Assembly (NCBI GenBank): GCA_944326605.1 | Contig: CALVEM010000013.1 | Location: forward strand, 1-58,583 | Reading direction: 5' to 3' | Origin: Candidatus Gastranaerophilales bacterium | GTDB taxonomy: Bacteria; Cyanobacteriota; Vampirovibrionia; Gastranaerophilales; Gastranaerophilaceae | Length of the DNA stretch: 58,583 nucleotides | Shown here: piece by piece, positions 1-58,583 of the stretch | How the letters are laid out: each line of letters starts with the position of its first letter | Numbering within the stretch: the first letter of the stretch is position 1 | Notes under the pieces: model-generated | Databases searched by the model: none | What the model saw: only the letters and a program-made list of their open reading frames with translations | Told to the model about the DNA's origin: nothing | Translations under genes and position numbers: made by a program

Positions 1-148
1 CTTCGGTGGTACTGTTTCTTACTATTATTATACGCTATTTCTCGTCAAAAATCAACCATTTGTTGTGACAGAGCCATTTTAAAATATACACACATAATTT
101 GCCAAATACTTTTGGAGGGAAAATATTAAAATTGTTATTTTACTAATA

Positions 149-1126
149 CTACAATTTATTATTTTTTCTAAATCCGCAGTTGTCTTCAACAATATAACGA
201 CTGATTTTTGAGAGTTTTTCCTGGAGTTCCTGACGGGTTGCGCTGACTTTGTTAGGATAAATTTCATACATTTTTTTATGATAATCATCAGTAAGATTCG
301 GCATAACAACATTTGCTCCGCTTTGTAAAGCTAAAAGCCACCCGTCAGAACGTAACGTTTCCATTGCAGTTGTTGCCGGAATATTTATATCAGGCAGCAT
401 AACACGTGTAAGCGCCATAACTTTTATTGCGAGGTCTAAATTACCTGTATTTTTATCCTTCAAAGGTGTTTGCGGATGCGGGATAAAAGGTCCTATACCT
501 ACCATATCGGCATTTAGTTCTTTAAAAAATAAAATATCCTCCGCTAACGATTCAATAGTTTGCCCGGGCAGTCCGACAAGACAGCCTGTTCCTGTCTCAT
601 AGCCAAGTTTTTTTAAGTCATACAAACAACGTTTTCTATTTTGAAAGTCTGCATAAGGGTGCATTTTTTTATACAAATTTTCATCAGTCGTTTCAATACG
701 CAGCAAAAACCTGTCAGCACCGGCTTCTTTATAAGCTTTGTATTCGTCGAAAGTTTTTTCACCTATACTTAACGTAACTGCAACACCTAATGCTTTAATT
801 TCTGAAACTAAATCGCACAATAAACCGGTAGTATAAAAATCATCTTCTCCTGATTGAAGTACAATTGTTTTAAAACCGTCATAGACACCTTTTTTCGCAA
901 TATTGGAAACTTCAGATTTAGAAAGTCTGTATCTTTTAACAAGTTTATTTTGAGATTGAAGTCCGCAGTAAAGGCAGTTGCGTTTACAGATATTAGAAAA
1001 TTCTATAAGTCCTCTTAAATGTACTCCGTCGCCGACATATTGATGACGTATTTTATCTGCTTCTTTTAAGATTTCACTATCACAGGATTTGAGAATATCA
1101 ATAATTTCTTTTTTGGACAAATTCAT
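149..1126 (-). CDS. hydE: [FeFe] hydrogenase H-cluster radical SAM maturase HydE
   Basis: This 325-residue radical SAM protein carries the CxxxCxxC iron-sulfur motif at Cys47, Cys51 and Cys54 (CKRNCLYCG). HydE helps build the dithiolate-bridged di-iron subcluster of [FeFe] hydrogenase in the cytoplasm. The GLQSQN stretch after the cysteines, the conserved GTGCLVGLPGQT segment and the length fit HydE better than its relatives biotin synthase BioB or PylB. No hydF, hydG or hydrogenase gene lies in the window, so the maturation genes are scattered or lie outside it. No clear Shine-Dalgarno site precedes the ATG. Assignment to the family is firm; HydE over PylB-like is likely. Confidence 0.85.
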   Translation of the reverse strand: MNLSKKEIIDILKSCDSEILKEADKIRHQYVGDGVHLRGLIEFSNICKRNCLYCGLQSQNKLVKRYRLSKSEVSNIAKKGVYDGFKTIVLQSGEDDFYTTGLLCDLVSEIKALGVAVTLSIGEKTFDEYKAYKEAGADRFLLRIETTDENLYKKMHPYADFQNRKRCLYDLKKLGYETGTGCLVGLPGQTIESLAEDILFFKELNADMVGIGPFIPHPQTPLKDKNTGNLDLAIKVMALTRVMLPDINIPATTAMETLRSDGWLLALQSGANVVMPNLTDDYHKKMYEIYPNKVSATRQELQEKLSKISRYIVEDNCGFRKNNKL

Positions 1127-1218
1127 AAAAAAATTATATCATATCAAGAATAATATAAATTTTTATATTATAATAAACATGGTTGACAGCCGGTTTTATA
1201 AAAATCGAAAAAGTATGA

Positions 1219-1295
1219 GGCTTCGTAGCTCAGCAGGATAGAGCAGCGGTTTCCTAAACCGAAGATCGCGCGTTCGAATCGCGCCGGGGCCACCA
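1219..1295 (+). tRNA. tRNA-Arg (anticodon CCT), CCA encoded
   Basis: A full cloverleaf is visible. The acceptor GGCTTCG pairs with CGGGGCC with G-U wobbles, the D arm reads GCTC/GAGC, the anticodon loop is TTCCTAA giving CCT, and the T arm contains GTTCGAATC. The discriminator A is followed by a genomically encoded CCA. It decodes AGG. Confidence 0.93.
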
Positions 1296-1435
1296 TACTT
1301 TTTTATAAAATTCATTAATTAAATTGCCGGCTGCGATGAGAACGCCTTTTTGCGTTCGGCGCGAGTGAGCTGAGGGCGAAGGCTTATCTGTGAAGTAAAT
1401 TTATTTACTTTTGTATACATTTATAAACACTTACT
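1296..1435. repeat. tRNA-adjacent repeat remnant
   Basis: This gene-free stretch holds a hairpin (GAACGC, six-base loop, GCGTTC at 1340-1357), then GCGCGAGTGAGCTGAG at 1360-1375 and GCGAAGGCTT. Nearly the same motif recurs after tRNA-Gly(CCC) near 38371, and a looser version precedes tRNA-Thr(GGT). It appears to be a decayed element associated with tRNA 3' ends. Confidence 0.5.
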
Positions 1436-2743
1436 CTAAAATAATATAACCGCTAAAAGTGCAAATAAAATCAACGGAATATTATAATGCAAAAATGTCG
1501 GGACACATGTATCTTTAATATGATCATGCTGCCCGTCGACATTTAATCCTGCAGTCGGACCAAGTGTTGTACCTGATGCAGGAGAGCCGGCATCCCCAAG
1601 AGCAGCTGCAGACGCAAATACCACAATAGCTTCAAAAGGAGTAAAGCCTAAATTGACAAATATCGGGACAAATAAAACCGCTAAAATAGGAATTGTACCG
1701 AATGATGTTCCGATACCTATTGTTATAAACAAGCCAACAACCAGCATTAAAAAAGATGCAAGAAGTTTTGAACCCATCATAAACGGAATTAATGCATTCA
1801 CAAGAGTATCTATACCGCCTGTAGATTTTAATACTCCGGCAAACCCGGCAGCCACAAGCATTACGAAAGCTACATACCCCATAAGCCCAATACCTTCATT
1901 TATTAAAGTATCCATCTTTTCAGGATCAATTGCACGTGTACCGAAAATTATTGTCAAACCTATTAAAGCACCCAGCGGCAAAGATTTAGTCCAAAGTTGC
2001 ACAACAAGTGTTGCAATCGCCGCAAACAAAGTTATATAATGACTGCCTGTAAAACGCAGCGAACGCCGTCTTTCTTCTCTGAAAGGTATATTTTCGTATT
2101 CTCTCGGTTTTCTGTAAGAAACAAACACTGCCCACAAAAGTCCGCATAAAAGCCCTAAACCTAATATCCAAACAGATTGCCACACATCAGTGACCGTAAC
2201 TTTCATACCGTTTGATGACATATTGTCTGCAAGCAATCTTTGAAAAATCAATCCAAACCCTGCAGGAAATACGATATAAGGGGTTACAAGCCCGAACGCC
2301 AGAGCGCAGGCAACAGCACGTCTGTCAAGTTTGAGTTTATTCATAACAGAAATTAAAGGCGGAATTATGACAGGAATAAAGGCAATATGAACAGGTATAA
2401 GGTTTTGCGATGCGCAGGCAAGAAGCGTTAATATCAAAAGCAGCATAAATTTGTTATTTTTGATCAATAAAGAAATCCTTTTTGCCAGCACGTCAGCGAG
2501 CCCTGTATGCGCCATAGCAGCAGCAAACGTTCCAAGCAGAATGTAACTCAATGCTGTTTCACTGTTCTGTCCCATTCCGTTTATAAAAACATCCATAATT
2601 TGCCCCGCGTGCATTCCTGCAACTTTGCCTGCTACAACGGCACAAACAATCAATGCCAGCAAAACATTAATCCTGCACAAACACAATATGCAAAGTAAAA
2701 TAACAGATACAATTATAGGGTTTATCAGTAATTCCATTGCCAC
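1436..2743 (-). CDS. Na+/H+ antiporter family membrane protein (NhaC/YuiF type)
   Basis: This 435-residue protein is almost entirely hydrophobic, with about ten to twelve predicted membrane segments. The helical hairpins are rich in Gly and Pro, for example GTSFGTIPILAVLFVP and SPASGTTLGPTAGLN, a composition typical of the NhaC/YuiF branch of the ion transporter superfamily. It probably exchanges Na+ for H+ across the inner membrane, although some relatives carry organic acids or amino acids. The reading frame opens with GTG; an ATG two codons later (2737) is an equally good start, and neither has a strong Shine-Dalgarno site. It is transcribed alone between tRNA-Arg and thyX. Confidence 0.75.
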   Translation of the reverse strand: MAMELLINPIIVSVILLCILCLCRINVLLALIVCAVVAGKVAGMHAGQIMDVFINGMGQNSETALSYILLGTFAAAMAHTGLADVLAKRISLLIKNNKFMLLLILTLLACASQNLIPVHIAFIPVIIPPLISVMNKLKLDRRAVACALAFGLVTPYIVFPAGFGLIFQRLLADNMSSNGMKVTVTDVWQSVWILGLGLLCGLLWAVFVSYRKPREYENIPFREERRRSLRFTGSHYITLFAAIATLVVQLWTKSLPLGALIGLTIIFGTRAIDPEKMDTLINEGIGLMGYVAFVMLVAAGFAGVLKSTGGIDTLVNALIPFMMGSKLLASFLMLVVGLFITIGIGTSFGTIPILAVLFVPIFVNLGFTPFEAIVVFASAAALGDAGSPASGTTLGPTAGLNVDGQHDHIKDTCVPTFLHYNIPLILFALLAVILF

Positions 2744-2782
2744 TCACTAAAACTCTCTCCCAAGAGGGACGAGAGAATATTA

Positions 2783-3481
2783 TCATAATTCCTCAAACTT
2801 TGGCTTACGCCCGCAGGATTTGTCCTCATCACAAAAGCCTAAACGTTCGCACTTCGGGACAAGATAGGGTTTTAGCCACGGTTCCTCTTTTATAAGTTCA
2901 TCACACATCATTTTTACCATTGTTCTGATTTCATACTGCGCACGCGTACAAAGCCTTAAATTTGCGAGATGAATCATCTCCCTTAAATTTAAACTTGCCA
3001 CCATAGAACTTGCAGCAGCATTCGGGAGTACAAACCTTGCATCTTCCGCCGGAATTCCTGCTTCAACAAATTCCTGATACTGCTCGGAAATTTTACCCAT
3101 AAATTGAATAAATTTTTCCTTTAATTCGGGATTTTTTTCAATAGTAGGAGGAATAATATAATCAAACTGCCCTTTTTCTTTAACATATCTTTGAGATTTT
3201 TGAGAAAAAGACATGTGTCTGTGTCTTACAAGCTGGTGAGTGCATGCTCTGGAGACATTGGAGATTGCAAAACTTACCTGAATATGCTCAATTGTTGAGT
3301 AATGACCTGATGAAATAACTCTTTCAATAAGTTTGAGCATCTTTTCTTCGTCATCAGTGCTATTATAAATATTTATAGGATAATCAGCACTGTAACATGT
3401 TCTGCATGCTGTATAAACAGTTTTGAGCATATTATCAGGTTTTGAAATCAAGTTTACAACCGGTTTATTATTATTTTCCAT
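2783..3481 (-). CDS. thyX: Flavin-dependent thymidylate synthase ThyX
   Basis: ThyX makes dTMP from dUMP using FAD, NADPH and methylene-tetrahydrofolate, replacing the classical ThyA. The diagnostic RHRX7S motif is present as RHRHMSFSQKS, followed by QRY. Length is about 232 residues, normal for the family. The frame is open back to a TTG at 3487, but the ATG at 3481 sits seven bases after GGGAG and is preferred. Having ThyX with the alternative cyclohydrolase FolE2 elsewhere in the window fits the folate chemistry of this lineage. Confidence 0.95.
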   Translation of the reverse strand: MENNNKPVVNLISKPDNMLKTVYTACRTCYSADYPINIYNSTDDEEKMLKLIERVISSGHYSTIEHIQVSFAISNVSRACTHQLVRHRHMSFSQKSQRYVKEKGQFDYIIPPTIEKNPELKEKFIQFMGKISEQYQEFVEAGIPAEDARFVLPNAAASSMVASLNLREMIHLANLRLCTRAQYEIRTMVKMMCDELIKEEPWLKPYLVPKCERLGFCDEDKSCGRKPKFEEL

Positions 3482-3578
3482 ACACAATCTCCCTCAAAAT
3501 AAATTACAATAAAATAATTATACCACCCTTAAACATAAGAGTGGTATAATGTAAATTTTTTCTAACAATTTATATAAC

Positions 3579-3785
3579 TTACACTTTTTTATTTCCGTAA
3601 CGTTTATTAAATCTTTCAACACGACCTTCAGAGTCAAGGATTTTCTGCTGTCCTGTATAGAACGGATGACAGTGATTGCAGATTTCAACTGTTATATTGT
3701 CATTGATTGAACCTGTTTCAATTTCGTTTCCGCAAACACACTTGATAACTGTTTTTTTATAATCAGGGTGTATTCCTTTTTTCAT
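3579..3785 (-). CDS. rpmE: 50S ribosomal protein L31
   Basis: This 68-residue protein is the zinc-binding form of L31. Cysteines occur as CVC (residues 16 and 18) and CNHC (36 and 39), followed by the family signature HPFYTG. It binds the large ribosomal subunit near the central protuberance. The ATG has a good upstream site (AGAGGT). The gene stands alone, divergent from the CHASE2-GGDEF gene. Confidence 0.96.
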
Positions 3786-3978
3786 ATTTTACCTCTTTCT
3801 TTTTCTCAAGATTCCAAACTTGATTAATAATAAAATTTCGACTAATTATATGATACTACGGAAATAAAAAAGTGCAAGCGGTAAGAAAATCTCATGCAAA
3901 TGTTTGATGTTAATTTTTATTAATTTTGCCATAATAACAGAGTTATCCGTTATTAGATTTTTAAAGGTGATAGTTTAG

Positions 3979-4146
3979 ATGAATCTGCACGAAAAATGTT
4001 TACTCAGGTATTTACAAAACCCCGATGAATTATCATATTCAACAGAAATTTTAAAAATTAACAACTTTATTCTAGAAAAACAATTTATATTAAAAAATTT
4101 TGTTGCCAAATCTTCTACATTCAACTATACTGAAAGAATGAAGTAG
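3979..4146 (+). CDS. Small hypothetical protein (55 aa)
   Basis: A short open frame starts at ATG 3979 behind AAAGGTGA (about eight bases upstream) and ends 19 bases before the CHASE2-GGDEF start. The peptide opens MNLHEKCLLRYLQNPDE and is rich in Asn, Lys and Ile with no membrane segment. I recognise no family. Its position suggests a leader gene translated with the cyclase, or chance open sequence. Confidence 0.4.
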   Translation: MNLHEKCLLRYLQNPDELSYSTEILKINNFILEKQFILKNFVAKSSTFNYTERMK

Positions 4147-4165
4147 ATAAAAAGATTATAAGGTT

Positions 4166-5932
4166 ATGTTTAAAAAAATATTATATGCTATAGGGCTTGC
4201 AATCTTTGCTATATTTATATTTTTAATCCTTAAAAATGCAAATCTCAATTCATTTATTGACGCTGTTGAAAACAGAACCTTTGATTTGCGGCAGAGCATT
4301 ATTATAAAAGAGGGCGGTAAAAAAGCAAATAATAATATTGTAATAATCGCTGTAGATGACGCAACCTATGAATACATTTTAGGAAAATACGGAGAATGGC
4401 CGCTTCCTAGAGATGTTTATGCAAATATGATAAACTATCTTGAAAAATTCAGCCCGAGAGCTATCGCATTTGATATGATGTTTGTCAAATCTTTAAAAAG
4501 TGAAAATAATGCTGATCGGGCACTTATTAACACATTTAAAAAATATAACAATTTATTTACTTCTATGAATTTTGACAATCAGTCCGAAGATCTAAGAACT
4601 CCGCCCGAATTACCTGAAAAATTAACGCTAAATATAGAAAATAATTCAAAAATTGATTTTTCTGATTTGACTTACACAAACTGCAGGAAAATTCTTGACG
4701 GCATAATAAATGCTACTTCAAATATCGGAATAATAAATGTTTCACGCTCCGACGACGGAGTTTTGAGAAAAATGCCTCTCATTGTAAAATATAAAGATAA
4801 ATTTTATCCCCAGCTTGCCTTGAAAGTAGGCTTGAATTATCTTGGCGAAACAGGAAATACCTTTGAAATAGATAAAAATTCAAATCTTAAAATCGGCGAC
4901 CGAAAGATTTTTCTGGACAAAGACGGCAGTGCAATAATTAACTGGTACGGAGCTGCCGGAACCTATACTTATATACCAATGTATCAGCTTATAAAAGCTG
5001 TTAACGGCGAAAAAACAGAGCTTGATTACGACTTTTCAAATAAAATTATATATTTCGGGACAACTGCTGCGAGTTTATTTGACATAAAAACCGTTCCCAC
5101 CGGAAAAATTTATCCCGGGGTTGAAATTCAGGCAACTTTTGTAAATAACCTGATTGACAATAACTTTATAAGAAAAGTCAACCGCGGGTATACAATCGCA
5201 TTGAGTATTCTTCTTGCGCTTTTGATTGCATCTGTAGTAAGCCGTGTCAGCTCAGCATTTACGGCATCATTGATGTCCCTGTCAATTTATTTTATTTATA
5301 TTTTAATTTCATATTATGCTATGAAATTCGGTAATCTCTGGCTTGAAATGATTTATCCGCTGATATTTTCAATCTTCGCATTCACATGCGCATATATAAT
5401 AAAATATCTTATAAAATCAAGAGATTTTGAGCTTCAGTACAAACTTGCAACAACTGACGGCTTGACAGAACTTTATAATCACAGATATTTTCAGGAACAG
5501 ATAAGAATGCAGGTTGAACAATCAAAACGTTACAACACAAGTTTTTCCTTGATTATTATAGATATAGATTTTTTCAAAAAATTTAATGATACATTCGGAC
5601 ACCAGTCAGGAGACGCCGTTTTACGGGAAGTCGCCCAAACATTAAAGCGCAATGTACGTGCAACTGATATTGTATGCAGATACGGCGGGGAAGAAATGAG
5701 TATTATACTGCCGAATACACCGAAAGAAGAAGCTTTTTCAACCGCACAAAAAATTTGCGACCGTGTAGCTTCAAAAAAATTCAAACTGTTCAGCGGTAAA
5801 GAAACCAATGTAACAATCAGTTTAGGTGTTTCAACATTTCCTGCTGACGGAGAAAGCGCTGTTGATATAATAGAAGCCGCAGACAAAAGGCTATACAATG
5901 CTAAAAATAACGGAAGAAATCAGGTCGGTTAA
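4166..5932 (+). CDS. CHASE2-domain membrane diguanylate cyclase (GGDEF)
   Basis: The 588-residue protein has an N-terminal membrane anchor (residues 5-25), an extracytoplasmic CHASE2 sensor domain (about 35-330, with DDATYEYILGKYGEWPLPR and IAFDMMF), three membrane helices (about 340-420) and a C-terminal GGDEF domain. The active-site loop reads RYGGEEM, a functional GGEEF variant. An RxxD inhibitory site (RATD) lies just upstream, so feedback by c-di-GMP is likely. It should make c-di-GMP from GTP in response to an external signal. No phosphodiesterase is nearby. Confidence 0.93.
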   Translation: MFKKILYAIGLAIFAIFIFLILKNANLNSFIDAVENRTFDLRQSIIIKEGGKKANNNIVIIAVDDATYEYILGKYGEWPLPRDVYANMINYLEKFSPRAIAFDMMFVKSLKSENNADRALINTFKKYNNLFTSMNFDNQSEDLRTPPELPEKLTLNIENNSKIDFSDLTYTNCRKILDGIINATSNIGIINVSRSDDGVLRKMPLIVKYKDKFYPQLALKVGLNYLGETGNTFEIDKNSNLKIGDRKIFLDKDGSAIINWYGAAGTYTYIPMYQLIKAVNGEKTELDYDFSNKIIYFGTTAASLFDIKTVPTGKIYPGVEIQATFVNNLIDNNFIRKVNRGYTIALSILLALLIASVVSRVSSAFTASLMSLSIYFIYILISYYAMKFGNLWLEMIYPLIFSIFAFTCAYIIKYLIKSRDFELQYKLATTDGLTELYNHRYFQEQIRMQVEQSKRYNTSFSLIIIDIDFFKKFNDTFGHQSGDAVLREVAQTLKRNVRATDIVCRYGGEEMSIILPNTPKEEAFSTAQKICDRVASKKFKLFSGKETNVTISLGVSTFPADGESAVDIIEAADKRLYNAKNNGRNQVG

Positions 5933-5981
5933 TTTAATCGCGATCAGAAAACCCGAAAGCGCAAGTTTTTTAAGATAAAAT

Positions 5982-6020
5982 AAAATCTGCCCCGTCCACC
6001 CTAAGGGGCAAATTTTATAT
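5982..6020. terminator. Terminator-like hairpin between convergent genes
   Basis: An inverted repeat TGCCCC/GGGGCA with flanking AAAAT/ATTTT lies between the diguanylate cyclase (plus) and the secreted protein gene (minus). It can act in both directions. Confidence 0.6.
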
Positions 6021-6031
6021 AATATAAAAGT

Positions 6032-6706
6032 CTAGATTACCGGAACATCAACCGGATCAACAAGAATTACATTTAAGACTTCACCTTTGCGAAGGTTTAC
6101 GTCATCGCCCTTTCTTATCATATCTGCAAAAAAGTCATAAACATAATAAGCTCCGCCGCCGATTGCTCCGCCGATTGCACCTATACCGGTCATTAGTTGA
6201 TCCGCAACTATAACATCATCAAACACATCTCCGCCCCACTCAGTTGAGTTTGAAACAATGTCTTTAGTTACCTGCCAGTTGTTTATCAAAGCTTCTTTAT
6301 AACCGCGCCCGCCTGTTATACCGCCGTCATAAGTTATATCGGCACGACCTGTTACAGAAAAAGTTAACGGTAGTTGTCTGCCGTTAGGGGTAACTACATG
6401 ATCAAAATCAAGATATAAAATTGCACCCTTTGACATTCTTTTTGAAGGTTCGACTTTTCTTATAGTTCCTCTTACAAGAGAACCCATCGGTAAAATTACA
6501 TCGTTATCAGCAGTTTCATCGTTCATTAATATTGCGGTAAATTCTGTTCCGGCAGCATTGTTAATCGTTGACAACGGGTTCATCAACTGCAGTGAAAACC
6601 TGGTTCCGGCAGGAATCCTTTTTGTTTTTGCATTTGCATTAAACGGAGCTGCAAAAGCAGTATTTACAAATAACAACATTGATAATATTAAAACGAATAA
6701 TCTCAT
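6032..6706 (-). CDS. Secreted protein of unknown function (224 aa)
   Basis: A signal peptide is clear (hydrophobic residues 3-17, cleavage near AFAAP). The mature part begins with a basic stretch (TKRIPAGTRFSLQL), then a beta-rich segment (ILPMGSLVRGTIRKVEPS), a Gly-rich membrane-like stretch (GIGAIGGAIGGGAYYVYDF) and a final KGEVLNVILVDPVDVPVI. The xLPxGSxVxGxI pattern resembles beta-barrel modules of conjugation and secretion proteins, but I cannot name a family. It is probably in the cell envelope. Transcribed alone. Confidence 0.6.
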   Translation of the reverse strand: MRLFVLILSMLLFVNTAFAAPFNANAKTKRIPAGTRFSLQLMNPLSTINNAAGTEFTAILMNDETADNDVILPMGSLVRGTIRKVEPSKRMSKGAILYLDFDHVVTPNGRQLPLTFSVTGRADITYDGGITGGRGYKEALINNWQVTKDIVSNSTEWGGDVFDDVIVADQLMTGIGAIGGAIGGGAYYVYDFFADMIRKGDDVNLRKGEVLNVILVDPVDVPVI

Positions 6707-6788
6707 ATTAACTTTCTCCTCTTTTTCAATATTTTATAAAACAATTAACAATTTTGCAATATATTTACAATAGTTTTATACTATCTAT

Positions 6789-7715
6789 ATGTCAAAAATT
6801 GATAAAATAGAAGAATTACAAAACTTGCTAAAAGAAGACCAGACAAATTTTCAGGCGAGACGTGAGCTTGGCGTGCTTCTTCTTGATTGCGGATATCCTG
6901 AAGAGGCCAAACAACATTTTTTATATCTGTCAAAAATCTTTAATGATGACAGCGGGCTTTATTATAATCTCGGGATAACTTACGAGAAGCTTAAAAATCT
7001 TGACAAAGCACAGGAAGCCTACTTAAAAGCCATTGAACTTGCACCTGAAGAAGTTGATGCGTATTACAATTTGGGACTTGTTTACATGGATAAAAAGCTT
7101 TATGAAAAGGCTGTAGACTGTTTCGAAAGCGTTCTTTCGAAAGACAATAATGATTCAAATTCATATTTTTCAATCGGTCTTTGTTACTTTAAAGAAGGCA
7201 AACTTGACGGCGCAAAATATTATTTTCAGCGCACCATTGATTTAAACGATGATGATATATACGCACATTTTTATCTAGGAAACATTTTAAAAGAACAGGG
7301 GGATAACGAAGGAGCCGGAGCAAAATTCAAAAAAGTTCTGGAACTGTCACCGGATTACAGCTGGGCATACTTTAATCTTGCATCAATTGACTATGAGGAA
7401 GGCGACTTTGATGCTGCTATAAACAATCTTGAAAAAACTCTGGAATTAAATCCTAAAGATATTGAAGCCTACAAAATCTATGCAAAAATAATGTGTAAGC
7501 TTTCTCAATATGACAAAGCTTCAACAATTATTCAGCAGGCAATAGAAAATTGCGGAGAAAGCGGAGATTTATATTATATTTTAGCCCAAATTTGCAAGCT
7601 GCAAAATAACAGAGCAGGTTACGTAAAATACATAAATCAGGCTTTAAAATTAAATTCAACTCTTTCGATTCAGCCAAAACTTGTAAAAAAAGAGCTGGAT
7701 AAGTTTCTTTCATAA
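6789..7715 (+). CDS. Tetratricopeptide repeat protein
   Basis: The 308-residue protein consists of about eight consecutive TPR units. Each has the 34-residue spacing and typical residues, for example LYYNLGITYEKLKNLDKAQ, AYYNLGLVYMDKKLYEKAV and AYFNLASIDYEEGDFDAAI. There is no signal peptide or membrane segment, so it is a cytoplasmic scaffold for protein contacts. It lies 55 bases upstream of proS on the same strand and may be cotranscribed. The partner is unknown. Confidence 0.85.
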   Translation: MSKIDKIEELQNLLKEDQTNFQARRELGVLLLDCGYPEEAKQHFLYLSKIFNDDSGLYYNLGITYEKLKNLDKAQEAYLKAIELAPEEVDAYYNLGLVYMDKKLYEKAVDCFESVLSKDNNDSNSYFSIGLCYFKEGKLDGAKYYFQRTIDLNDDDIYAHFYLGNILKEQGDNEGAGAKFKKVLELSPDYSWAYFNLASIDYEEGDFDAAINNLEKTLELNPKDIEAYKIYAKIMCKLSQYDKASTIIQQAIENCGESGDLYYILAQICKLQNNRAGYVKYINQALKLNSTLSIQPKLVKKELDKFLS

Positions 7716-7770
7716 AACTTTTTTATGATAAAATAAACACATAAGAAAAATTTATGAGGAATTAATTATT

Positions 7771-9507
7771 ATGAGAATGTCAAAAATGTTTGTACAAACC
7801 CTGAGAGAATACCCTTCGGATGCTGAAGTTATATCTCATAAAATGCTCGGACGTGCAGGATTTATAAAAAAACTTTCACCGGGAATTTATACGTATATGC
7901 CTTTGATGTGGAGAGTTTTGAAAAAAATTGAAAATATCGTAAGAGAAGAAATGGATAATGCAGGCGCTCAAGAACTTTTAATGCCGTTTGTCCAACCCAA
8001 AGAACTCTGGGAAGAATCAGGCAGGTGGGAAGTTTACGGACGGGAATTGATGCGTCTTAAAGATCGTCATGACAGAGATATGTGCCTCGGACCGACACAC
8101 GAAGAAATTATCACATCGGTTGCCAGAGATGCCCTTAAATCTTATAAACAATTACCTGTAAATTTATATCAAATTCAATCAAAATTCAGAGATGAAATAA
8201 GACCGAGATACGGGCTTTTAAGAGGCCGCGAATTTATTATGAAAGACGCTTACAGCTTTGATTTAGATGAAGCAGGACTTGACAAAGAATATAAAAATAT
8301 GGCGCAGGCTTATAAAAAAATATTTGAAAGATGCGGTTTAGATACCAAAATGGTTCAATCAGATTCAGGCGCCATCGGTGGAAGCGTTTCGCACGAATTT
8401 ATGGTAATCACCGATACTGATGCAGGTGAAAACGACGTTTTCTATTGCAATTCCTGTGACTATTCCGCAAACTCAAACCATGCAGTATCAAACCTTCCGG
8501 AAGCCTTAGTTGACGGCAAGGATTATTTTAAAGAAACAAAAGTAATTGATACTCCAAACACTCATTCCATTGAAGAATTGAGTAAATTCTTAAATATTCC
8601 TGACACACTGATTTTGAAAACTCTGGTTTATATTGTTGATAAAAAACCTGTTCTTGCACTTATCAGAGCTGATAAGGCTGTTGAAGAAACTAAATTGATG
8701 AATGCTGCAGGCGGTATAGAAATAAGAATTGCTTCATCTGCTGAAATTGCAGAGATTATGGCTGATAAAGGCTTTGATGCAGTCCCCGGCTTTATCGGGC
8801 CAAAAGGGATGAATGGACTTCAAATAATTGCAGATGAAACCGTACGGGATTTGAAAAATTTTGTTGTCGGCATTAACCAAACAGACAAACACATGGTTGG
8901 AGCAAATCTTTCTGATTTAGAAATAGAAAATCTTAAATTTGCTGATATCAGACTTGTCCAACGCGGCGAATTATGCCCGCAGTGCGGCAAACCCTTATAT
9001 GTAACTAAAGGTATTGAAGTCGGTAACATATTCAAACTTGGTACAAAGTATTCAAAACCGATGAATGCTGTTTATACTGATATAGAAGGCAAAACTCATC
9101 CTTATGTTATGGGATGCTACGGAATAGGAATTTCAAGAACAGCAGCTGCTGCTGTTGAAGCTCACTATGACGAACACGGAATTAAATGGCCGATTGCAAT
9201 TGCACCATATCACGTTGTCATAGTTCCTGTTAATATCAATGACGAACTACAAATGAAAGTTGCAGAAAAAATGTACGAAGATTTAAAATCTGCAGGTATT
9301 GAAGTCGTACTTGATGACAGAGACGAAAGAGCCGGCGTTAAATTTAAAGATGCAGACCTTATAGGCTTCCCGTTCAGGGTAACGGTCGGGAAAACAATTA
9401 ACGAAGGCTTTGTTGAATATAAGGTGCGTGAAACAGGCGAACAAGAAAAATACACACCCGATGAGGCTACACAAAAACTTATCAATATAATCAAAGCGGT
9501 TAAATAA
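7771..9507 (+). CDS. proS: Prolyl-tRNA synthetase
   Basis: This class II synthetase attaches proline to tRNA-Pro. The 578-residue protein is the bacterial type, starting MRMSKMFVQTLREYPSDAEV. It has motif 2 (SKFRDEIRPRYGLLRGREFIMKD region), a YbaK-like editing insertion around residues 235-390, motif 3 (GCYGIGISRTAAAAVE) and a C-terminal anticodon-binding domain. The stop codon is inside the terminator hairpin that follows. The ATG at 7771 lies 8-9 bases after GAGGA. Confidence 0.97.
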   Translation: MRMSKMFVQTLREYPSDAEVISHKMLGRAGFIKKLSPGIYTYMPLMWRVLKKIENIVREEMDNAGAQELLMPFVQPKELWEESGRWEVYGRELMRLKDRHDRDMCLGPTHEEIITSVARDALKSYKQLPVNLYQIQSKFRDEIRPRYGLLRGREFIMKDAYSFDLDEAGLDKEYKNMAQAYKKIFERCGLDTKMVQSDSGAIGGSVSHEFMVITDTDAGENDVFYCNSCDYSANSNHAVSNLPEALVDGKDYFKETKVIDTPNTHSIEELSKFLNIPDTLILKTLVYIVDKKPVLALIRADKAVEETKLMNAAGGIEIRIASSAEIAEIMADKGFDAVPGFIGPKGMNGLQIIADETVRDLKNFVVGINQTDKHMVGANLSDLEIENLKFADIRLVQRGELCPQCGKPLYVTKGIEVGNIFKLGTKYSKPMNAVYTDIEGKTHPYVMGCYGIGISRTAAAAVEAHYDEHGIKWPIAIAPYHVVIVPVNINDELQMKVAEKMYEDLKSAGIEVVLDDRDERAGVKFKDADLIGFPFRVTVGKTINEGFVEYKVRETGEQEKYTPDEATQKLINIIKAVK

Positions 9508-9521
9508 TTAACCGCTTTTTT
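9495..9521 (+). terminator. Rho-independent terminator of proS
   Basis: A 9-bp perfect stem (AGCGGTTAA/TTAACCGCT) with a four-base loop is followed by six T. The proS stop codon is part of the stem. Confidence 0.9.
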
Positions 9522-9525
9522 AATA

Positions 9526-9954
9526 CTACTTTTTATGATGCCTGAAAGCATAATATTTAAATAGTAAGTAAGTTACGACAGCAGCAAGCATAATAGAAAC
9601 CAGCTGTCCTACATAAACATTTTTTGTCACATATCTAACAATAGCTTCCAGTATAATTGCGTTAAATGCATAACTCACAACCCAGGTAGTACAACATTTT
9701 AAATACTCTTTGAGCCAGTGTCCTTTTGTACAAAAAACGAAAACTTTTTGATTTACAAAAGAAAACACAGAAGAAATTGCCCACTGAAGAGCTACACAAA
9801 TTTGATAATTTTCCTGTCCTATTAAATAAACGGCAATTGCAAAAATTATGTAAGAAAATGCGGCATTAACTCCTCCGACAAACAAAAATCTTAATTTGTC
9901 AGGGATTGTACACCATTTATTATAAAGGTTTAGTGCTGCTTCTCTTGCCATCAA
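9526..9954 (-). CDS. GtrA-family membrane protein
   Basis: The 142-residue protein has four hydrophobic helices and the GtrA signature KLRFLFVGGVNAAFSYIIF near the N terminus and LLFKYYAFR at the C terminus. GtrA-like proteins are thought to help move lipid-linked sugars across the membrane during surface polysaccharide or teichoic acid modification. Its start overlaps the gatD stop by 4 bases, so the two are translationally coupled. Confidence 0.85.
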   Translation of the reverse strand: MMAREAALNLYNKWCTIPDKLRFLFVGGVNAAFSYIIFAIAVYLIGQENYQICVALQWAISSVFSFVNQKVFVFCTKGHWLKEYLKCCTTWVVSYAFNAIILEAIVRYVTKNVYVGQLVSIMLAAVVTYLLFKYYAFRHHKK

Positions 9955-10685
9955 TATGCCTTTCCGACAAGTGAATTGTGAGTGTTAAGTTCCAATTCAT
10001 CATCAAGTTTTGACAATTGTATTTTTTCTCCGCAGCGTTTTTCTAGAGCAAGTTCAATTAAATAATCAGCAAAATTAGGATTTTTCGGGAGCAGCGAGCC
10101 ATGCAGATATGTTCCGAATACGTTTTTATAGCGCGCACCTTCTGTTTTGTCCTCACCGTTATTTCCGTTGCCGACTGTAACTTTTCCGAGCGGTCTTGTA
10201 TCACCTTGAAGATAAGTTAACCCGCTGTGATTTTCAAATCCCACAAGAGTTTCAGGATTTAAAAAATCGGTTTGAACTGTAACGTTGCCGATAAATCTTT
10301 TTTTACCAGCAACAGTATAAGCATCCAGCAAACTAATGCCCTTCAATTTATCACCTTCAAACGGTTGATAGTAATGTCCAAAGAGCTGATACCCGCCGCA
10401 AATTCCTAAGAAAACAGCATTTTTGTCACGTTCGGAAGTTAAGAATGCTTTATGTTTATAAAGCTCTCCGGCGACTTCCTGCTGCTGCCGGTCCTGACCG
10501 CCGCCGATAAAATATAAATCATGCTCTTTTATGCTGTCACCAATTCCTATAGGATCATATTCAACATCAATACCGCGCCATTCACAACGTTTTGTAAGCG
10601 TGATTATATTTCCCATATCCCCGTAAAGGTTTAAAAGTTTAGGATAAAGATGTCCTATTGATAATTTCAAACTTCCTTCTTTCAT
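9951..10685 (-). CDS. gatD: Lipid II isoglutaminyl synthase, glutaminase subunit GatD
   Basis: This 244-residue class I glutamine amidotransferase belongs to the CobB/CobQ-like group. The catalytic Cys lies in FLGICGGYQLFG and the His in FGTYLHGSLLPKNP. GatD with MurT amidates the D-glutamate of lipid II in peptidoglycan. Residues near the N terminus (HLYPKLLNLYGDMGNI) are typical of GatD. MurT, normally adjacent, is not next to it here; the downstream partner is the GtrA protein. Divergent from tatD with a 39-base gap. Confidence 0.85.
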   Translation of the reverse strand: MKEGSLKLSIGHLYPKLLNLYGDMGNIITLTKRCEWRGIDVEYDPIGIGDSIKEHDLYFIGGGQDRQQQEVAGELYKHKAFLTSERDKNAVFLGICGGYQLFGHYYQPFEGDKLKGISLLDAYTVAGKKRFIGNVTVQTDFLNPETLVGFENHSGLTYLQGDTRPLGKVTVGNGNNGEDKTEGARYKNVFGTYLHGSLLPKNPNFADYLIELALEKRCGEKIQLSKLDDELELNTHNSLVGKAY

Positions 10686-10724
10686 GACTTTATTATATCA
10701 CAATAATCGTGTTACAATTAAACT

Positions 10725-11480
10725 ATGATAGATACACATACACACATAAATATGATAGAAGGCATTACAATAGATGAAATTCTAAAAATTGCAAAAGAAA
10801 ACTATGTTGACAAACTGATAGTTCCCGCTGCAAATCCTAAGGATTTCAAGGATATTGTCGAACTCATTAATAAATACGACAATGTATACGGAATGCTCGG
10901 AGTGCATCCGTCTGATGCAAAAGACTGGAATGACAATCTTATTGATGAAATAAAAACTCTTGCTGAAAACAAAAAAATTGTTGCAATAGGAGAAATCGGA
11001 CTGGATTATTACTGGGATAAAAGCTTTAATGAACTTCAAAAAGAAATTTTCATAAAGCAGATTAAACTTGCAAACGAATTAAATCTTCCAATTGACGTCC
11101 ACGACAGAGAAGCACACAAAGACACATTTGATATTCTGAAGGAATATAATACGGGTTCAAAAGTTATTATGCATTGTTTTTCTGGCAGCGTTGAATTTGC
11201 AAAAGAATGTATAAAAGAAGGCTGGTATCTAGGAATAGGCGGAGTTGTAACCTTTAAAAACGCAATAAAAATGAAAGAAGTTGTACAGTCAGTTCCGCTA
11301 GAACACATACTACTTGAAACAGATGCGCCTTATCTGACACCTGTCCCTTTCCGCGGGACTGAAAACCAGCCTGCTTATGTAAAATTTGCTGCGGAAGAAA
11401 TTGCAAAACTGCGGGGAACAACATTTGAAGAAGTAAATAACATCACTACAACAAATGCAGAAAGAGTGTTTGTGCTATGA
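10725..11480 (+). CDS. tatD: TatD-family metal-dependent hydrolase/DNase
   Basis: The 251-residue TIM-barrel protein has the family's metal ligands: MIDTHTHI, GEIGLDYYW, the PIDVHDREAH segment, MHCFSGS and LETDAPYLTP. TatD proteins act as 3'-5' exonucleases on DNA, or possibly as D-amino-acid tRNA deacylases. The stop overlaps the tlyA start by 4 bases (ATGA), which indicates an operon. Confidence 0.92.
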   Translation: MIDTHTHINMIEGITIDEILKIAKENYVDKLIVPAANPKDFKDIVELINKYDNVYGMLGVHPSDAKDWNDNLIDEIKTLAENKKIVAIGEIGLDYYWDKSFNELQKEIFIKQIKLANELNLPIDVHDREAHKDTFDILKEYNTGSKVIMHCFSGSVEFAKECIKEGWYLGIGGVVTFKNAIKMKEVVQSVPLEHILLETDAPYLTPVPFRGTENQPAYVKFAAEEIAKLRGTTFEEVNNITTTNAERVFVL

Positions 11481-12289
11481 AAGAACGTTTGGACAAGTAT
11501 CTGACGGATTTAGGCTATTTTGAGACCAAAAGCAAAGCAGCAGCGGCAATTCTTGCAGGGCATGTTAAAATCAATGACGAATATATTACAAAAGCCGGAT
11601 TTCAAATTAATCCTTCAAAAGAATACGATATTGTTGTTAAATCAATGCCTTATGTTTCGCGCGGCGGATTTAAGCTGAAAAAAGCGCTTGATGCATTTAA
11701 TTTTAATGTGGAAGGAAGGATTTGCTTTGATGCAGGTGCTTCAACCGGAGGATTTACGGACTGCCTTTTACAAAACGGCGCAAAATTTGTTTATGCGGTT
11801 GATGTCGGATACGGACAGCTTGATTGGAAAATACGCTCTGACAATCGTGTAAAAATAATTGAAAAAACAAACTTAAAAATATGCGAATACTCTGACATTT
11901 ATGAAGATAACGAACCCGTTGCAGATTTACTTGTCAGTGACCTTTCTTTTATATCACTTACAAGAGTTCTTGAAAACTTAAAAAAGCTTATGGATCCGAA
12001 TTTTCATGAAATGATTTGTCTTATAAAGCCGCAATTTGAAGCAGGTAAAGAAAAAGTTGAAAAAGGCGGAGTTGTAAGAGATAAAAAAGTCCACAGCGAA
12101 GTTATTGAAAATGTTATAAACTTTGCAAAAAATCTCGGTTATTCAATTAAAGGTCTGACTTACTCATCAATTAAAGGACCTTCCGGAAATATTGAATACC
12201 TTGTATGGCTTTCAACAGAACAAAATCAAACAGAGAATTTTGATATTGCTGCTATTGTTAATGAAGCGCATAAAATATTAAATAATTAA
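11477..12289 (+). CDS. tlyA: TlyA-family rRNA 2'-O-methyltransferase
   Basis: The 270-residue protein has an N-terminal S4 RNA-binding domain (RLDKYLTDLGYFETKSKA, about 1-60) and an FtsJ-like methyltransferase domain. The SAM site is FDAGASTGGFTDCLL, and DLLVSDLSFISL follows. TlyA methylates ribose positions in 16S and 23S rRNA in actinobacteria; in this lineage the target is inferred. Coupled to tatD. The 3' end overlaps the next, convergent gene by 4 bases. Confidence 0.92.
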   Translation: MKERLDKYLTDLGYFETKSKAAAAILAGHVKINDEYITKAGFQINPSKEYDIVVKSMPYVSRGGFKLKKALDAFNFNVEGRICFDAGASTGGFTDCLLQNGAKFVYAVDVGYGQLDWKIRSDNRVKIIEKTNLKICEYSDIYEDNEPVADLLVSDLSFISLTRVLENLKKLMDPNFHEMICLIKPQFEAGKEKVEKGGVVRDKKVHSEVIENVINFAKNLGYSIKGLTYSSIKGPSGNIEYLVWLSTEQNQTENFDIAAIVNEAHKILNN

Positions 12290-12708
12290 ACCTTAGGAAC
12301 AGTAACCAGAGGAGTTGCACCGTACAAATCTATATATCTGAAAAAGTTCAAAACAACTCCCGGAGGGAAAAAGTAATTGTTATTTGTCGGAGTAATTTTG
12401 AGCATAGAGTGCTTATCGTCAACTTTTACAACGCTTGCAAGATATTGTTTATTAACAGCCGTAAACAAAATATATCCCGTCTTTGACTGAATTTCTTCCA
12501 CATCAAAATTATTAGCATTAGCACTTGCTATAGCCATATAAAACAATTTGTCCTGAGGCAGAATATAAGTTCTTGTACAGATATTAAAATTGACATTCTG
12601 CGGAGTTATAAGATTACTCAGAAGCAGATCCTCTTCGGCAAATGCTCTCACCGTAGTAAATAGACAAACTAACATAAAAGTTATTAAAAATTTTACTGCT
12701 CTTTCCAT
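12286..12708 (-). CDS. Small secreted protein of unknown function (140 aa)
   Basis: An N-terminal signal peptide (residues 5-24, cleavage near AFAEE) precedes a roughly 115-residue mature domain without recognised family. Its text (PQDKLFYMAIASANANNFDVEEIQSKTGYILFTAVNKQYLA) looks like a small alpha/beta fold that might bind the envelope. The ATG lies inside the last codons of polA (16-base overlap), so it is read from the polA transcript. Confidence 0.65.
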   Translation of the reverse strand: MERAVKFLITFMLVCLFTTVRAFAEEDLLLSNLITPQNVNFNICTRTYILPQDKLFYMAIASANANNFDVEEIQSKTGYILFTAVNKQYLASVVKVDDKHSMLKITPTNNNYFFPPGVVLNFFRYIDLYGATPLVTVPKV

Positions 12709-15545
12709 GATTCACCTACATTAATGTCGACTACGAGAGGAACCGAAAGCGGCTGATTTAGCTCCATTGCCTCTTGAACAAGTTTTTTTACTACCTCCAA
12801 TTCTGATTTTAGAACCTCTACAACAAGCTCGTCATGCACTTGAATAATCATTTTTGATTTAAGATTATTCTCTTTTAATTTATTTGAGAACTCAATCATC
12901 GCTATTTTCATCAAATCAGCAGCGGAGCCCTGCATAGGTTGATTTATTGCCGCGCGTTTTGCAAATTCCCTTATCATAGCGTTAGAACTTGAAAGTTCTG
13001 ATGAGAGATAGCGTTTGCGTCCAAAAATTGTCTGAACATAGCCTTTTTCTTCCGCATCTTTTACTGTACCTTCCATATAAGCTTTTACTCTCGGATAAGT
13101 TGCAAAATATCGGTTAATAAAGTCTTCTGCCTCTGCATTAGAAATTCCAAGCGCCTTTGCAAGACCATATTTACTCTGTCCGTAAATAATCCCGAAATTA
13201 ACTGCTTTTGACTTATAGCGCATTTCTTTAGTCACCTGTTCGACCGGAACATCAAAAACTTTTGAAGCAGTAAGCGTATGAACGTCAATCCCGCTGTTAA
13301 AAGCTTCCAACAGATGCTTATCCTGAGTAATATGAGCAAGAAGACGCAGTTCAATTTGAGAATAATCAGCAGATAAAATCAACCCGTTTTCTTTATCCTC
13401 CGGCACAAAAGCGTTTCGAATTTTATTACCTTCTTCTGTTCTGACAGGAATATTTTGCAAATTCGGATTTGATGAAGATAATCTGCCTGTAGCAGTAACA
13501 GTCTGATTGTATGTTGTATGAATTCGCCTGTCTTTTATATCAATTAAAGCCGGTAATGCTTCCGTGTAAGTTGATTTTAATTTCGCGTATTTTCTATAGT
13601 TCAGAATTAATTGCGCTATCTCATAGTCTTCCGCAAGTTCCTCCAATACTGCTGCGTTTGTTGAATAATTTGTCTTACCGCGCTTTTTCTTAGCTTTTAA
13701 TCCCATTTTTTCAAACAGAACTTCACCAACCTGACGCGGAGAATTTATATTAAAATGACAACCTGCAAGTTCAAATATTTTTTCTTCTATTTGCGCAAGC
13801 TCTAAATTCATTGATACTGTCAATTGCGCAAGATACATTTCATCAACGGAAACTCCGTCATATTCCATATCAGCAAGAACAAATGTCAGAGGAATTTCAA
13901 TATTATATACAATATCCAGCTCTTTTTCATCTAAATCAGAACACCAGAATTTTACAAGCTCTAAGACAGTAACTGCCTCATCACATGCGTGAGACAAAGC
14001 GCTTTCTAACGGCGCATCGCTAAATTTAATCTGTTTTTTCTTATCTTTTTCAAAAGGAGCAAAAGGCAAAATAGCATGACTTAAATGTTCCATTGCCTGA
14101 ATATCAAGTTCATGATTTCTCTGCGGATCTTTAACGTAACTTGCAAGCATTGTATCAAAAATTATACCTTTGCTTAAAATACCGTTGCATCTCAAAACAT
14201 TGTAAGCACTTTTAGCATTATGTGTAACTTTTTTTATTTGTTCATTTTCAAAAAATGGTTTCAATGCATCCAGTACATCTTTTACGCGCAGCTGATTGTC
14301 GACATTTGAATGATTAACCGGAATATAAAAACTCTTATAATCCGAACCGGAATCTGTGTAACTTATTCTATTATCAACAGCAAAATTATCATTAAAAGCA
14401 AATGATATGCCAAGAATTTCCGAACCCACAGCACTATTAATATTTGCATATATTTTAAAAGCCGCAAGAGTTTGCCTATTTAAATCATCAACAAGCGCGC
14501 TTAAATCTGAAGAATCTGTAATGAGTTTGTTTTCACTGTTATACCCTGATTCTTTATTAATTTCTTCGTTTACAGCTTCTGAAAAGAAACCGAGCTGACA
14601 TGTCCCGCTATTATCAGGCAACACAACCGGTGCTGTACGCTCAACTTTATCAAAAGAATACATAATTTCATTTATATTCTTTATGAACGTATAAAACTGC
14701 ATCTTTTTAAGATATTCAGTAACTACAGAAATAGGCGGCAGTTCAACTTTAGTTTTATCAAAATCAAAATTGATATCAAGATTTCTGACAATTGTTGCAA
14801 GATACTGGCTCATCTTAGCCTGTTCTTTTCCTGCGCAAATCTTTTCTCTTACAGATTTTTCAGGAATATTTTCACAATCCGCAAGAATATTATCAAGCGT
14901 TCCATATTTTGCAAGAAGTTTTTGAGCAGTCTTTTCACCAATGCCTTTTACACCGGGAATACAGTCAGATGTATCGCCTCTCAGCCCTTTGTAGTCAATT
15001 ACCTGATCAGGATAAACTCCTAATTTTTCGTATATCTTCTCCCAGTTGTATTCGACAAGTTCACCTTTAGACGGAAGAATAACTTTAACACATCCTTCTT
15101 TATCCACAAGCTGAAAAGCATCCTGATCGCCGGTCAGGATTAAAACCTTGTGCCCGAGTTCACATGCTTCCTTAGAAATTGTTCCTATAACATCATCAGC
15201 CTCATAGCCTTCTTTAGTATAAATCGGGATATTAAAAGCCTTTAACCCTTCGTAAATAAGCTCCATTTGTGTTCGCATATTATCAGGCATGGCTTCACGA
15301 TTACTTTTATATTCCGAGTAACTTTCCGTTCTGAACGTATGATGGCTGACATCAAAAGCAACAGCTATTGCATCAGCTTTCAAATTTTCGTTTTTCAACA
15401 GGTCAAAAATAGCCTTAAAAAAACCATATACGGCCCAGGTAGGCTTACCGTCAGACGTTCTCATATTAGAACGTTCAAGTGCATAATACTGTCTGAACGC
15501 TAACGCATGTCCGTCAATTAAAATAAGAGTTTTACTATTCCCCAT
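12693..15545 (-). CDS. polA: DNA polymerase I
   Basis: The 950-residue protein fills gaps and removes primers. It has an N-terminal 5'-3' exonuclease (ILIDGHALAFRQYYAL, GDTSDCIPGVKGIGEKTA), a central 3'-5' exonuclease-like domain (about 340-540) and a C-terminal family A polymerase (SADYSQIELRLLAHIT, KAVNFGIIYGQSKYGLAKALG, IIQVHDELVVE). The central domain lacks the expected metal-binding residues. The position of the DxE motif reads AAFKIYAN, and the NxKxD motif reads NAKSA. Proofreading is therefore probably lost, as in Thermus and Bacillus Pol I. A small secreted-protein gene overlaps its 3' end. Confidence 0.97.
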   Translation of the reverse strand: MGNSKTLILIDGHALAFRQYYALERSNMRTSDGKPTWAVYGFFKAIFDLLKNENLKADAIAVAFDVSHHTFRTESYSEYKSNREAMPDNMRTQMELIYEGLKAFNIPIYTKEGYEADDVIGTISKEACELGHKVLILTGDQDAFQLVDKEGCVKVILPSKGELVEYNWEKIYEKLGVYPDQVIDYKGLRGDTSDCIPGVKGIGEKTAQKLLAKYGTLDNILADCENIPEKSVREKICAGKEQAKMSQYLATIVRNLDINFDFDKTKVELPPISVVTEYLKKMQFYTFIKNINEIMYSFDKVERTAPVVLPDNSGTCQLGFFSEAVNEEINKESGYNSENKLITDSSDLSALVDDLNRQTLAAFKIYANINSAVGSEILGISFAFNDNFAVDNRISYTDSGSDYKSFYIPVNHSNVDNQLRVKDVLDALKPFFENEQIKKVTHNAKSAYNVLRCNGILSKGIIFDTMLASYVKDPQRNHELDIQAMEHLSHAILPFAPFEKDKKKQIKFSDAPLESALSHACDEAVTVLELVKFWCSDLDEKELDIVYNIEIPLTFVLADMEYDGVSVDEMYLAQLTVSMNLELAQIEEKIFELAGCHFNINSPRQVGEVLFEKMGLKAKKKRGKTNYSTNAAVLEELAEDYEIAQLILNYRKYAKLKSTYTEALPALIDIKDRRIHTTYNQTVTATGRLSSSNPNLQNIPVRTEEGNKIRNAFVPEDKENGLILSADYSQIELRLLAHITQDKHLLEAFNSGIDVHTLTASKVFDVPVEQVTKEMRYKSKAVNFGIIYGQSKYGLAKALGISNAEAEDFINRYFATYPRVKAYMEGTVKDAEEKGYVQTIFGRKRYLSSELSSSNAMIREFAKRAAINQPMQGSAADLMKIAMIEFSNKLKENNLKSKMIIQVHDELVVEVLKSELEVVKKLVQEAMELNQPLSVPLVVDINVGESWKEQ

Positions 15546-15608
15546 AAATATATTTTTTCATAAATACATACATTTTTCAAATATGTTAAGTAAAATTTCA
15601 CTAAAAAA

Positions 15609-15625
15609 GCGGATATATTATCCGC
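15609..15625 (-). terminator. Terminator downstream of clpX
   Basis: A GCGGATA/TATCCGC hairpin with a 3-base loop is followed on the minus strand by six T, 10 bases past the clpX stop. It closes the tig-clpP-clpX cluster. Confidence 0.85.
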
Positions 15626-15634
15626 CTTAATTAG

Positions 15635-16936
15635 TTACGCTGAAATTTCTTTATCGTTATTCTGGGTCGGAAGCGGTACAACTTCTGCATTTTTTCTGTT
15701 TTTTACCATATCTGCTGTAACAACGAATTTTGTTATATCGCCTTTTGTCGGAACATCGTACATTACATCAAGCATGATTTCTTCAACAATAGAACGCAGC
15801 GCACGTGCACCGGTTTTACGTTTAATTGCTTCTTGTGCAATTAAATCAATAGCCTCCGGCTCAAATTCGAGATCAACACCATCCATTTCCAAAAGTGCCT
15901 GATATTGTTTCAATACAGCATTTTTAGGTTCTGTTAAAATCATTTTCAATGTTTTTTCATTGAGTTGATCAAGAACTGCATACACAGGAACGCGGCCGAT
16001 AAATTCCGGAATCATACCGAATTTAAGCAAGTCTTCCGGCTGCAATTTTTTAAGCATCCTTGCGGCAGCAGCTTCCTTTTCAATTTGCGTCATAGGAGCT
16101 TTTGCACCGAAACCTATTGATGTGCCTTCACCTGCTCTGCGTTCAACGATTTTTTCTAAACCGACAAACGCACCGCCTACAATAAACAGAATATTTTTTG
16201 TATCTATTTCAATGAACTCCTGATGTGGATGTTTTCTACCGCCCTGAGGAGGGACATGAGCGACAGTACCCTCAATCATTTTCAATAACGCCTGCTGAAC
16301 ACCCTCGCCTGATACATCGCGGGTAATAGAAGTATTTTCGGATTTTCTTGAAATTTTATCAATTTCATCAATATAAATAATACCGCGCTCTGCCTTAGCA
16401 GAATCAAACTCAGCATTCTGATAAAGACGGAGAAGAATATTTTCAACATCATCGCCGACATAACCTGCTTCCGTCAAAGTTGTAGCATCAGCAACAGCAA
16501 AAGGTACGTCAAGCATTTTAGCAAGCGTTTGCGCCAGCAAAGTTTTACCTGAACCTGTCGGACCGACCAGAAGAATATTTGACTTTTGAATTTCAACAGC
16601 ATCTTTATCATTATCTTTATTATGTTTCAACCTTTTATAATGGTTATAAACAGCTACAGACAATACTTTTTTTGCATCATCCTGACCTACAATGTATTCA
16701 TCAAGATAGGCCTTGATTTCATGCGGTTTTGGAATAGGTTTTTCTTCTGCGGAACTTTCACTGTCAGATCCTTCTTTGTCTTTATTTTCAAAGAATTCTT
16801 CATCCAAAATTTGATTACACAAATCAACGCATTCATCACAAATATAAACCTCGGGACCGGCAATTAATTTTTTAACCTGATCCTGTGATTTGCCGCAAAA
16901 TGAACATTTTAATCTGCTGTCATCATGTTTTACCAT
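15635..16936 (-). CDS. clpX: ClpX, ATPase subunit of the ClpXP protease
   Basis: ClpX unfolds tagged proteins and feeds them to ClpP. The 433-residue protein has the N-terminal zinc-binding domain (CSFCGKSQ ... CDECVDLC), Walker A (GPTGSGKT), Walker B (IIYIDEIDK), the [22 protein letters not shown] sensor region and the IGFGA loop used to dock on ClpP. The 53-base gap to clpP on the same strand makes an operon likely. Confidence 0.98.
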
Positions 16937-16989
16937 TTTTTATACCGTAGCTTACGAAACAAATGTAACGCTTGCCAATCCTTTCTTTA

Positions 16990-17580
16990 TTACTTAATTG
17001 CATCTCTTGATATAACTTTATCAATCATACCGTATTCCAAAGCTTCTGCCGGTGTCATAATATAGTCACGATCGGTGTCTTTTTCAATTTTTTTGATGGA
17101 TTGACCGGTATTAGAAGCCAAAATTTCATTCAAAGATTTTTTAATTCTGATTATCTCTGCTGCCTGAATTTCAATATCAGTAGCCTGTCCTTGAGCGCCA
17201 CCTAAAGGCTGATGAATTAACACTCTTGAATGAGGGAGTGCCATACGTTTACCTTTAGCACCTGAAGACAGTAAAAATGCACCCATAGAAGCAGCCTGGC
17301 CGAGACAAATTGTAGAAACATCAGCTCTAATATGCTGCATTGTATCATAGATGGCAAAACCAGCCGTAACGCTTCCGCCCGGGCTGTTAATATAAAGCAT
17401 AATATCCTTTTCAGGATTTTCGCTGTCTAATAATAATAATTGTGCAACAACAAGATTTGCGACCATATCATCAATAGGAGTTCCTAAGAAAATAATTCTT
17501 TCTCTCAACAATCTGGAAAAAATGTCGAAAGAACGTTCCCCTCTGCTTGATTGTTCTATTACTACAGGTACAAAGCTCAT
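16990..17580 (-). CDS. clpP: ClpP, proteolytic subunit
   Basis: This serine protease forms tetradecameric barrels. The catalytic Ser is in [13 protein letters not shown], the His in [10 protein letters not shown], and the Asp in DTDRDYIMT. The 196-residue length is standard. It lies between tig and clpX in the classical order tig-clpP-clpX. Confidence 0.98.
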
Positions 17581-17677
17581 CTTTTTATCCTTTCTTTAAT
17601 AATTAAATTATAAACTATAAATATAAAATAGCAAAGATGTGCCCGAAATAAATCAGGCACATATATTAGATTTTTAA

Positions 17678-18970
17678 TTATTTAATTTCTACCGTATTGT
17701 TTTGAATTAAGAAATCTCTTACTTTATCATTAAGAGCTTGCTGAGAAATTGAAGTCAGGACTTCAGGACTTTTGCCAAGCTGTTTTATTAAATCCTGCGG
17801 CTTCATCCCGTAAGCAGCACCGAGTTGTGCGAATTTAGCTTCGATATCTTTTGGTTCAAGCTTAATATTTTCATCTTTTGCAATTTTATCAATAACTAAT
17901 GAATTTTTAATTCTTGTCTTTGCATCTTCATGAAGATTTTTTGTCAATTCATCTTCACCCTGAGATTTAACAAGAGTTTCCCAGGTAATTCCCTGAGCTG
18001 CAAGCCTTTGCTTGTATTCCTCTTTCAAAGATGCAACTTCTCTTTCAATCATTGTTTCGGGGATATCCACTTTTGAAGCATCAATAACAGCTTTGAATAC
18101 TTCATTTTCAGAGTTTTGTTTATTTGTTCTTTCTCTTTGAGAATCCAAATATTTTTGAATATCAGTTTTCAAATCATCTACAGTTTTGAAAGGTCCGACT
18201 TTTTGAGCAAATTCATCATTTAATTCCGGTAATTTCTTTTCTTTTATTTCATTAATTTTAATCTTGAAAGTTGCCGGCTGACCTTTCAATTTTTCATCGT
18301 GGTAATTTTCAGGGAAATTTACCTTGATTTCAAATTCATCGTTCAAATTTTTGCCTACAAGTTGTTCTGCAAATCCGGGGATAAAGTTTGAATGTGCAAG
18401 ATCAAGCGGATAATTTTTAGCATCGCCGCCTTGAATTTTTTCACCGTTACAAAATCCCTCAAAATCAATTACGGCAATGTCAGTATCTTTTGTTGCTCTG
18501 TCAATAACAGTTTCCTGTGTTGCATACTGATTTAGAAGATTATCAATTGATTTTTGCATAGCATCTTCCGCAACAGGAGAATCTTTTACTTCAAGCTTCA
18601 ATCCTTTATATTGACCGAGTGTTACTTCAGGTCTTAATTCGGCTATTGCAGTTACAGTTAAATCTTCACCTACATTAAAATTATAAGATGTAATATACGG
18701 CTGCGAAACAAGATCAAGCTTGTTATCTGCAACAGCCTGATTAATAGCTTTCGGCATAAGATTTTCAATAGCTTCCTGTTTAATTCTTTCTGTTCCGACA
18801 TGTCTTTCAACAACGGAGCGCGGGGCTTTGCCTTTTCTAAAACCGTCAATATTTACATACTGAGAAATTTTTCTGACAGCGTTATTATAAGCGTCAGCAG
18901 CATCTTTTGCAGGAATTGTAATATTTAATTTTACTACATTTTCTTTTTCATTTTCTAAAGTTACTTTCAT
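17678..18970 (-). CDS. tig: Trigger factor, ribosome-associated chaperone
   Basis: The 430-residue protein has the three usual parts. First comes the ribosome-binding domain with the GFRKGKAPRSV loop (about residues 43-53). A FKBP-like prolyl isomerase domain follows (about 160-245), then the long helical C-terminal chaperone domain. It binds nascent chains at the ribosome exit. First gene of the tig-clpP-clpX cluster, with a promoter just upstream. Confidence 0.97.
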   Translation of the reverse strand: MKVTLENEKENVVKLNITIPAKDAADAYNNAVRKISQYVNIDGFRKGKAPRSVVERHVGTERIKQEAIENLMPKAINQAVADNKLDLVSQPYITSYNFNVGEDLTVTAIAELRPEVTLGQYKGLKLEVKDSPVAEDAMQKSIDNLLNQYATQETVIDRATKDTDIAVIDFEGFCNGEKIQGGDAKNYPLDLAHSNFIPGFAEQLVGKNLNDEFEIKVNFPENYHDEKLKGQPATFKIKINEIKEKKLPELNDEFAQKVGPFKTVDDLKTDIQKYLDSQRERTNKQNSENEVFKAVIDASKVDIPETMIEREVASLKEEYKQRLAAQGITWETLVKSQGEDELTKNLHEDAKTRIKNSLVIDKIAKDENIKLEPKDIEAKFAQLGAAYGMKPQDLIKQLGKSPEVLTSISQQALNDKVRDFLIQNNTVEIK

Positions 18971-19006
18971 ATTTTTATCCTTATTTTAATTAATACAACT
19001 AATAAA

Positions 19007-19034
19007 ATAATACTTCAAAAAAGAATTTGTGCAA
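19007..19034 (-). promoter_or_regulatory. Sigma-70 promoter of tig
   Basis: On the minus strand TTGCAC (19034-19029) and TATTAT (19012-19007) are separated by 16 bases, about 40 bases before the tig start. The fit to the housekeeping consensus is good. Confidence 0.6.
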
Positions 19035-19049
19035 GTCTTTAGCACTAAG

Positions 19050-19074
19050 AAAAACCCGTATTTTTCAATACGGG
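19050..19074 (-). terminator. Terminator between pilin locus A and tig
   Basis: An 8-bp stem CCCGTATT/AATACGGG is followed on the minus strand by five T. It would stop transcripts of the pilin-like gene before they reach tig. Confidence 0.8.
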
Positions 19075-19128
19075 AAGGAATGAATACAAACAGACCGCGT
19101 TTGCGGTTGTTCGCTTTAGTAAACAAAT

Positions 19129-21123
19129 CTATTTTATTTTTTCTTCAAGAACTTTTAGGCGTGCATCAAGTTTCTTATTGTCATTCTTAAGCTCTTTATT
19201 GTCATCCTGAACTTGTTTCAGGATCTCTGTCAATTGCTGGTTTTCTTTTTGCAGGGTCGTGACACGTGTATCGAGTTCCTTTATTGCATTTATCATTGCA
19301 AAGAACATATCCTCAAAACGGATTGTTAAAAAGCCGTCAACACCTTTTTTCACAGCGTCAGGAAAAACTTTTTGCAAATCCTGCGCTATTACACCAACGT
19401 GTGGTATTTTCTTTTCATCCTTTTTGAAGGTATAGTTGAATACTTTCAACTGACGAATTTTATCAAGACCGGCTGAACTTTCTTTGCCGACATATTTTAA
19501 GCGGCGGTCAGATGTATTATTAGTACCATCGACTGCTTTTACAAAACCTGTGACATCAAAACCGGCAACGCTTATTGTACCATATATTGAACCGCCGCGC
19601 ATAGCTTTACCACTAGAATCTGCTTTTGCATAAATAAACATATTTTTGCTACCATCGCCCTCTCGAAAATAAATCTTACTGTTAGGATTTCTATTTAATA
19701 AAACATGATTATCAACTACTAAATTACCGGGAATATATACCGTTGTATTTTCATCTCCGAGATAGATAATCTTATTTGAATTAGTTGCATTTGATGAACC
19801 GCTTGTTGGACCGGAATTTGCGCCTATACATACCTTATTATTACCTCTTGCATTTACACATGCATTACGACCTATAGCTATATTATCTGTTCCAACAGCA
19901 GTTGAAAAAAGACCAATTGCTATTGAATTAGTACCCGACGCACTTGATACCCTGCCTATAGCTATCGAATCATCTCCCGAAGCTTCTGCACTATTACCTA
20001 TCGCATTGGAATCTGCTCCGGAACCCACTGCATTATGACCTACAGCAGTGGAATTTCCTCCCATTGCTTCTGCCATATATCCGATAGCATTTGAAGCAGC
20101 TTCAGCTTTTGCTGCATAACCAATAACATTCGATGAATTACCAGCTTGCGTTTGATAGCCTATTGCATTAGCTCCACCGCCACTTGCCTGTGACTGGGGA
20201 CCTATTGCCGTTGATGTACCTGCTGTTGCTTTCGCACCTGTTCCTATTGCAGTTGAATTCTCCATTGAAGCTTCTGTATTTCCCCCAAGAGCTATGGACG
20301 AGGCGCCGGAGGCTAATGCTATATTACCGATTGCTGTCGAATTATTACCCGAGGCCTCGGCATTATTTCCAATTGCATTCGCGGATATTCCGCTTCCTAT
20401 TGAACTCGGGTCAAGAACATTCGAAAAATTACCAGAAGCCTCCGCACTATTTCCTATAGCATTGGAGGACTCTCCGCTTGCTGTTGAACTCGGTCCGATT
20501 GCGGTTGAGGCATTTCGAGTGGCACTCGAGCGTACTCCGATGGCATTGGAACTTGAACCCGAAGCGCTTGCGCCTGACCCGACTGCAGTTGCACCTGTAT
20601 TTGTTGCAGAGGAACTTGTCCCGATGGCGGTTGAATTACTCCCGCCGACACTTGTATTACGTCCGACTGCTACTGAATTCGTTACCAGATCTCCGCTCGA
20701 TAAACCGCCGATTAACAGGCCGCTATTCTTAAATTTAATACGACCTAAAACATTATCTCCCGTTTTAAACAATATATGATCTTTACCGTCAGGAGCATTG
20801 ATTACTAATCGCGAGGAGGTATCAGTATTGTCTGCTTCTTCCTGACCGATCATGGCTACCTGTGCATCGCCTAAGGCATAATATGCATCCGATCCGTTAC
20901 TTGCCCACTGCCAAGGTGAGGATTGGTCCAGCTTGTTTCTTGTTGTCATGACAGGGGCCATAGCCGCCATTACAATACTTAATATTAGCATTACAACCAT
21001 CATCTCGGCTAAAGTAAAAGCACATTTCTTTAGACGATAGGACGGTAAGACGTTAGGACGATAAGTTCGTTTCTCATAATTAATGTCATCCTGAACGTCG
21101 GATTGACCTCGGCGGCTCTGCAT
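19129..21123 (-). CDS. Locus A: pilin-anchored protein with YadA-like head repeats and S74 chaperone domain
   Basis: Counting from the ATG at 21123 (664 residues), a type IV prepilin-like motif (KKCA|FTLAEMMVVMLILSIV) sits at residues 32-51. A long region (about 130-420) of roughly 14-residue repeats rich in NSTAIG and EASG follows, typical of trimeric YadA-like head modules. The C terminus (from about 540) is a peptidase S74/intramolecular chaperone domain (NTSDRRLKYVGKE, IPHVGVIAQDLQKVFPDAV) ending in a coiled coil. In S74 proteins the chaperone helps trimer folding and often cleaves itself off; the candidate Ser is in TSDRRLK. The frame stays open upstream of 21123 through repeats to a ten-G tract at 21332-21341. 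The probable start, ATG 21377, is out of frame at the present tract length. An in-frame repeat palindrome lies in the coiled coil. Confidence 0.85.
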   Translation of the reverse strand: MQSRRGQSDVQDDINYEKRTYRPNVLPSYRLKKCAFTLAEMMVVMLILSIVMAAMAPVMTTRNKLDQSSPWQWASNGSDAYYALGDAQVAMIGQEEADNTDTSSRLVINAPDGKDHILFKTGDNVLGRIKFKNSGLLIGGLSSGDLVTNSVAVGRNTSVGGSNSTAIGTSSSATNTGATAVGSGASASGSSSNAIGVRSSATRNASTAIGPSSTASGESSNAIGNSAEASGNFSNVLDPSSIGSGISANAIGNNAEASGNNSTAIGNIALASGASSIALGGNTEASMENSTAIGTGAKATAGTSTAIGPQSQASGGGANAIGYQTQAGNSSNVIGYAAKAEAASNAIGYMAEAMGGNSTAVGHNAVGSGADSNAIGNSAEASGDDSIAIGRVSSASGTNSIAIGLFSTAVGTDNIAIGRNACVNARGNNKVCIGANSGPTSGSSNATNSNKIIYLGDENTTVYIPGNLVVDNHVLLNRNPNSKIYFREGDGSKNMFIYAKADSSGKAMRGGSIYGTISVAGFDVTGFVKAVDGTNNTSDRRLKYVGKESSAGLDKIRQLKVFNYTFKKDEKKIPHVGVIAQDLQKVFPDAVKKGVDGFLTIRFEDMFFAMINAIKELDTRVTTLQKENQQLTEILKQVQDDNKELKNDNKKLDARLKVLEEKIK
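19201..19229. repeat. Palindromic repeat inside the coding sequence of locus A
   Basis: GTCATCCTGA, ACTTG, TTTCAGGATC matches the dispersed palindromes found elsewhere in the window. Here it is read in frame as part of the C-terminal coiled coil (ILKQVQDD), so the element has been absorbed into protein sequence. Confidence 0.75.
21034..21065. repeat. Four-unit 8-bp repeat array (locus A, pilin-proximal)
   Basis: Units ACGATAGG, ACGGTAAG, ACGTTAGG and ACGATAAG are consecutive and are followed by TTCGTTTC. Locus C has an array at the same place with different units but the same design and the same TTCGTTTC flank. Confidence 0.85.
21085..21112. repeat. Dispersed repeat (GTCATCCTGAACGTCGGATT type)
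   Basis: This sequence recurs nearly unchanged in locus C (51148-51175) and inverted in the dnaE-tRNA gap (36316-36342). It is translated in frame in the pilin leader as GQSDVQDDIN. Confidence 0.75.
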
Positions 21124-21130
21124 CTCTTGA

Positions 21131-21155
21131 GATCCCGAAACAAGTTCGGGATGAC
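21131..21155. repeat. Dispersed palindrome (GATCCCGAAACAAGTTCGGG type)
   Basis: GATCCCGAA and TTCGGGATGAC form an inverted repeat in the locus A leader. In locus C the same two halves occur split by a roughly 55-base insertion (51232-51306). Confidence 0.75.
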
Positions 21156-21186
21156 AGATTGCTAATTTATTATTGATAACAGCTTC

Positions 21187-21218
21187 GCATCTTTGCCTCT
21201 TGACGTCTTTGCTTCCGG
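21187..21218. repeat. Four-unit 8-bp repeat array (locus A)
   Basis: Consecutive octamers GCATCTTT, GCCTCTTG, ACGTCTTT and GCTTCCGG. The consensus is GCNTCTTT with a diverged last unit ending in two purines, as in the other arrays. Confidence 0.8.
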
Positions 21219-21224
21219 TTAATA

Positions 21225-21249
21225 GATCCTGAAATAAATTCAGGATGAC
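21225..21249. repeat. Dispersed palindrome (GATCCTGAAATAAATTCAGG type)
   Basis: Identical in 25 bases to the copy in locus B (43758-43782) and nearly identical to that in locus C (51529-51553). In each pilin leader the minus strand reads it in frame as VILNLFQD. Confidence 0.9.
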
Positions 21250-21267
21250 ATGAATGATACTTGCTTT

Positions 21268-21317
21268 GCATCTATGCCTCTTAGCATCTTTGCTTCTAGC
21301 TGCGTCTTTGCCTCCGG
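21268..21317. repeat. 8-bp repeat array, six units (locus A, tract-proximal)
   Basis: Units GCATCTAT, GCCTCTTA, GCATCTTT and GCTTCTAG run consecutively, then after two bases come GCGTCTTT and GCCTCCGG. The array lies just pilin-side of the ten-G tract. Confidence 0.8.
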
Positions 21318-21323
21318 CGGAGC

Positions 21324-21377
21324 CTACAAAGCCCCCCCCCCGAAGCTCTCAAACCTTGTAATAACGTGTCTTTTCAT
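21324..21377 (-). other. Locus A start codon and short out-of-phase leader frame
   Basis: The ATG at 21377 follows GAAAGGA (21390-21384) with a six-base spacer, the usual Shine-Dalgarno arrangement. The frame reads MKRHVITRFESF, then glycines from the ten-G tract, and stops at TAG (21326-21324). Adding one G (or losing two) moves reading into the frame that is open all the way to the pilin motif. This is the likely true start of the locus A protein. Confidence 0.7.
21332..21341 (-). repeat. Ten-G homopolymer tract, locus A
   Basis: Ten G on the coding (minus) strand follow AGCTTC within codons 13-16 of the leader frame. Tracts of this length commonly change length during replication and switch reading frame. 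Confidence 0.9.
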
Positions 21378-21469
21378 GATCATTCCTTTCAAAAAAAATT
21401 GTAATCCTTTTTTACATTATAACAAATTAAATAAAAAACATCAACTCTGTTTTATGATATAATTGAAGC

Positions 21470-22150
21470 ATGGTTAGAATAATTAATAGTAAAAACGTTA
21501 AAACTCTGGCGCATTTAACTTTCAAAATTTTAAAATTACAGGAAATTTTTACGCATATTAAAGAATTTAACAACCCGGGAATTTCACCATGCATATATGC
21601 ACTATGGCATAAAAATCAGTTTTTAATTCACGGTATACGGGACAGAAAACATCTTAGTGTTTTAATAAGCACATCAATAGACGGAGAAATTGTCGCAGGA
21701 GTATGCGAAAATTGGGGTTATAACGTTATTAGAGGCTCTGCAGGGAAAAAAGGCGCAGTGGAATCCACAATGCATATGCTTAAAAAATTAAAAGAAGGAG
21801 AATGTGTTTCAATAATGGTAGACGGACCTCACGGGCCTCAATATAAAGTTAAAAACGGAGCTGTTAAACTTGCTCAAATGTCAGGAGCACCTATAATACC
21901 TGTTCACTGGTATTCTCCGCAAAAAACTTTTATTACTCTTCCATCTTGGGACAAAATGAAAACTCCGCTCGGAGATTGTAATATTTTAAACATATACGGA
22001 AAACCCATCTATGTAAGCGAAAATGCAACCGAAGACGAACTCAACGCAGCAAAAGAAAATATTAAAAATCAACTTTTTGAAATAGAAAAAAATGAAAAAG
22101 AATATTACAACGAGGCATTAAAACAAAAACTATGGAACAAAAAAAATTAA
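21470..22150 (+). CDS. Lysophospholipid acyltransferase-like protein (DUF374 family)
   Basis: The 226-residue protein matches the DUF374 group of the LPLAT superfamily. It has YALWHKNQFL as the catalytic His region, RGSAGKKGAVESTMHML, the VDGPHGPQYKVKNGAVKLA signature and GAPIIPVHWYSP. Members transfer acyl groups to lipid or lipid A precursors at the inner membrane. It starts an operon with the nitrilase (19-base overlap) and dacB genes. Confidence 0.85.
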   Translation: MVRIINSKNVKTLAHLTFKILKLQEIFTHIKEFNNPGISPCIYALWHKNQFLIHGIRDRKHLSVLISTSIDGEIVAGVCENWGYNVIRGSAGKKGAVESTMHMLKKLKEGECVSIMVDGPHGPQYKVKNGAVKLAQMSGAPIIPVHWYSPQKTFITLPSWDKMKTPLGDCNILNIYGKPIYVSENATEDELNAAKENIKNQLFEIEKNEKEYYNEALKQKLWNKKN

Positions 22151-22947
22151 TAGTATCAGCAGTTCAAATGTCCTCCAAAATCGGAGACACAGAAGCTAAT
22201 ATAAAAAAAGTTGAAGAATTAATAAAAAGAGATATTACAAAAACTGATATCATAGTGCTCCCTGAGGTATGGACATGCGGCTGGTCGCCTGAACATTTCA
22301 GAGATACGGCAGAAAAGATGCAGGAAAGCACAACCATTAACTTTCTATCATCTATCGCGAAACAGTATAATTGCTGGATTATCGGAGGGAGTTTCATTAC
22401 AAATGACAACGGACACTACTTTAATACCTGCCCTGTAATAAACAGACTGGGAAAACTCATCTGTACATATTCTAAAAATCATCTTTACTCATATTACGGC
22501 TGCAGGGAAGGCGAATTTGTTGAAAGAGGTGCATCTCCTGTATTGGTTGATATAGAAGGAGTGAAAACAGGGCTTACCATATGTTATGATATAAGGTTCC
22601 CGGAATTATACAGGGCATATAGAATATCCGGTGCTGACCTGTTTATCAACTGCGCGGCGTGGGGATTGAAGAAACCTGTTCCGTGGGAATGTATGACACG
22701 TTCTAGAGCTGTAGAAAATCAAACTTTTATGGTAGCATTAACTCAATCGGGATATATTGAAAATGGCGAATGGAATATAGGACATTCAAGAATTATAGAT
22801 TATAAGGGTGAAACAATAACCGAAATTAAAGACCAGAAAGAAGGTGCAATGCAAACGGTATTAGATTTTGTCCCGATGTATGATTTCAGAGAGAAATGCA
22901 CCTGCATCAAAGATATAAAACCAAATTATGAGGTTCAATGCATATGA
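22132..22947 (+). CDS. Carbon-nitrogen hydrolase (nitrilase superfamily, omega-amidase-like)
   Basis: The 271-residue protein has the Glu-Lys-Cys triad of the superfamily in LPEVWTCG, YSKNHLYSYYG and GLTICYDIRFPELYR. Closest in style are omega-amidases such as YafV and NIT2, which hydrolyse alpha-ketoglutaramate, but the substrate is not proven. It overlaps both neighbours and so is part of a translationally coupled operon. Confidence 0.85.
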   Translation: MEQKKLIVSAVQMSSKIGDTEANIKKVEELIKRDITKTDIIVLPEVWTCGWSPEHFRDTAEKMQESTTINFLSSIAKQYNCWIIGGSFITNDNGHYFNTCPVINRLGKLICTYSKNHLYSYYGCREGEFVERGASPVLVDIEGVKTGLTICYDIRFPELYRAYRISGADLFINCAAWGLKKPVPWECMTRSRAVENQTFMVALTQSGYIENGEWNIGHSRIIDYKGETITEIKDQKEGAMQTVLDFVPMYDFREKCTCIKDIKPNYEVQCI

Positions 22948-24290
22948 AAAAACTGCTAAACATATTATTTATTTTATCAATTTCATTGTTAATACAAAAT
23001 GCAGCTCGCGCCGGAGCAATTGATAAAACAATCGCTCAATCAGGTATTAACAAAGAAGCTGTTTCCGTTTCTGTTAAAGATATTAATACAGGTAAAACTG
23101 TTTATAAATTGAACGAAAAAAAGCCTTCCATGCCGGCATCGACTCTTAAGCCCTTAACACTTGCAGCCTCGCTGGATACACTTGGTAAAAACTATAAATT
23201 TTCAACAAAGTTATACAAAAATACTAATAATGAATTATTTTTAGTACTAAGTGCAGATCCTTTTTTATCATCTTCTGATCTGAAATATCTTATTAAAACA
23301 GCTAAAGATAAAAAAATATTGTCACCAAAAAATATTTATATTGATGATTACATATTTGATAACAGAGAATGGGGTGAAGGCTGGCAATGGGATGACGATT
23401 TAAATCCGCTTATGCCTAAATTCAGTTCATACAACCTTGACAGTAATCTGTTAAATATAATAATTTCTCCAACAACAAAAGGAGCACCGGCTAGCATTTA
23501 TGTAACAAAATTTTATCCGACTACATTTATGAACCTTATAACAACCGGTACCGTAAATAACATTAAATTAAGCAGAAATAACCATATTTCACCGGATATT
23601 ATTAATGCGGAAGGCACGGTAAAAGAACAGGAAACTGTACAAATTCCGATCAACCATCCGAAAAGATATTTTATTTTAAGGCTTGAAGAGGCTATACGCG
23701 AAGAAAAAATGGATTATTACGGCAGCTTTACTCAAAAAAAATTGCCGGCTTCAAATGTTTATCTTGTTGCACAGGTTGATCATCCTTTGAATTCCGCTAT
23801 TAGTCTTATACTAAAAGATAGTAATAATTTTATGGCAGAAACGGTTTTTAAAGCCGCAGGTGCAAAATTTGTAAACAACACAGGTTCACTTGACAATTCC
23901 GTCAAGATGCTTAAGGCATACCTGAAAAAACTCGATATCGACGCCTCTGATATAAAAATTGTAGACGGAAGCGGAGTTTCAAAAAACAATCTGGTAACAG
24001 CCGAATTTATGAGCGAATTTCTTGTAAAAAAGGCAGCAGATAAAGATTTTGTAAATTCATTACCTACTGCCGGAGAAGGAACTCTCAAAAACAGAATGTT
24101 ATACTTCAAAGACAATATCCACACCAAAACAGGAACTTTATCCGATGTCAGCAGCATTGCCGGTTATCTGACATCCAGAAGCGGAAAAACATACGCCTTT
24201 GACATCATGATAAATGATCCTAAAACAAAACTCTCAGATAAAAAATCTCTTGAAGAATACATTTTACGGGATATTTATACTAAATATTAA
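22938..24290 (+). CDS. dacB: D-alanyl-D-alanine carboxypeptidase/endopeptidase (PBP4, S13 family)
   Basis: A signal peptide (residues 4-25) is followed by an S13 penicillin-binding domain with SxxK (STLK, Ser68-Lys71), SxN (SNN in LKDSNNFMAE) and KTG (HTKTGTLSDV). It trims or cleaves peptidoglycan cross-links in the periplasm. The frame opens at ATG 22938. The second ATG at 22944 forms an ATGA overlap with the upstream stop and has better spacing from AGG, so it may be the real start. Confidence 0.9.
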   Translation: MHMKKLLNILFILSISLLIQNAARAGAIDKTIAQSGINKEAVSVSVKDINTGKTVYKLNEKKPSMPASTLKPLTLAASLDTLGKNYKFSTKLYKNTNNELFLVLSADPFLSSSDLKYLIKTAKDKKILSPKNIYIDDYIFDNREWGEGWQWDDDLNPLMPKFSSYNLDSNLLNIIISPTTKGAPASIYVTKFYPTTFMNLITTGTVNNIKLSRNNHISPDIINAEGTVKEQETVQIPINHPKRYFILRLEEAIREEKMDYYGSFTQKKLPASNVYLVAQVDHPLNSAISLILKDSNNFMAETVFKAAGAKFVNNTGSLDNSVKMLKAYLKKLDIDASDIKIVDGSGVSKNNLVTAEFMSEFLVKKAADKDFVNSLPTAGEGTLKNRMLYFKDNIHTKTGTLSDVSSIAGYLTSRSGKTYAFDIMINDPKTKLSDKKSLEEYILRDIYTKY

Positions 24291-24706
24291 GTATGTTTCT
24301 GGTTATAGACCATTTTTACAATAGCACCTATTACACCGGCTATTACACCGAGAACAATGGCAGATTGCGCTCTGGCTTTAGGCAAGAATCCCTTAATAGT
24401 TTTGTAAGCATCATACATATCCGGGGATTTTAAAAACTCTACAAGTTTTTCTTCTGCAGCATTTTTACCGGCTGCTTTAATAATAGCCTCTCTTGCCTCT
24501 TTAATCACACTATGGGCTATTTTTTGAGCTTCTGAAGCTTTAGCCATACTCTTTTGCGGCAACGATTTTTCAAAAATATCCGGTTTAATAGTTAATAACT
24601 GCTCCAGATTATACTTTCTGGGCGCAAGAGCATACCCGACACCTGCTCCGACAACTGCAGACATAGCACCAACTTCAAAGGGTGTAACCGTAGTACCTTG
24701 ACTCAT
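24287..24706 (-). CDS. Small membrane protein of unknown function (139 aa)
   Basis: The start is well supported by TAGGAGGT upstream. The protein has a Gly/Ala-rich hydrophobic N-terminal segment (AMSAVVGAGVGYALA), a charged Ala-rich helical middle (AREAIIKAAGKNAAEEKL) and a C-terminal hydrophobic helix (SAIVLGVIAGVIGAIVKMVY). I recognise no family. Its 3' end overlaps dacB by 4 bases in convergent orientation. Confidence 0.65.
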   Translation of the reverse strand: MSQGTTVTPFEVGAMSAVVGAGVGYALAPRKYNLEQLLTIKPDIFEKSLPQKSMAKASEAQKIAHSVIKEAREAIIKAAGKNAAEEKLVEFLKSPDMYDAYKTIKGFLPKARAQSAIVLGVIAGVIGAIVKMVYNQKHT

Positions 24707-24864
24707 AATTACCTCCTAATATTTTTTAATAAACACTCAACCACATACATTTTTACTCGAACCAAAATATTTTTGTTATATTTTAACATAAGAATTTACA
24801 TCTCGTAACAATTATGAAAAGCAGCAGAAATATGATATTATTACAGAAAATACAGGAGTAAAAT

Positions 24865-25722
24865 ATGGAACCTTTTGTAACTATTATCACACCTACGCAT
24901 AATTTATTAGAAAATAATCTTGCCGATGACTTTAACCTTCTGGTAAAGCTGCTTGATACGCAAACTTATCCTAATATTGAACACCTTGTTATTGACAATA
25001 TGTCAAACGACGGAACCATAGAAATATTAAAAAGCTATAAAAATTTGGGATTTTTTAATTTCTACTCTGAGAGAGATACCGGCAAATTTGAAGCATATAA
25101 TAAAGGTGTTATGCGTGCAAAAGGTAAATATGTTACTTTTTTAAGCTGTGATGATTTTATTCATGATATTACTTCAATATATGATATTGTTAACCTTATG
25201 GAAGCAAATGATGCAGACTTTTCTTTTGCTCCGGCTTATTGCAGACATCCTCAAGGATTTGTATTTTTATTTGCTCCGGCTATGCATACTGTATTTCAGG
25301 TTCTGCCGTGCGCCAGACAGGCAATGTTTTTCAAAAAATCAATGATTGAAAAAGAGGGATTTTTTGACGAAAAATTTAAATTGCTTGCAGACTATGATTT
25401 AATAATGAGAATAATTTTAAAAAAATACAAACCTGTATATTTTGACACAAATTATGTAACTTACAAATTAGGAGAAAAAGTTCAGCAAAACACTCAGCGT
25501 TCAATTGCTGAAACAAAAGCCATTTTCAATAAAAACTACAGGACAATGTATCCTTTAAACGAAGAAATTCTAAACAGAATGGCAACTGTATCAGAATTTC
25601 CACAGCCGCTGCTTGAAAAACTTTCAACATATTTCCCGGATGAAGATAAAGAACTCTTCTTTGAAAGATGCGAGCAGATGCATCAGTTAAGACTACAGGC
25701 TGCACAAAATGCGCAGCATTAA
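24865..25722 (+). CDS. Family 2 glycosyltransferase
   Basis: This 285-residue GT-A enzyme has the nucleotide-sugar site near TIITPTHNLLENN and IDNMSNDGTIEIL, ERDTGKFEAYNKGVMRAKGKYVTFLSCDD (DxD-like), and the acceptor region FDEKFKLLADYDLIMRI. It probably adds a sugar during surface glycan or glycolipid synthesis. It precedes an oxidoreductase of the kind that makes nucleotide-sugar derivatives; the 89-base gap leaves operon status open. Confidence 0.88.
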   Translation: MEPFVTIITPTHNLLENNLADDFNLLVKLLDTQTYPNIEHLVIDNMSNDGTIEILKSYKNLGFFNFYSERDTGKFEAYNKGVMRAKGKYVTFLSCDDFIHDITSIYDIVNLMEANDADFSFAPAYCRHPQGFVFLFAPAMHTVFQVLPCARQAMFFKKSMIEKEGFFDEKFKLLADYDLIMRIILKKYKPVYFDTNYVTYKLGEKVQQNTQRSIAETKAIFNKNYRTMYPLNEEILNRMATVSEFPQPLLEKLSTYFPDEDKELFFERCEQMHQLRLQAAQNAQH

Positions 25723-25811
25723 TTTTTTGTAAATAATTACTTAAACATTTGCAAATTAATCTTTGTGTCGTATGATATTAATAGTAATAGATAAGAATTA
25801 GGGAATTTAAA

Positions 25812-26810
25812 ATGAGCGAACAAAAAGTTGCAGTAATCGGCTGCGGAGTATGGGGAAGAAATATAGTACGTAATTTTTATAACTTGAATGTCCTTGATAC
25901 TGTCTGTGACATAGACGAAGAGAATTTGAAAAAAGTAACCGAACAGTATTCCGGCGTCAAGGTTACAAAAGATTTCCACGATATTATAAATAACAAAGAA
26001 ATTACAGGAGTATGTGTAGTAACCCCGAGCCATACCCATTATAAAATGGTCAAAGCAATGCTTGAAGCCGGTAAAAACGTTTATGTAGAAAAGCCAATTT
26101 CAACAGTTGCTGCAGAAGCAAGAGACCTGTCTCAAATGGCTCATGACAAAGGGCTTGTTCTTATGGTAGGGCATCTGCTGCTTTATCATCCTGCTGTAAA
26201 CAGATTAAAAATGCTTATTGAAGAAGGCGCGCTAGGAAAAATCATTTATGCTCAAAGCGACAGATTAAATGTTAATTATTTTAAAAATGACAGAAGTGTA
26301 ATGTGGGATTTAGCGCCTCACGATGTATCTATGATAAGCTATGTTACAGGCAAAGCCCCTGTTCATGTAATTTCAGCAATGGGATGTTCTTCCGAGCAGA
26401 ATGAAATTTTAGACATTACACATATCGGAATACAATTTGAAGACGGTGTTATCGGACACATTTCAGAAAGCTGGATTACACCGAGAAAGCATGTTCAACT
26501 ACTTGTAAGAGGTACAAAAGCAACTGCAATTTTGGATGATACTGTTCCTGAAAATAAACTTGTTATTTATGACAATTTTGTTAAAGATAATTCTCAAAAT
26601 ATTAAACTTGACTACCTTGAAATTGAACCGCTAAAACTTGAATGCCAGCATTTTATAAGCTGCTGTTCTTCAGGCAAAAAAGCACGTTCTGACGGCGACA
26701 ATGGTTTTATGGTAACACAAATTCTTGAAGAAGCTGAAAGAACAATGCTTGGAGATAAAGTAAAAAAACTTGATGAAGTTAATTTTGCATTGTCCAGAAC
26801 AAAAAAATAG
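25812..26810 (+). CDS. Gfo/Idh/MocA-family oxidoreductase
   Basis: The 332-residue protein has an N-terminal Rossmann fold (VAVIGCGVWGRNIVRNF) and the family motif YVEKPIS with its catalytic Lys. The C-terminal beta-sheet domain includes MWDLAPHDVSMISYVTG. Members oxidise or reduce sugars or nucleotide sugars with NAD(P). Beside a glycosyltransferase it may make a modified sugar; the substrate cannot be read from sequence. Confidence 0.87.
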   Translation: MSEQKVAVIGCGVWGRNIVRNFYNLNVLDTVCDIDEENLKKVTEQYSGVKVTKDFHDIINNKEITGVCVVTPSHTHYKMVKAMLEAGKNVYVEKPISTVAAEARDLSQMAHDKGLVLMVGHLLLYHPAVNRLKMLIEEGALGKIIYAQSDRLNVNYFKNDRSVMWDLAPHDVSMISYVTGKAPVHVISAMGCSSEQNEILDITHIGIQFEDGVIGHISESWITPRKHVQLLVRGTKATAILDDTVPENKLVIYDNFVKDNSQNIKLDYLEIEPLKLECQHFISCCSSGKKARSDGDNGFMVTQILEEAERTMLGDKVKKLDEVNFALSRTKK

Positions 26811-26837
26811 CTGATTAAAAGAGCCGCACAACGTATC

Positions 26838-26857
26838 ATTCTGAACCCTGTTCAGAA
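26838..26857. repeat. Short palindrome (TTCTGAAC/GTTCAGAA)
   Basis: An 8-bp perfect inverted repeat around CCT is a shortened relative of the dispersed palindromes elsewhere in the window. It can also act as a stem loop between the two genes. Confidence 0.55.
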
Positions 26858-26862
26858 GTTTT

Positions 26863-26882
26863 AAAAAAAAAAAAAAAAAAAA
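26863..26882. repeat. Twenty-A homopolymer upstream of a phosphatidyltransferase gene
   Basis: Twenty consecutive A end one base before CGGAGAGA, the ribosome binding site of the next gene. Tract-length variation would change the distance between promoter or upstream hairpin and the start site. Confidence 0.85.
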
Positions 26883-26895
26883 CGGAGAGACATTA

Positions 26896-27516
26896 ATGAA
26901 TATAAAAAATAATCTTGCAAACATCGTATCCATATCACGAATTTTTGTAGCATACGCTGCAATAGCTCTTCTTTATGAACAAACAACGTGGGCATATTTA
27001 ATTGCATTTGCTTTAACAATAATTGCGTTTGCTATGGATGGGCTTGACGGGTATCTTGCAAGAAAGCTTAACCAGTCATCCGAGTGGGGGTCAGTTTTAG
27101 ATATTCTGGGAGACAGAATTGTTGAAGTCTCTTATTGGACCGTATTTGCCGTAATGGGATGGATAAACATTTTATTTCCACTTGTATGTGTTGCAAGAGC
27201 ATTTACAACAGACGGAATAAGAAGCGTTGCTCTTTCACAAGGTATGACCGCATTCGGAGATAAATCTATGCAATCTACGTCATGGGGCAAATTTATATGT
27301 GCATCTCGCTTTATGCGAATTAGTTATGCAGTTGCAAAAGTCCTTGCATTTTTACTCCTGATAGCTGTGAATACTCCGGGAATGGAGTTGTGGCAAGGTA
27401 CTCCTATGCTGCATTTAATTACTATGATTTTTGCGTGGGCAGCTATTATTTTCTGCGTAGTCAGAGCAATACCGGTTATTGTAGAAAGCCCTAAATTATT
27501 CAATAAGGACAACTAA
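26896..27516 (+). CDS. CDP-alcohol phosphatidyltransferase
   Basis: The 206-residue membrane enzyme carries the full family motif DGx2ARx8Gx3Dx3D, seen as DGYLAR, then G, D and D within SEWGSVLDILGD. Such enzymes transfer a CDP-activated lipid head group, for example PgsA making phosphatidylglycerol phosphate. The acceptor is uncertain. The ATG has GGAG eight bases upstream. The trmL gene starts 2 bases after its stop. Confidence 0.88.
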   Translation: MNIKNNLANIVSISRIFVAYAAIALLYEQTTWAYLIAFALTIIAFAMDGLDGYLARKLNQSSEWGSVLDILGDRIVEVSYWTVFAVMGWINILFPLVCVARAFTTDGIRSVALSQGMTAFGDKSMQSTSWGKFICASRFMRISYAVAKVLAFLLLIAVNTPGMELWQGTPMLHLITMIFAWAAIIFCVVRAIPVIVESPKLFNKDN

Positions 27517-27517
27517 A

Positions 27518-27967
27518 ATGGCAAAACTTAATATAGTTTTATATGAGCCGGAAATCCCGCAAAATACCGGCAATATTGCAAGACTTTGCGCCTGTACCGG
27601 AGCAAGTCTTTATTTAGTCGGCAAACTCGGATTTTCACTCTCCAGCAAATATACAAAACGTGCAGGATTAGACTACTGGGATAGTGTTGATTTACACAAA
27701 ATTGATACAATGGAAGAATTGCTGAAAGCAAATGAGTGTGCTAATTTTTACTATCTGACAACAAAAACAAAAAAATTATACACTGATATTAAATTTCAAG
27801 AGGGCGATTTTATTGTTTTCGGACCGGAAACAAGAGGATTGCCCGAAATTTATGTTAAAGACAAAAATGCTTTAACAATTCCGATGAAAGAAGGACAAAG
27901 AAGCCTTAATCTTTCAAACTCTGTTGCAATTGTTGCCTATGAGGTTATAAGACAAAATGGACTATAA
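27518..27967 (+). CDS. trmL: tRNA (cytidine/uridine-34 2'-O) methyltransferase TrmL
   Basis: This 149-residue SPOUT-class enzyme has the knot motifs NIVLYEPEIPQNTGNIARL, FGPETRGLPEIYV and IPMKEGQRSLNLSNSVAIV. It methylates the wobble ribose of some leucine tRNAs. It is coupled to its neighbours, with a 2-base gap upstream and an 11-base overlap with nnrD. Confidence 0.94.
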   Translation: MAKLNIVLYEPEIPQNTGNIARLCACTGASLYLVGKLGFSLSSKYTKRAGLDYWDSVDLHKIDTMEELLKANECANFYYLTTKTKKLYTDIKFQEGDFIVFGPETRGLPEIYVKDKNALTIPMKEGQRSLNLSNSVAIVAYEVIRQNGL

Positions 27968-28778
27968 ACTTCCTAAAATGCCAAATCGGTCTGAAAACTC
28001 CAACAAAGGAACTTTCGGAAAAATTTTGAATATTTCAGGATCCCAATATATGACAGGCGCCGCTTATCTTTCCTCTGTTTCTGCATTAAAAATCGGCGCA
28101 GGCTATGTAGAGCTTGCTAGTCATGAAAATGTATTAAAAGCTGCAGCTTCCTATACCCCTGAAATTGTTCTTGCTCCTGTTGAAAAAATTCCCGAATTAT
28201 TAAAACAGGCTACTGTTTTACTTATAGGCTGCGGGCTTTCGACTACTGATAAGGCAAAATCCGTCTTCTACAACACAATAGAACAACGAGGAGATATTCC
28301 TACCGTAATAGACGCTGACGGATTGAATATTTTAGCCCAAACAGATTTTTCATTTGACGGGAACGTAATTTTAACCCCGCATCCAAAAGAAGCCTCAAGA
28401 CTTTTAAGCTGTACACTTGAAGATGTTCTTGAGAATTTCGACAATTCCGCCAGAAAAATTTCTCTAAAATACAACTGCATAACCGTCTTAAAATCGCACA
28501 GAACAGTTGTAACATCTGCTGACGGAGAAATATATCATAACACAACGGGAAACAGTGCGCTTGCAAAAGCCGGCAGCGGAGATGTACTTGCCGGAATGAT
28601 TGCAGGACTTCTTGCTCAGAAAATGCCCGTTTTTGAAGCTGCAGTTCTCGGGGTATATCTTCACGGATTGGCGGGAGATCTTGCAAAAGAAGACCTGACT
28701 GCTTACGGCGTTCTTGCCTCCGATACAGTCAGGTACATTCCTTATGCTATAAAATCTTTATTAACCAAAAATATTTAA
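27957..28778 (+). CDS. nnrD: ADP-dependent NAD(P)H-hydrate dehydratase
   Basis: The 273-residue ribokinase-like protein repairs hydrated NAD(P)H. Typical segments are GAAYLSSVSALKIGAGYVEL, DADGLNIL, LTPHPKEASRLL and AGSGDVLAGMIAGLLAQ. It is the single-domain form without the fused NnrE epimerase. Its end overlaps the convergent small gene by 18 bases. Confidence 0.9.
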   Translation: MDYKLPKMPNRSENSNKGTFGKILNISGSQYMTGAAYLSSVSALKIGAGYVELASHENVLKAAASYTPEIVLAPVEKIPELLKQATVLLIGCGLSTTDKAKSVFYNTIEQRGDIPTVIDADGLNILAQTDFSFDGNVILTPHPKEASRLLSCTLEDVLENFDNSARKISLKYNCITVLKSHRTVVTSADGEIYHNTTGNSALAKAGSGDVLAGMIAGLLAQKMPVFEAAVLGVYLHGLAGDLAKEDLTAYGVLASDTVRYIPYAIKSLLTKNI

Positions 28779-29000
28779 TCCGCTGATTTTTGAGTTTTCC
28801 GACATTAGTTTAAAATTGTCTAAAATAGGAGCATAGGGACTTGTATAGTTAACATTTTCAACCTTGACAGCATCCAAATTTTTTACATTTAGTTTCGGCA
28901 AAATAGAAGATGCTTTAATAACTTCAGGCAACTTTTCAGTCTTTTTTAATCCGGCTGTCAACATTGTTTCTCTGCCAGTAAATGAAACTTTATTTATCAT
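28761..29000 (-). CDS. Small protein of unknown function (79 aa)
   Basis: The ATG is preceded by AGGAG at good spacing, which supports translation. The protein opens MINKVSFTGRE and is otherwise polar, with no membrane segment. Openings of this type are frequent among small proteins in the presumed lineage. No function can be given. Confidence 0.6.
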   Translation of the reverse strand: MINKVSFTGRETMLTAGLKKTEKLPEVIKASSILPKLNVKNLDAVKVENVNYTSPYAPILDNFKLMSENSKISGLNIFG

Positions 29001-29139
29001 GATATTTTCTCCTTTTTGTTTTTTATTGGGGTAACAATTACACTCATTATTAATACTTCTAAAGAATTAAAATTGCTACCATATACAAATAATATTTACA
29101 ATAGTTAATATAATGATAATAGTAATTAAATATAAAAAA

Positions 29140-30270
29140 TTAGCAATTAGCCAGCTTACCTAGTACAACCCGCTTAGACGCGCCTGTACATGACGGAAGA
29201 TTATTAGGGATATTATAATACGTACAATACCCCAAAAGAGCAAAAGCCATGACTTCTTTAAAGTTATTTGAAATTCCGTAAGCTTCATGAGTTTTTAAAT
29301 CAATGTGTTTAGGCAAATAATGACGTAAAAATTTCATTAAAACGGGGTTATAAGCACCGCCGCCGCCAATAATTACTTCTTTTACATCAATATCAGGATA
29401 GATAAATCTTTCATAAGCGGTAGTAATAGTCTTCGCGGTCAATGCAGTAGCGGTTGCGATAATATCTTCAGGCTTTTTGGGGGCAAAACGCAATGCATTT
29501 TCAATATACTCAGCAGAAAAATACTCCCTTCCCGTAGTTTTTGGTGGATTTTTAAAATAGTATTCATCCTGCATAAGGCATTCAAGCCAGCTTTCAGAAA
29601 CTTTACCTGAATTCGCAATTTTTCCGTCCCTGTCATAGGGTAATTCAAAATATTTATTTGTGCAGTAATCAATCATTATATTTCCAAGCCCTGTATCAAA
29701 TCCAAATGTCGGAAAATCATTTGATATGACTGTTACATTGGAAATTCCACCGATATTTTGCACCAGAATATTTTTCTTTAACGGTTTAAACCATTTTTCA
29801 TCGGCAAAACAAACTAAAGGAGCACCTTGCCCGCCTGCTGCGATATCTGCCTCTCTGAAATTAGATATTGTTAAACATCCTGTTTCACGTGCTATAACAG
29901 AACTTTCTCCAATCTGTAAAGTACTTTTCAGAGATATTTTATCTAATTTTTCATCAAACGGGAAATGAAAAATTGTCTGCCCGTGACTTGCTATAAAATC
30001 AGGTTTACCGTGTTCTTCTATCAACACTTTACACGCATCAGCAAAACAATGTCCTATCGCGAAATTCATCTGACAGATATCTTTTACAGACAAATTTCCG
30101 GAAAATAACTGGAATATTTTTGCTTTTATGTGTTCGGGGTATTTATAATTAATTCCGGATATAAGCTTAACAGACATATCAGGATGAACTTCGCACAGAC
30201 CGGCATCAATACTGTCGCATGAAGTTCCTGACATTAAACCTATAACAAGCTTTGTTTCTAATTCTTCCAT
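29140..30270 (-). CDS. anmK: Anhydro-N-acetylmuramic acid kinase
   Basis: AnmK opens the anhydro ring of recycled MurNAc and phosphorylates it, returning cell-wall sugars to metabolism. The 376-residue protein has the ATP site GLMSGTSCDSIDAGL, FDTGLGNIMID with a catalytic Asp, and VIIGGGGAYNPVLM. Other cell-wall genes in the window (gatD, dacB) fit such a pathway. A terminator-like hairpin lies about 20 bases upstream of its start. Confidence 0.95.
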   Translation of the reverse strand: MEELETKLVIGLMSGTSCDSIDAGLCEVHPDMSVKLISGINYKYPEHIKAKIFQLFSGNLSVKDICQMNFAIGHCFADACKVLIEEHGKPDFIASHGQTIFHFPFDEKLDKISLKSTLQIGESSVIARETGCLTISNFREADIAAGGQGAPLVCFADEKWFKPLKKNILVQNIGGISNVTVISNDFPTFGFDTGLGNIMIDYCTNKYFELPYDRDGKIANSGKVSESWLECLMQDEYYFKNPPKTTGREYFSAEYIENALRFAPKKPEDIIATATALTAKTITTAYERFIYPDIDVKEVIIGGGGAYNPVLMKFLRHYLPKHIDLKTHEAYGISNNFKEVMAFALLGYCTYYNIPNNLPSCTGASKRVVLGKLANC

Positions 30271-30284
30271 AAATTATATAATAT

Positions 30285-30310
30285 AAAAAAGCTTGCGATT
30301 AAGCAAGCTT
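30285..30310 (-). terminator. Terminator-like hairpin upstream of anmK
   Basis: AAGCTTGC and GCAAGCTT form a perfect 8-bp stem with a 6-base loop, followed on the minus strand by six T. It faces transcripts entering anmK from upstream, so it could be an attenuator or the end of a small RNA. Confidence 0.6.
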
Positions 30311-30572
30311 ATCTTTTTAAATTACAACTATCCTCCTATCCCCTTAAAAATCTTTTTTAAATCCCCTAAAATAAAAAAAATCCCTAATCATACTGCACTT
30401 ATACTGTACGCTTCTAATCTTTTATCATCTTCCTCTCAAGGATTTAAGCCATCACCTCTTTTTCTGAATAAACATTTAATTTTTATAACTATCCGCCGCT
30501 ATTCTTATACATTTACGGGGAGGGAATTATCTGTATCCCTTACAAAATTCAATGTAAAACTAAGTAACATAT

Positions 30573-30601
30573 TTGACAAGTAAAAAAAAATAAAATAAAA
30601 T
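30573..30601 (+). promoter_or_regulatory. Sigma-70 promoter upstream of the WYL genes
   Basis: TTGACA (30573-30578) and TAAAAT (30596-30601) are separated by exactly 17 bases, matching the consensus closely. Transcription would run toward the WYL genes with a long leader. Confidence 0.6.
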
Positions 30602-30785
30602 TTACAATTGACCATGCCCCTAATAACATCAACGAAAAATTCAAGTTCTTAAATCTTAATGAAGAAAATTTAATGAAATTACGTAAAAAAATACAAAAAA
30701 ATATTTGACATTGATTATTTTTAGAATTAAGCATGCCTCTTGCCCATGCCTGCAATTTTATAGTAATATAAATTAGGGAAGAATA

Positions 30786-31730
30786 ATGAAAGAATTTTTA
30801 AAAAATCAAAAAGTAACATATAATTTAATGTCCTTCACCGGATATAAAGCTTTGATTTTATTCTCTCTGTTGTCTGACGGACCAAAATCATACAGTGAGA
30901 TTTGTGAATATTTTTTAAAACATCCTTATCTTAGAGAAAAAATATCTATTGATACTTTAAGAGTCTACATAAATTCTCTAAAAAGAATCGGCTGTGAAGT
31001 CAAGAGAGTAAGAGGCGAAGACAAAATATCCAGATATATAATACTTTCTAATCCATTTGAACTTAAACTATCACCTGAACAAATCCAGAGTGTTACGAAA
31101 GTCTATAAAAGCATTGTTAAGCAAATGGACATTCTGGAACTCCTTGCAATGGATAACTTCTTTGAAAGAATCGGAAGATATATAAAAAATGAAAAATTCA
31201 TAACGGATATGAAAAAAATTTCTATGCTGAATGACATAGATAAAAACCTTTTAAAAGACTTGCTTGACTGTTGTGACAAAAAAGAACAGATTGTAATAAA
31301 TTATAATTCTCCAAATACAGGCAAAAAAGATATTGAAATTATTGCAGACAAAATAGAAATATCCAACGGCAAAATATATCTTTACGGTATAGGGTTTGAA
31401 TACAAACAGTATGGTAGTTTCCTGTTAAACAGGATTAACAATATAAAAGAAATTAAACTTGAAAAGACTATTCCGGACGATTTACAGGTCATCCGTGTAA
31501 TATACGAATTAAACCGTGAACCTGATAAAATCGCGCTAAATGATAATGAAAAAATTATCGGACAAAATAAAAATAAAACAGTAATAGAAGTTGTAACATC
31601 AAATGAATTCTTATTAAGACAAAGATTACTTGAATACGGACCTTCATGCAAAATTATTCATCCTGACGACTTCAAAAACAAATTTGTTGAACTTTTGAAA
31701 GATATGAAAGCGGGGTATTATTGTGACTAA
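30786..31730 (+). CDS. WYL-domain transcriptional regulator (first of a pair)
   Basis: The 314-residue protein has an N-terminal helix-turn-helix region (about 10-90), a WYL-like domain with IYLYGIGFEYKQYGSFLLNRINNIKEI, and a C-terminal WCX-like region (VVTSNEFLLRQRLLEYGPSCKII). WYL proteins bind nucleic acid or nucleotide ligands and regulate DNA-damage or defence genes. Its stop overlaps the second WYL gene by 8 bases. The two resemble a PafB-PafC-like pair and lie directly upstream of dnaE. Confidence 0.75.
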   Translation: MKEFLKNQKVTYNLMSFTGYKALILFSLLSDGPKSYSEICEYFLKHPYLREKISIDTLRVYINSLKRIGCEVKRVRGEDKISRYIILSNPFELKLSPEQIQSVTKVYKSIVKQMDILELLAMDNFFERIGRYIKNEKFITDMKKISMLNDIDKNLLKDLLDCCDKKEQIVINYNSPNTGKKDIEIIADKIEISNGKIYLYGIGFEYKQYGSFLLNRINNIKEIKLEKTIPDDLQVIRVIYELNREPDKIALNDNEKIIGQNKNKTVIEVVTSNEFLLRQRLLEYGPSCKIIHPDDFKNKFVELLKDMKAGYYCD

Positions 31731-32652
31731 AAAGTTAACAGAAAAATACAATGATGCCTGTATAAAACTGTTTGAATTCTTAAAAATGCTTTATCAGGGG
31801 GATGTTGAATTTAAAAGGGTAATAAACCATTTTTCTGACGGAGAATACAACGGAAAATCAAATACACATGTTACATTAAATAAATACCTCAATGCCATGA
31901 AAATATTTGGGATAAAAGTAAAAAAAATCAATGGCAAATACAGAATGTACAACTCTCCATATAAACTAAAGTTTGACCTTGATGATTTAAAAAGTATTAA
32001 ATGCTTGAAACAGGCCGGAGAGCTTTTACCTGACGGTAAAACCAAGACAAATTTTGAATCTTTTATAAGAGCACTGGAAATACGGTTTGATGAATCTGCT
32101 CAAAGCATTTGTCAGGTGGAAAACAGTACACAAAACCTTTATCTGGAATTTGCGAATTCAGAAATTACTGATCAGCTGCAATACTGTATGAAATTGTGTC
32201 ACGATAAGCAAAAATTAGAATTAATCTTTACTAATGAAAAAGGTGAAGAAATTAATCTTTTATGTTCGCCTGTTGAACAAATCTATCAGAAAAGGAAACT
32301 TTGCCTGAAAGTTCTTGGGAACAACGGGACAAGAGTTTATGATATTCCGATTGATAATATAAAATCAATAAAACAGTTACCGATAGCATCATCAACACAG
32401 GCAATTCCCACAACTGTTGTTTACAGAATTAAAAACAGACTTGCAAAAAATTATAAAATTCGTGAATGGGAAAGAGTAGATAAGATTGAATATGACGGAA
32501 GTCATATTATTGTCAACAAAAATGAAGATTTAAATCTGCTTGTTCAAAGATTAATGCGATATGGAACACAGTGTACAATAATTTCACCTAAATTTTTAAA
32601 AGAAGAGATGATCGAACGCATTAATGATACTTTAAAAAATTATGAAGAATAA
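31723..32652 (+). CDS. WYL-domain transcriptional regulator (second of a pair)
   Basis: This 309-residue paralogue has the same layout: a winged-helix N terminus with NTHVTLNKYLNAMKIFGIKVKKI, a WYL-like core (KRKLCLKVLGNNGTRVYDIPIDNIKSIK) and a WCX end (LVQRLMRYGTQCTII). It starts GTG inside the end of the first gene, so both are made together and may form a heterodimer. dnaE begins 52 bases downstream. Confidence 0.75.
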   Translation: MTKKLTEKYNDACIKLFEFLKMLYQGDVEFKRVINHFSDGEYNGKSNTHVTLNKYLNAMKIFGIKVKKINGKYRMYNSPYKLKFDLDDLKSIKCLKQAGELLPDGKTKTNFESFIRALEIRFDESAQSICQVENSTQNLYLEFANSEITDQLQYCMKLCHDKQKLELIFTNEKGEEINLLCSPVEQIYQKRKLCLKVLGNNGTRVYDIPIDNIKSIKQLPIASSTQAIPTTVVYRIKNRLAKNYKIREWERVDKIEYDGSHIIVNKNEDLNLLVQRLMRYGTQCTIISPKFLKEEMIERINDTLKNYEE

Positions 32653-32704
32653 CATTCTTTAACATTCAATTTTTTTTAAAAATTTACTGTGTTAAAATTT
32701 TGAT

Positions 32705-35700
32705 ATGGACAAGGACACTCAATTTGTACCGCTTCATCTGCACAGCGAATTTTCACTGCTGGACGGAGCGATAAAACTCAAAGAGCTTTGTAATTTTGCA
32801 AAAGAAAATAATATGCCTGCCGTTGCAATAACCGATCACGGAGTTATGTACGGTGCGCTTGATTTATACCTGGAAGCAAAAGAAGCAGGGATTAAACCCA
32901 TTATAGGGTGTGAATTTTATGTTCATAACGGAGATATAACAGAGCGCGATCCGAATAATAACCCCAGATATCACCTTATACTTCTGGCAAAAAATAATGA
33001 AGGCTACATGAACCTTGTAAAACTAGCGTCAGACGCAGCTTGCAAGGGATTTTATATGAAACCGAGAATAAATTTTGAAATGCTGCAAAAACACCACGAA
33101 GGTATTATCTGCTGTTCCGCATGCCTTGGCGGAGAAGTTTTGCAAAACCTCCTCAAAGGCGACTATGAAGAAGCAAAAACTGTTGCAAAACGCTACAAAG
33201 ATTTGTTCGGGGATGATTACTACATTGAGCTTCAAGATCACGGGCTGGAAGAGCAGAAAAGAACTAATCCTGATTTAATCAAAATCGCGAAAGAACTCGG
33301 AATCAAAATGATTATCACAAACGATTCCCACTATCTGAGAAAAGAAGATGCCGACTGGCATGACACACTTCTTTGCATGCAGACCCAGTCAATGAAAGAT
33401 GAAGAAAACCGCTTTCACTTCCCTAATAACGAATTCTATGTCAAAACAGTTTCTGAGATGCGCGATGCTTTCAAATGGATGGATTCCGAAACTTTCGATG
33501 AATGTATTAAAAACACCGTTGATATTGCGGAGCAATGCCATGTAACAATAAAATGGGAAGCTCCTTTGCCAGATTTTCCAGTACCTCCTAATCATACAAC
33601 AGATTCATATCTTGAAGAACTTGTTCAGCAAGGGTTAAAAAGAAAATATGGCGAAGAAAATATTACACCGGAACTAAAAGAACGCGTAAAATACGAATTA
33701 AGTATTATCGAAAAAATGGGATTTTCGGCATATTTTCTTATAACATGGGATTTTATACATTATGCCAAAACCCATGATATTCCTGTAGGCCCGGGAAGAG
33801 GTTCGGCTGCAGGTTCTGTTGTTGCTTATGCCCTTGATATTACAGATCTTGACCCTATACGCCATCATCTGTTGTTTGAGAGATTTTTAAACCCTGAGCG
33901 TTTCAGCATGCCTGATATTGATACAGATTTTTGTATTGAAAAACGCGGTGAAGTCATTGACTACGTTGTAAAAAAATACGGCGAAGATAAAGTTTGCCAG
34001 ATTATTACATTCAACACACTTGCCGCGCGCAACGCATTCAAAAGTGTTGCAAGAGTATTCGGCATGGAATATGCAAAAAGCAACAAAACTGCATCTTTGA
34101 TTGAAGACACAATTGAAGGTTCAATGATTGAAGGTTCGGAGCTTAAAAACCTATACGATACAGATCCAGAAATTAAACGTGTAATTGATACGGCAAAATG
34201 CGTTGAAGGTATCAAATGCGGTATAGGCATGCACGCAGCAGGTGTTATCATTTCATACAAACCGCTTGACCAGATTGTACCTGTTCAGCCCTCAAAAGAC
34301 GGAATTATCATAACCCAGTATCACAGAGAGATTTTAGAAAAAATGAAGCTTTTGAAAATGGACTTTCTCGGGCTTCGAAATCTTACAATGATACATAAAA
34401 CCGTCAAGCTTGTTAAAAGATGTCAGGGAATTGATGTTGATATTAACCACATTCCGCTGGATGATAAACCGACATACGACATGCTTGTGCGCGGAGAAAC
34501 AGTAGGCGTTTTCCAGCTTGAATCTTCCGGCATGACAAGTCTTGTGAAGAAATTAAAACCTGACGTTTTTGAAGATTTAGGCGCTTTAGTTGCCTTATTC
34601 AGACCCGGTCCTTTAGGTTCAGGCATGGTTGATGACTTTGTTGAGAGAAAACATGGTCGTCAGGCTATTACTTATGCACACCCCAGACTTGAACCTATCC
34701 TGAAAGATACCTACGGAACAATGGTATATCAGGAACAGATTATGCAAATCTTTCAGGTAATGGCTGATTATTCGCTCGGTCAGGCCGATCAGGTGCGCCG
34801 TATGATGGGGCACAAAGACCCTGTGGCAATGGCTGCCCAAAAAGATAAACTCGTTCAGGGTTCTGCAAAATACGGCATGAAAAAAGAAGATGCGGAAGAT
34901 TTATTTGAAAAAATAGAAAACTTCGCGCAATACTGTTTTAACCGCGCGCATTCATCAGCTTACGCATTTGTAGCATATCAGACAGCCTATTTAAAATGTC
35001 ATTACCCTGTTGAATATCTCTCCGCACTTTTATCAAGCGTTGCAGGAGATCAGGATAAAACTCAGGCTTATATTGAAGAAGCTTTAAAATACGGAATAAA
35101 AGTTCTTCCGCCGGATATCAATAAATCCTATCTGGAATACGCACCTGACGGTCATAACATACGCTTCGGACTGGCTTCAATCAAGCAGGTCGGAGAAGGC
35201 GTTATTGAAGAAATAATTAAGGAACGTGAAGAAAACGGCGAATATAAATCAATTTATGACTACATAAAACGTCTGGATACAAAATGCTCAAACAAAAAAA
35301 CTCTGGAAGGTTTAATTAAAGCAGGAGCGTTCGCATCAATTGAAAAAAGCCGTAAACAACTCTGGGATAATATTGAATATATCACTTCAACTGCCTCAAA
35401 AGAATCAAAAGCAAAAGAATCCGGTCAGGGCAGCTTATTTGACATGTTAGGCGACACAGCAGAAATTGATGATGCGAAATTCAAACTTGCAGGCTCGGAT
35501 GAAGAATATGATGCAAGGACGCTCCAAAATTTCGAAAAAGAATTTCTGGGATTTTACGTTACAAGCCATCCGCTTTCTACAATCAGAGATAAATTACCTT
35601 TCTTAATGACACATAAAATCTCTGAAATTCATGAATTACCTAATGATAAAATTGTTACAATATGCGGTCTTGTAACAACAATGAGACAGATTCCAACCAA

Positions 35701-36187
35701 AAAAGACCCTACAAAATTTATAAGATTTTTAACAATAGAGGATTTATCAGGGAAAATTGAAGCTATAGCATTTAACGGGAAAATTGCGGAATACGGGGAT
35801 ATTTTGCAAAGCGAACAGCGAGTAATTATATCGGGCAAAGTAAACCGCAGATCAGATGATGAACCGCCTTCAATCATAATTGATACAGTAAAAACCGTCG
35901 ATAACTCAAATATTTTTACTATAACACTTCTCGATGATTTCAAGTTTGAAGAAGTAGTTCTGCTTAAAAATATTCTCTGCCAGCATTCCGGCTCAGATCC
36001 AGTAATGTTTAAACTTAAAGATTTTGATGAAGATGTAAAAATCCTTGCAGCATCAATTTTCTGGGTAGAAAGTACAAATGATCTTGTTAATCAATTAAAA
36101 AAACAATTCCCCGACAGACTTGAAATAGATGTCCGTTCAATGGACTCAAACGATAAAGAAGGGAACGAAGAAGCTGTTGCCGTATAA
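32705..36187 (+). CDS. dnaE: DNA polymerase III alpha subunit
   Basis: The 1160-residue replicative polymerase starts with a PHP domain (LHLHSEFSLLDGA), followed by the catalytic region with GPGRGSAAGSVVAYALDIT and PDIDTDF. Next come the helix-hairpin-helix and beta-binding regions and a C-terminal OB fold (KIVTICGLVTTMRQIPTKK). It copies the chromosome in the cytoplasmic replisome. The type is DnaE rather than PolC. The ATG sits at 32705, 52 bases after the second WYL gene. Confidence 0.97.
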   Translation: MDKDTQFVPLHLHSEFSLLDGAIKLKELCNFAKENNMPAVAITDHGVMYGALDLYLEAKEAGIKPIIGCEFYVHNGDITERDPNNNPRYHLILLAKNNEGYMNLVKLASDAACKGFYMKPRINFEMLQKHHEGIICCSACLGGEVLQNLLKGDYEEAKTVAKRYKDLFGDDYYIELQDHGLEEQKRTNPDLIKIAKELGIKMIITNDSHYLRKEDADWHDTLLCMQTQSMKDEENRFHFPNNEFYVKTVSEMRDAFKWMDSETFDECIKNTVDIAEQCHVTIKWEAPLPDFPVPPNHTTDSYLEELVQQGLKRKYGEENITPELKERVKYELSIIEKMGFSAYFLITWDFIHYAKTHDIPVGPGRGSAAGSVVAYALDITDLDPIRHHLLFERFLNPERFSMPDIDTDFCIEKRGEVIDYVVKKYGEDKVCQIITFNTLAARNAFKSVARVFGMEYAKSNKTASLIEDTIEGSMIEGSELKNLYDTDPEIKRVIDTAKCVEGIKCGIGMHAAGVIISYKPLDQIVPVQPSKDGIIITQYHREILEKMKLLKMDFLGLRNLTMIHKTVKLVKRCQGIDVDINHIPLDDKPTYDMLVRGETVGVFQLESSGMTSLVKKLKPDVFEDLGALVALFRPGPLGSGMVDDFVERKHGRQAITYAHPRLEPILKDTYGTMVYQEQIMQIFQVMADYSLGQADQVRRMMGHKDPVAMAAQKDKLVQGSAKYGMKKEDAEDLFEKIENFAQYCFNRAHSSAYAFVAYQTAYLKCHYPVEYLSALLSSVAGDQDKTQAYIEEALKYGIKVLPPDINKSYLEYAPDGHNIRFGLASIKQVGEGVIEEIIKEREENGEYKSIYDYIKRLDTKCSNKKTLEGLIKAGAFASIEKSRKQLWDNIEYITSTASKESKAKESGQGSLFDMLGDTAEIDDAKFKLAGSDEEYDARTLQNFEKEFLGFYVTSHPLSTIRDKLPFLMTHKISEIHELPNDKIVTICGLVTTMRQIPTKKDPTKFIRFLTIEDLSGKIEAIAFNGKIAEYGDILQSEQRVIISGKVNRRSDDEPPSIIIDTVKTVDNSNIFTITLLDDFKFEEVVLLKNILCQHSGSDPVMFKLKDFDEDVKILAASIFWVESTNDLVNQLKKQFPDRLEIDVRSMDSNDKEGNEEAVAV

Positions 36188-36437
36188 ACAATGGACTTAT
36201 ATCACAATTTGTAGGGTGGGATAAGCGAAGCGTTCCCACAAAACCAGTTATGTCATTCCTGAACTTGTTTCGAAATACTTCAGGGATTAACTGTTATAAG
36301 ATGCTAAAACTCGGAGGTCAATCCGACGTTCAGCATGACATTGTTACCGATAGTTGGAATAAACTGCAATATAAGTCCCATAAAAAAAACACTTGCAAAA
36401 AAAAAATGTTTATGCAATACTAAAGAAGTAACCCAAT
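36188..36437. repeat. Repeat-rich gap between dnaE and tRNA-Gly
   Basis: The stretch contains a hairpin (GTGGGATAAGCG/GCGTTCCCAC near 36215-36239) and a degenerate dispersed palindrome (GTCATTCCTGAACTTG, 36252-36267). An inverted copy of the GTCAATCCGACGTTCAGCAT repeat lies at 36316-36342. No protein gene is evident. Confidence 0.55.
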
Positions 36438-36512
36438 GCGGGGGTAATTCAGTGGTAGAATGCTTCCTTGCCAAGGAAGATGTCGCGAGTTCGAGCCTCG
36501 TCTCCCGCTCCA
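36438..36512 (+). tRNA. tRNA-Gly (anticodon GCC), CCA encoded
   Basis: The acceptor GCGGGGG pairs with CTCCCGC, the anticodon stem CTTCC/GGAAG encloses TTGCCAA giving GCC, and the T arm is GTTCGAGCC. The discriminator T precedes an encoded CCA. Confidence 0.95.
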
Positions 36513-36518
36513 TAAAGA

Positions 36519-36545
36519 AGCTCCACCATAGGTGGGGCTTTTTTA
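36519..36545 (+). terminator. Terminator after tRNA-Gly(GCC)
   Basis: A 9-bp stem AGCTCCACC/GGTGGGGCT with a 3-base loop is followed by a run of T, 7 bases beyond the tRNA. Confidence 0.85.
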
Positions 36546-36755
36546 TGGACAAAGATAATGACAGGAACTCGCCAATTGCGCAGTTCGGCGGATTTGCGGA
36601 CAGATGGCATGAGCGAAGCGAACAAATCCGGATAGCGAACGGAACGAGCCGGCTAAGCCGCAGGCTTAAAGGTGAGTATCCGTGAGCGTGGAGCAAATCC
36701 AAGGCAAGCCTCGTCTCCTGTTAATTAAATTAAATTTATTTTTGGGGATTATATA
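36546..36755. repeat. tRNA-Gly(GCC)-derived remnant with duplicated 3' end
   Basis: The 12 bases AGCCTCGTCTCC from the tRNA 3' arm (36494-36505) reappear at 36707-36718. The intervening sequence holds short repeated words such as GAGCGAAGCGAAC and CAAATCC. It resembles a decayed element once inserted at the tRNA end. Confidence 0.5.
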
Positions 36756-38198
36756 ATGGAAAATATAAAAAGTTTTGTAAAAAACATTGATAAATACAAA
36801 TTATTAATATTTATCTGTATTGCAAGCGGAATATTTTTAAGGATTTTATTCTTTTCATACAACAGACCTTTTTGGCTTGATGAATGCTCTCTTGTTCTTA
36901 ATATAATCGAGAGAAACAACTATTTTATACCTCTTAAATATGAACAAGCAGCACCTCAGCTTTTTATGTATGTCTCGAAACTCTTGTATATTATACCATT
37001 TTCAGGGAAAGAATATTTACTGCGCATTATACCATTAGTCAGCTCTGTCTTATCAATAGGAGTTTTTTATCTTCTGGCAGATAAATTTTTTGTAAAAAAA
37101 ATTACTAAATTCACTGCTGTTCTCATTTTTTCAACTTGTTATCCTTTATGCATTTATGCACAGCAATTTAAACAATATAGTTCAGATTTATTCTGTTTTC
37201 TCCTTATCTTATTTAGTTACTTTTACTTAAAAAATATTCTTGATAATAAAAAGAAATTACTAATTTTAGGGTTAACATATTCTATTTTAATGTGGATGTC
37301 ATTTACTTCAGTATTTGCTATTTTCTCGGTACTTATTGTACTTTTTATATTCAACAGAAAAATTTGCAATAAAATTTATTGTACACTTGTACCGGTTGCA
37401 GTAAATTTCATCTTATACTACCTAGCAAATAAATCTCTTAATTCAGATGAATACTTGCATCAATACTGGCAAAATTATTTCATCTCCGCAAATTTTAGCA
37501 ATTTTTACAGCATATTTATTCACAATATTTCGTTTGTTTTTAGCAATAAAATCATAGCAGGAAGTATTTTTATAATATCAACAATATTTACAGCTATAAA
37601 AAACAAACAAAATGAAGTATTTTATTTGCTAATTATACCGTTCATTATAGAATGTATCCTATCATACTGTCATATATACCCTTTTTCAAGACGACTTATA
37701 CTGTTTCTGGTACCAATTTTTATACTTTTAACAGTCAAAATACTTGATTTTATTAATATTAAAAATAAATATGCGAATTATATATTATATGCAGCAATAA
37801 TAACAGCTCTTTCAATTCCTGTCATAAACAATTCTTATAAAAATATAATATTGAAAAACTACTACAGGGAAAATTTACCAATTTTGTTAGAAAAAATAAA
37901 CTTTCTTGCAAAACCAAACGACGTAATATACATTCCGTATTCAAGTTATAAACAATATAAATATTATAACTATTTGCTCAAAAAAAATATACCTGTTATT
38001 TTTGAAGAAAAAGTAAATAGTATTGATGAATATATAGACAATTTACATAATTTGAAAGAAAATACAACTTACTACTGGGTAAATTCACAATTTAGTCCGG
38101 AAAGAGATAATTTAGTAGTTCAGTGGGCTAAAAAACAAAAAAATTATAGTATTTATCAGGACAAATATCTTAATACCCTTATAATCTTTACAAAATAA
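36756..38198 (+). CDS. Multi-pass membrane glycosyltransferase (GT-C, GT39-like)
   Basis: The 480-residue protein has about ten hydrophobic helices and an N-terminal luminal loop with the acidic motif NRPFWLDECSLVLNI, as in PMT/ArnT enzymes that use polyprenyl-phosphate sugars. It likely glycosylates a lipid or protein outside the inner membrane. Base composition is even more AT-rich than its neighbours. It follows tRNA-Gly(GCC), and a second enzyme of this type follows tRNA-Gly(CCC). Confidence 0.75.
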   Translation: MENIKSFVKNIDKYKLLIFICIASGIFLRILFFSYNRPFWLDECSLVLNIIERNNYFIPLKYEQAAPQLFMYVSKLLYIIPFSGKEYLLRIIPLVSSVLSIGVFYLLADKFFVKKITKFTAVLIFSTCYPLCIYAQQFKQYSSDLFCFLLILFSYFYLKNILDNKKKLLILGLTYSILMWMSFTSVFAIFSVLIVLFIFNRKICNKIYCTLVPVAVNFILYYLANKSLNSDEYLHQYWQNYFISANFSNFYSIFIHNISFVFSNKIIAGSIFIISTIFTAIKNKQNEVFYLLIIPFIIECILSYCHIYPFSRRLILFLVPIFILLTVKILDFINIKNKYANYILYAAIITALSIPVINNSYKNIILKNYYRENLPILLEKINFLAKPNDVIYIPYSSYKQYKYYNYLLKKNIPVIFEEKVNSIDEYIDNLHNLKENTTYYWVNSQFSPERDNLVVQWAKKQKNYSIYQDKYLNTLIIFTK

Positions 38199-38227
38199 TA
38201 TTTTAGATATATTATAAACACATAATT

Positions 38228-38299
38228 GCGGAAGTAATTCAGTGGTAGAATGCAACCTTCCCAAGGTTGACGTCGCGGGTTCGAGTCCCGTCTTCCGCT
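38228..38299 (+). tRNA. tRNA-Gly (anticodon CCC)
   Basis: The acceptor GCGGAAG pairs with CTTCCGC. The anticodon arm CAACC/GGTTG encloses TTCCCAA giving CCC, and the T arm contains GTTCGAGTC. CCA is not encoded. The D arm is identical to that of tRNA-Gly(GCC). Confidence 0.95.
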
Positions 38300-38503
38300 T
38301 TTGTTATCCAATAACAAATAAGCTGTTACAAGGGACTAGAACCACAAAGCGAAGCTTTGGCACAGGTTCGAGCGCGAGTGAGCTGAGTGCGGAGGCTTGA
38401 TTGCGTAATAATAAATATTATACAGCAATCAACCGAAGTCACGTTAAAAGCGAACGAGCAAGAAGTCCCGTCTTCCGTTTATTATATAAATTTAAGGGTA
38501 TAT
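38300..38503. repeat. tRNA-Gly(CCC)-derived remnant with duplicated 3' end
   Basis: The 14 bases AGTCCCGTCTTCCG of the tRNA (38284-38297) recur exactly 180 bases later (38464-38477). Between them lie GCGCGAGTGAGCTGAG (as after tRNA-Arg) and a long imperfect hairpin (about 38398-38429, GATTGC/GCAATC outer stem). No protein start is convincing here; the downstream gene starts at 38504. Confidence 0.6.
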
Positions 38504-40111
38504 ATGAAAAAGAGAGATTATATTATATTTGGTTTAATTGTCATAATGGCATTAGTTTTAAGGCTGCTATTCATTGATAAACCTGCAGGATTCTGGCATA
38601 ACGAAATGGTAATGTATAACCAGACAATTGCAGGTGGACCGCTTGACATTATAAAAGCCTCTGTTAATGCTGATGTACATTTCCCGCTTTATCAATTAAT
38701 GCTTGCTGTATGGATTAAAATCTTCGGGAATGGAGATATAACTATAAGGCTTTTCTCCGTACTTGCCGGTGTTTTAAACGTTATAATGGCATTTTTTACC
38801 GGCAGAGAAATTAAAGACAGTAAAACAGGAAACATATTTGCGTTTTTAACAGCTGTAAATTCAACCTTAATATTTTATTCTCAGGAAGTTAAATTTTATA
38901 TATTTCTATCTTTATTTGTTACAATTTCATTATTTTATATTATAAGAATTCTAAAAAATAACAAAAACTCTGATTATGCAGGTTATATTATTGCGAATGC
39001 CGCAATAGTTTATACTTTTACAATAGGGGTCTTATACGTTATTGCGCAGGGAATTATCGTGCTTGCTTATATTCTGTGGCAAAAGAAAAATATTCTAAAA
39101 AAATTCATTATATCAAACATAATATTAATAGGTATAATATTACCGTTTGCTTTTTATATTCTCACGCACATGGGGAAATATGAAGGTGCAAACTGGATAT
39201 TTACAAGCAATATTTACACGACATTTATTCTTATACAAAATTACTTTACACCCTGTTTAGCGGGTATATATAATAACCCTGCAGTATATATTCCGACACT
39301 CGGCATTCTACAAATATTGTTTATTTATATACCTGCCGGTATTGCATTTTTTGGGATATTCAAAGCAGTAACAACCGAAAAGAAAAATTATTTTTGGCTT
39401 GCTTTACCGCTGTTATTTCTTGCATTTGAAACAATTTTATGTATGAATAGCGGTTTGAGAATGCTCACAAGATACACAATTCTTGCAATTCCTCCGTTTC
39501 TTTTGTGCGTAAGTACAGGACTTGCCCAATTGAAAAGCAGAACAATAAAAATACTTATAACATATCTGTTTATTGTCAATGTTTTTTATCTCATATCATC
39601 ACCTTTAAGCGCTGTAAGGGGCTACAGAGATTTAGGAGAAAAACCGGCTGCAACAGTATTAAATAATTACAAAATACAAGATAATGATACAATAGTTCTT
39701 GCCTTAAGAAAAAATGATTTTGATAAATATATATCATTTAACGGCAGGAAATTCAGTCTGCTTCAAGATTTTGTCCATCAGCCTTATGCAATGGATACAG
39801 ATATTACAGACAGATACGAACAATATAAAAAATATGTTATTAATCCAATTTTAATCAATCCTGAATTTGAAAAAGACTTTGTCAAAAGAGTAATTCAACC
39901 AATGCAAAAACATGATCGTATTTTCTATATTTGGGACGAAAATTATAATTCTTACCCGCTGAAATCATTAGAAGAATACAAAAAAATTCCGGTAATGACA
40001 GGCAGCTTATCCAGAATGAATGCTGAAGCATTTATGTTATGCCAGAAATATCTAAAAATAAAATCAGCTGACAAACTTAAATACTACAGAGTATTCGTAT
40101 TTGAGAAATAG
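38504..40111 (+). CDS. Multi-pass membrane glycosyltransferase (GT-C, GT39-like), second copy
   Basis: The 535-residue protein starts at ATG 38504 behind AAGGG. The frame is open further upstream only through tRNA-derived repeats. It has about ten membrane helices and the N-terminal acidic loop PAGFWHNEMVMYNQT, the counterpart of FWLDE in GT39 enzymes. The C-terminal soluble domain begins near residue 410. It probably transfers a sugar from a polyprenyl-phosphate carrier outside the inner membrane. It shares family and tRNA-Gly context with the previous enzyme. Confidence 0.75.
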   Translation: MKKRDYIIFGLIVIMALVLRLLFIDKPAGFWHNEMVMYNQTIAGGPLDIIKASVNADVHFPLYQLMLAVWIKIFGNGDITIRLFSVLAGVLNVIMAFFTGREIKDSKTGNIFAFLTAVNSTLIFYSQEVKFYIFLSLFVTISLFYIIRILKNNKNSDYAGYIIANAAIVYTFTIGVLYVIAQGIIVLAYILWQKKNILKKFIISNIILIGIILPFAFYILTHMGKYEGANWIFTSNIYTTFILIQNYFTPCLAGIYNNPAVYIPTLGILQILFIYIPAGIAFFGIFKAVTTEKKNYFWLALPLLFLAFETILCMNSGLRMLTRYTILAIPPFLLCVSTGLAQLKSRTIKILITYLFIVNVFYLISSPLSAVRGYRDLGEKPAATVLNNYKIQDNDTIVLALRKNDFDKYISFNGRKFSLLQDFVHQPYAMDTDITDRYEQYKKYVINPILINPEFEKDFVKRVIQPMQKHDRIFYIWDENYNSYPLKSLEEYKKIPVMTGSLSRMNAEAFMLCQKYLKIKSADKLKYYRVFVFEK

Positions 40112-40114
40112 ACG

Positions 40115-40456
40115 CTACCATTTTTTAAATATAAAAAATACGGCAAAAATTATAAAAATAAATCCTACAAGGTAATTCCATTTAAATTCCTCCTTCAGAT
40201 ACCAGACAGAAAAACCGCTGAAAACTACAAGTGTTATTACTTCCTGAATAGTTTTTAGCTGAGCTGCAGAATATACATAACTGCCTATTCTGTTAGCAGG
40301 CACCTGAAAACAGTATTCAAAAAAAGCTATTCCCCAGCTTATAAGAATAACTGCCCACAGAGCAGCTGATTTATGTTTCAAATGTCCGTACCATGCAAAT
40401 GTCATAAAAACATTTGATATAGTTAACAATAAAATCGGGGCAATAAATCTTACCAT
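40115..40456 (-). CDS. DMT-superfamily membrane protein (DUF486)
   Basis: The 113-residue protein has four hydrophobic helices and DUF486 features: TISNVFMTFAWYGHLK near the start, FEYCFQVPANRIGS, and QEVITLVVFSGFSVWYLKEEFKWNY. The function is unknown; small DMT proteins may export small molecules. It converges with the glycosyltransferase gene with a 3-base gap. Confidence 0.85.
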   Translation of the reverse strand: MVRFIAPILLLTISNVFMTFAWYGHLKHKSAALWAVILISWGIAFFEYCFQVPANRIGSYVYSAAQLKTIQEVITLVVFSGFSVWYLKEEFKWNYLVGFIFIIFAVFFIFKKW

Positions 40457-40539
40457 TTTTTCCCTTCCCTAAAATTAATCTTACAAAATTATTATAAAAC
40501 AAAAAGGGAAAAAGAGAGTTATACAGATCTCGAATAAAA

Positions 40540-40680
40540 GTGAGATATATCGCTATTTTCACTAATTATGGAAAAAGCGTCATGCTGAACTTGTTTCAGC
40601 ATCTCACACCAATTAGACCCTGAAACGAGTTCAGGGTGACAGTTTAGATATTATTTAGTGAAAACTGCGATATATCTCAC
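40540..40680. mobile_element. 141-bp MITE-like element with about 30-bp terminal inverted repeats
   Basis: Bases 40540-40569 and 40651-40680 are near-perfect inverted copies beginning GTGAGATATATCGC. They enclose two dispersed palindromes (about 40580-40606 and 40615-40642), each of the CTGAACTTGTTTCAG type. There is no coding capacity. It lies 12 bases before the -35 box of the tRNA-Thr(TGT) promoter. Confidence 0.75.
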
Positions 40681-40692
40681 AAATAAAAACTC

Positions 40693-40721
40693 TTGACATT
40701 CAAATATTTTCTTAATAAAAT
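40693..40721 (+). promoter_or_regulatory. Promoter of the tRNA-Thr/Tyr cluster
   Basis: TTGACA (40693-40698) and TAAAAT (40716-40721) have a 17-base spacer; the predicted start lies about ten bases before tRNA-Thr(TGT). Confidence 0.8.
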
Positions 40722-40737
40722 AAGACATGTGACTGAC

Positions 40738-40809
40738 GCCGGCATAGCTCAATGGTAGAGCAACGGTTTTGTAAACCGTAGGTTGTAGGTTCGATTCCTA
40801 TTGCCGGCT
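40738..40809 (+). tRNA. tRNA-Thr (anticodon TGT)
   Basis: The acceptor GCCGGCA pairs with TGCCGGC, the anticodon stem ACGGT/ACCGT encloses TTTGTAA giving TGT, and the T arm is GTTCGATTC. CCA is not encoded. Confidence 0.95.
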
Positions 40810-40836
40810 AATTTTAATGAAATATAACGTATTTTA

Positions 40837-40910
40837 GCCTTTGTGGCAAGGCTCCGCGAACTAACTAAGTGTTAGTGAGTGGAGGAAGGGTAGCAGAAAC
40901 TCCCTTGGTA
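40837..40910 (+). pseudogene. Broken copy of tRNA-Thr(GGT)
   Basis: GCCTTTGTGGC (40837-40847) and GGGTAGC plus ACTCCCTTGGTA (40888-40910) match the first half of the intact tRNA-Thr(GGT) downstream. They are split by 40 bases that form a near-perfect hairpin (CTCC..ACTAAC/GTTAGT..GGAG). The T arm and acceptor 3' strand are missing. Confidence 0.7.
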
Positions 40911-40928
40911 TAAAGGATTAACATTTGA

Positions 40929-41000
40929 GCCTTTGTGGCGCAGGGGTAGCGCACTCCCTTGGTAAGGGAGAGGCCACGGGTTCAAATCCCGTCAAAGGCA
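40929..41000 (+). tRNA. tRNA-Thr (anticodon GGT)
   Basis: The acceptor GCCTTTG pairs with CAAAGGC, the anticodon stem CTCCC/GGGAG encloses TTGGTAA giving GGT, and the T arm is GTTCAAATC. CCA is not encoded. Confidence 0.95.
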
Positions 41001-41023
41001 TTTTTGAAAATTTAATATAATAA

Positions 41024-41109
<86 letters not shown>

Positions 41110-41123
41110 TTATCTAAAATATA

Positions 41124-41150
41124 AAGAGAGTCCCGTAGGCTCTCTTTTTT
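41124..41150 (+). terminator. Terminator of the tRNA cluster
   Basis: AAGAGAGTCC and GGCTCTCTT form a stem around CGTA followed by T6, 14 bases after tRNA-Tyr. Confidence 0.85.
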
Positions 41151-41180
41151 AATTGGTTTAATAAGAGGTGTTACTGGTTT

Positions 41181-41768
41181 ATGAATAGAGAAAAGATTTT
41201 AAAATACACATTTTTTACATTAATAGGCATAATTATTCTATTTTTTGGCTTAAGAGAAGCATATCTTCATGTTTCACTATCCCTGCCGGAAGAACAGGAA
41301 ATTCCCGCAAGTGAAATGGTTGAAACTCTTGACAGTCTAATGGGTGATTACCATAAAACACGCGATATACTTACAATCCCGACAATATTAAATTATCTAT
41401 CCAAACTTAACACATTTGAATATGGCAAACATAAAGCAGCTGTTATAGGTTTTTTAACAGGACTTTTACATGAGGAAGGCAGAGATCATGCTAAATACTG
41501 GAAAAAACTTAAAATTTCAAGACAGGCTAAAAAAGCAATTGACATAGCTTTAGTCGTAGAGCCCAAAATAGACGATCTGCTTAATTCAGATGAAAGTCTT
41601 AAAGATATACAATCAATAGATTTTTACTGGGGTTATTTTGCAGCGACTTACGACATGAGATGTATAAAACTTATAATTAAAACCAAAAACGACAAACAGC
41701 GACCTGAAAAAGTCAGAGAAGCTGCTGAGCGTTCACTTGAATATAACAGAATGAGACATAATTTTTAA
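41181..41768 (+). CDS. Membrane-anchored protein of unknown function (195 aa)
   Basis: One N-terminal hydrophobic helix (residues 9-27) anchors a helical, charged domain (SEMVETLDSLMGDYHKTRD, RQAKKAIDIALVVEPKIDDLL). I recognise no family. The ATG has GAGGTG at a longer than usual spacing. It precedes the SLH-domain gene on the same strand. Confidence 0.6.
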   Translation: MNREKILKYTFFTLIGIIILFFGLREAYLHVSLSLPEEQEIPASEMVETLDSLMGDYHKTRDILTIPTILNYLSKLNTFEYGKHKAAVIGFLTGLLHEEGRDHAKYWKKLKISRQAKKAIDIALVVEPKIDDLLNSDESLKDIQSIDFYWGYFAATYDMRCIKLIIKTKNDKQRPEKVREAAERSLEYNRMRHNF

Positions 41769-41849
41769 GTAACATATCTTTAGATATACTTGCTGTTTTC
41801 GAGTTTTACATTTACCATGTAATTGGATTAGTTATATAGGAGAGTGGAT

Positions 41850-42995
41850 ATGAAAAAAATGTTAAAAATCCTGTTGTCTCTATTAGTTGGTCTGGTTATA
41901 ACAACACCGGCTTTTGCATATCCTGATGTTGATTCAACTCACTGGGCAGCAAAACAAATAGAAGAATTAACAGAAAAAGGGGTTATTGTAGGTTATCCTG
42001 ACGGGACCTTCAAGCCGGACGACAATGTTTCAAGAGCGGAATTTGCTTCTATGGCTATTAAAGCTTTAGGGCAGGAGCATACAACTGTTGCACAGCCTGT
42101 AACTTTTACGGATATTGATACTTCATTCTGGGCATACGATGCTATTCAAAAGGCTTTATATTTTGATTTAATTTCATGCCCGCCTCAGGGTGAACCTTTT
42201 AGGCCTGAAGATACCGTAACACGAGCAGAATCAATTTCTGTTGCCGTTAATGCGCTTACTACGGAACAAATAAGTGATATGAAAGCAAAAGAAGTATTAT
42301 CTAAGAAATTTTCGGATGTAAATGAAGTGCCGCAATGGTTTCTAATACCTGCGGGCAAAGCAGAAATCCTAAATATGCTTGTTACAATTCCGTCAGAGGA
42401 TAAAGCCAGAATTGAAGCTGACAGACCTGCAACCAGAGCAGAAGTTACCGCAATTCTTTACGACATGATGGAACAGGCAAAACTTAACCCCAACGCAAAA
42501 CTCGCAGAAGCAATGAGAAAGAAAACCGGAGAAGGTTATGTCGTTGAAAATGCTTTCGTTCAAGGTAGTGTCGGAACAATCCCGACAGGCGCAATTGTAC
42601 CTATCAAACTTACAAAATATGTAAGTTCTCAATCTTCACAACCCGGAGAAATGTATATAGCCAGTGCTCCGCAAAACTATATTACTAAAGATAAATATAT
42701 TCTTGTTTATGCAGGATCAAATTTAAAAGGACAGCTTTTGGACGTAAGAAGCGGAAAATGGTGTGTAAGAAACGGGGTGCTTGTTTTAGACAATTCTCTT
42801 CTTACAACAAATAATGACCAGACAGTTCCGTTCAACGGAGTTGTTGAAATAAGCAAATACAGAAACTGGTTTATGAAAATTGTCAGAGCTACTTTGAAAG
42901 GTGAAAAACTAAATGTAACTCCGGATGAAGTTATTTATATGAAGGTTTTAAAACCAATAAAAGTTGATCTGACAAACGGCTGGATTATTGAATGA
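41850..42995 (+). CDS. S-layer homology (SLH) domain protein
   Basis: The start is taken as ATG 41850, eight bases after AGGAG; a GTG two codons earlier sits too close to that site. A signal peptide (about 1-24) is followed by three SLH modules: YPDVDSTHWAAKQIEELTEK with GYPDGTFKPDDNVSRAEFA, then FTDIDTSFWAYDAIQKAL, then KFSDVNEVPQWFLIPAGKA. A C-terminal beta-rich domain completes the roughly 380 residues. SLH modules bind cell-wall polymers, so it is probably a cell-envelope protein like cyanobacterial SLH porins but without a porin domain. Confidence 0.88.
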   Translation: MKKMLKILLSLLVGLVITTPAFAYPDVDSTHWAAKQIEELTEKGVIVGYPDGTFKPDDNVSRAEFASMAIKALGQEHTTVAQPVTFTDIDTSFWAYDAIQKALYFDLISCPPQGEPFRPEDTVTRAESISVAVNALTTEQISDMKAKEVLSKKFSDVNEVPQWFLIPAGKAEILNMLVTIPSEDKARIEADRPATRAEVTAILYDMMEQAKLNPNAKLAEAMRKKTGEGYVVENAFVQGSVGTIPTGAIVPIKLTKYVSSQSSQPGEMYIASAPQNYITKDKYILVYAGSNLKGQLLDVRSGKWCVRNGVLVLDNSLLTTNNDQTVPFNGVVEISKYRNWFMKIVRATLKGEKLNVTPDEVIYMKVLKPIKVDLTNGWIIE

Positions 42996-43000
42996 TAAAT

Positions 43001-43029
43001 AAAAAGAGCCCTTAAAACGGGCTCTTTTT
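43001..43029. terminator. Bidirectional terminator between SLH gene and pilin locus B
   Basis: An 11-bp stem AAAAAGAGCCC/GGGCTCTTTTT with a 7-base loop has T runs on both strands. Confidence 0.85.
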
Positions 43030-43071
43030 ATTTTATTTTTTAATAACAAAAGATTACTTGTCAATATTTAC

Positions 43072-43872
43072 TTATCTCCAAGGATAGTCATCTTTTATCT
43101 GCCATCCGTCCACTTCTATTAATCTTGTACAGGCATGTTTGTGAAAACTTATTTTACAGTCATCCAAAAGCTCATCCCTTGTATACGTATGAAATCCCTT
43201 ATAAGATGATATGAATTTACCACCTTCTATTGAAAACAAAAAAGAATTTTTGCCATCAACTACTGAGTTCACTCCCTCATATTTATCTGAGCAACCTTTA
43301 GCTTCAGGACAAAATATAAAATGCATTGCTGTCCTATTAACAATAACACAAAACCCTGAACCATCAGCAAGACCATAACAAACATCGCTACCATTTTTGT
43401 AGGAAGATACAGTTTTAACTTCTTTGCCTAAATTCTGAATCCACCATTGCATGACCTTATTACTATTATGATCTAATTCTGCAAATCCGATATTAACATC
43501 CTCTGGCAAATAGCCGTTATCATTCTCCCATTTTGAAACGGCCTGAGACATTATAGAATAAAATTTTTGAAAACGTACTGTAGCCGTTCTTTTTTGATAA
43601 CTTTGCATCATTGCCGGCATTGTAAGAGATGCGACCACACCAATTATACCGAGGGTGATTAGAACTTCCGCAAGAGTAAATGCAGCTTTGGATTTCAGTG
43701 AAGGGTAAGCGTGAAGAGTTTTTTCAACTACCCTCCCTCGGGTGCGGGAATTATTGAGATCCTGAAATAAATTCAGGATGACGTAAATAGATCGTCTTCT
43801 TGACCTCCTGACTTCTTGCCCTCTAATTAGCCGAGGAGTGCCCCCCCCCCGAAGCTCCGAAAGTTTTTTCAA
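43072..43872 (-). CDS. Locus B: type IV pilin-like protein
   Basis: A prepilin motif (KAA|FTLAEVLITLGIIGVVA) is followed by a soluble domain with two Cys-rich patches and the C-terminal ending VDGWQIKDDYPWR shared by the other pilins in the window. It would be inserted in the membrane by its N-terminal helix and processed by a prepilin peptidase, then built into a pilus or pseudopilus. The in-frame start here is a TTG (43872) with no Shine-Dalgarno site. The likely start is ATG 43885, which is out of frame at the current ten-G tract. A 145-bp insertion separates the start region from the pilin. Confidence 0.85.
   Translation of the reverse strand: MKKLSELRGGGTPRLIRGQEVRRSRRRSIYVILNLFQDLNNSRTRGRVVEKTLHAYPSLKSKAAFTLAEVLITLGIIGVVASLTMPAMMQSYQKRTATVRFQKFYSIMSQAVSKWENDNGYLPEDVNIGFAELDHNSNKVMQWWIQNLGKEVKTVSSYKNGSDVCYGLADGSGFCVIVNRTAMHFIFCPEAKGCSDKYEGVNSVVDGKNSFLFSIEGGKFISSYKGFHTYTRDELLDDCKISFHKHACTRLIEVDGWQIKDDYPWR
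43758..43782. repeat. Dispersed palindrome in locus B leader
   Basis: A 25-base copy of the GATCCTGAAATAAATTCAGG type element identical to that at 21225-21249. The minus strand reads VILNLFQDL. Confidence 0.9.
43794..43825. repeat. Four-unit 8-bp repeat array (locus B)
   Basis: Consecutive octamers GTCTTCTT, GACCTCCT, GACTTCTT and GCCCTCTA. The locus C array at 51565-51596 differs by only three bases. Confidence 0.85.
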
Positions 43873-43885
43873 TTAATCTCTTCAT
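43823..43885 (-). other. Locus B start codon and short out-of-phase leader frame
   Basis: ATG 43885 follows AAAGGAG by five bases. The frame reads MKRLIEKTFGAS, glycines from the G tract, and stops at TAG (43825-43823). Nine or twelve G would put it in frame with the pilin. Confidence 0.7.
43841..43850 (-). repeat. Ten-G homopolymer tract, locus B
   Basis: Ten G on the coding strand follow AGCTTC. The flanking sequence (GCACTCCTCGGCTAATTAGA) matches locus C closely. Confidence 0.9.
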
Positions 43886-43944
43886 AACAACTCCTTTCTT
43901 TTTATATAGTTCATTATAACATCCAATGATTAAACCCGCAAGGG

Positions 43945-45165
43945 TTACACATCTTTTTTTATAAATCCTGTTTGGATAATATCTTTGCCAAAACGATTTT
44001 CCAGCCTGTCAAAACATTTTGCAAGCTTTGATTTTCTCTCGTCAATATCGACATCCGCAAATAAAGACATCTGCGCTTCATGATTAAACATAAAAGTGTC
44101 TAAAATCACACCTGTACTACGGTAAAGAATATTCGGATTGTAAATTTTATCAAGGAGTTCAAAAATTACTGCTGAAATTTCCAGTTCAAAGTCTGTTGCA
44201 GTATTTAAAACTTTCTTTTCACTATATACTTTAAAGTCTTTTGTTCTGAGAAAAATACTTATCCCATGACATTTTGCATTAATTTTTCTGAGTTTTACAC
44301 AGGCTCTGTGAATATGATAATTCAGTGAATTTTTTAAATAATTTTTATCAGAAGTAAATTTTGCAAGTGCACTGGTTTTTTGAATAGATTTAGGAAGTTT
44401 AACCTCATCTGAAACAGGTGATACCATTTCACCCAACAGTTCATGTTTCATCTCAAGCCCTCTTATACCTATTTGCTTATTCAGCCAGATATCGTCCTGC
44501 TGAACCAGTTCATAAGCCGTCAAAATTCCGTTTTTTCTTAGAAGGGATGATAAATTCTTTCCTATTCCCCAGATTTCATCAATACCTGTCTTTTCAAGTA
44601 CAGGCAGTATTTTTCTTGAACCTATAAGAAATACACCCTCATCAAGTTTTTTAGCTTTATCAGACGCCAGCTTTGCAAGAGATTTTGAAGAACTTAAGCC
44701 GATTGAAACAGGGATATCAACCTTGTCTTTTATTTCCTGCCGTATCATCTGAGATATCTCAAGGTAATTTTTTTTATACAATCTTTCAAGCCCCGTCAAA
44801 TCAACAAAAGCTTCATCTATAGAATAAATTTCGACTTTCGGGCTGAAATTTTTTAATAAAGACATGACTTTTTCTGAAATTTCAGCATACAAATCATGGT
44901 TAGCATTAATATAAACGGCTTTTTTCATCTGCCCCTCAATTTGGAAATACGGCATTCCCATTCTGACGCCGAGTTTTTTTGCTTCTTTGGATCTGGAAAT
45001 TACACACTGGCCGCGCCCTGACATCACACAGACAGGTTTTCCTTTGAGTTCAGGATTAACTGCCTGCTCACAGGAGACAAAAAAAGAATCACAATCAACA
45101 AGAGCTATAACATGTTTACGTGCCATATCAACATTATCGGATATGTTTTTTAATTCTTCCAACAT
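43945..45165 (-). CDS. Y-family DNA polymerase (UmuC/DinB type)
   Basis: A translesion polymerase of about 406 residues. Palm motifs are VDCDSFFVSCEQ, CVISRSKEAKKLGVRMG and YSIDEAFVDLTG (catalytic acids), followed by a helix-hairpin-helix thumb (DEIWGIGKNLSSLLRKNGI) and a little-finger domain. The SCE and CVISRSKEAK segments fit the UmuC branch. The start is placed at ATG 45165, which overlaps the upstream stop as TGATG; the frame is open to 45189. No umuD-like gene is present. Confidence 0.85.
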   Translation of the reverse strand: MLEELKNISDNVDMARKHVIALVDCDSFFVSCEQAVNPELKGKPVCVMSGRGQCVISRSKEAKKLGVRMGMPYFQIEGQMKKAVYINANHDLYAEISEKVMSLLKNFSPKVEIYSIDEAFVDLTGLERLYKKNYLEISQMIRQEIKDKVDIPVSIGLSSSKSLAKLASDKAKKLDEGVFLIGSRKILPVLEKTGIDEIWGIGKNLSSLLRKNGILTAYELVQQDDIWLNKQIGIRGLEMKHELLGEMVSPVSDEVKLPKSIQKTSALAKFTSDKNYLKNSLNYHIHRACVKLRKINAKCHGISIFLRTKDFKVYSEKKVLNTATDFELEISAVIFELLDKIYNPNILYRSTGVILDTFMFNHEAQMSLFADVDIDERKSKLAKCFDRLENRFGKDIIQTGFIKKDV

Positions 45166-46580
45166 CAGACAATGATTTCCTGTTCGCACTTATATGTAAC
45201 ATAACCTAAATTAGCTTTGGGCGGCTTTTTTAAAAATTTTCGTTTTGTATAGATTACACCTACTTTTGATGATTGTTTTCCTTTTGAATACTCTTTTGCA
45301 AGTTTTGCACATTCAAAGATCAAACTGTCTGAAGGCTCAGAACAACGCAAAAGTACATGAGAGCCGGCACAATCTTTTGTATGAAACCACCAGTCATCAT
45401 CCCGCGATAATTTTGAGACAATAAAATCATTTTGTCTGTTATTTCTGCCGACCCAGACCTTATAACCTTCAATATTAAATTCTAACGGCTCAATTGAAGA
45501 TTTTTTATCCGCTTGAGTTTTGTTTTCAGGTTCGAGTTCTGACTGAATTTGTATCATATCTTCAAAAGAAACAGCAATTTCAATTGAGTACAATATTTGC
45601 TCATAATAATCAATTTGAATTTTCAAATGTTCTGACAATTCTGACAGTTTTGAAATCGAGGTCTTTGATTTGTTATAAAGTTTGTAAAAATTGTTTGCAT
45701 TTTCTTTTAGTGACTTGGTTTCATCAAGTTCTATTCTTATTTGCCTGTTATTTTCATAATCATAGACATCCGCAGATTTTTGAAAATCTTTTAAGTTATA
45801 AAGATTTGCCATAATTAAATCGCCGTAAAGTCTGTATTTATGGAAATTTGTTTCTTTTTCAAGACGCGCTTGCATTTTTTTTAGTGAACTTTTATCTTTT
45901 TTCAATTGAGCACCAGCAATTTGTCTGCAATGTTCTTTTAGCCGGCGAAGTTTATCATTGTAGATATATTCAGAATAATATTCATCAATTATTGAATTTA
46001 TATCAGATGTTTTTTTGCGTGAAAACGAATTTTCATTTTCATACCAGCTTTTAGGCCGCCCTGCAGGATAGACATAAGGTAAACCGCCAGCCATCTCGCG
46101 CTCGCGGCTTTTTTCAGCTCCGACATTATGAGCACAACCGAGAATTATATTTGTATCATAGTTGTATAAAATAACATTTGAATGCTTGCCCATAAGTTCT
46201 ATTGCCAGACAAAGATAAATTTTTTCCGATAGTTCATTATATGTTTCAAAATAAAATTCTAAAATTCGTTCATAATCAGGCTGGTTAACACGGGTTATTT
46301 TTGAATTTTCGAGATATTTTCTAAGAAGCATGCAGAACATCGGCGGCTTTACAGGTATTTCTATAAGACGCCTATCCTCGTTTTCTTTATTCATAAAACA
46401 GATATGATAATATTGAGGGTTTATATTTATATACAATTTTCTGTTTTGTCCATCTTTACGAATAGAAAAAACAAAATCACGTCTTGTAGGCTGCTGAATT
46501 TTTTGAACTCTTGCATCCGTTAAAAATTCTTGATTTTGCTCGAGCCACATCTTTAATGTCAAACTGTCAAATGTAATCAT
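45165..46580 (-). CDS. rqcH: NFACT-family protein (RqcH-like, ribosome quality control)
   Basis: The 471-residue protein has an N-terminal NFACT domain (RDFVFSIRKDGQNRKLYININPQYYHICF), a helix-hairpin and coiled-coil middle, and the C-terminal NFACT-R domain (SRDDDWWFHTKDCAGSHVLLR). RqcH binds stalled large subunits and adds alanine tails. The tRNA-contact motif, usually DR, reads ERILEFYF here. It forms an operon with the umuC-like gene. Confidence 0.85.
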   Translation of the reverse strand: MITFDSLTLKMWLEQNQEFLTDARVQKIQQPTRRDFVFSIRKDGQNRKLYININPQYYHICFMNKENEDRRLIEIPVKPPMFCMLLRKYLENSKITRVNQPDYERILEFYFETYNELSEKIYLCLAIELMGKHSNVILYNYDTNIILGCAHNVGAEKSREREMAGGLPYVYPAGRPKSWYENENSFSRKKTSDINSIIDEYYSEYIYNDKLRRLKEHCRQIAGAQLKKDKSSLKKMQARLEKETNFHKYRLYGDLIMANLYNLKDFQKSADVYDYENNRQIRIELDETKSLKENANNFYKLYNKSKTSISKLSELSEHLKIQIDYYEQILYSIEIAVSFEDMIQIQSELEPENKTQADKKSSIEPLEFNIEGYKVWVGRNNRQNDFIVSKLSRDDDWWFHTKDCAGSHVLLRCSEPSDSLIFECAKLAKEYSKGKQSSKVGVIYTKRKFLKKPPKANLGYVTYKCEQEIIV

Positions 46581-46684
46581 AATAAAATATTACAACAAAG
46601 AGAATATTACACAATAATAAACAATTGACGGTACTCTAAAAATATGTTAATATAAAATCTATAAAAAAAGAGGGGTCATAAATT

Positions 46685-47110
46685 ATGGTTTTATGGGAAA
46701 TTTTTGCAATTGTCGGTTTAATTTCACTCATTTTAGAGATGATTGTGCCTTCAATGTTTTTTCTTAATCTTGCGCTTGCAGGTTTTCTGACGGCGATTAC
46801 TGCAACATTTTTAAACAACTGGATATATTTAACGGTAATCTTCGTTGTTCTTTCCGTTATTTCAATACTTTTCCTTCGTCCTATACTTTTACAACACAGG
46901 GAAAATAAAGAACAGGAAACAGGCATACAGGGCAAATACATCGGAAAAATTGTAAAAGTAATTGAACCTATTACAAAATATTCCGGTGCAATCACTATTT
47001 ACGATGAAAGATGGGAAGCCAGGGTTGAAGGAGACGAAACTATTCCGGCAGGATGTGAAGTCAAAATAGTTAAAAATGATAGTTTAGTTTTAACAGTAGA
47101 GAGAATATAG
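46685..47110 (+). CDS. NfeD-family membrane protein
   Basis: The 141-residue protein has three hydrophobic segments and a C-terminal OB fold (GKYIGKIVKVIEPI, WEARVEGDETIPAGCEVKIV). NfeD proteins partner with SPFH/slipin proteins in membrane microdomains, and the next gene, 9 bases downstream, is one. Confidence 0.88.
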   Translation: MVLWEIFAIVGLISLILEMIVPSMFFLNLALAGFLTAITATFLNNWIYLTVIFVVLSVISILFLRPILLQHRENKEQETGIQGKYIGKIVKVIEPITKYSGAITIYDERWEARVEGDETIPAGCEVKIVKNDSLVLTVERI

Positions 47111-47119
47111 GAGAAAATT

Positions 47120-48097
47120 ATGAGTTTATTTTTATTAATTTTACTTGTAGCGCTATTAATATATGTATTTAAAGGTATAATTATCGTACAGCAGCAGGAA
47201 GAAGTTATTATTGAAAGAATGGGACGATACGAAAAAACACTCACTGCAGGTCCTAATTTCATCTTTCCGGTATTAGAAGCTCCGAGAGGTATTTTAGAAA
47301 AAGTTTCCCAGCGCGGAATTGACGGCGGGAATTATTATTATCTTAAATCAACAAACAGAATTGACTTAAGAGAACAGATGTATGATTTTCCTCGTCAGAA
47401 TGTAATTACAAAAGATAACGTTTCTATCACAATCAATGCTTTAATATACTTCCAGATTGTTGATGCGAAAAGTGCGGTTTATGAAATCAAAAATCTTCCC
47501 GATGCAATTGAAAAATTAACACAAACGACTTTAAGAAACCTTGTAGGTCAGATGGATTTGCAAGAAACTCTGACTTCACGAGGGAAAATTAACGATGAAT
47601 TGAGAACAACTCTTGACGAAGCCACAAACAAATGGGGGGTTAAAGTTAACCGTGTAGAAATTCAGGATATTTTCCCGCCTGCTGATATTCAGGCATCAAT
47701 GGACAAATTGATGAAAGCAGACAGAGAAAAGAAAGCTACAATTACAGAAGCCGAAGGTTTAAAAGAAGCTGCAATCAGAAAAGCGGAAGGTGAAAAAGAA
47801 GCCGCAATCCGCTCTGCAGAAGGTGAAAAACAGGCGGAAATATTAAGAGCCGAAGGTATAGCTCAGGCGCGTATTATTGAAGCTGATGCAGAAAAAGAAG
47901 CTATTAACAGAATTATAACGGCTCTCGCAGATAAAGGTCAGCCTGACAAATATTTGATTGCGATGAAATATCTTGAAACAATGACTGCAATCACAAGCGG
48001 AGAAAATAACAAAGTTGTTTATATGCCTTATGAAGCAACCGGAATATTATCTTCGGTTGATGGTATAAAAGAAATGTTTAAAGGAACAGCAAAATAG
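47120..48097 (+). CDS. SPFH/Band 7 (slipin) membrane protein
   Basis: The 325-residue protein has one N-terminal membrane helix, an SPFH domain (QQQEEVIIERMGRYEKTLTAG, VEIQDIFPPADIQASMDK) and a repetitive coiled coil (EAAIRKAEGEK, EAAIRSAEGEK). It forms ring-like oligomers that organise membranes and proteases. The nfeD-slipin pair is a conserved operon. Confidence 0.93.
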   Translation: MSLFLLILLVALLIYVFKGIIIVQQQEEVIIERMGRYEKTLTAGPNFIFPVLEAPRGILEKVSQRGIDGGNYYYLKSTNRIDLREQMYDFPRQNVITKDNVSITINALIYFQIVDAKSAVYEIKNLPDAIEKLTQTTLRNLVGQMDLQETLTSRGKINDELRTTLDEATNKWGVKVNRVEIQDIFPPADIQASMDKLMKADREKKATITEAEGLKEAAIRKAEGEKEAAIRSAEGEKQAEILRAEGIAQARIIEADAEKEAINRIITALADKGQPDKYLIAMKYLETMTAITSGENNKVVYMPYEATGILSSVDGIKEMFKGTAK

Positions 48098-48104
48098 AAA
48101 ATCT

Positions 48105-48127
48105 GCGGCAGATTTTCTGCCGCTTTT
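48105..48127 (+). terminator. Terminator after the slipin gene
   Basis: A perfect 8-bp stem GCGGCAGA/TCTGCCGC with a 3-base loop is followed by TTTT. Confidence 0.85.
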
Positions 48128-48154
48128 AATTTTTAATAAAAGGATAGCAAAACG

Positions 48155-48544
48155 ATGATGATAAATGACTTACCCAGAATGCAGGTATTAATAACCACCA
48201 ACGAACAACATATAGAAGGGGAACTTCTGCTGCCGGAAAATATGCGATTTAGCAATTCAATTCCTGATAATATGCTGTTTTATATACTCAACGGAGGATT
48301 TCAATTTATTACACTTAAAAATTGCGAAGTTAAAGACCGCAAAAATCTCGCATTCCGCCCTGACAAATCACCTCAGCTGCATGTAAATATTTCTTGTATT
48401 ATGACAATGCAAATTGTTGAAATACTGCCTGACGATTATGAATATGATGACAGCTACTATGATGATGAAGAAGAAATCACGGAAGAAAATGCACGTCCGA
48501 CTTCCTCTATGAGACAAAGAAGCCGTCAGGTTCGCAGAAGATAA
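48155..48544 (+). CDS. Hypothetical protein with acidic and basic tail (129 aa)
   Basis: A compact beta-rich domain (MQVLITTNEQHIEGELLLP to IMTMQIVEILPD) is followed by a strongly acidic stretch (DDYEYDDSYYDDEEE) and a basic C terminus (RQRSRQVRRR). No family recognised. The AAAGGA site at fair spacing supports the start. Confidence 0.65.
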   Translation: MMINDLPRMQVLITTNEQHIEGELLLPENMRFSNSIPDNMLFYILNGGFQFITLKNCEVKDRKNLAFRPDKSPQLHVNISCIMTMQIVEILPDDYEYDDSYYDDEEEITEENARPTSSMRQRSRQVRRR

Positions 48545-48634
48545 TTAAAATATTCTTCACATTTTATGTTCTTTTTTTATGTTTTTGATAAAATTTAATT
48601 AAGTCTGTAAATAGAAAGAGAAAAGGAATATAAA

Positions 48635-50410
48635 ATGATTACGACAAAGATGAAAGATCATAACTGCGGAGAGCTTAACCTTTCAAATATTAATGAAGAA
48701 ATTACACTATCAGGCTGGGTTTCTACCGTTAGAGATTTAGGCGGAATTTTATTTATTGAAATAAGAGACAGAAGCGGATTTTTTCAGTTAGTTGCAAATC
48801 CGCAAATAAACCCCGATGTACATAAAGTATTTGAAAAAGTTCGTTCCGAATACGTAATTACCGTAAAAGGTAAAGTTACACGCCGTCCGGAAGAAACATA
48901 TAACGAAAAATATGCAACTGGTCAGGTTGAAATGTACCCTGAATTTGTTGAAATTTTATCGGAAGCCAAAACATTACCGTTTGTGCTTGATGATGAAAAT
49001 GTATCAGAAGATGTTCGTTTAAAATACAGATATTTAGATATCAGACGTGAAAAAATGCTTCATAACCTGACATTGCGCCACAAAATATGCCAGGCAGCAA
49101 GAAGTTATCTTAACAACCTTGACTTTCTGGAAGTTGAAACACCTATTCTTATTAAAACAACTCCGGAAGGTGCAAGAGATTATCTTGTTCCGTCAAGAGT
49201 GCAGGAAGGTAAATTCTATGCGCTTCCGCAATCTCCGCAAATTTTTAAACAATTATTAATGGTAGGCGGTATTGAAAAATATTATCAGATTGCAAAATGT
49301 TTCCGCGACGAAGATTTAAGAGCTGACAGACAACCGGAATTTACACAGATTGACATTGAAATGTCTTTTGTTGAACAACAGGATGTAATCAAAGTTGTTG
49401 AAGGATTAATTGTTGATACATTTAAAGCAGCAGGTGTTGAAGTTAAACCTCCGTTTGTTCAAATGCCGTGGCAGGAAGCCATGGACAGATACGGCTCAGA
49501 TAAACCGGATACACGTTTCGGGCTTGAACTTTTTGATATCGGCGATATTATTTTGCAGTCAGAATTCAAAATTGTAAAAGATACTCTTGAAAATGGCGGT
49601 ATCGTCAGAGGCATCAGAATTCCTGGCGGTGCAAAATTCTCAAGAAAAGATATTGATGATATTACGAAACTTGCCGTATCATTCGGCGCAAAAGCTCTTG
49701 CAAATATCATTTATAATGAAGACGGAACTGCTAAATCACCTGTCTTGAAATTTGTGACCGAAGAACAGGCAAAACAAATTCAAGAACGTGCTCAGGCTGA
49801 AGCAGGCGACATTATCTTCTTTGTTGCTGACAAACCAAAACTCGTTTATGACATTATGGGTAGATTAAGACTTTATTTCGGTAAAAGATTAAACCTGATT
49901 GATGAAAACAAACATAACCTTTTATGGGTTGTAGACTTCCCAATGTTTGAATGGAGTGACGAAGAAGGAAGATTTATGGCAATGCACCATCCGTTCACAT
50001 CACCTTGTATTGAAGATCTTGATAAGTTAAAATCAGGAGATTTAGGCAACGTTAAATCAATAGCTTACGATATTGTTTATAACGGAACGGAACTCGGCGG
50101 CGGATCTGTCAGAATCCATTCATCAGATGTTCAAAATGCGGTATTTAAAGCCTTAGGATTAACAGAAGAAGAAGCAAAAGAAAAATTCGGATTTATGGTT
50201 AATGCGCTTCAATACGGTACACCGCCTCATGCAGGTCTTGCAATAGGGTTAGACAGACTTGTCGCTCTTCTTTGCAGAACAGAAAGCATCAGAGACGTAA
50301 TAGCGTTCCCGAAAAATTCAGGAGCAAAAGACTTAATGTCAGATGCGCCGGGAGAAGCGTCATTGCAACAGTTAAGAGAACTTCACTTAAAAAGCACAGC
50401 TCATAAATAA
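48635..50410 (+). CDS. aspS: Aspartyl-tRNA synthetase
   Basis: The 591-residue class II enzyme is the bacterial type. It has an N-terminal OB anticodon-binding domain (LSGWVSTVRDLGGILFIEIRD), motif 2 (FRDEDLRADRQPEFTQIDIEMSF), the bacterial GAD insertion (about 300-410) and motif 3 (GLAIGLDRLVALL). It charges tRNA-Asp; whether it also charges tRNA-Asn cannot be told. Confidence 0.97.
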   Translation: MITTKMKDHNCGELNLSNINEEITLSGWVSTVRDLGGILFIEIRDRSGFFQLVANPQINPDVHKVFEKVRSEYVITVKGKVTRRPEETYNEKYATGQVEMYPEFVEILSEAKTLPFVLDDENVSEDVRLKYRYLDIRREKMLHNLTLRHKICQAARSYLNNLDFLEVETPILIKTTPEGARDYLVPSRVQEGKFYALPQSPQIFKQLLMVGGIEKYYQIAKCFRDEDLRADRQPEFTQIDIEMSFVEQQDVIKVVEGLIVDTFKAAGVEVKPPFVQMPWQEAMDRYGSDKPDTRFGLELFDIGDIILQSEFKIVKDTLENGGIVRGIRIPGGAKFSRKDIDDITKLAVSFGAKALANIIYNEDGTAKSPVLKFVTEEQAKQIQERAQAEAGDIIFFVADKPKLVYDIMGRLRLYFGKRLNLIDENKHNLLWVVDFPMFEWSDEEGRFMAMHHPFTSPCIEDLDKLKSGDLGNVKSIAYDIVYNGTELGGGSVRIHSSDVQNAVFKALGLTEEEAKEKFGFMVNALQYGTPPHAGLAIGLDRLVALLCRTESIRDVIAFPKNSGAKDLMSDAPGEASLQQLRELHLKSTAHK

Positions 50411-50416
50411 AAAATT

Positions 50417-50447
50417 AAAAAAGCCCGTTAATAAAACGGGCTTTTTT
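50417..50447. terminator. Bidirectional terminator between aspS and pilin locus C
   Basis: AAAAAAGCCCGTT and AACGGGCTTTTTT form a long stem with a short loop, serving convergent genes. Confidence 0.9.
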
Positions 50448-50452
50448 AATAA

Positions 50453-51439
50453 TTAAATTCTCTTCGGATAATCATTTGAAATCTTCCATCCGTCCATCAT
50501 TATTATTGTAGTGCACATATTAGCATTATCACGACATTTATCTATTAATTGTGTACGACTCAAACCTAACTCATACCCGTATGGCTGCAATCCCTTTTTA
50601 GGAGTAAAACGAAAAGTAAAATATTTTCTACCGCAGCAACTTCCATGATACTCTGCAGTATTAACCATACATTTATGTATGTCGGACGCATTCGGGAAAA
50701 AATACATATCAAAATTTGTTTCAGTAGTTTGTAAACCAAAACGCATTCCAAACGCACTGCCATCAGCTAATTTTATCCAGGTAGTATAATTGTTTTCTTC
50801 TAAAACTTCCATATCTTTAGATGTAAAAAATTCAGCTAAATATTTATTGAACCAATCTCCAGAACCTGATGGAGTAAATAAATCTGCATTATCCCAGTAT
50901 TCAATTTCACCATACTTATTTTCTGCAAGCAAAACTGCCTGATTAAAAGTAGTGTAAAACTTTTGTAATCGTGATGTAACGACCTGCTTTCTATGGTTTT
51001 CCAACAACGTAGGTATGGCTAACGCAGCAACTACGCCGATGATACCGAGGGTGATTAAAACCTCTGCTAGAGTAAACGCTGGGCGTTTACGAGGTAAATA
51101 AGTAAATAAGTGAATAGGTGAATAAGTTCGTTTCAGGAAAAGATTAATGTCATGCTGAACGTCGGATTGACCTCCGTGTTTCAGCATCTTATCTAAGGCA
51201 GGTTGACTTCCGGGTTTCTGTATCTCTTGAGATCCCGCACGCATTGGGACATTTTGCTCGAAATCATAGATTTCGGCAAAAGCAGTCAAACAAAGTTCGG
51301 GATGACGCCGCAAGTTGTCATTAACTCTGACTTTCAGCATCACATTTAATCCTTCTCCCCTTTGCGGGAAAAGGTGGCACATCATGCCGGATGAGGGGTG
51401 ACCCTCTCCCGCAGTTGTATGCTCACTTTGTTCACACAA
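50453..51439 (-). CDS. Locus C: type IV pilin-like protein with repeat-derived leader
   Basis: Counting from TTG 51439, about 120 residues of leader made of translated repeats precede the prepilin motif (KRPA|FTLAEVLITLGIIGVVA). A pilin soluble domain with several Cys pairs follows and ends in MMDGWKISNDYPKRI. The product would be a membrane pilin or pseudopilin. The frame continues open upstream of 51439 to the ten-G tract (51612-51621). The strongly supported start, ATG 51654 behind AAGGAGG, is one frame off at present tract length. Confidence 0.85.
   Translation of the reverse strand: MCEQSEHTTAGEGHPSSGMMCHLFPQRGEGLNVMLKVRVNDNLRRHPELCLTAFAEIYDFEQNVPMRAGSQEIQKPGSQPALDKMLKHGGQSDVQHDINLFLKRTYSPIHLFTYLPRKRPAFTLAEVLITLGIIGVVAALAIPTLLENHRKQVVTSRLQKFYTTFNQAVLLAENKYGEIEYWDNADLFTPSGSGDWFNKYLAEFFTSKDMEVLEENNYTTWIKLADGSAFGMRFGLQTTETNFDMYFFPNASDIHKCMVNTAEYHGSCCGRKYFTFRFTPKKGLQPYGYELGLSRTQLIDKCRDNANMCTTIIMMDGWKISNDYPKRI
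51095..51126. repeat. Four-unit 8-bp repeat array (locus C, pilin-proximal)
   Basis: TAAATAAG, TAAATAAG, TGAATAGG and TGAATAAG, then TTCGTTTC. This is the counterpart of 21034-21065 in locus A, with different unit sequence but the same number, length and flank. Confidence 0.85.
51148..51192. repeat. Dispersed repeat in locus C leader
   Basis: GTCATGCTGAACGTCGGATT matches the locus A copy (21085-21112), and TTTCAGCATCTTA provides the inverted arm. It is translated as part of LKHGGQSDVQHDIN. Confidence 0.75.
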
Positions 51440-51470
51440 CCGCTCCCTCTCCCAGAGGGAGAGGGAATTA
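51353..51470. repeat. GC-rich inverted repeats (CTCCCTCTCCCAGAGGGAGA type)
   Basis: Two stem-forming blocks (CTTCTCCCCTTTGCGGGAAAAG and TCCCTCTCCCAGAGGGAGAGGGA) lie in the leader and are translated in frame. A relative occurs between glyQ and the permease genes (57423-57456). Confidence 0.65.
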
Positions 51471-51490
51471 TTTTTTTCGATACTGGCTTT

Positions 51491-51522
51491 GCATCTATGC
51501 CTCTTTGCATCTTTGCCTCCAG
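51491..51522. repeat. Four-unit 8-bp repeat array (locus C, middle)
   Basis: GCATCTAT, GCCTCTTT, GCATCTTT and GCCTCCAG, of the same type as 21187-21218 and 21268-21299. Confidence 0.85.
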
Positions 51523-51528
51523 TTAAGA

Positions 51529-51553
51529 AATCCTGAAATAAATTCAGGATGAC
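51529..51553. repeat. Dispersed palindrome in locus C leader
   Basis: A copy of the TCCTGAAATAAATTCAGGAT element shared with loci A and B. Confidence 0.9.
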
Positions 51554-51564
51554 GGAAATAGATT

Positions 51565-51596
51565 GACTTCTTGACCTCCGGGCTTCTTGCCCTCTA
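51565..51596. repeat. Four-unit 8-bp repeat array (locus C, tract-proximal)
   Basis: GACTTCTT, GACCTCCG, GGCTTCTT and GCCCTCTA, nearly identical to the locus B array. Confidence 0.85.
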
Positions 51597-51597
51597 T

Positions 51598-51654
51598 TTA
51601 GCCAAGGAGTGCCCCCCCCCCGAAGCTCCGGAATTTTTTATTTAATCTTTTCAT
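51598..51654 (-). other. Locus C start codon and short out-of-phase leader frame
   Basis: ATG 51654 follows AAGGAGG (51667-51661) by six bases, the best ribosome site of the three loci. The frame reads MKRLNKKFRSF, glycines, ALLG and stops at TAA (51600-51598). One extra G restores the pilin frame. Confidence 0.75.
51612..51621 (-). repeat. Ten-G homopolymer tract, locus C
   Basis: Ten G on the coding strand after AGCTTC, as in loci A and B. Confidence 0.9.
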
Positions 51655-51707
51655 ATACAGCCTCCTTATGTAAATTTTCTGTTTTATAACATATTTTTTG
51701 CGGTCTG

Positions 51708-52490
51708 TCAATACTTCTTTTCATGCTGAAATGCCCAGGCAGAATGGTTATGAATGCTTTCAAATGCCTCGCACTCAACCTCAAATTCATTTATTACAGG
51801 ATTATTTCTTAGTTTTACAACCGTATCCCGCAAAACATCTTCCACAAATTTTGGATTATCCCAAGCACGCTCTGTTACGAATTTTTCGTCCTCCCTTTTC
51901 AATAACGGATATACAGGACAGGAAGCACAGCCTTCAACCAACTCTATCAGATCCTCAAGCCAGACTTGCTCTTGTTCATCGTAAGAAACTTTAACTTTTA
52001 TAAACGCTCGCTGATTATGAGCACCGTTATCGGATATTTCTTTGGAACAAGGACAAAGCGTTGTTACCGGAACTACAACACCCAAAATAAACTTATAATT
52101 TTCATTTTCAATCCGCCCCTCAAATGAACAATCATAACTCATCGGCGCAGACATCCCTGTGACAGGAGATTTTTTATCAATAAAGTACGTAAAATTAAAT
52201 TCAAGCTCTCCGCTTTGCGCATCAAGATTTTTTATAATTTTTTCAAGGCAGCCTTTAATATCAACACCAAGAAGATTTTTATTTTTCCATTCAGCAAGAA
52301 CTTCAACAAATCTGGACATGTGGGTGCCTTTATAATCTTTAGGCAAAGAAACATTCACCCGCGCCTTAGCACAGACTACCTGATTTGAATTATTTTTACG
52401 CTGGATAATCAAAGGCAGCTCAAGATGCTTAATCCCGACTTTTTGAATATCCACATTTCTGTTATCTTTAAAATTTTGTACATCTTTCAT
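51708..52490 (-). CDS. folE2: GTP cyclohydrolase FolE2 (type IB)
   Basis: FolE2 converts GTP to dihydroneopterin triphosphate, the first folate step, and unlike FolE1 is not strictly zinc-dependent. The 260-residue protein shows the family motifs DYKGTHMSRFVEVL, MSYDCSFEG and TLCPCSKEISDNGAHNQRA with its metal-binding Cys and His. The start ATG lies close to the upstream intergenic terminator. Confidence 0.95.
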   Translation of the reverse strand: MKDVQNFKDNRNVDIQKVGIKHLELPLIIQRKNNSNQVVCAKARVNVSLPKDYKGTHMSRFVEVLAEWKNKNLLGVDIKGCLEKIIKNLDAQSGELEFNFTYFIDKKSPVTGMSAPMSYDCSFEGRIENENYKFILGVVVPVTTLCPCSKEISDNGAHNQRAFIKVKVSYDEQEQVWLEDLIELVEGCASCPVYPLLKREDEKFVTERAWDNPKFVEDVLRDTVVKLRNNPVINEFEVECEAFESIHNHSAWAFQHEKKY

Positions 52491-52587
52491 ATTAATATTT
52501 CTTAATATTTAAAGCTAAAATAGCAAATTTTTTACTCCGAATTACTTTATATAAATATAAAGCTCTCTCTTCTTATTTAAACGGATA

Positions 52588-52615
52588 GGCCTTGAATATC
52601 AAGGTCTTTTTTTTT
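52588..52615 (+). terminator. Plus-strand terminator without an evident upstream gene
   Basis: GGCCTTGA and TCAAGGTC pair around a 3-base loop and are followed by nine T. Both neighbouring genes are on the minus strand. Confidence 0.7.
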
Positions 52616-52617
52616 GA

Positions 52618-53085
52618 CTATTTTTCTGAAGCTTTGTCGAGCAGCCCTCTGATTCTGAGATATCTGTCAAGTTCTATTCTAAATTTACCCAAATCTTGAT
52701 AAATTAAATTAGGCATCAAGACTCTATTATCATATTTGGGATCTAAAATATAAACTGTCGGGAAGCCGCCAATTCCCACATCATCTACTAATTTTTCATG
52801 ATTTTTATCTTCTACATTGACCATTACAAAATTATATTTATTTTTGTACAATTTACTCAAAATATTGAATTTCGGCATAAATTTCATACAGTAACCGCAC
52901 CAGTCAACATAAAAAAGCGCAAGCATAGGCTTTTCAGAAGCAGCAACAGCTTCTTCATAAGTAATTCCTATATGATAATCCGACGGATGTTTCGGCGCAT
53001 TCATCATAGAAACAGCAAATGCAACTGCTGAAGTAAGCAATAATATAAAACCTACACCCAGTGTTATAAATAATTTCTTTTTCAT
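52618..53085 (-). CDS. Membrane-anchored thioredoxin-fold protein
   Basis: An N-terminal hydrophobic anchor (residues 6-27) is followed by a thioredoxin domain with the active site FYVDWCGYCMKF (Cys63, Cys66) and cis-Pro in GGFPTVYILDP. It probably reduces or forms disulfides outside the inner membrane. Such activity could serve the Cys-rich pilins, but that is inference. GGAG upstream supports the start. Confidence 0.85.
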   Translation of the reverse strand: MKKKLFITLGVGFILLLTSAVAFAVSMMNAPKHPSDYHIGITYEEAVAASEKPMLALFYVDWCGYCMKFMPKFNILSKLYKNKYNFVMVNVEDKNHEKLVDDVGIGGFPTVYILDPKYDNRVLMPNLIYQDLGKFRIELDRYLRIRGLLDKASEK

Positions 53086-53176
53086 AGTATCTCCTCCGAT
53101 ACTTTAAGTATACTAAAAAAAAATTATTGATACAAGTTAATCTTTTTAATAATTCTTAACATAAGGCTTGAAATTT

Positions 53177-53212
53177 TATATACTATAGTATATACTAAGT
53201 ATATACTAAGTG
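53177..53212 (+). promoter_or_regulatory. Palindrome and TATACTA iterations upstream of the sigma factor gene
   Basis: An 18-bp perfect palindrome (53177-53194) is followed by TATACTAAG at 53191-53199 and 53202-53210. Counting the palindrome, TATACTA occurs at 53179, 53191 and 53202, one helical turn apart. This is a plausible regulator binding site. Confidence 0.55.
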
Positions 53213-53266
53213 AAGTTTATTCTCGCTCACCTTGTGTCAACTAAATAAGAAGGAGTTTAAAGAGGT

Positions 53267-54175
53267 ATGAAAAAAAGTTTGCCAGTAAAAATGAAACAGA
53301 CATCTCAGCTTTCAAATCCGGCAAAAAATGAAATTTTAGAAGGCGACAGTATTTTATCAGCATACGTCAGAGAAATTTCTGATTACAAATCGCTTACGCC
53401 CGCTGAAGAAAAAGAAACCGCAAAGAAAGCAAAAGAAGGAGATGTTGAAGCAAAACAGAAGCTTATCAAGGCTAATTTAAAACTTGTTGTAACAATAGCT
53501 AAAAAAGCAATCCACATGTCAAATCTGCCTATGATTGATTTAATTCAGGAAGGCAATCTCGGACTTATGGCAGCTGCAGAAAAATTCAACTACAAACTCG
53601 GCTACAAATTTGCCACCTATGCAAGCTGGTGGATAAAACAGGCAATGTTCAAAGCTATTTCCGAACAATCACACTGTATGAAAATTCCGGTTTACATTCA
53701 GGAAACTCTCTCCAGATTTTCTAAAATAAAAAGAGAGCTGGAACACGAAAATAACTGTCAGGTAAAAACAGAAGAAGTAGCAAAAAAGATGAATATTGAA
53801 CCTGACAAAATTGAAACATTTTTATCAGCTTATTCCAAAACAATATCTATAGAAAGCAGTCTTGAAAACAACAACGGCAAAGAGATGAATATTGCAGACA
53901 TTATTGAAGACGAAAAAGCATCTGCAACAGAAAAAGTCGAATATGAAGATTTGAAAACTGACATTTTAAATGTAATTTCAACTCTTAAAGAAAGAGAGCA
54001 GGAAGTTGTTAAAATGCGTTACGGTCTTGAGGATAACGCAAGAAAAACTCTTGAAGAAATAGGTAATATTTATGGCGTTACAAAAGAATGTATCCGCCAG
54101 ACAGAATTGAGAGCATTAAAAAAAATGAGATTCTCCGTGTTAGGTCAGGAAGTTTTATCAGCTTACGTTGACTAA
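53267..54175 (+). CDS. Sigma-70 family RNA polymerase sigma factor
   Basis: The 302-residue protein has region 1.2 (DSILSAYVREISDYKSLTP), region 2 (NLPMIDLIQEGNLGLMAAAEKF, KFATYASWWIKQAMFKAI), region 3 and region 4 (LKEREQEVVKMRYGL, TLEEIGNIYGVTKECIRQTE). It is a group 2/3 factor rather than the large primary sigma, since region 1.1 and the non-conserved region are missing. It could control a stress or stationary regulon. A terminator follows. Confidence 0.9.
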   Translation: MKKSLPVKMKQTSQLSNPAKNEILEGDSILSAYVREISDYKSLTPAEEKETAKKAKEGDVEAKQKLIKANLKLVVTIAKKAIHMSNLPMIDLIQEGNLGLMAAAEKFNYKLGYKFATYASWWIKQAMFKAISEQSHCMKIPVYIQETLSRFSKIKRELEHENNCQVKTEEVAKKMNIEPDKIETFLSAYSKTISIESSLENNNGKEMNIADIIEDEKASATEKVEYEDLKTDILNVISTLKEREQEVVKMRYGLEDNARKTLEEIGNIYGVTKECIRQTELRALKKMRFSVLGQEVLSAYVD

Positions 54176-54216
54176 AGAAGGTATGTTTGTTGTGTTTATT
54201 TATTGAAAAAAGTTTT

Positions 54217-54249
54217 AACCCGCCGTTTATAAAAAACGGCGGGTTTACT
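54217..54249 (+). terminator. Terminator after the sigma factor gene
   Basis: A 12-bp stem AACCCGCCGTTT/AAACGGCGGGTT with a 5-base loop; a short T run follows. It also serves the convergent permease gene. Confidence 0.85.
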
Positions 54250-54257
54250 ATAATTAA

Positions 54258-55817
54258 TTATGCCTGCAGTTCTGTCCTGGGCTTTAGTCGTCTTTGAGTT
54301 TTCTGTTTTTCTTCCAACCTTTTTTGTTTATACCCGTAGCCCGCGTAAATTGCTAAACCAATCAGCAGCCAAAGCGGGAAATAAAGAGAAGATGTTGTTA
54401 AAAATTTCATTGAATAAACCATTAATCCTCCGCAGGTCAAAATTCCCAGAATTGGAAACAACGGAGAAAATGGCACCTTGAAAGGTCTATGTCTGTCAGG
54501 ATCTGTCTTTCTTAAAATTAATACAGCTATACAAATTATTATGAACGAAGTAAATGTACCGAAGTTACAAAGTTCAGCCGATATACTCAAATCCATAAAA
54601 AATGTACATAAAATTACAATTATACCTGAAATCCATGTTAAAACATGCGGTGTTCTATATTTTTTATGGATTAAACGCAGAGATTTCGGCAAAAATCTGT
54701 CTCTGCTCATCGCGTATAAAATTCTTGTTGTTCCGAGTTGATAAATTAATATTACAGAAGTCAAGGCACACAATGCTCCGATTGAGATCAATCCTGCGAA
54801 CCAATCCTTACCCATTGCACGCATTGCATGGGCAATAGGCGCCTGAATATCAATCTGCCCCAGAGGAACATTTCCTGTAAGGACGAGCGCTACGCAAATA
54901 TATAAAACAGTACAAATAACAAGAGTGCCTAAAATAGCAACCGGCAAATCTCTCTGCGGATTTTCAGTTTCTTCGGCAGTTGTTGATATTGCATCAAACC
55001 CGATATAAGCAAAAAATATCAAAAACGCCCCCATAAAAATTCCTTCAAATCCGTTAGGTGCAAAAGGCGTCCAGTTTTCAGGCTTAACATAAAAAGAACC
55101 TACAACTATAAATGAAATTATCATAAACATATTTACACCGACCATGACACTTGCAAATCTTGTAGACTCTTTTACACCTTTAACAAGCAGAATAGTTAAA
55201 AGCAAAACAATAACCATAGCCGGAAGATTTATAGCAAACGGTATTTTATCAAAGATAAACGGCATTTGTGAATGCGGATCAAGTCCGTATTTATCGCAAT
55301 ATGCAAACATAAAACGATAATCAGCTCTCAGCCAAAGAGGGAAGTTTACCACAAAATCAGGGAGAATATGTTTAAACCCTTTCAAAAATTGAACAAAATA
55401 ACCTGTCCATGCACATGCAACAGTAATATTGCCTATTGCATATTCAAGCATTAAAATCCAGCCGACCATCCAGGCCATAAACTCACCCATTGTTGCATAA
55501 GTATATGTATAAGCACTTCCCGCTACAGGTATCATTGCAGCAATTTCACTGTAGCAAAGCGCTGAAAAAACACAGGCTATAACAGCCAGTATCATTGAAA
55601 TCACAATTGCAGGACCTGCCCCGACACTTTCAGGACCGCCTTGTATAGCAGAACCTATAATTGTAAAAATTCCTGTTCCGACAACAGCTCCAATTCCGAG
55701 AACAATTAAATCAAAAACATTCAAAGTCTTTTTCAGTTCAGACTTTTTACTTACAGCTATTAATTCATCGGGGCTTTTCTTTTTTAAAGCATTATATAAA
55801 ATATTTTTTAATTCCAT
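54258..55817 (-). CDS. Amino-acid permease of the APC superfamily (second of tandem pair)
   Basis: The 519-residue protein has 12 or more membrane helices and the APC helix 1 motif GIGAVVGTGIFTIIGSAI, plus FFAYIGFDAISTTAEET. It most resembles cationic amino-acid transporters such as YfnA or CAT. The preceding permease gene ends on the first base of this start codon (1-base overlap). The two proteins align along their length, so this is a tandem duplication. Confidence 0.9.
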   Translation of the reverse strand: MELKNILYNALKKKSPDELIAVSKKSELKKTLNVFDLIVLGIGAVVGTGIFTIIGSAIQGGPESVGAGPAIVISMILAVIACVFSALCYSEIAAMIPVAGSAYTYTYATMGEFMAWMVGWILMLEYAIGNITVACAWTGYFVQFLKGFKHILPDFVVNFPLWLRADYRFMFAYCDKYGLDPHSQMPFIFDKIPFAINLPAMVIVLLLTILLVKGVKESTRFASVMVGVNMFMIISFIVVGSFYVKPENWTPFAPNGFEGIFMGAFLIFFAYIGFDAISTTAEETENPQRDLPVAILGTLVICTVLYICVALVLTGNVPLGQIDIQAPIAHAMRAMGKDWFAGLISIGALCALTSVILIYQLGTTRILYAMSRDRFLPKSLRLIHKKYRTPHVLTWISGIIVILCTFFMDLSISAELCNFGTFTSFIIICIAVLILRKTDPDRHRPFKVPFSPLFPILGILTCGGLMVYSMKFLTTSSLYFPLWLLIGLAIYAGYGYKQKRLEEKQKTQRRLKPRTELQA

Positions 55818-57409
55818 TATTTCATCATTTCTTGTTTTTTAAGTTCAACTTTTTCGTTGTGAATTCTATTTTCATTCTGTCTGTTTCTAACAAAGCCGTA
55901 TAACAAATAAATTATCGCACCTACACCGAGCCAAACAGGGAAAAGCAGGGCAGAACCAGATGGCTGCATTGATTTATACACCATCAAGCCGCCGCAAATA
56001 ATTATTCCAAGAGCCGGTGTGACAGGCGAAAACGGGACTTTAAAAGGACGCGGTCTGTCAGGGTCTGTTTTTCTTAAAATCAAAACTGCGACACATACAA
56101 TTATAAAAGAAGTAAACGTTCCATAATTACAAAGCTCGGCGGCAACATCGAGATTTAAGGTTAGAATTCCGACAACTGCAAGAATGCCGACAGTCCATGT
56201 CAAAAGCGCAGGAGTTTTAAACTTGGGATGAAGTTTTTGAAATCTTTGAGAAATAAAATGATCCCTGCTCATAGCATACAAAATTCTTGTTGCGGCCATT
56301 TCTAAAACCAACAAAACTGATGTAAGACCTGCTAGTGAACCTATAGAAATTAATCCTGCTACCCAGTTCATATTCAGCATTGACATGCAATATGCCATAG
56401 GAGCTTTCAAAAATGCGAGAGGCACAGCAGAACTTGTATCCTGCAAACCGGTCATAACAAGTGCTACAGATACATACACAATCGTTGTTATTATTAAAGA
56501 ACCAATAATACCGACAGGCAAATCTTTCTGAGGATTTTTGCATTCTTCCGCAGCAGTTGCAAGAGCGTCAAATCCGATATATGCAAAGAATATCAAAAAC
56601 GCACCGGCAAAAATTCCGGCTGCGCCATTTGGAGCAAAAGGTGTCCAGTTCTCTGGTTTTACAAAAAATATTCCGGCAAAAACAAACAGCGCTATAACAG
56701 CAAGCTTTATAAATACCATCAAACCTGCCATTTTAGCAGAATCTTTTGTTCCTCTAACAAGTATCATAGTGATAAGCAGAACTATAATAATTGCAGGAAG
56801 ATTTATACTAACCGGCATGCCAAATAACATTGGCAGATGAACGTCTGGGTTGTCTGCTGCAAGTTTTGTTGCAGAGAATACATCATTGACCAGCCATACA
56901 GGCGGATTGCTAAGCCACGCAGGCAGAACTTTTCCAAATCCGCTCATAAATTGTACAAAATGATTTGACCACGCACATGCAACTGCAATAAATCCGATAG
57001 CATATTCAAGCATCAAAACCCATCCGACCATCCATGCGGCAAATTCTCCGAGAGTAGCGAATGTATAAGTATACGCACCTCCCGCTACAGGTATCATCGT
57101 TGCGAATTCCGAATAGCATAAAGCCGAAAAAATACATGCGACCGCTGCAATTACCATTGAAACTATCAGCCCCGGACCTGCTCCGATTATTGAGCCATCT
57201 GCGCTTCCGGCTGCGGCGATACCAACGACAGCAAAAATCCCTGACCCTATAATTGCACCTACGCCAAGTATAATTAAATCCCAGACGCCTAGGGTTTTCT
57301 CTAAGCCTTCTGCCTTTGCTTCGGCTAACATTTCATCTGGATTTTTAATTCTTGTGATAGTTTTCAAAAAATTGCGAGTAAATGTCGCGCGGTGAAATTT
57401 TTCTGCCAT
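55817..57409 (-). CDS. Amino-acid permease of the APC superfamily (first of tandem pair)
   Basis: The 530-residue paralogue shows the helix 1 motif GVGAIIGSGIFAVVGIAAAG and FFAYIGFDALATAAEECKN, matching its partner at the same positions. The N-terminal cytoplasmic tail and the loop after helix 1 differ. It should import amino acids by proton coupling or exchange them. It is upstream in the operon with the second permease. Confidence 0.9.
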   Translation of the reverse strand: MAEKFHRATFTRNFLKTITRIKNPDEMLAEAKAEGLEKTLGVWDLIILGVGAIIGSGIFAVVGIAAAGSADGSIIGAGPGLIVSMVIAAVACIFSALCYSEFATMIPVAGGAYTYTFATLGEFAAWMVGWVLMLEYAIGFIAVACAWSNHFVQFMSGFGKVLPAWLSNPPVWLVNDVFSATKLAADNPDVHLPMLFGMPVSINLPAIIIVLLITMILVRGTKDSAKMAGLMVFIKLAVIALFVFAGIFFVKPENWTPFAPNGAAGIFAGAFLIFFAYIGFDALATAAEECKNPQKDLPVGIIGSLIITTIVYVSVALVMTGLQDTSSAVPLAFLKAPMAYCMSMLNMNWVAGLISIGSLAGLTSVLLVLEMAATRILYAMSRDHFISQRFQKLHPKFKTPALLTWTVGILAVVGILTLNLDVAAELCNYGTFTSFIIVCVAVLILRKTDPDRPRPFKVPFSPVTPALGIIICGGLMVYKSMQPSGSALLFPVWLGVGAIIYLLYGFVRNRQNENRIHNEKVELKKQEMMK

Positions 57410-57422
57410 TTATTTTCTCCAT

Positions 57423-57456
57423 TTCTCCCTCTCATTGATGAGAAGGGGCGGGGTGA
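57423..57456. repeat. GC-rich inverted repeat upstream of the permeases
   Basis: TTCTCCCTCTCATTGATGAGAAGGGGCGG contains a short inverted repeat of the CTCCCTCTCCC/GGGAGAGGG kind also found in locus C. It lies between glyQ and the permease genes. Confidence 0.45.
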
Positions 57457-57474
57457 GGTATCAGCCCCCGACAG

Positions 57475-58359
57475 TTATTTGCAAAGAGGAAATCCCATTT
57501 CTTCTCTTTGAGCTACATACAGTCTTGCGACAGCAGAAGCCATTGTCCTGACTCTGTTAATAAAATTAATTCTTTCATCTTTGCTGATTACGCCTCTTGC
57601 ATCAAGTAAATTAAATGTATGCGAACATTTCAACACGTAATCATACGCAGGCAAAACGAGTTTTGCATTAACACAATTATCAACTTCTTTTTGATATAAA
57701 TCAAACATAGTGAATAAAGATTTAGCATCACTTACTTCAAAGTTATATTTAGACTGCTCTATTTCATTTTGAAGGTAAATGTCGCCGTATTTTAATGTAT
57801 CATTCCACATAATGTCATAAACAGATTCCTTGTTTTGGAGATACATTGCAATTCTTTCAAGCCCGTAAGTCAATTCAAGCGCAACAGGTTTAACCTCAAC
57901 ACCGCCAACCTGCTGAAAATATGTAAACTGTGTAATTTCCATTCCGTCAAGCCATACTTCCCAGCCCACACCAGCGGCTCCGAGCGTCGGAGATTCCCAG
58001 TTATCTTCAACAAATCTTACATCATGTTCTTTCAAGTCAATTCCCATAGCCTCCAAACTTTTCAAATAAAGTTCCTGAGCATTGTCAGGCGACGGTTTTA
58101 AAATAACTTGAAATTGAAAATAATGTCCGAGCCTGTTAGGATTTTCGCCATATCGTGCATCTGTAGGTCTTCTGCATGGTTCAATCATTGCGGTATTCCA
58201 GGGTTCAGGTCCCAGTGCTCTCAAAAAAGTCGCGGGGTTCATTGTTGAAGCGCCTTTTTCAATATCATAAGGCTGTTGGATTATACATCCGTAATCCGAC
58301 CAGAATTTTTGTAAATTAAAAACCAATTCCTGAAAGTTTAAAGCCATAATATATTCCAT
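57475..58359 (-). CDS. glyQ: Glycyl-tRNA synthetase alpha subunit
   Basis: The 294-residue alpha chain of the two-subunit bacterial enzyme contains [56 protein letters not shown] and [24 protein letters not shown]. It catalyses glycyl-adenylate formation. The second Met (58347) may be the real start, giving MALNFQEL. The beta subunit gene glyS is not adjacent and is not seen in the window. Confidence 0.95.
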
Positions 58360-58475
58360 ATATTGTAATGTTTACACTAAATCGAACGTAAAATACGTGC
58401 TTATCCATACTATGATGAACATAGGGAAATTGCAAATTTTATGTTAAAAATGTAACAGATAGTTATAACATTCTG

Positions 58476-58583
58476 CTACCTGTACTTAACACTGAACGGA
58501 TAATCGTCAGGAATTCGCCAGCCGTTAATCTGTATCCAGCGTGTACAATATAACGGCAATTCTGAATTTTCACTGCATCCATG
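58476..58583 (-). CDS. 3' end of a fourth type IV pilin-like protein (partial)
   Basis: The last 35 codons before TAG read CTRWIQINGWRIPDDYPFSVKYR. They match the endings of loci B (CTRLIEVDGWQIKDDYPWR) and C (MDGWKISNDYPKRI). The N terminus and leader lie beyond the window, so whether it too has a G tract is unknown. Confidence 0.75.
   Translation of the reverse strand, partial: HGCSENSELPLYCTRWIQINGWRIPDDYPFSVKYR

Follow-up and report, generated by a model that had tools for sequence, protein, structure and literature searches.

Many genes for type IV pilin-like proteins in a Candidatus Gastranaerophilales bacterium (GCA_944326605.1) carry a run of G or C, most often of exactly ten bases, inside the coding frame, and it is the length of this run that decides whether the start codon and the body of the gene are in the same frame. 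The run lengths are far beyond chance, and they differ between near-identical copies and between relatives with the body of the gene intact. Judged from the sequences, this is probably translational phase variation that extends over an entire pilin-like family, in which ten bases would be the common OFF length and one base more the ON length. The proteins are called pilin-like as predicted substrates of a prepilin peptidase, with both their cleavage and their assembly into filaments being predictions.

Three loci in the window (the whole stretch of 58,583 nucleotides that was analysed, positions 1 to 58,583 of contig CALVEM010000013.1) were the starting point, and their features are given in Table 1. 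As the original prediction described, each has an AAGGA-type Shine-Dalgarno site, ATG-AAR-AGA and then AGCTTC directly before ten G, with the frame of the ATG ending soon after the tract. A different frame is open from the end of the tract to the F of a prepilin motif, FTLAE, over 313 nt at locus A, 160 nt at locus B and 535 nt at locus C, close to the approximately 340, 160 and 560 nt first proposed. The changes that would join the two frames were also the same on rechecking, with +1 needed at A and C (11 or 8 G) and +2 at B (12 or 9 G). The odd shift of locus B originates upstream of its tract, as the region before AGCTTC reads GAAAAAACTTTCGG in B and GAAAACTTTCGG in the otherwise matching locus L022, giving B two extra A.

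All three had been taken for pilin genes, which holds for two of them. Locus C reaches 16.5 bits against TIGR02532 (cut-off 16.3), indicating a prepilin motif and hydrophobic stretch, and B is also pilin-like with a score of 16.2, just under the same cut-off, whereas A joins a prepilin-type N-terminus (17.9 against PF07963, below the cut-off of 21.2) to YadA_head and Peptidase_S74 domains. Locus A (19129-21377, minus strand) apparently carries a trimeric-adhesin head, with YadA_head repeats and a Peptidase_S74 self-chaperone domain, on a pilin-like anchor, and an N-terminal DNA motif like its own is also found at G000 C2:31536, C2:50123, C6:205 and C7:7582.

Table 1. Features of the three starting loci, by position in the window
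Feature	Positions	Strand	Basis
Locus C Shine-Dalgarno AAGGAGG	51661..51667	-	sequence
Locus C short frame MKRLNKKFRSFGGGALLG (predicted OFF product), ATG 51654, 0-frame stop TAA 51598-51600	51598..51654	-	
Locus C G10 tract, needs +1	51612..51621	-	
Locus C prepilin leader, pilin frame open, with dispersed repeats	51077..51611	-	
Locus C mature pilin-like protein beginning FTLAEVLITLGIIG, DUF6613, 207 aa	50453..51076	-	
Locus B Shine-Dalgarno AAGGAG	43891..43896	-	sequence
Locus B short frame MKRLIEKTFGASGGGHSSAN (predicted OFF product), ATG 43885, 0-frame stop TAG 43823-43825	43823..43885	-	
Locus B G10 tract, needs +2, an unusual register	43841..43850	-	
Locus B prepilin leader, pilin frame open	43681..43840	-	
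Locus B mature pilin-like protein of 202 aa, matching DUF6613 weakly	43072..43680	-	
Locus A Shine-Dalgarno AAGGA	21384..21388	-	sequence
Locus A short frame MKRHVITRFESFGGGAL (predicted OFF product), ATG 21377, 0-frame stop TAG 21324-21326	21324..21377	-	
Locus A G10 tract, needs +1	21332..21341	-	
Locus A prepilin leader, pilin frame open	21019..21331	-	
Locus A mature protein of 629 aa with prepilin-type N-terminus, YadA_head repeats and Peptidase_S74	19129..21018	-	

Rather than the set of three that was predicted, the 2.05-Mb genome has 74 G/C runs of exactly ten bases with any flank, together with 10 of nine bases and 2 of eleven. Within the window G9 has 6 overlapping matches against 0.05 expected, and in the genome AGCTTC followed by at least eight G occurs at 26 sites, 23 of them with exactly 10 G. 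In a count that covered 848 kb, G/C runs of this genome fall from 1272 at four bases to 167 at five, 7 at six, 2 at seven and 1 at eight, then rise to 6 at nine and 45 at ten, with runs of more than ten absent from that 848 kb. The genome has 96 to 109 pilin-like genes depending on the pattern used; 60 were found in the 848 kb, and in 40 of these a G or C run of eight bases or more lies no further than 900 nt upstream. Summed across 33 congeneric genomes there are 58, 148, 1,621 and 150 runs of 8, 9, 10 and 11 bases respectively, exactly ten accounting for 82% of them. The original prediction had the three loci caught in the off state, and all three are indeed OFF in the present assembly, although this was too weak a statement, as 82% of runs at exactly ten make OFF the usual state across the genus.

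Ten-base runs are largely restricted to this one genus, with almost none in the other families of the order, and in a sister genus (G033) some pilins have G12-G14. Two congeners have the genes and next to none of the runs, G022 with 120 pilins and three ten-base runs and G029 with 87 pilins and zero; their pilins (loci looked at: L237-L256 and the odd loci L257-L285) mostly have either an ordinary in-frame Shine-Dalgarno site and ATG near the prepilin motif or a longer leader. As these pilins start in the ordinary way without it, the run has been added to an otherwise normal gene family.

The relationship between tract length n and the insertion needed to restore frame was tabulated over 155 loci, de-duplicated and drawn from this genome and others. 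At n=10 one base is needed in 99 of 107 loci, hardly ever a loss of one, and at n=9 two bases are needed in 12 of 13, whilst the single locus with n=8 is in frame. Of the 26 loci with n=11, 17 are in frame, a share which is uninformative on the frequency of the ON state because this sample was fetched by length, the whole-genome counts applying instead. It is apparent from this table that the gene is built for 11 bases (modulo 3, so also 8 or 14) whatever its present length, and the rule is the same whether the coding strand has a G run or a C run and whichever of the three codon phases the tract begins in. The different shifts of A and C on one side and B on the other had been used as an argument against a programmed frameshift; this argument fails because B is an exception to an otherwise common +1. 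Pilins with G runs and with C runs (51606-51630, other tracts, L064) have common double-stranded flanks, TTC-G10-C[AG], for which a protein-level cause is unlikely as the G orientation encodes Gly and the C orientation Pro, with the DNA flanks still the same.

Coding constraint acts on the leader all the way from the prepilin site back to the tract, since the pilin frame is open and the other frames are full of stops. Within the 848 kb, 39 of 40 leaders (mean 286 nt) have no stop in the pilin frame between the tract and the prepilin motif. Over 3,819 leader codons that frame has 4 stops, which all belong to a single copy, and the other two frames have 314 and 246. This bears on the proposal that the short peptide is a leader ORF, with the pilin made from an internal start and the tract having another role. 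The form of the short ORF is conserved and its end usually lies a few codons past the tract, as such a proposal would have it, yet the leaders remain open back to the tract and just 7 of 155 tract pilins have a Shine-Dalgarno-preceded ATG in frame at most 40 codons from the cleavage site. Internal starts are thus rare, and this account is very improbable. The leaders consist in part of repeat-like sequence, which may be tolerable if the prepilin peptidase removes the leader; VILNLFQD and KDAKRHRCKAS, read as protein, recur in them (51077-51611 and others) and resemble intergenic elements inserted in coding frames.

Length variation is visible in the DNA itself. C-run modules of this genome have either C9 or C10, their upstream flanks agreeing at 24 of 24 bases and their downstream flanks at 37 of 40, and in-frame copies are present in the same genome with 11 G (L018, L218) and 16 G (L022). 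Comparison of tract length across related genomes had been suggested as a check, and related pilins of different species do differ: pairs with mature parts 76-88% identical differ in tract state, one having G8 in frame against G10 and another C11 in frame against C10, and further pairs have G9 against G10, C9 against C10 and even a G run against a C run. A second assembly of the same species was sought among the genome contigs, where only three loci of other MAGs matched. The claim that the loci are phase-variable gains support from these length alleles, from the in-frame copies and from the downstream frame being kept, with the three loci themselves all OFF.

Simple phase variation does not account for the uniform +1, as runs of 9 and 11 bases occur equally often in the genus (148 vs 150), and because this uniformity is what a programmed site would give, programmed recoding stays a serious rival, even if an unlikely one. 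By this account the RNA polymerase adds one base at a slippery G10 or C10, or the ribosome shifts by -1, and the ten-base gene yields a small, constant proportion of full-length prepilin with the DNA unchanged. A single direction of shift would be its natural consequence, the shift is the same at 99 of the 107 ten-base loci, across all three codon phases and both run types, there is coding constraint on both sides of the run, and both an X XXX XXX slippery heptamer and the long homopolymer that transcriptional slippage requires are present. However, the shift that is constant at 10 is different at 9 and 11, where the alleles keep the same downstream register and not the same shift, so that eleven-base copies are simply in frame. 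Moreover, the homopolymers are G10 and C10, whereas A/T runs are the usual substrate of known bacterial transcriptional slippage (PMC3711429). Downstream RNA structure as a stimulator of frameshifting was rejected, with the mean folding z close to zero at 61 G-run (-0.02) and 16 C-run loci (+0.41). That G10/C10 in either orientation acts as a family-wide recoding element, with its length tuning the output of dozens of pilin-like genes per genome, is rather doubtful; were it so, recoding would occur on G/C rather than A/T runs, in what would be, to our knowledge, the largest programmed-frameshift gene set in one bacterium.

It could also be argued that the pattern is an artefact of sequencing or assembly, the real tracts having 11 bases and all genes being intact, an error that the original prediction allowed for. 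At 11 every pilin would be intact, and sequencing is difficult at G-runs (PMC9187656). The same run is nevertheless carried by non-pilin genes that read straight through at 10, for an AAA ATPase, two family-2 and one family-8 glycosyltransferases, a radical-SAM protein and one unassigned protein, with a Pfam domain spanning the tract in the AAA ATPase and in one of the glycosyltransferases. Because these genes would break at 11, the ten-base runs are not under-called elevens; the same assembly also has runs of 9, 11, 12 and 16, which together with the intact non-pilin genes led to the rejection of a homopolymer miscount, and many independent genomes have the same pattern. An artefact is therefore very improbable. 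The non-pilin genes with the run (L062 at G000 C3:13884, L061, L066, and on G000 C2 and C5) are by default ON at 10; the pilins are by default OFF.

The G/C run just after the start codon lies in the N-terminal leader that the prepilin peptidase should remove, and since the tract sits in this removed leader the added Gly or Pro would leave the mature protein unchanged. At a length of 10 the start and the pilin are one base out of frame and translation would stop a few codons on, whilst at 11 (or 8, or 14) the start is fused in frame to the pilin. If phase variation is the explanation, replication slippage is the probable source of the length changes, and switching would be reversible in living populations, with the majority of these pilins off in most cells and an occasional +1 slip switching on a single member to give a varied surface. 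The uniform +1 could be due to a quick reversion of longer ON tracts. If the genome is a MAG like its relatives, its consensus would give the commonest tract length, which could sharpen the peak at 10. Loss of MutS as a cause is ruled out, as MutS was found in 54 of 58 relatives, this genome among them, and with MutS present the runs need not be hypermutable. Like the peak at 10, which is sharper than that of the poly-G runs of Campylobacter, this counts against phase variation.

This type of switch is already known. In Bifidobacterium breve a G-tract is an ON/OFF switch of two sortase pili with the frame logic proven, and as here a gut commensal has G10/G11 in a pilus gene that was recorded OFF and in which one base fuses the frames, although there it concerns one or two loci per genome, Gram-positive sortase pili and a tract outside a prepilin leader (PMC9187656). 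Unlike B. breve, the present genome has dozens of such pilin-like genes with one common register. The opa family of Neisseria has far fewer genes than the set here, and we know of no common off register in it. It is similarly a multigene surface family with members each switched by a leader-region repeat, but the repeats are CTCTT pentamers and the products outer-membrane proteins (PMC3960869). Campylobacter genomes also have many poly-G runs, mostly in coding frames, but these belong to mixed gene families, have lengths of 9 and 10 (52% G9, 30% G10, a less sharp peak than that at 10 here) and in one set have an ON share near the neutral expectation (PMC6321876). In contrast, the runs here belong mainly to a single family; 82% have exactly 10 bases, and almost all are OFF. 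Frameshifts at homopolymers, in that case A/T runs, were reportedly found by Wernegreen et al. in 2010 to be rescued by transcriptional slippage. There, too, a homopolymer that seems to shift the frame has intact gene sequence before and after it, whereas the runs here are of G/C and have length alleles by which the frame is restored at the DNA level.

In the literature searched, no paper was found that links Gastranaerophilales with phase variation, nor any description of a switch family of comparable scale or uniformity, and in the available text of a paper on a termite-gut relative pilin genes are listed without such switches among them (PMC5877343). As far as could be found, the scale, the uniform register, the restriction to a single family and the lineage are new. 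If this reading is right, dozens of genes per 2-Mb genome would form one switched surface family, nearly all by default OFF in the same register, in a lineage of uncultured gut Cyanobacteriota that are non-photosynthetic. Gene callers would then truncate or mis-start most of these pilins, and the pilins are predicted to be diverse from cell to cell, a diversity that should be readable from deep metagenomic or long reads.
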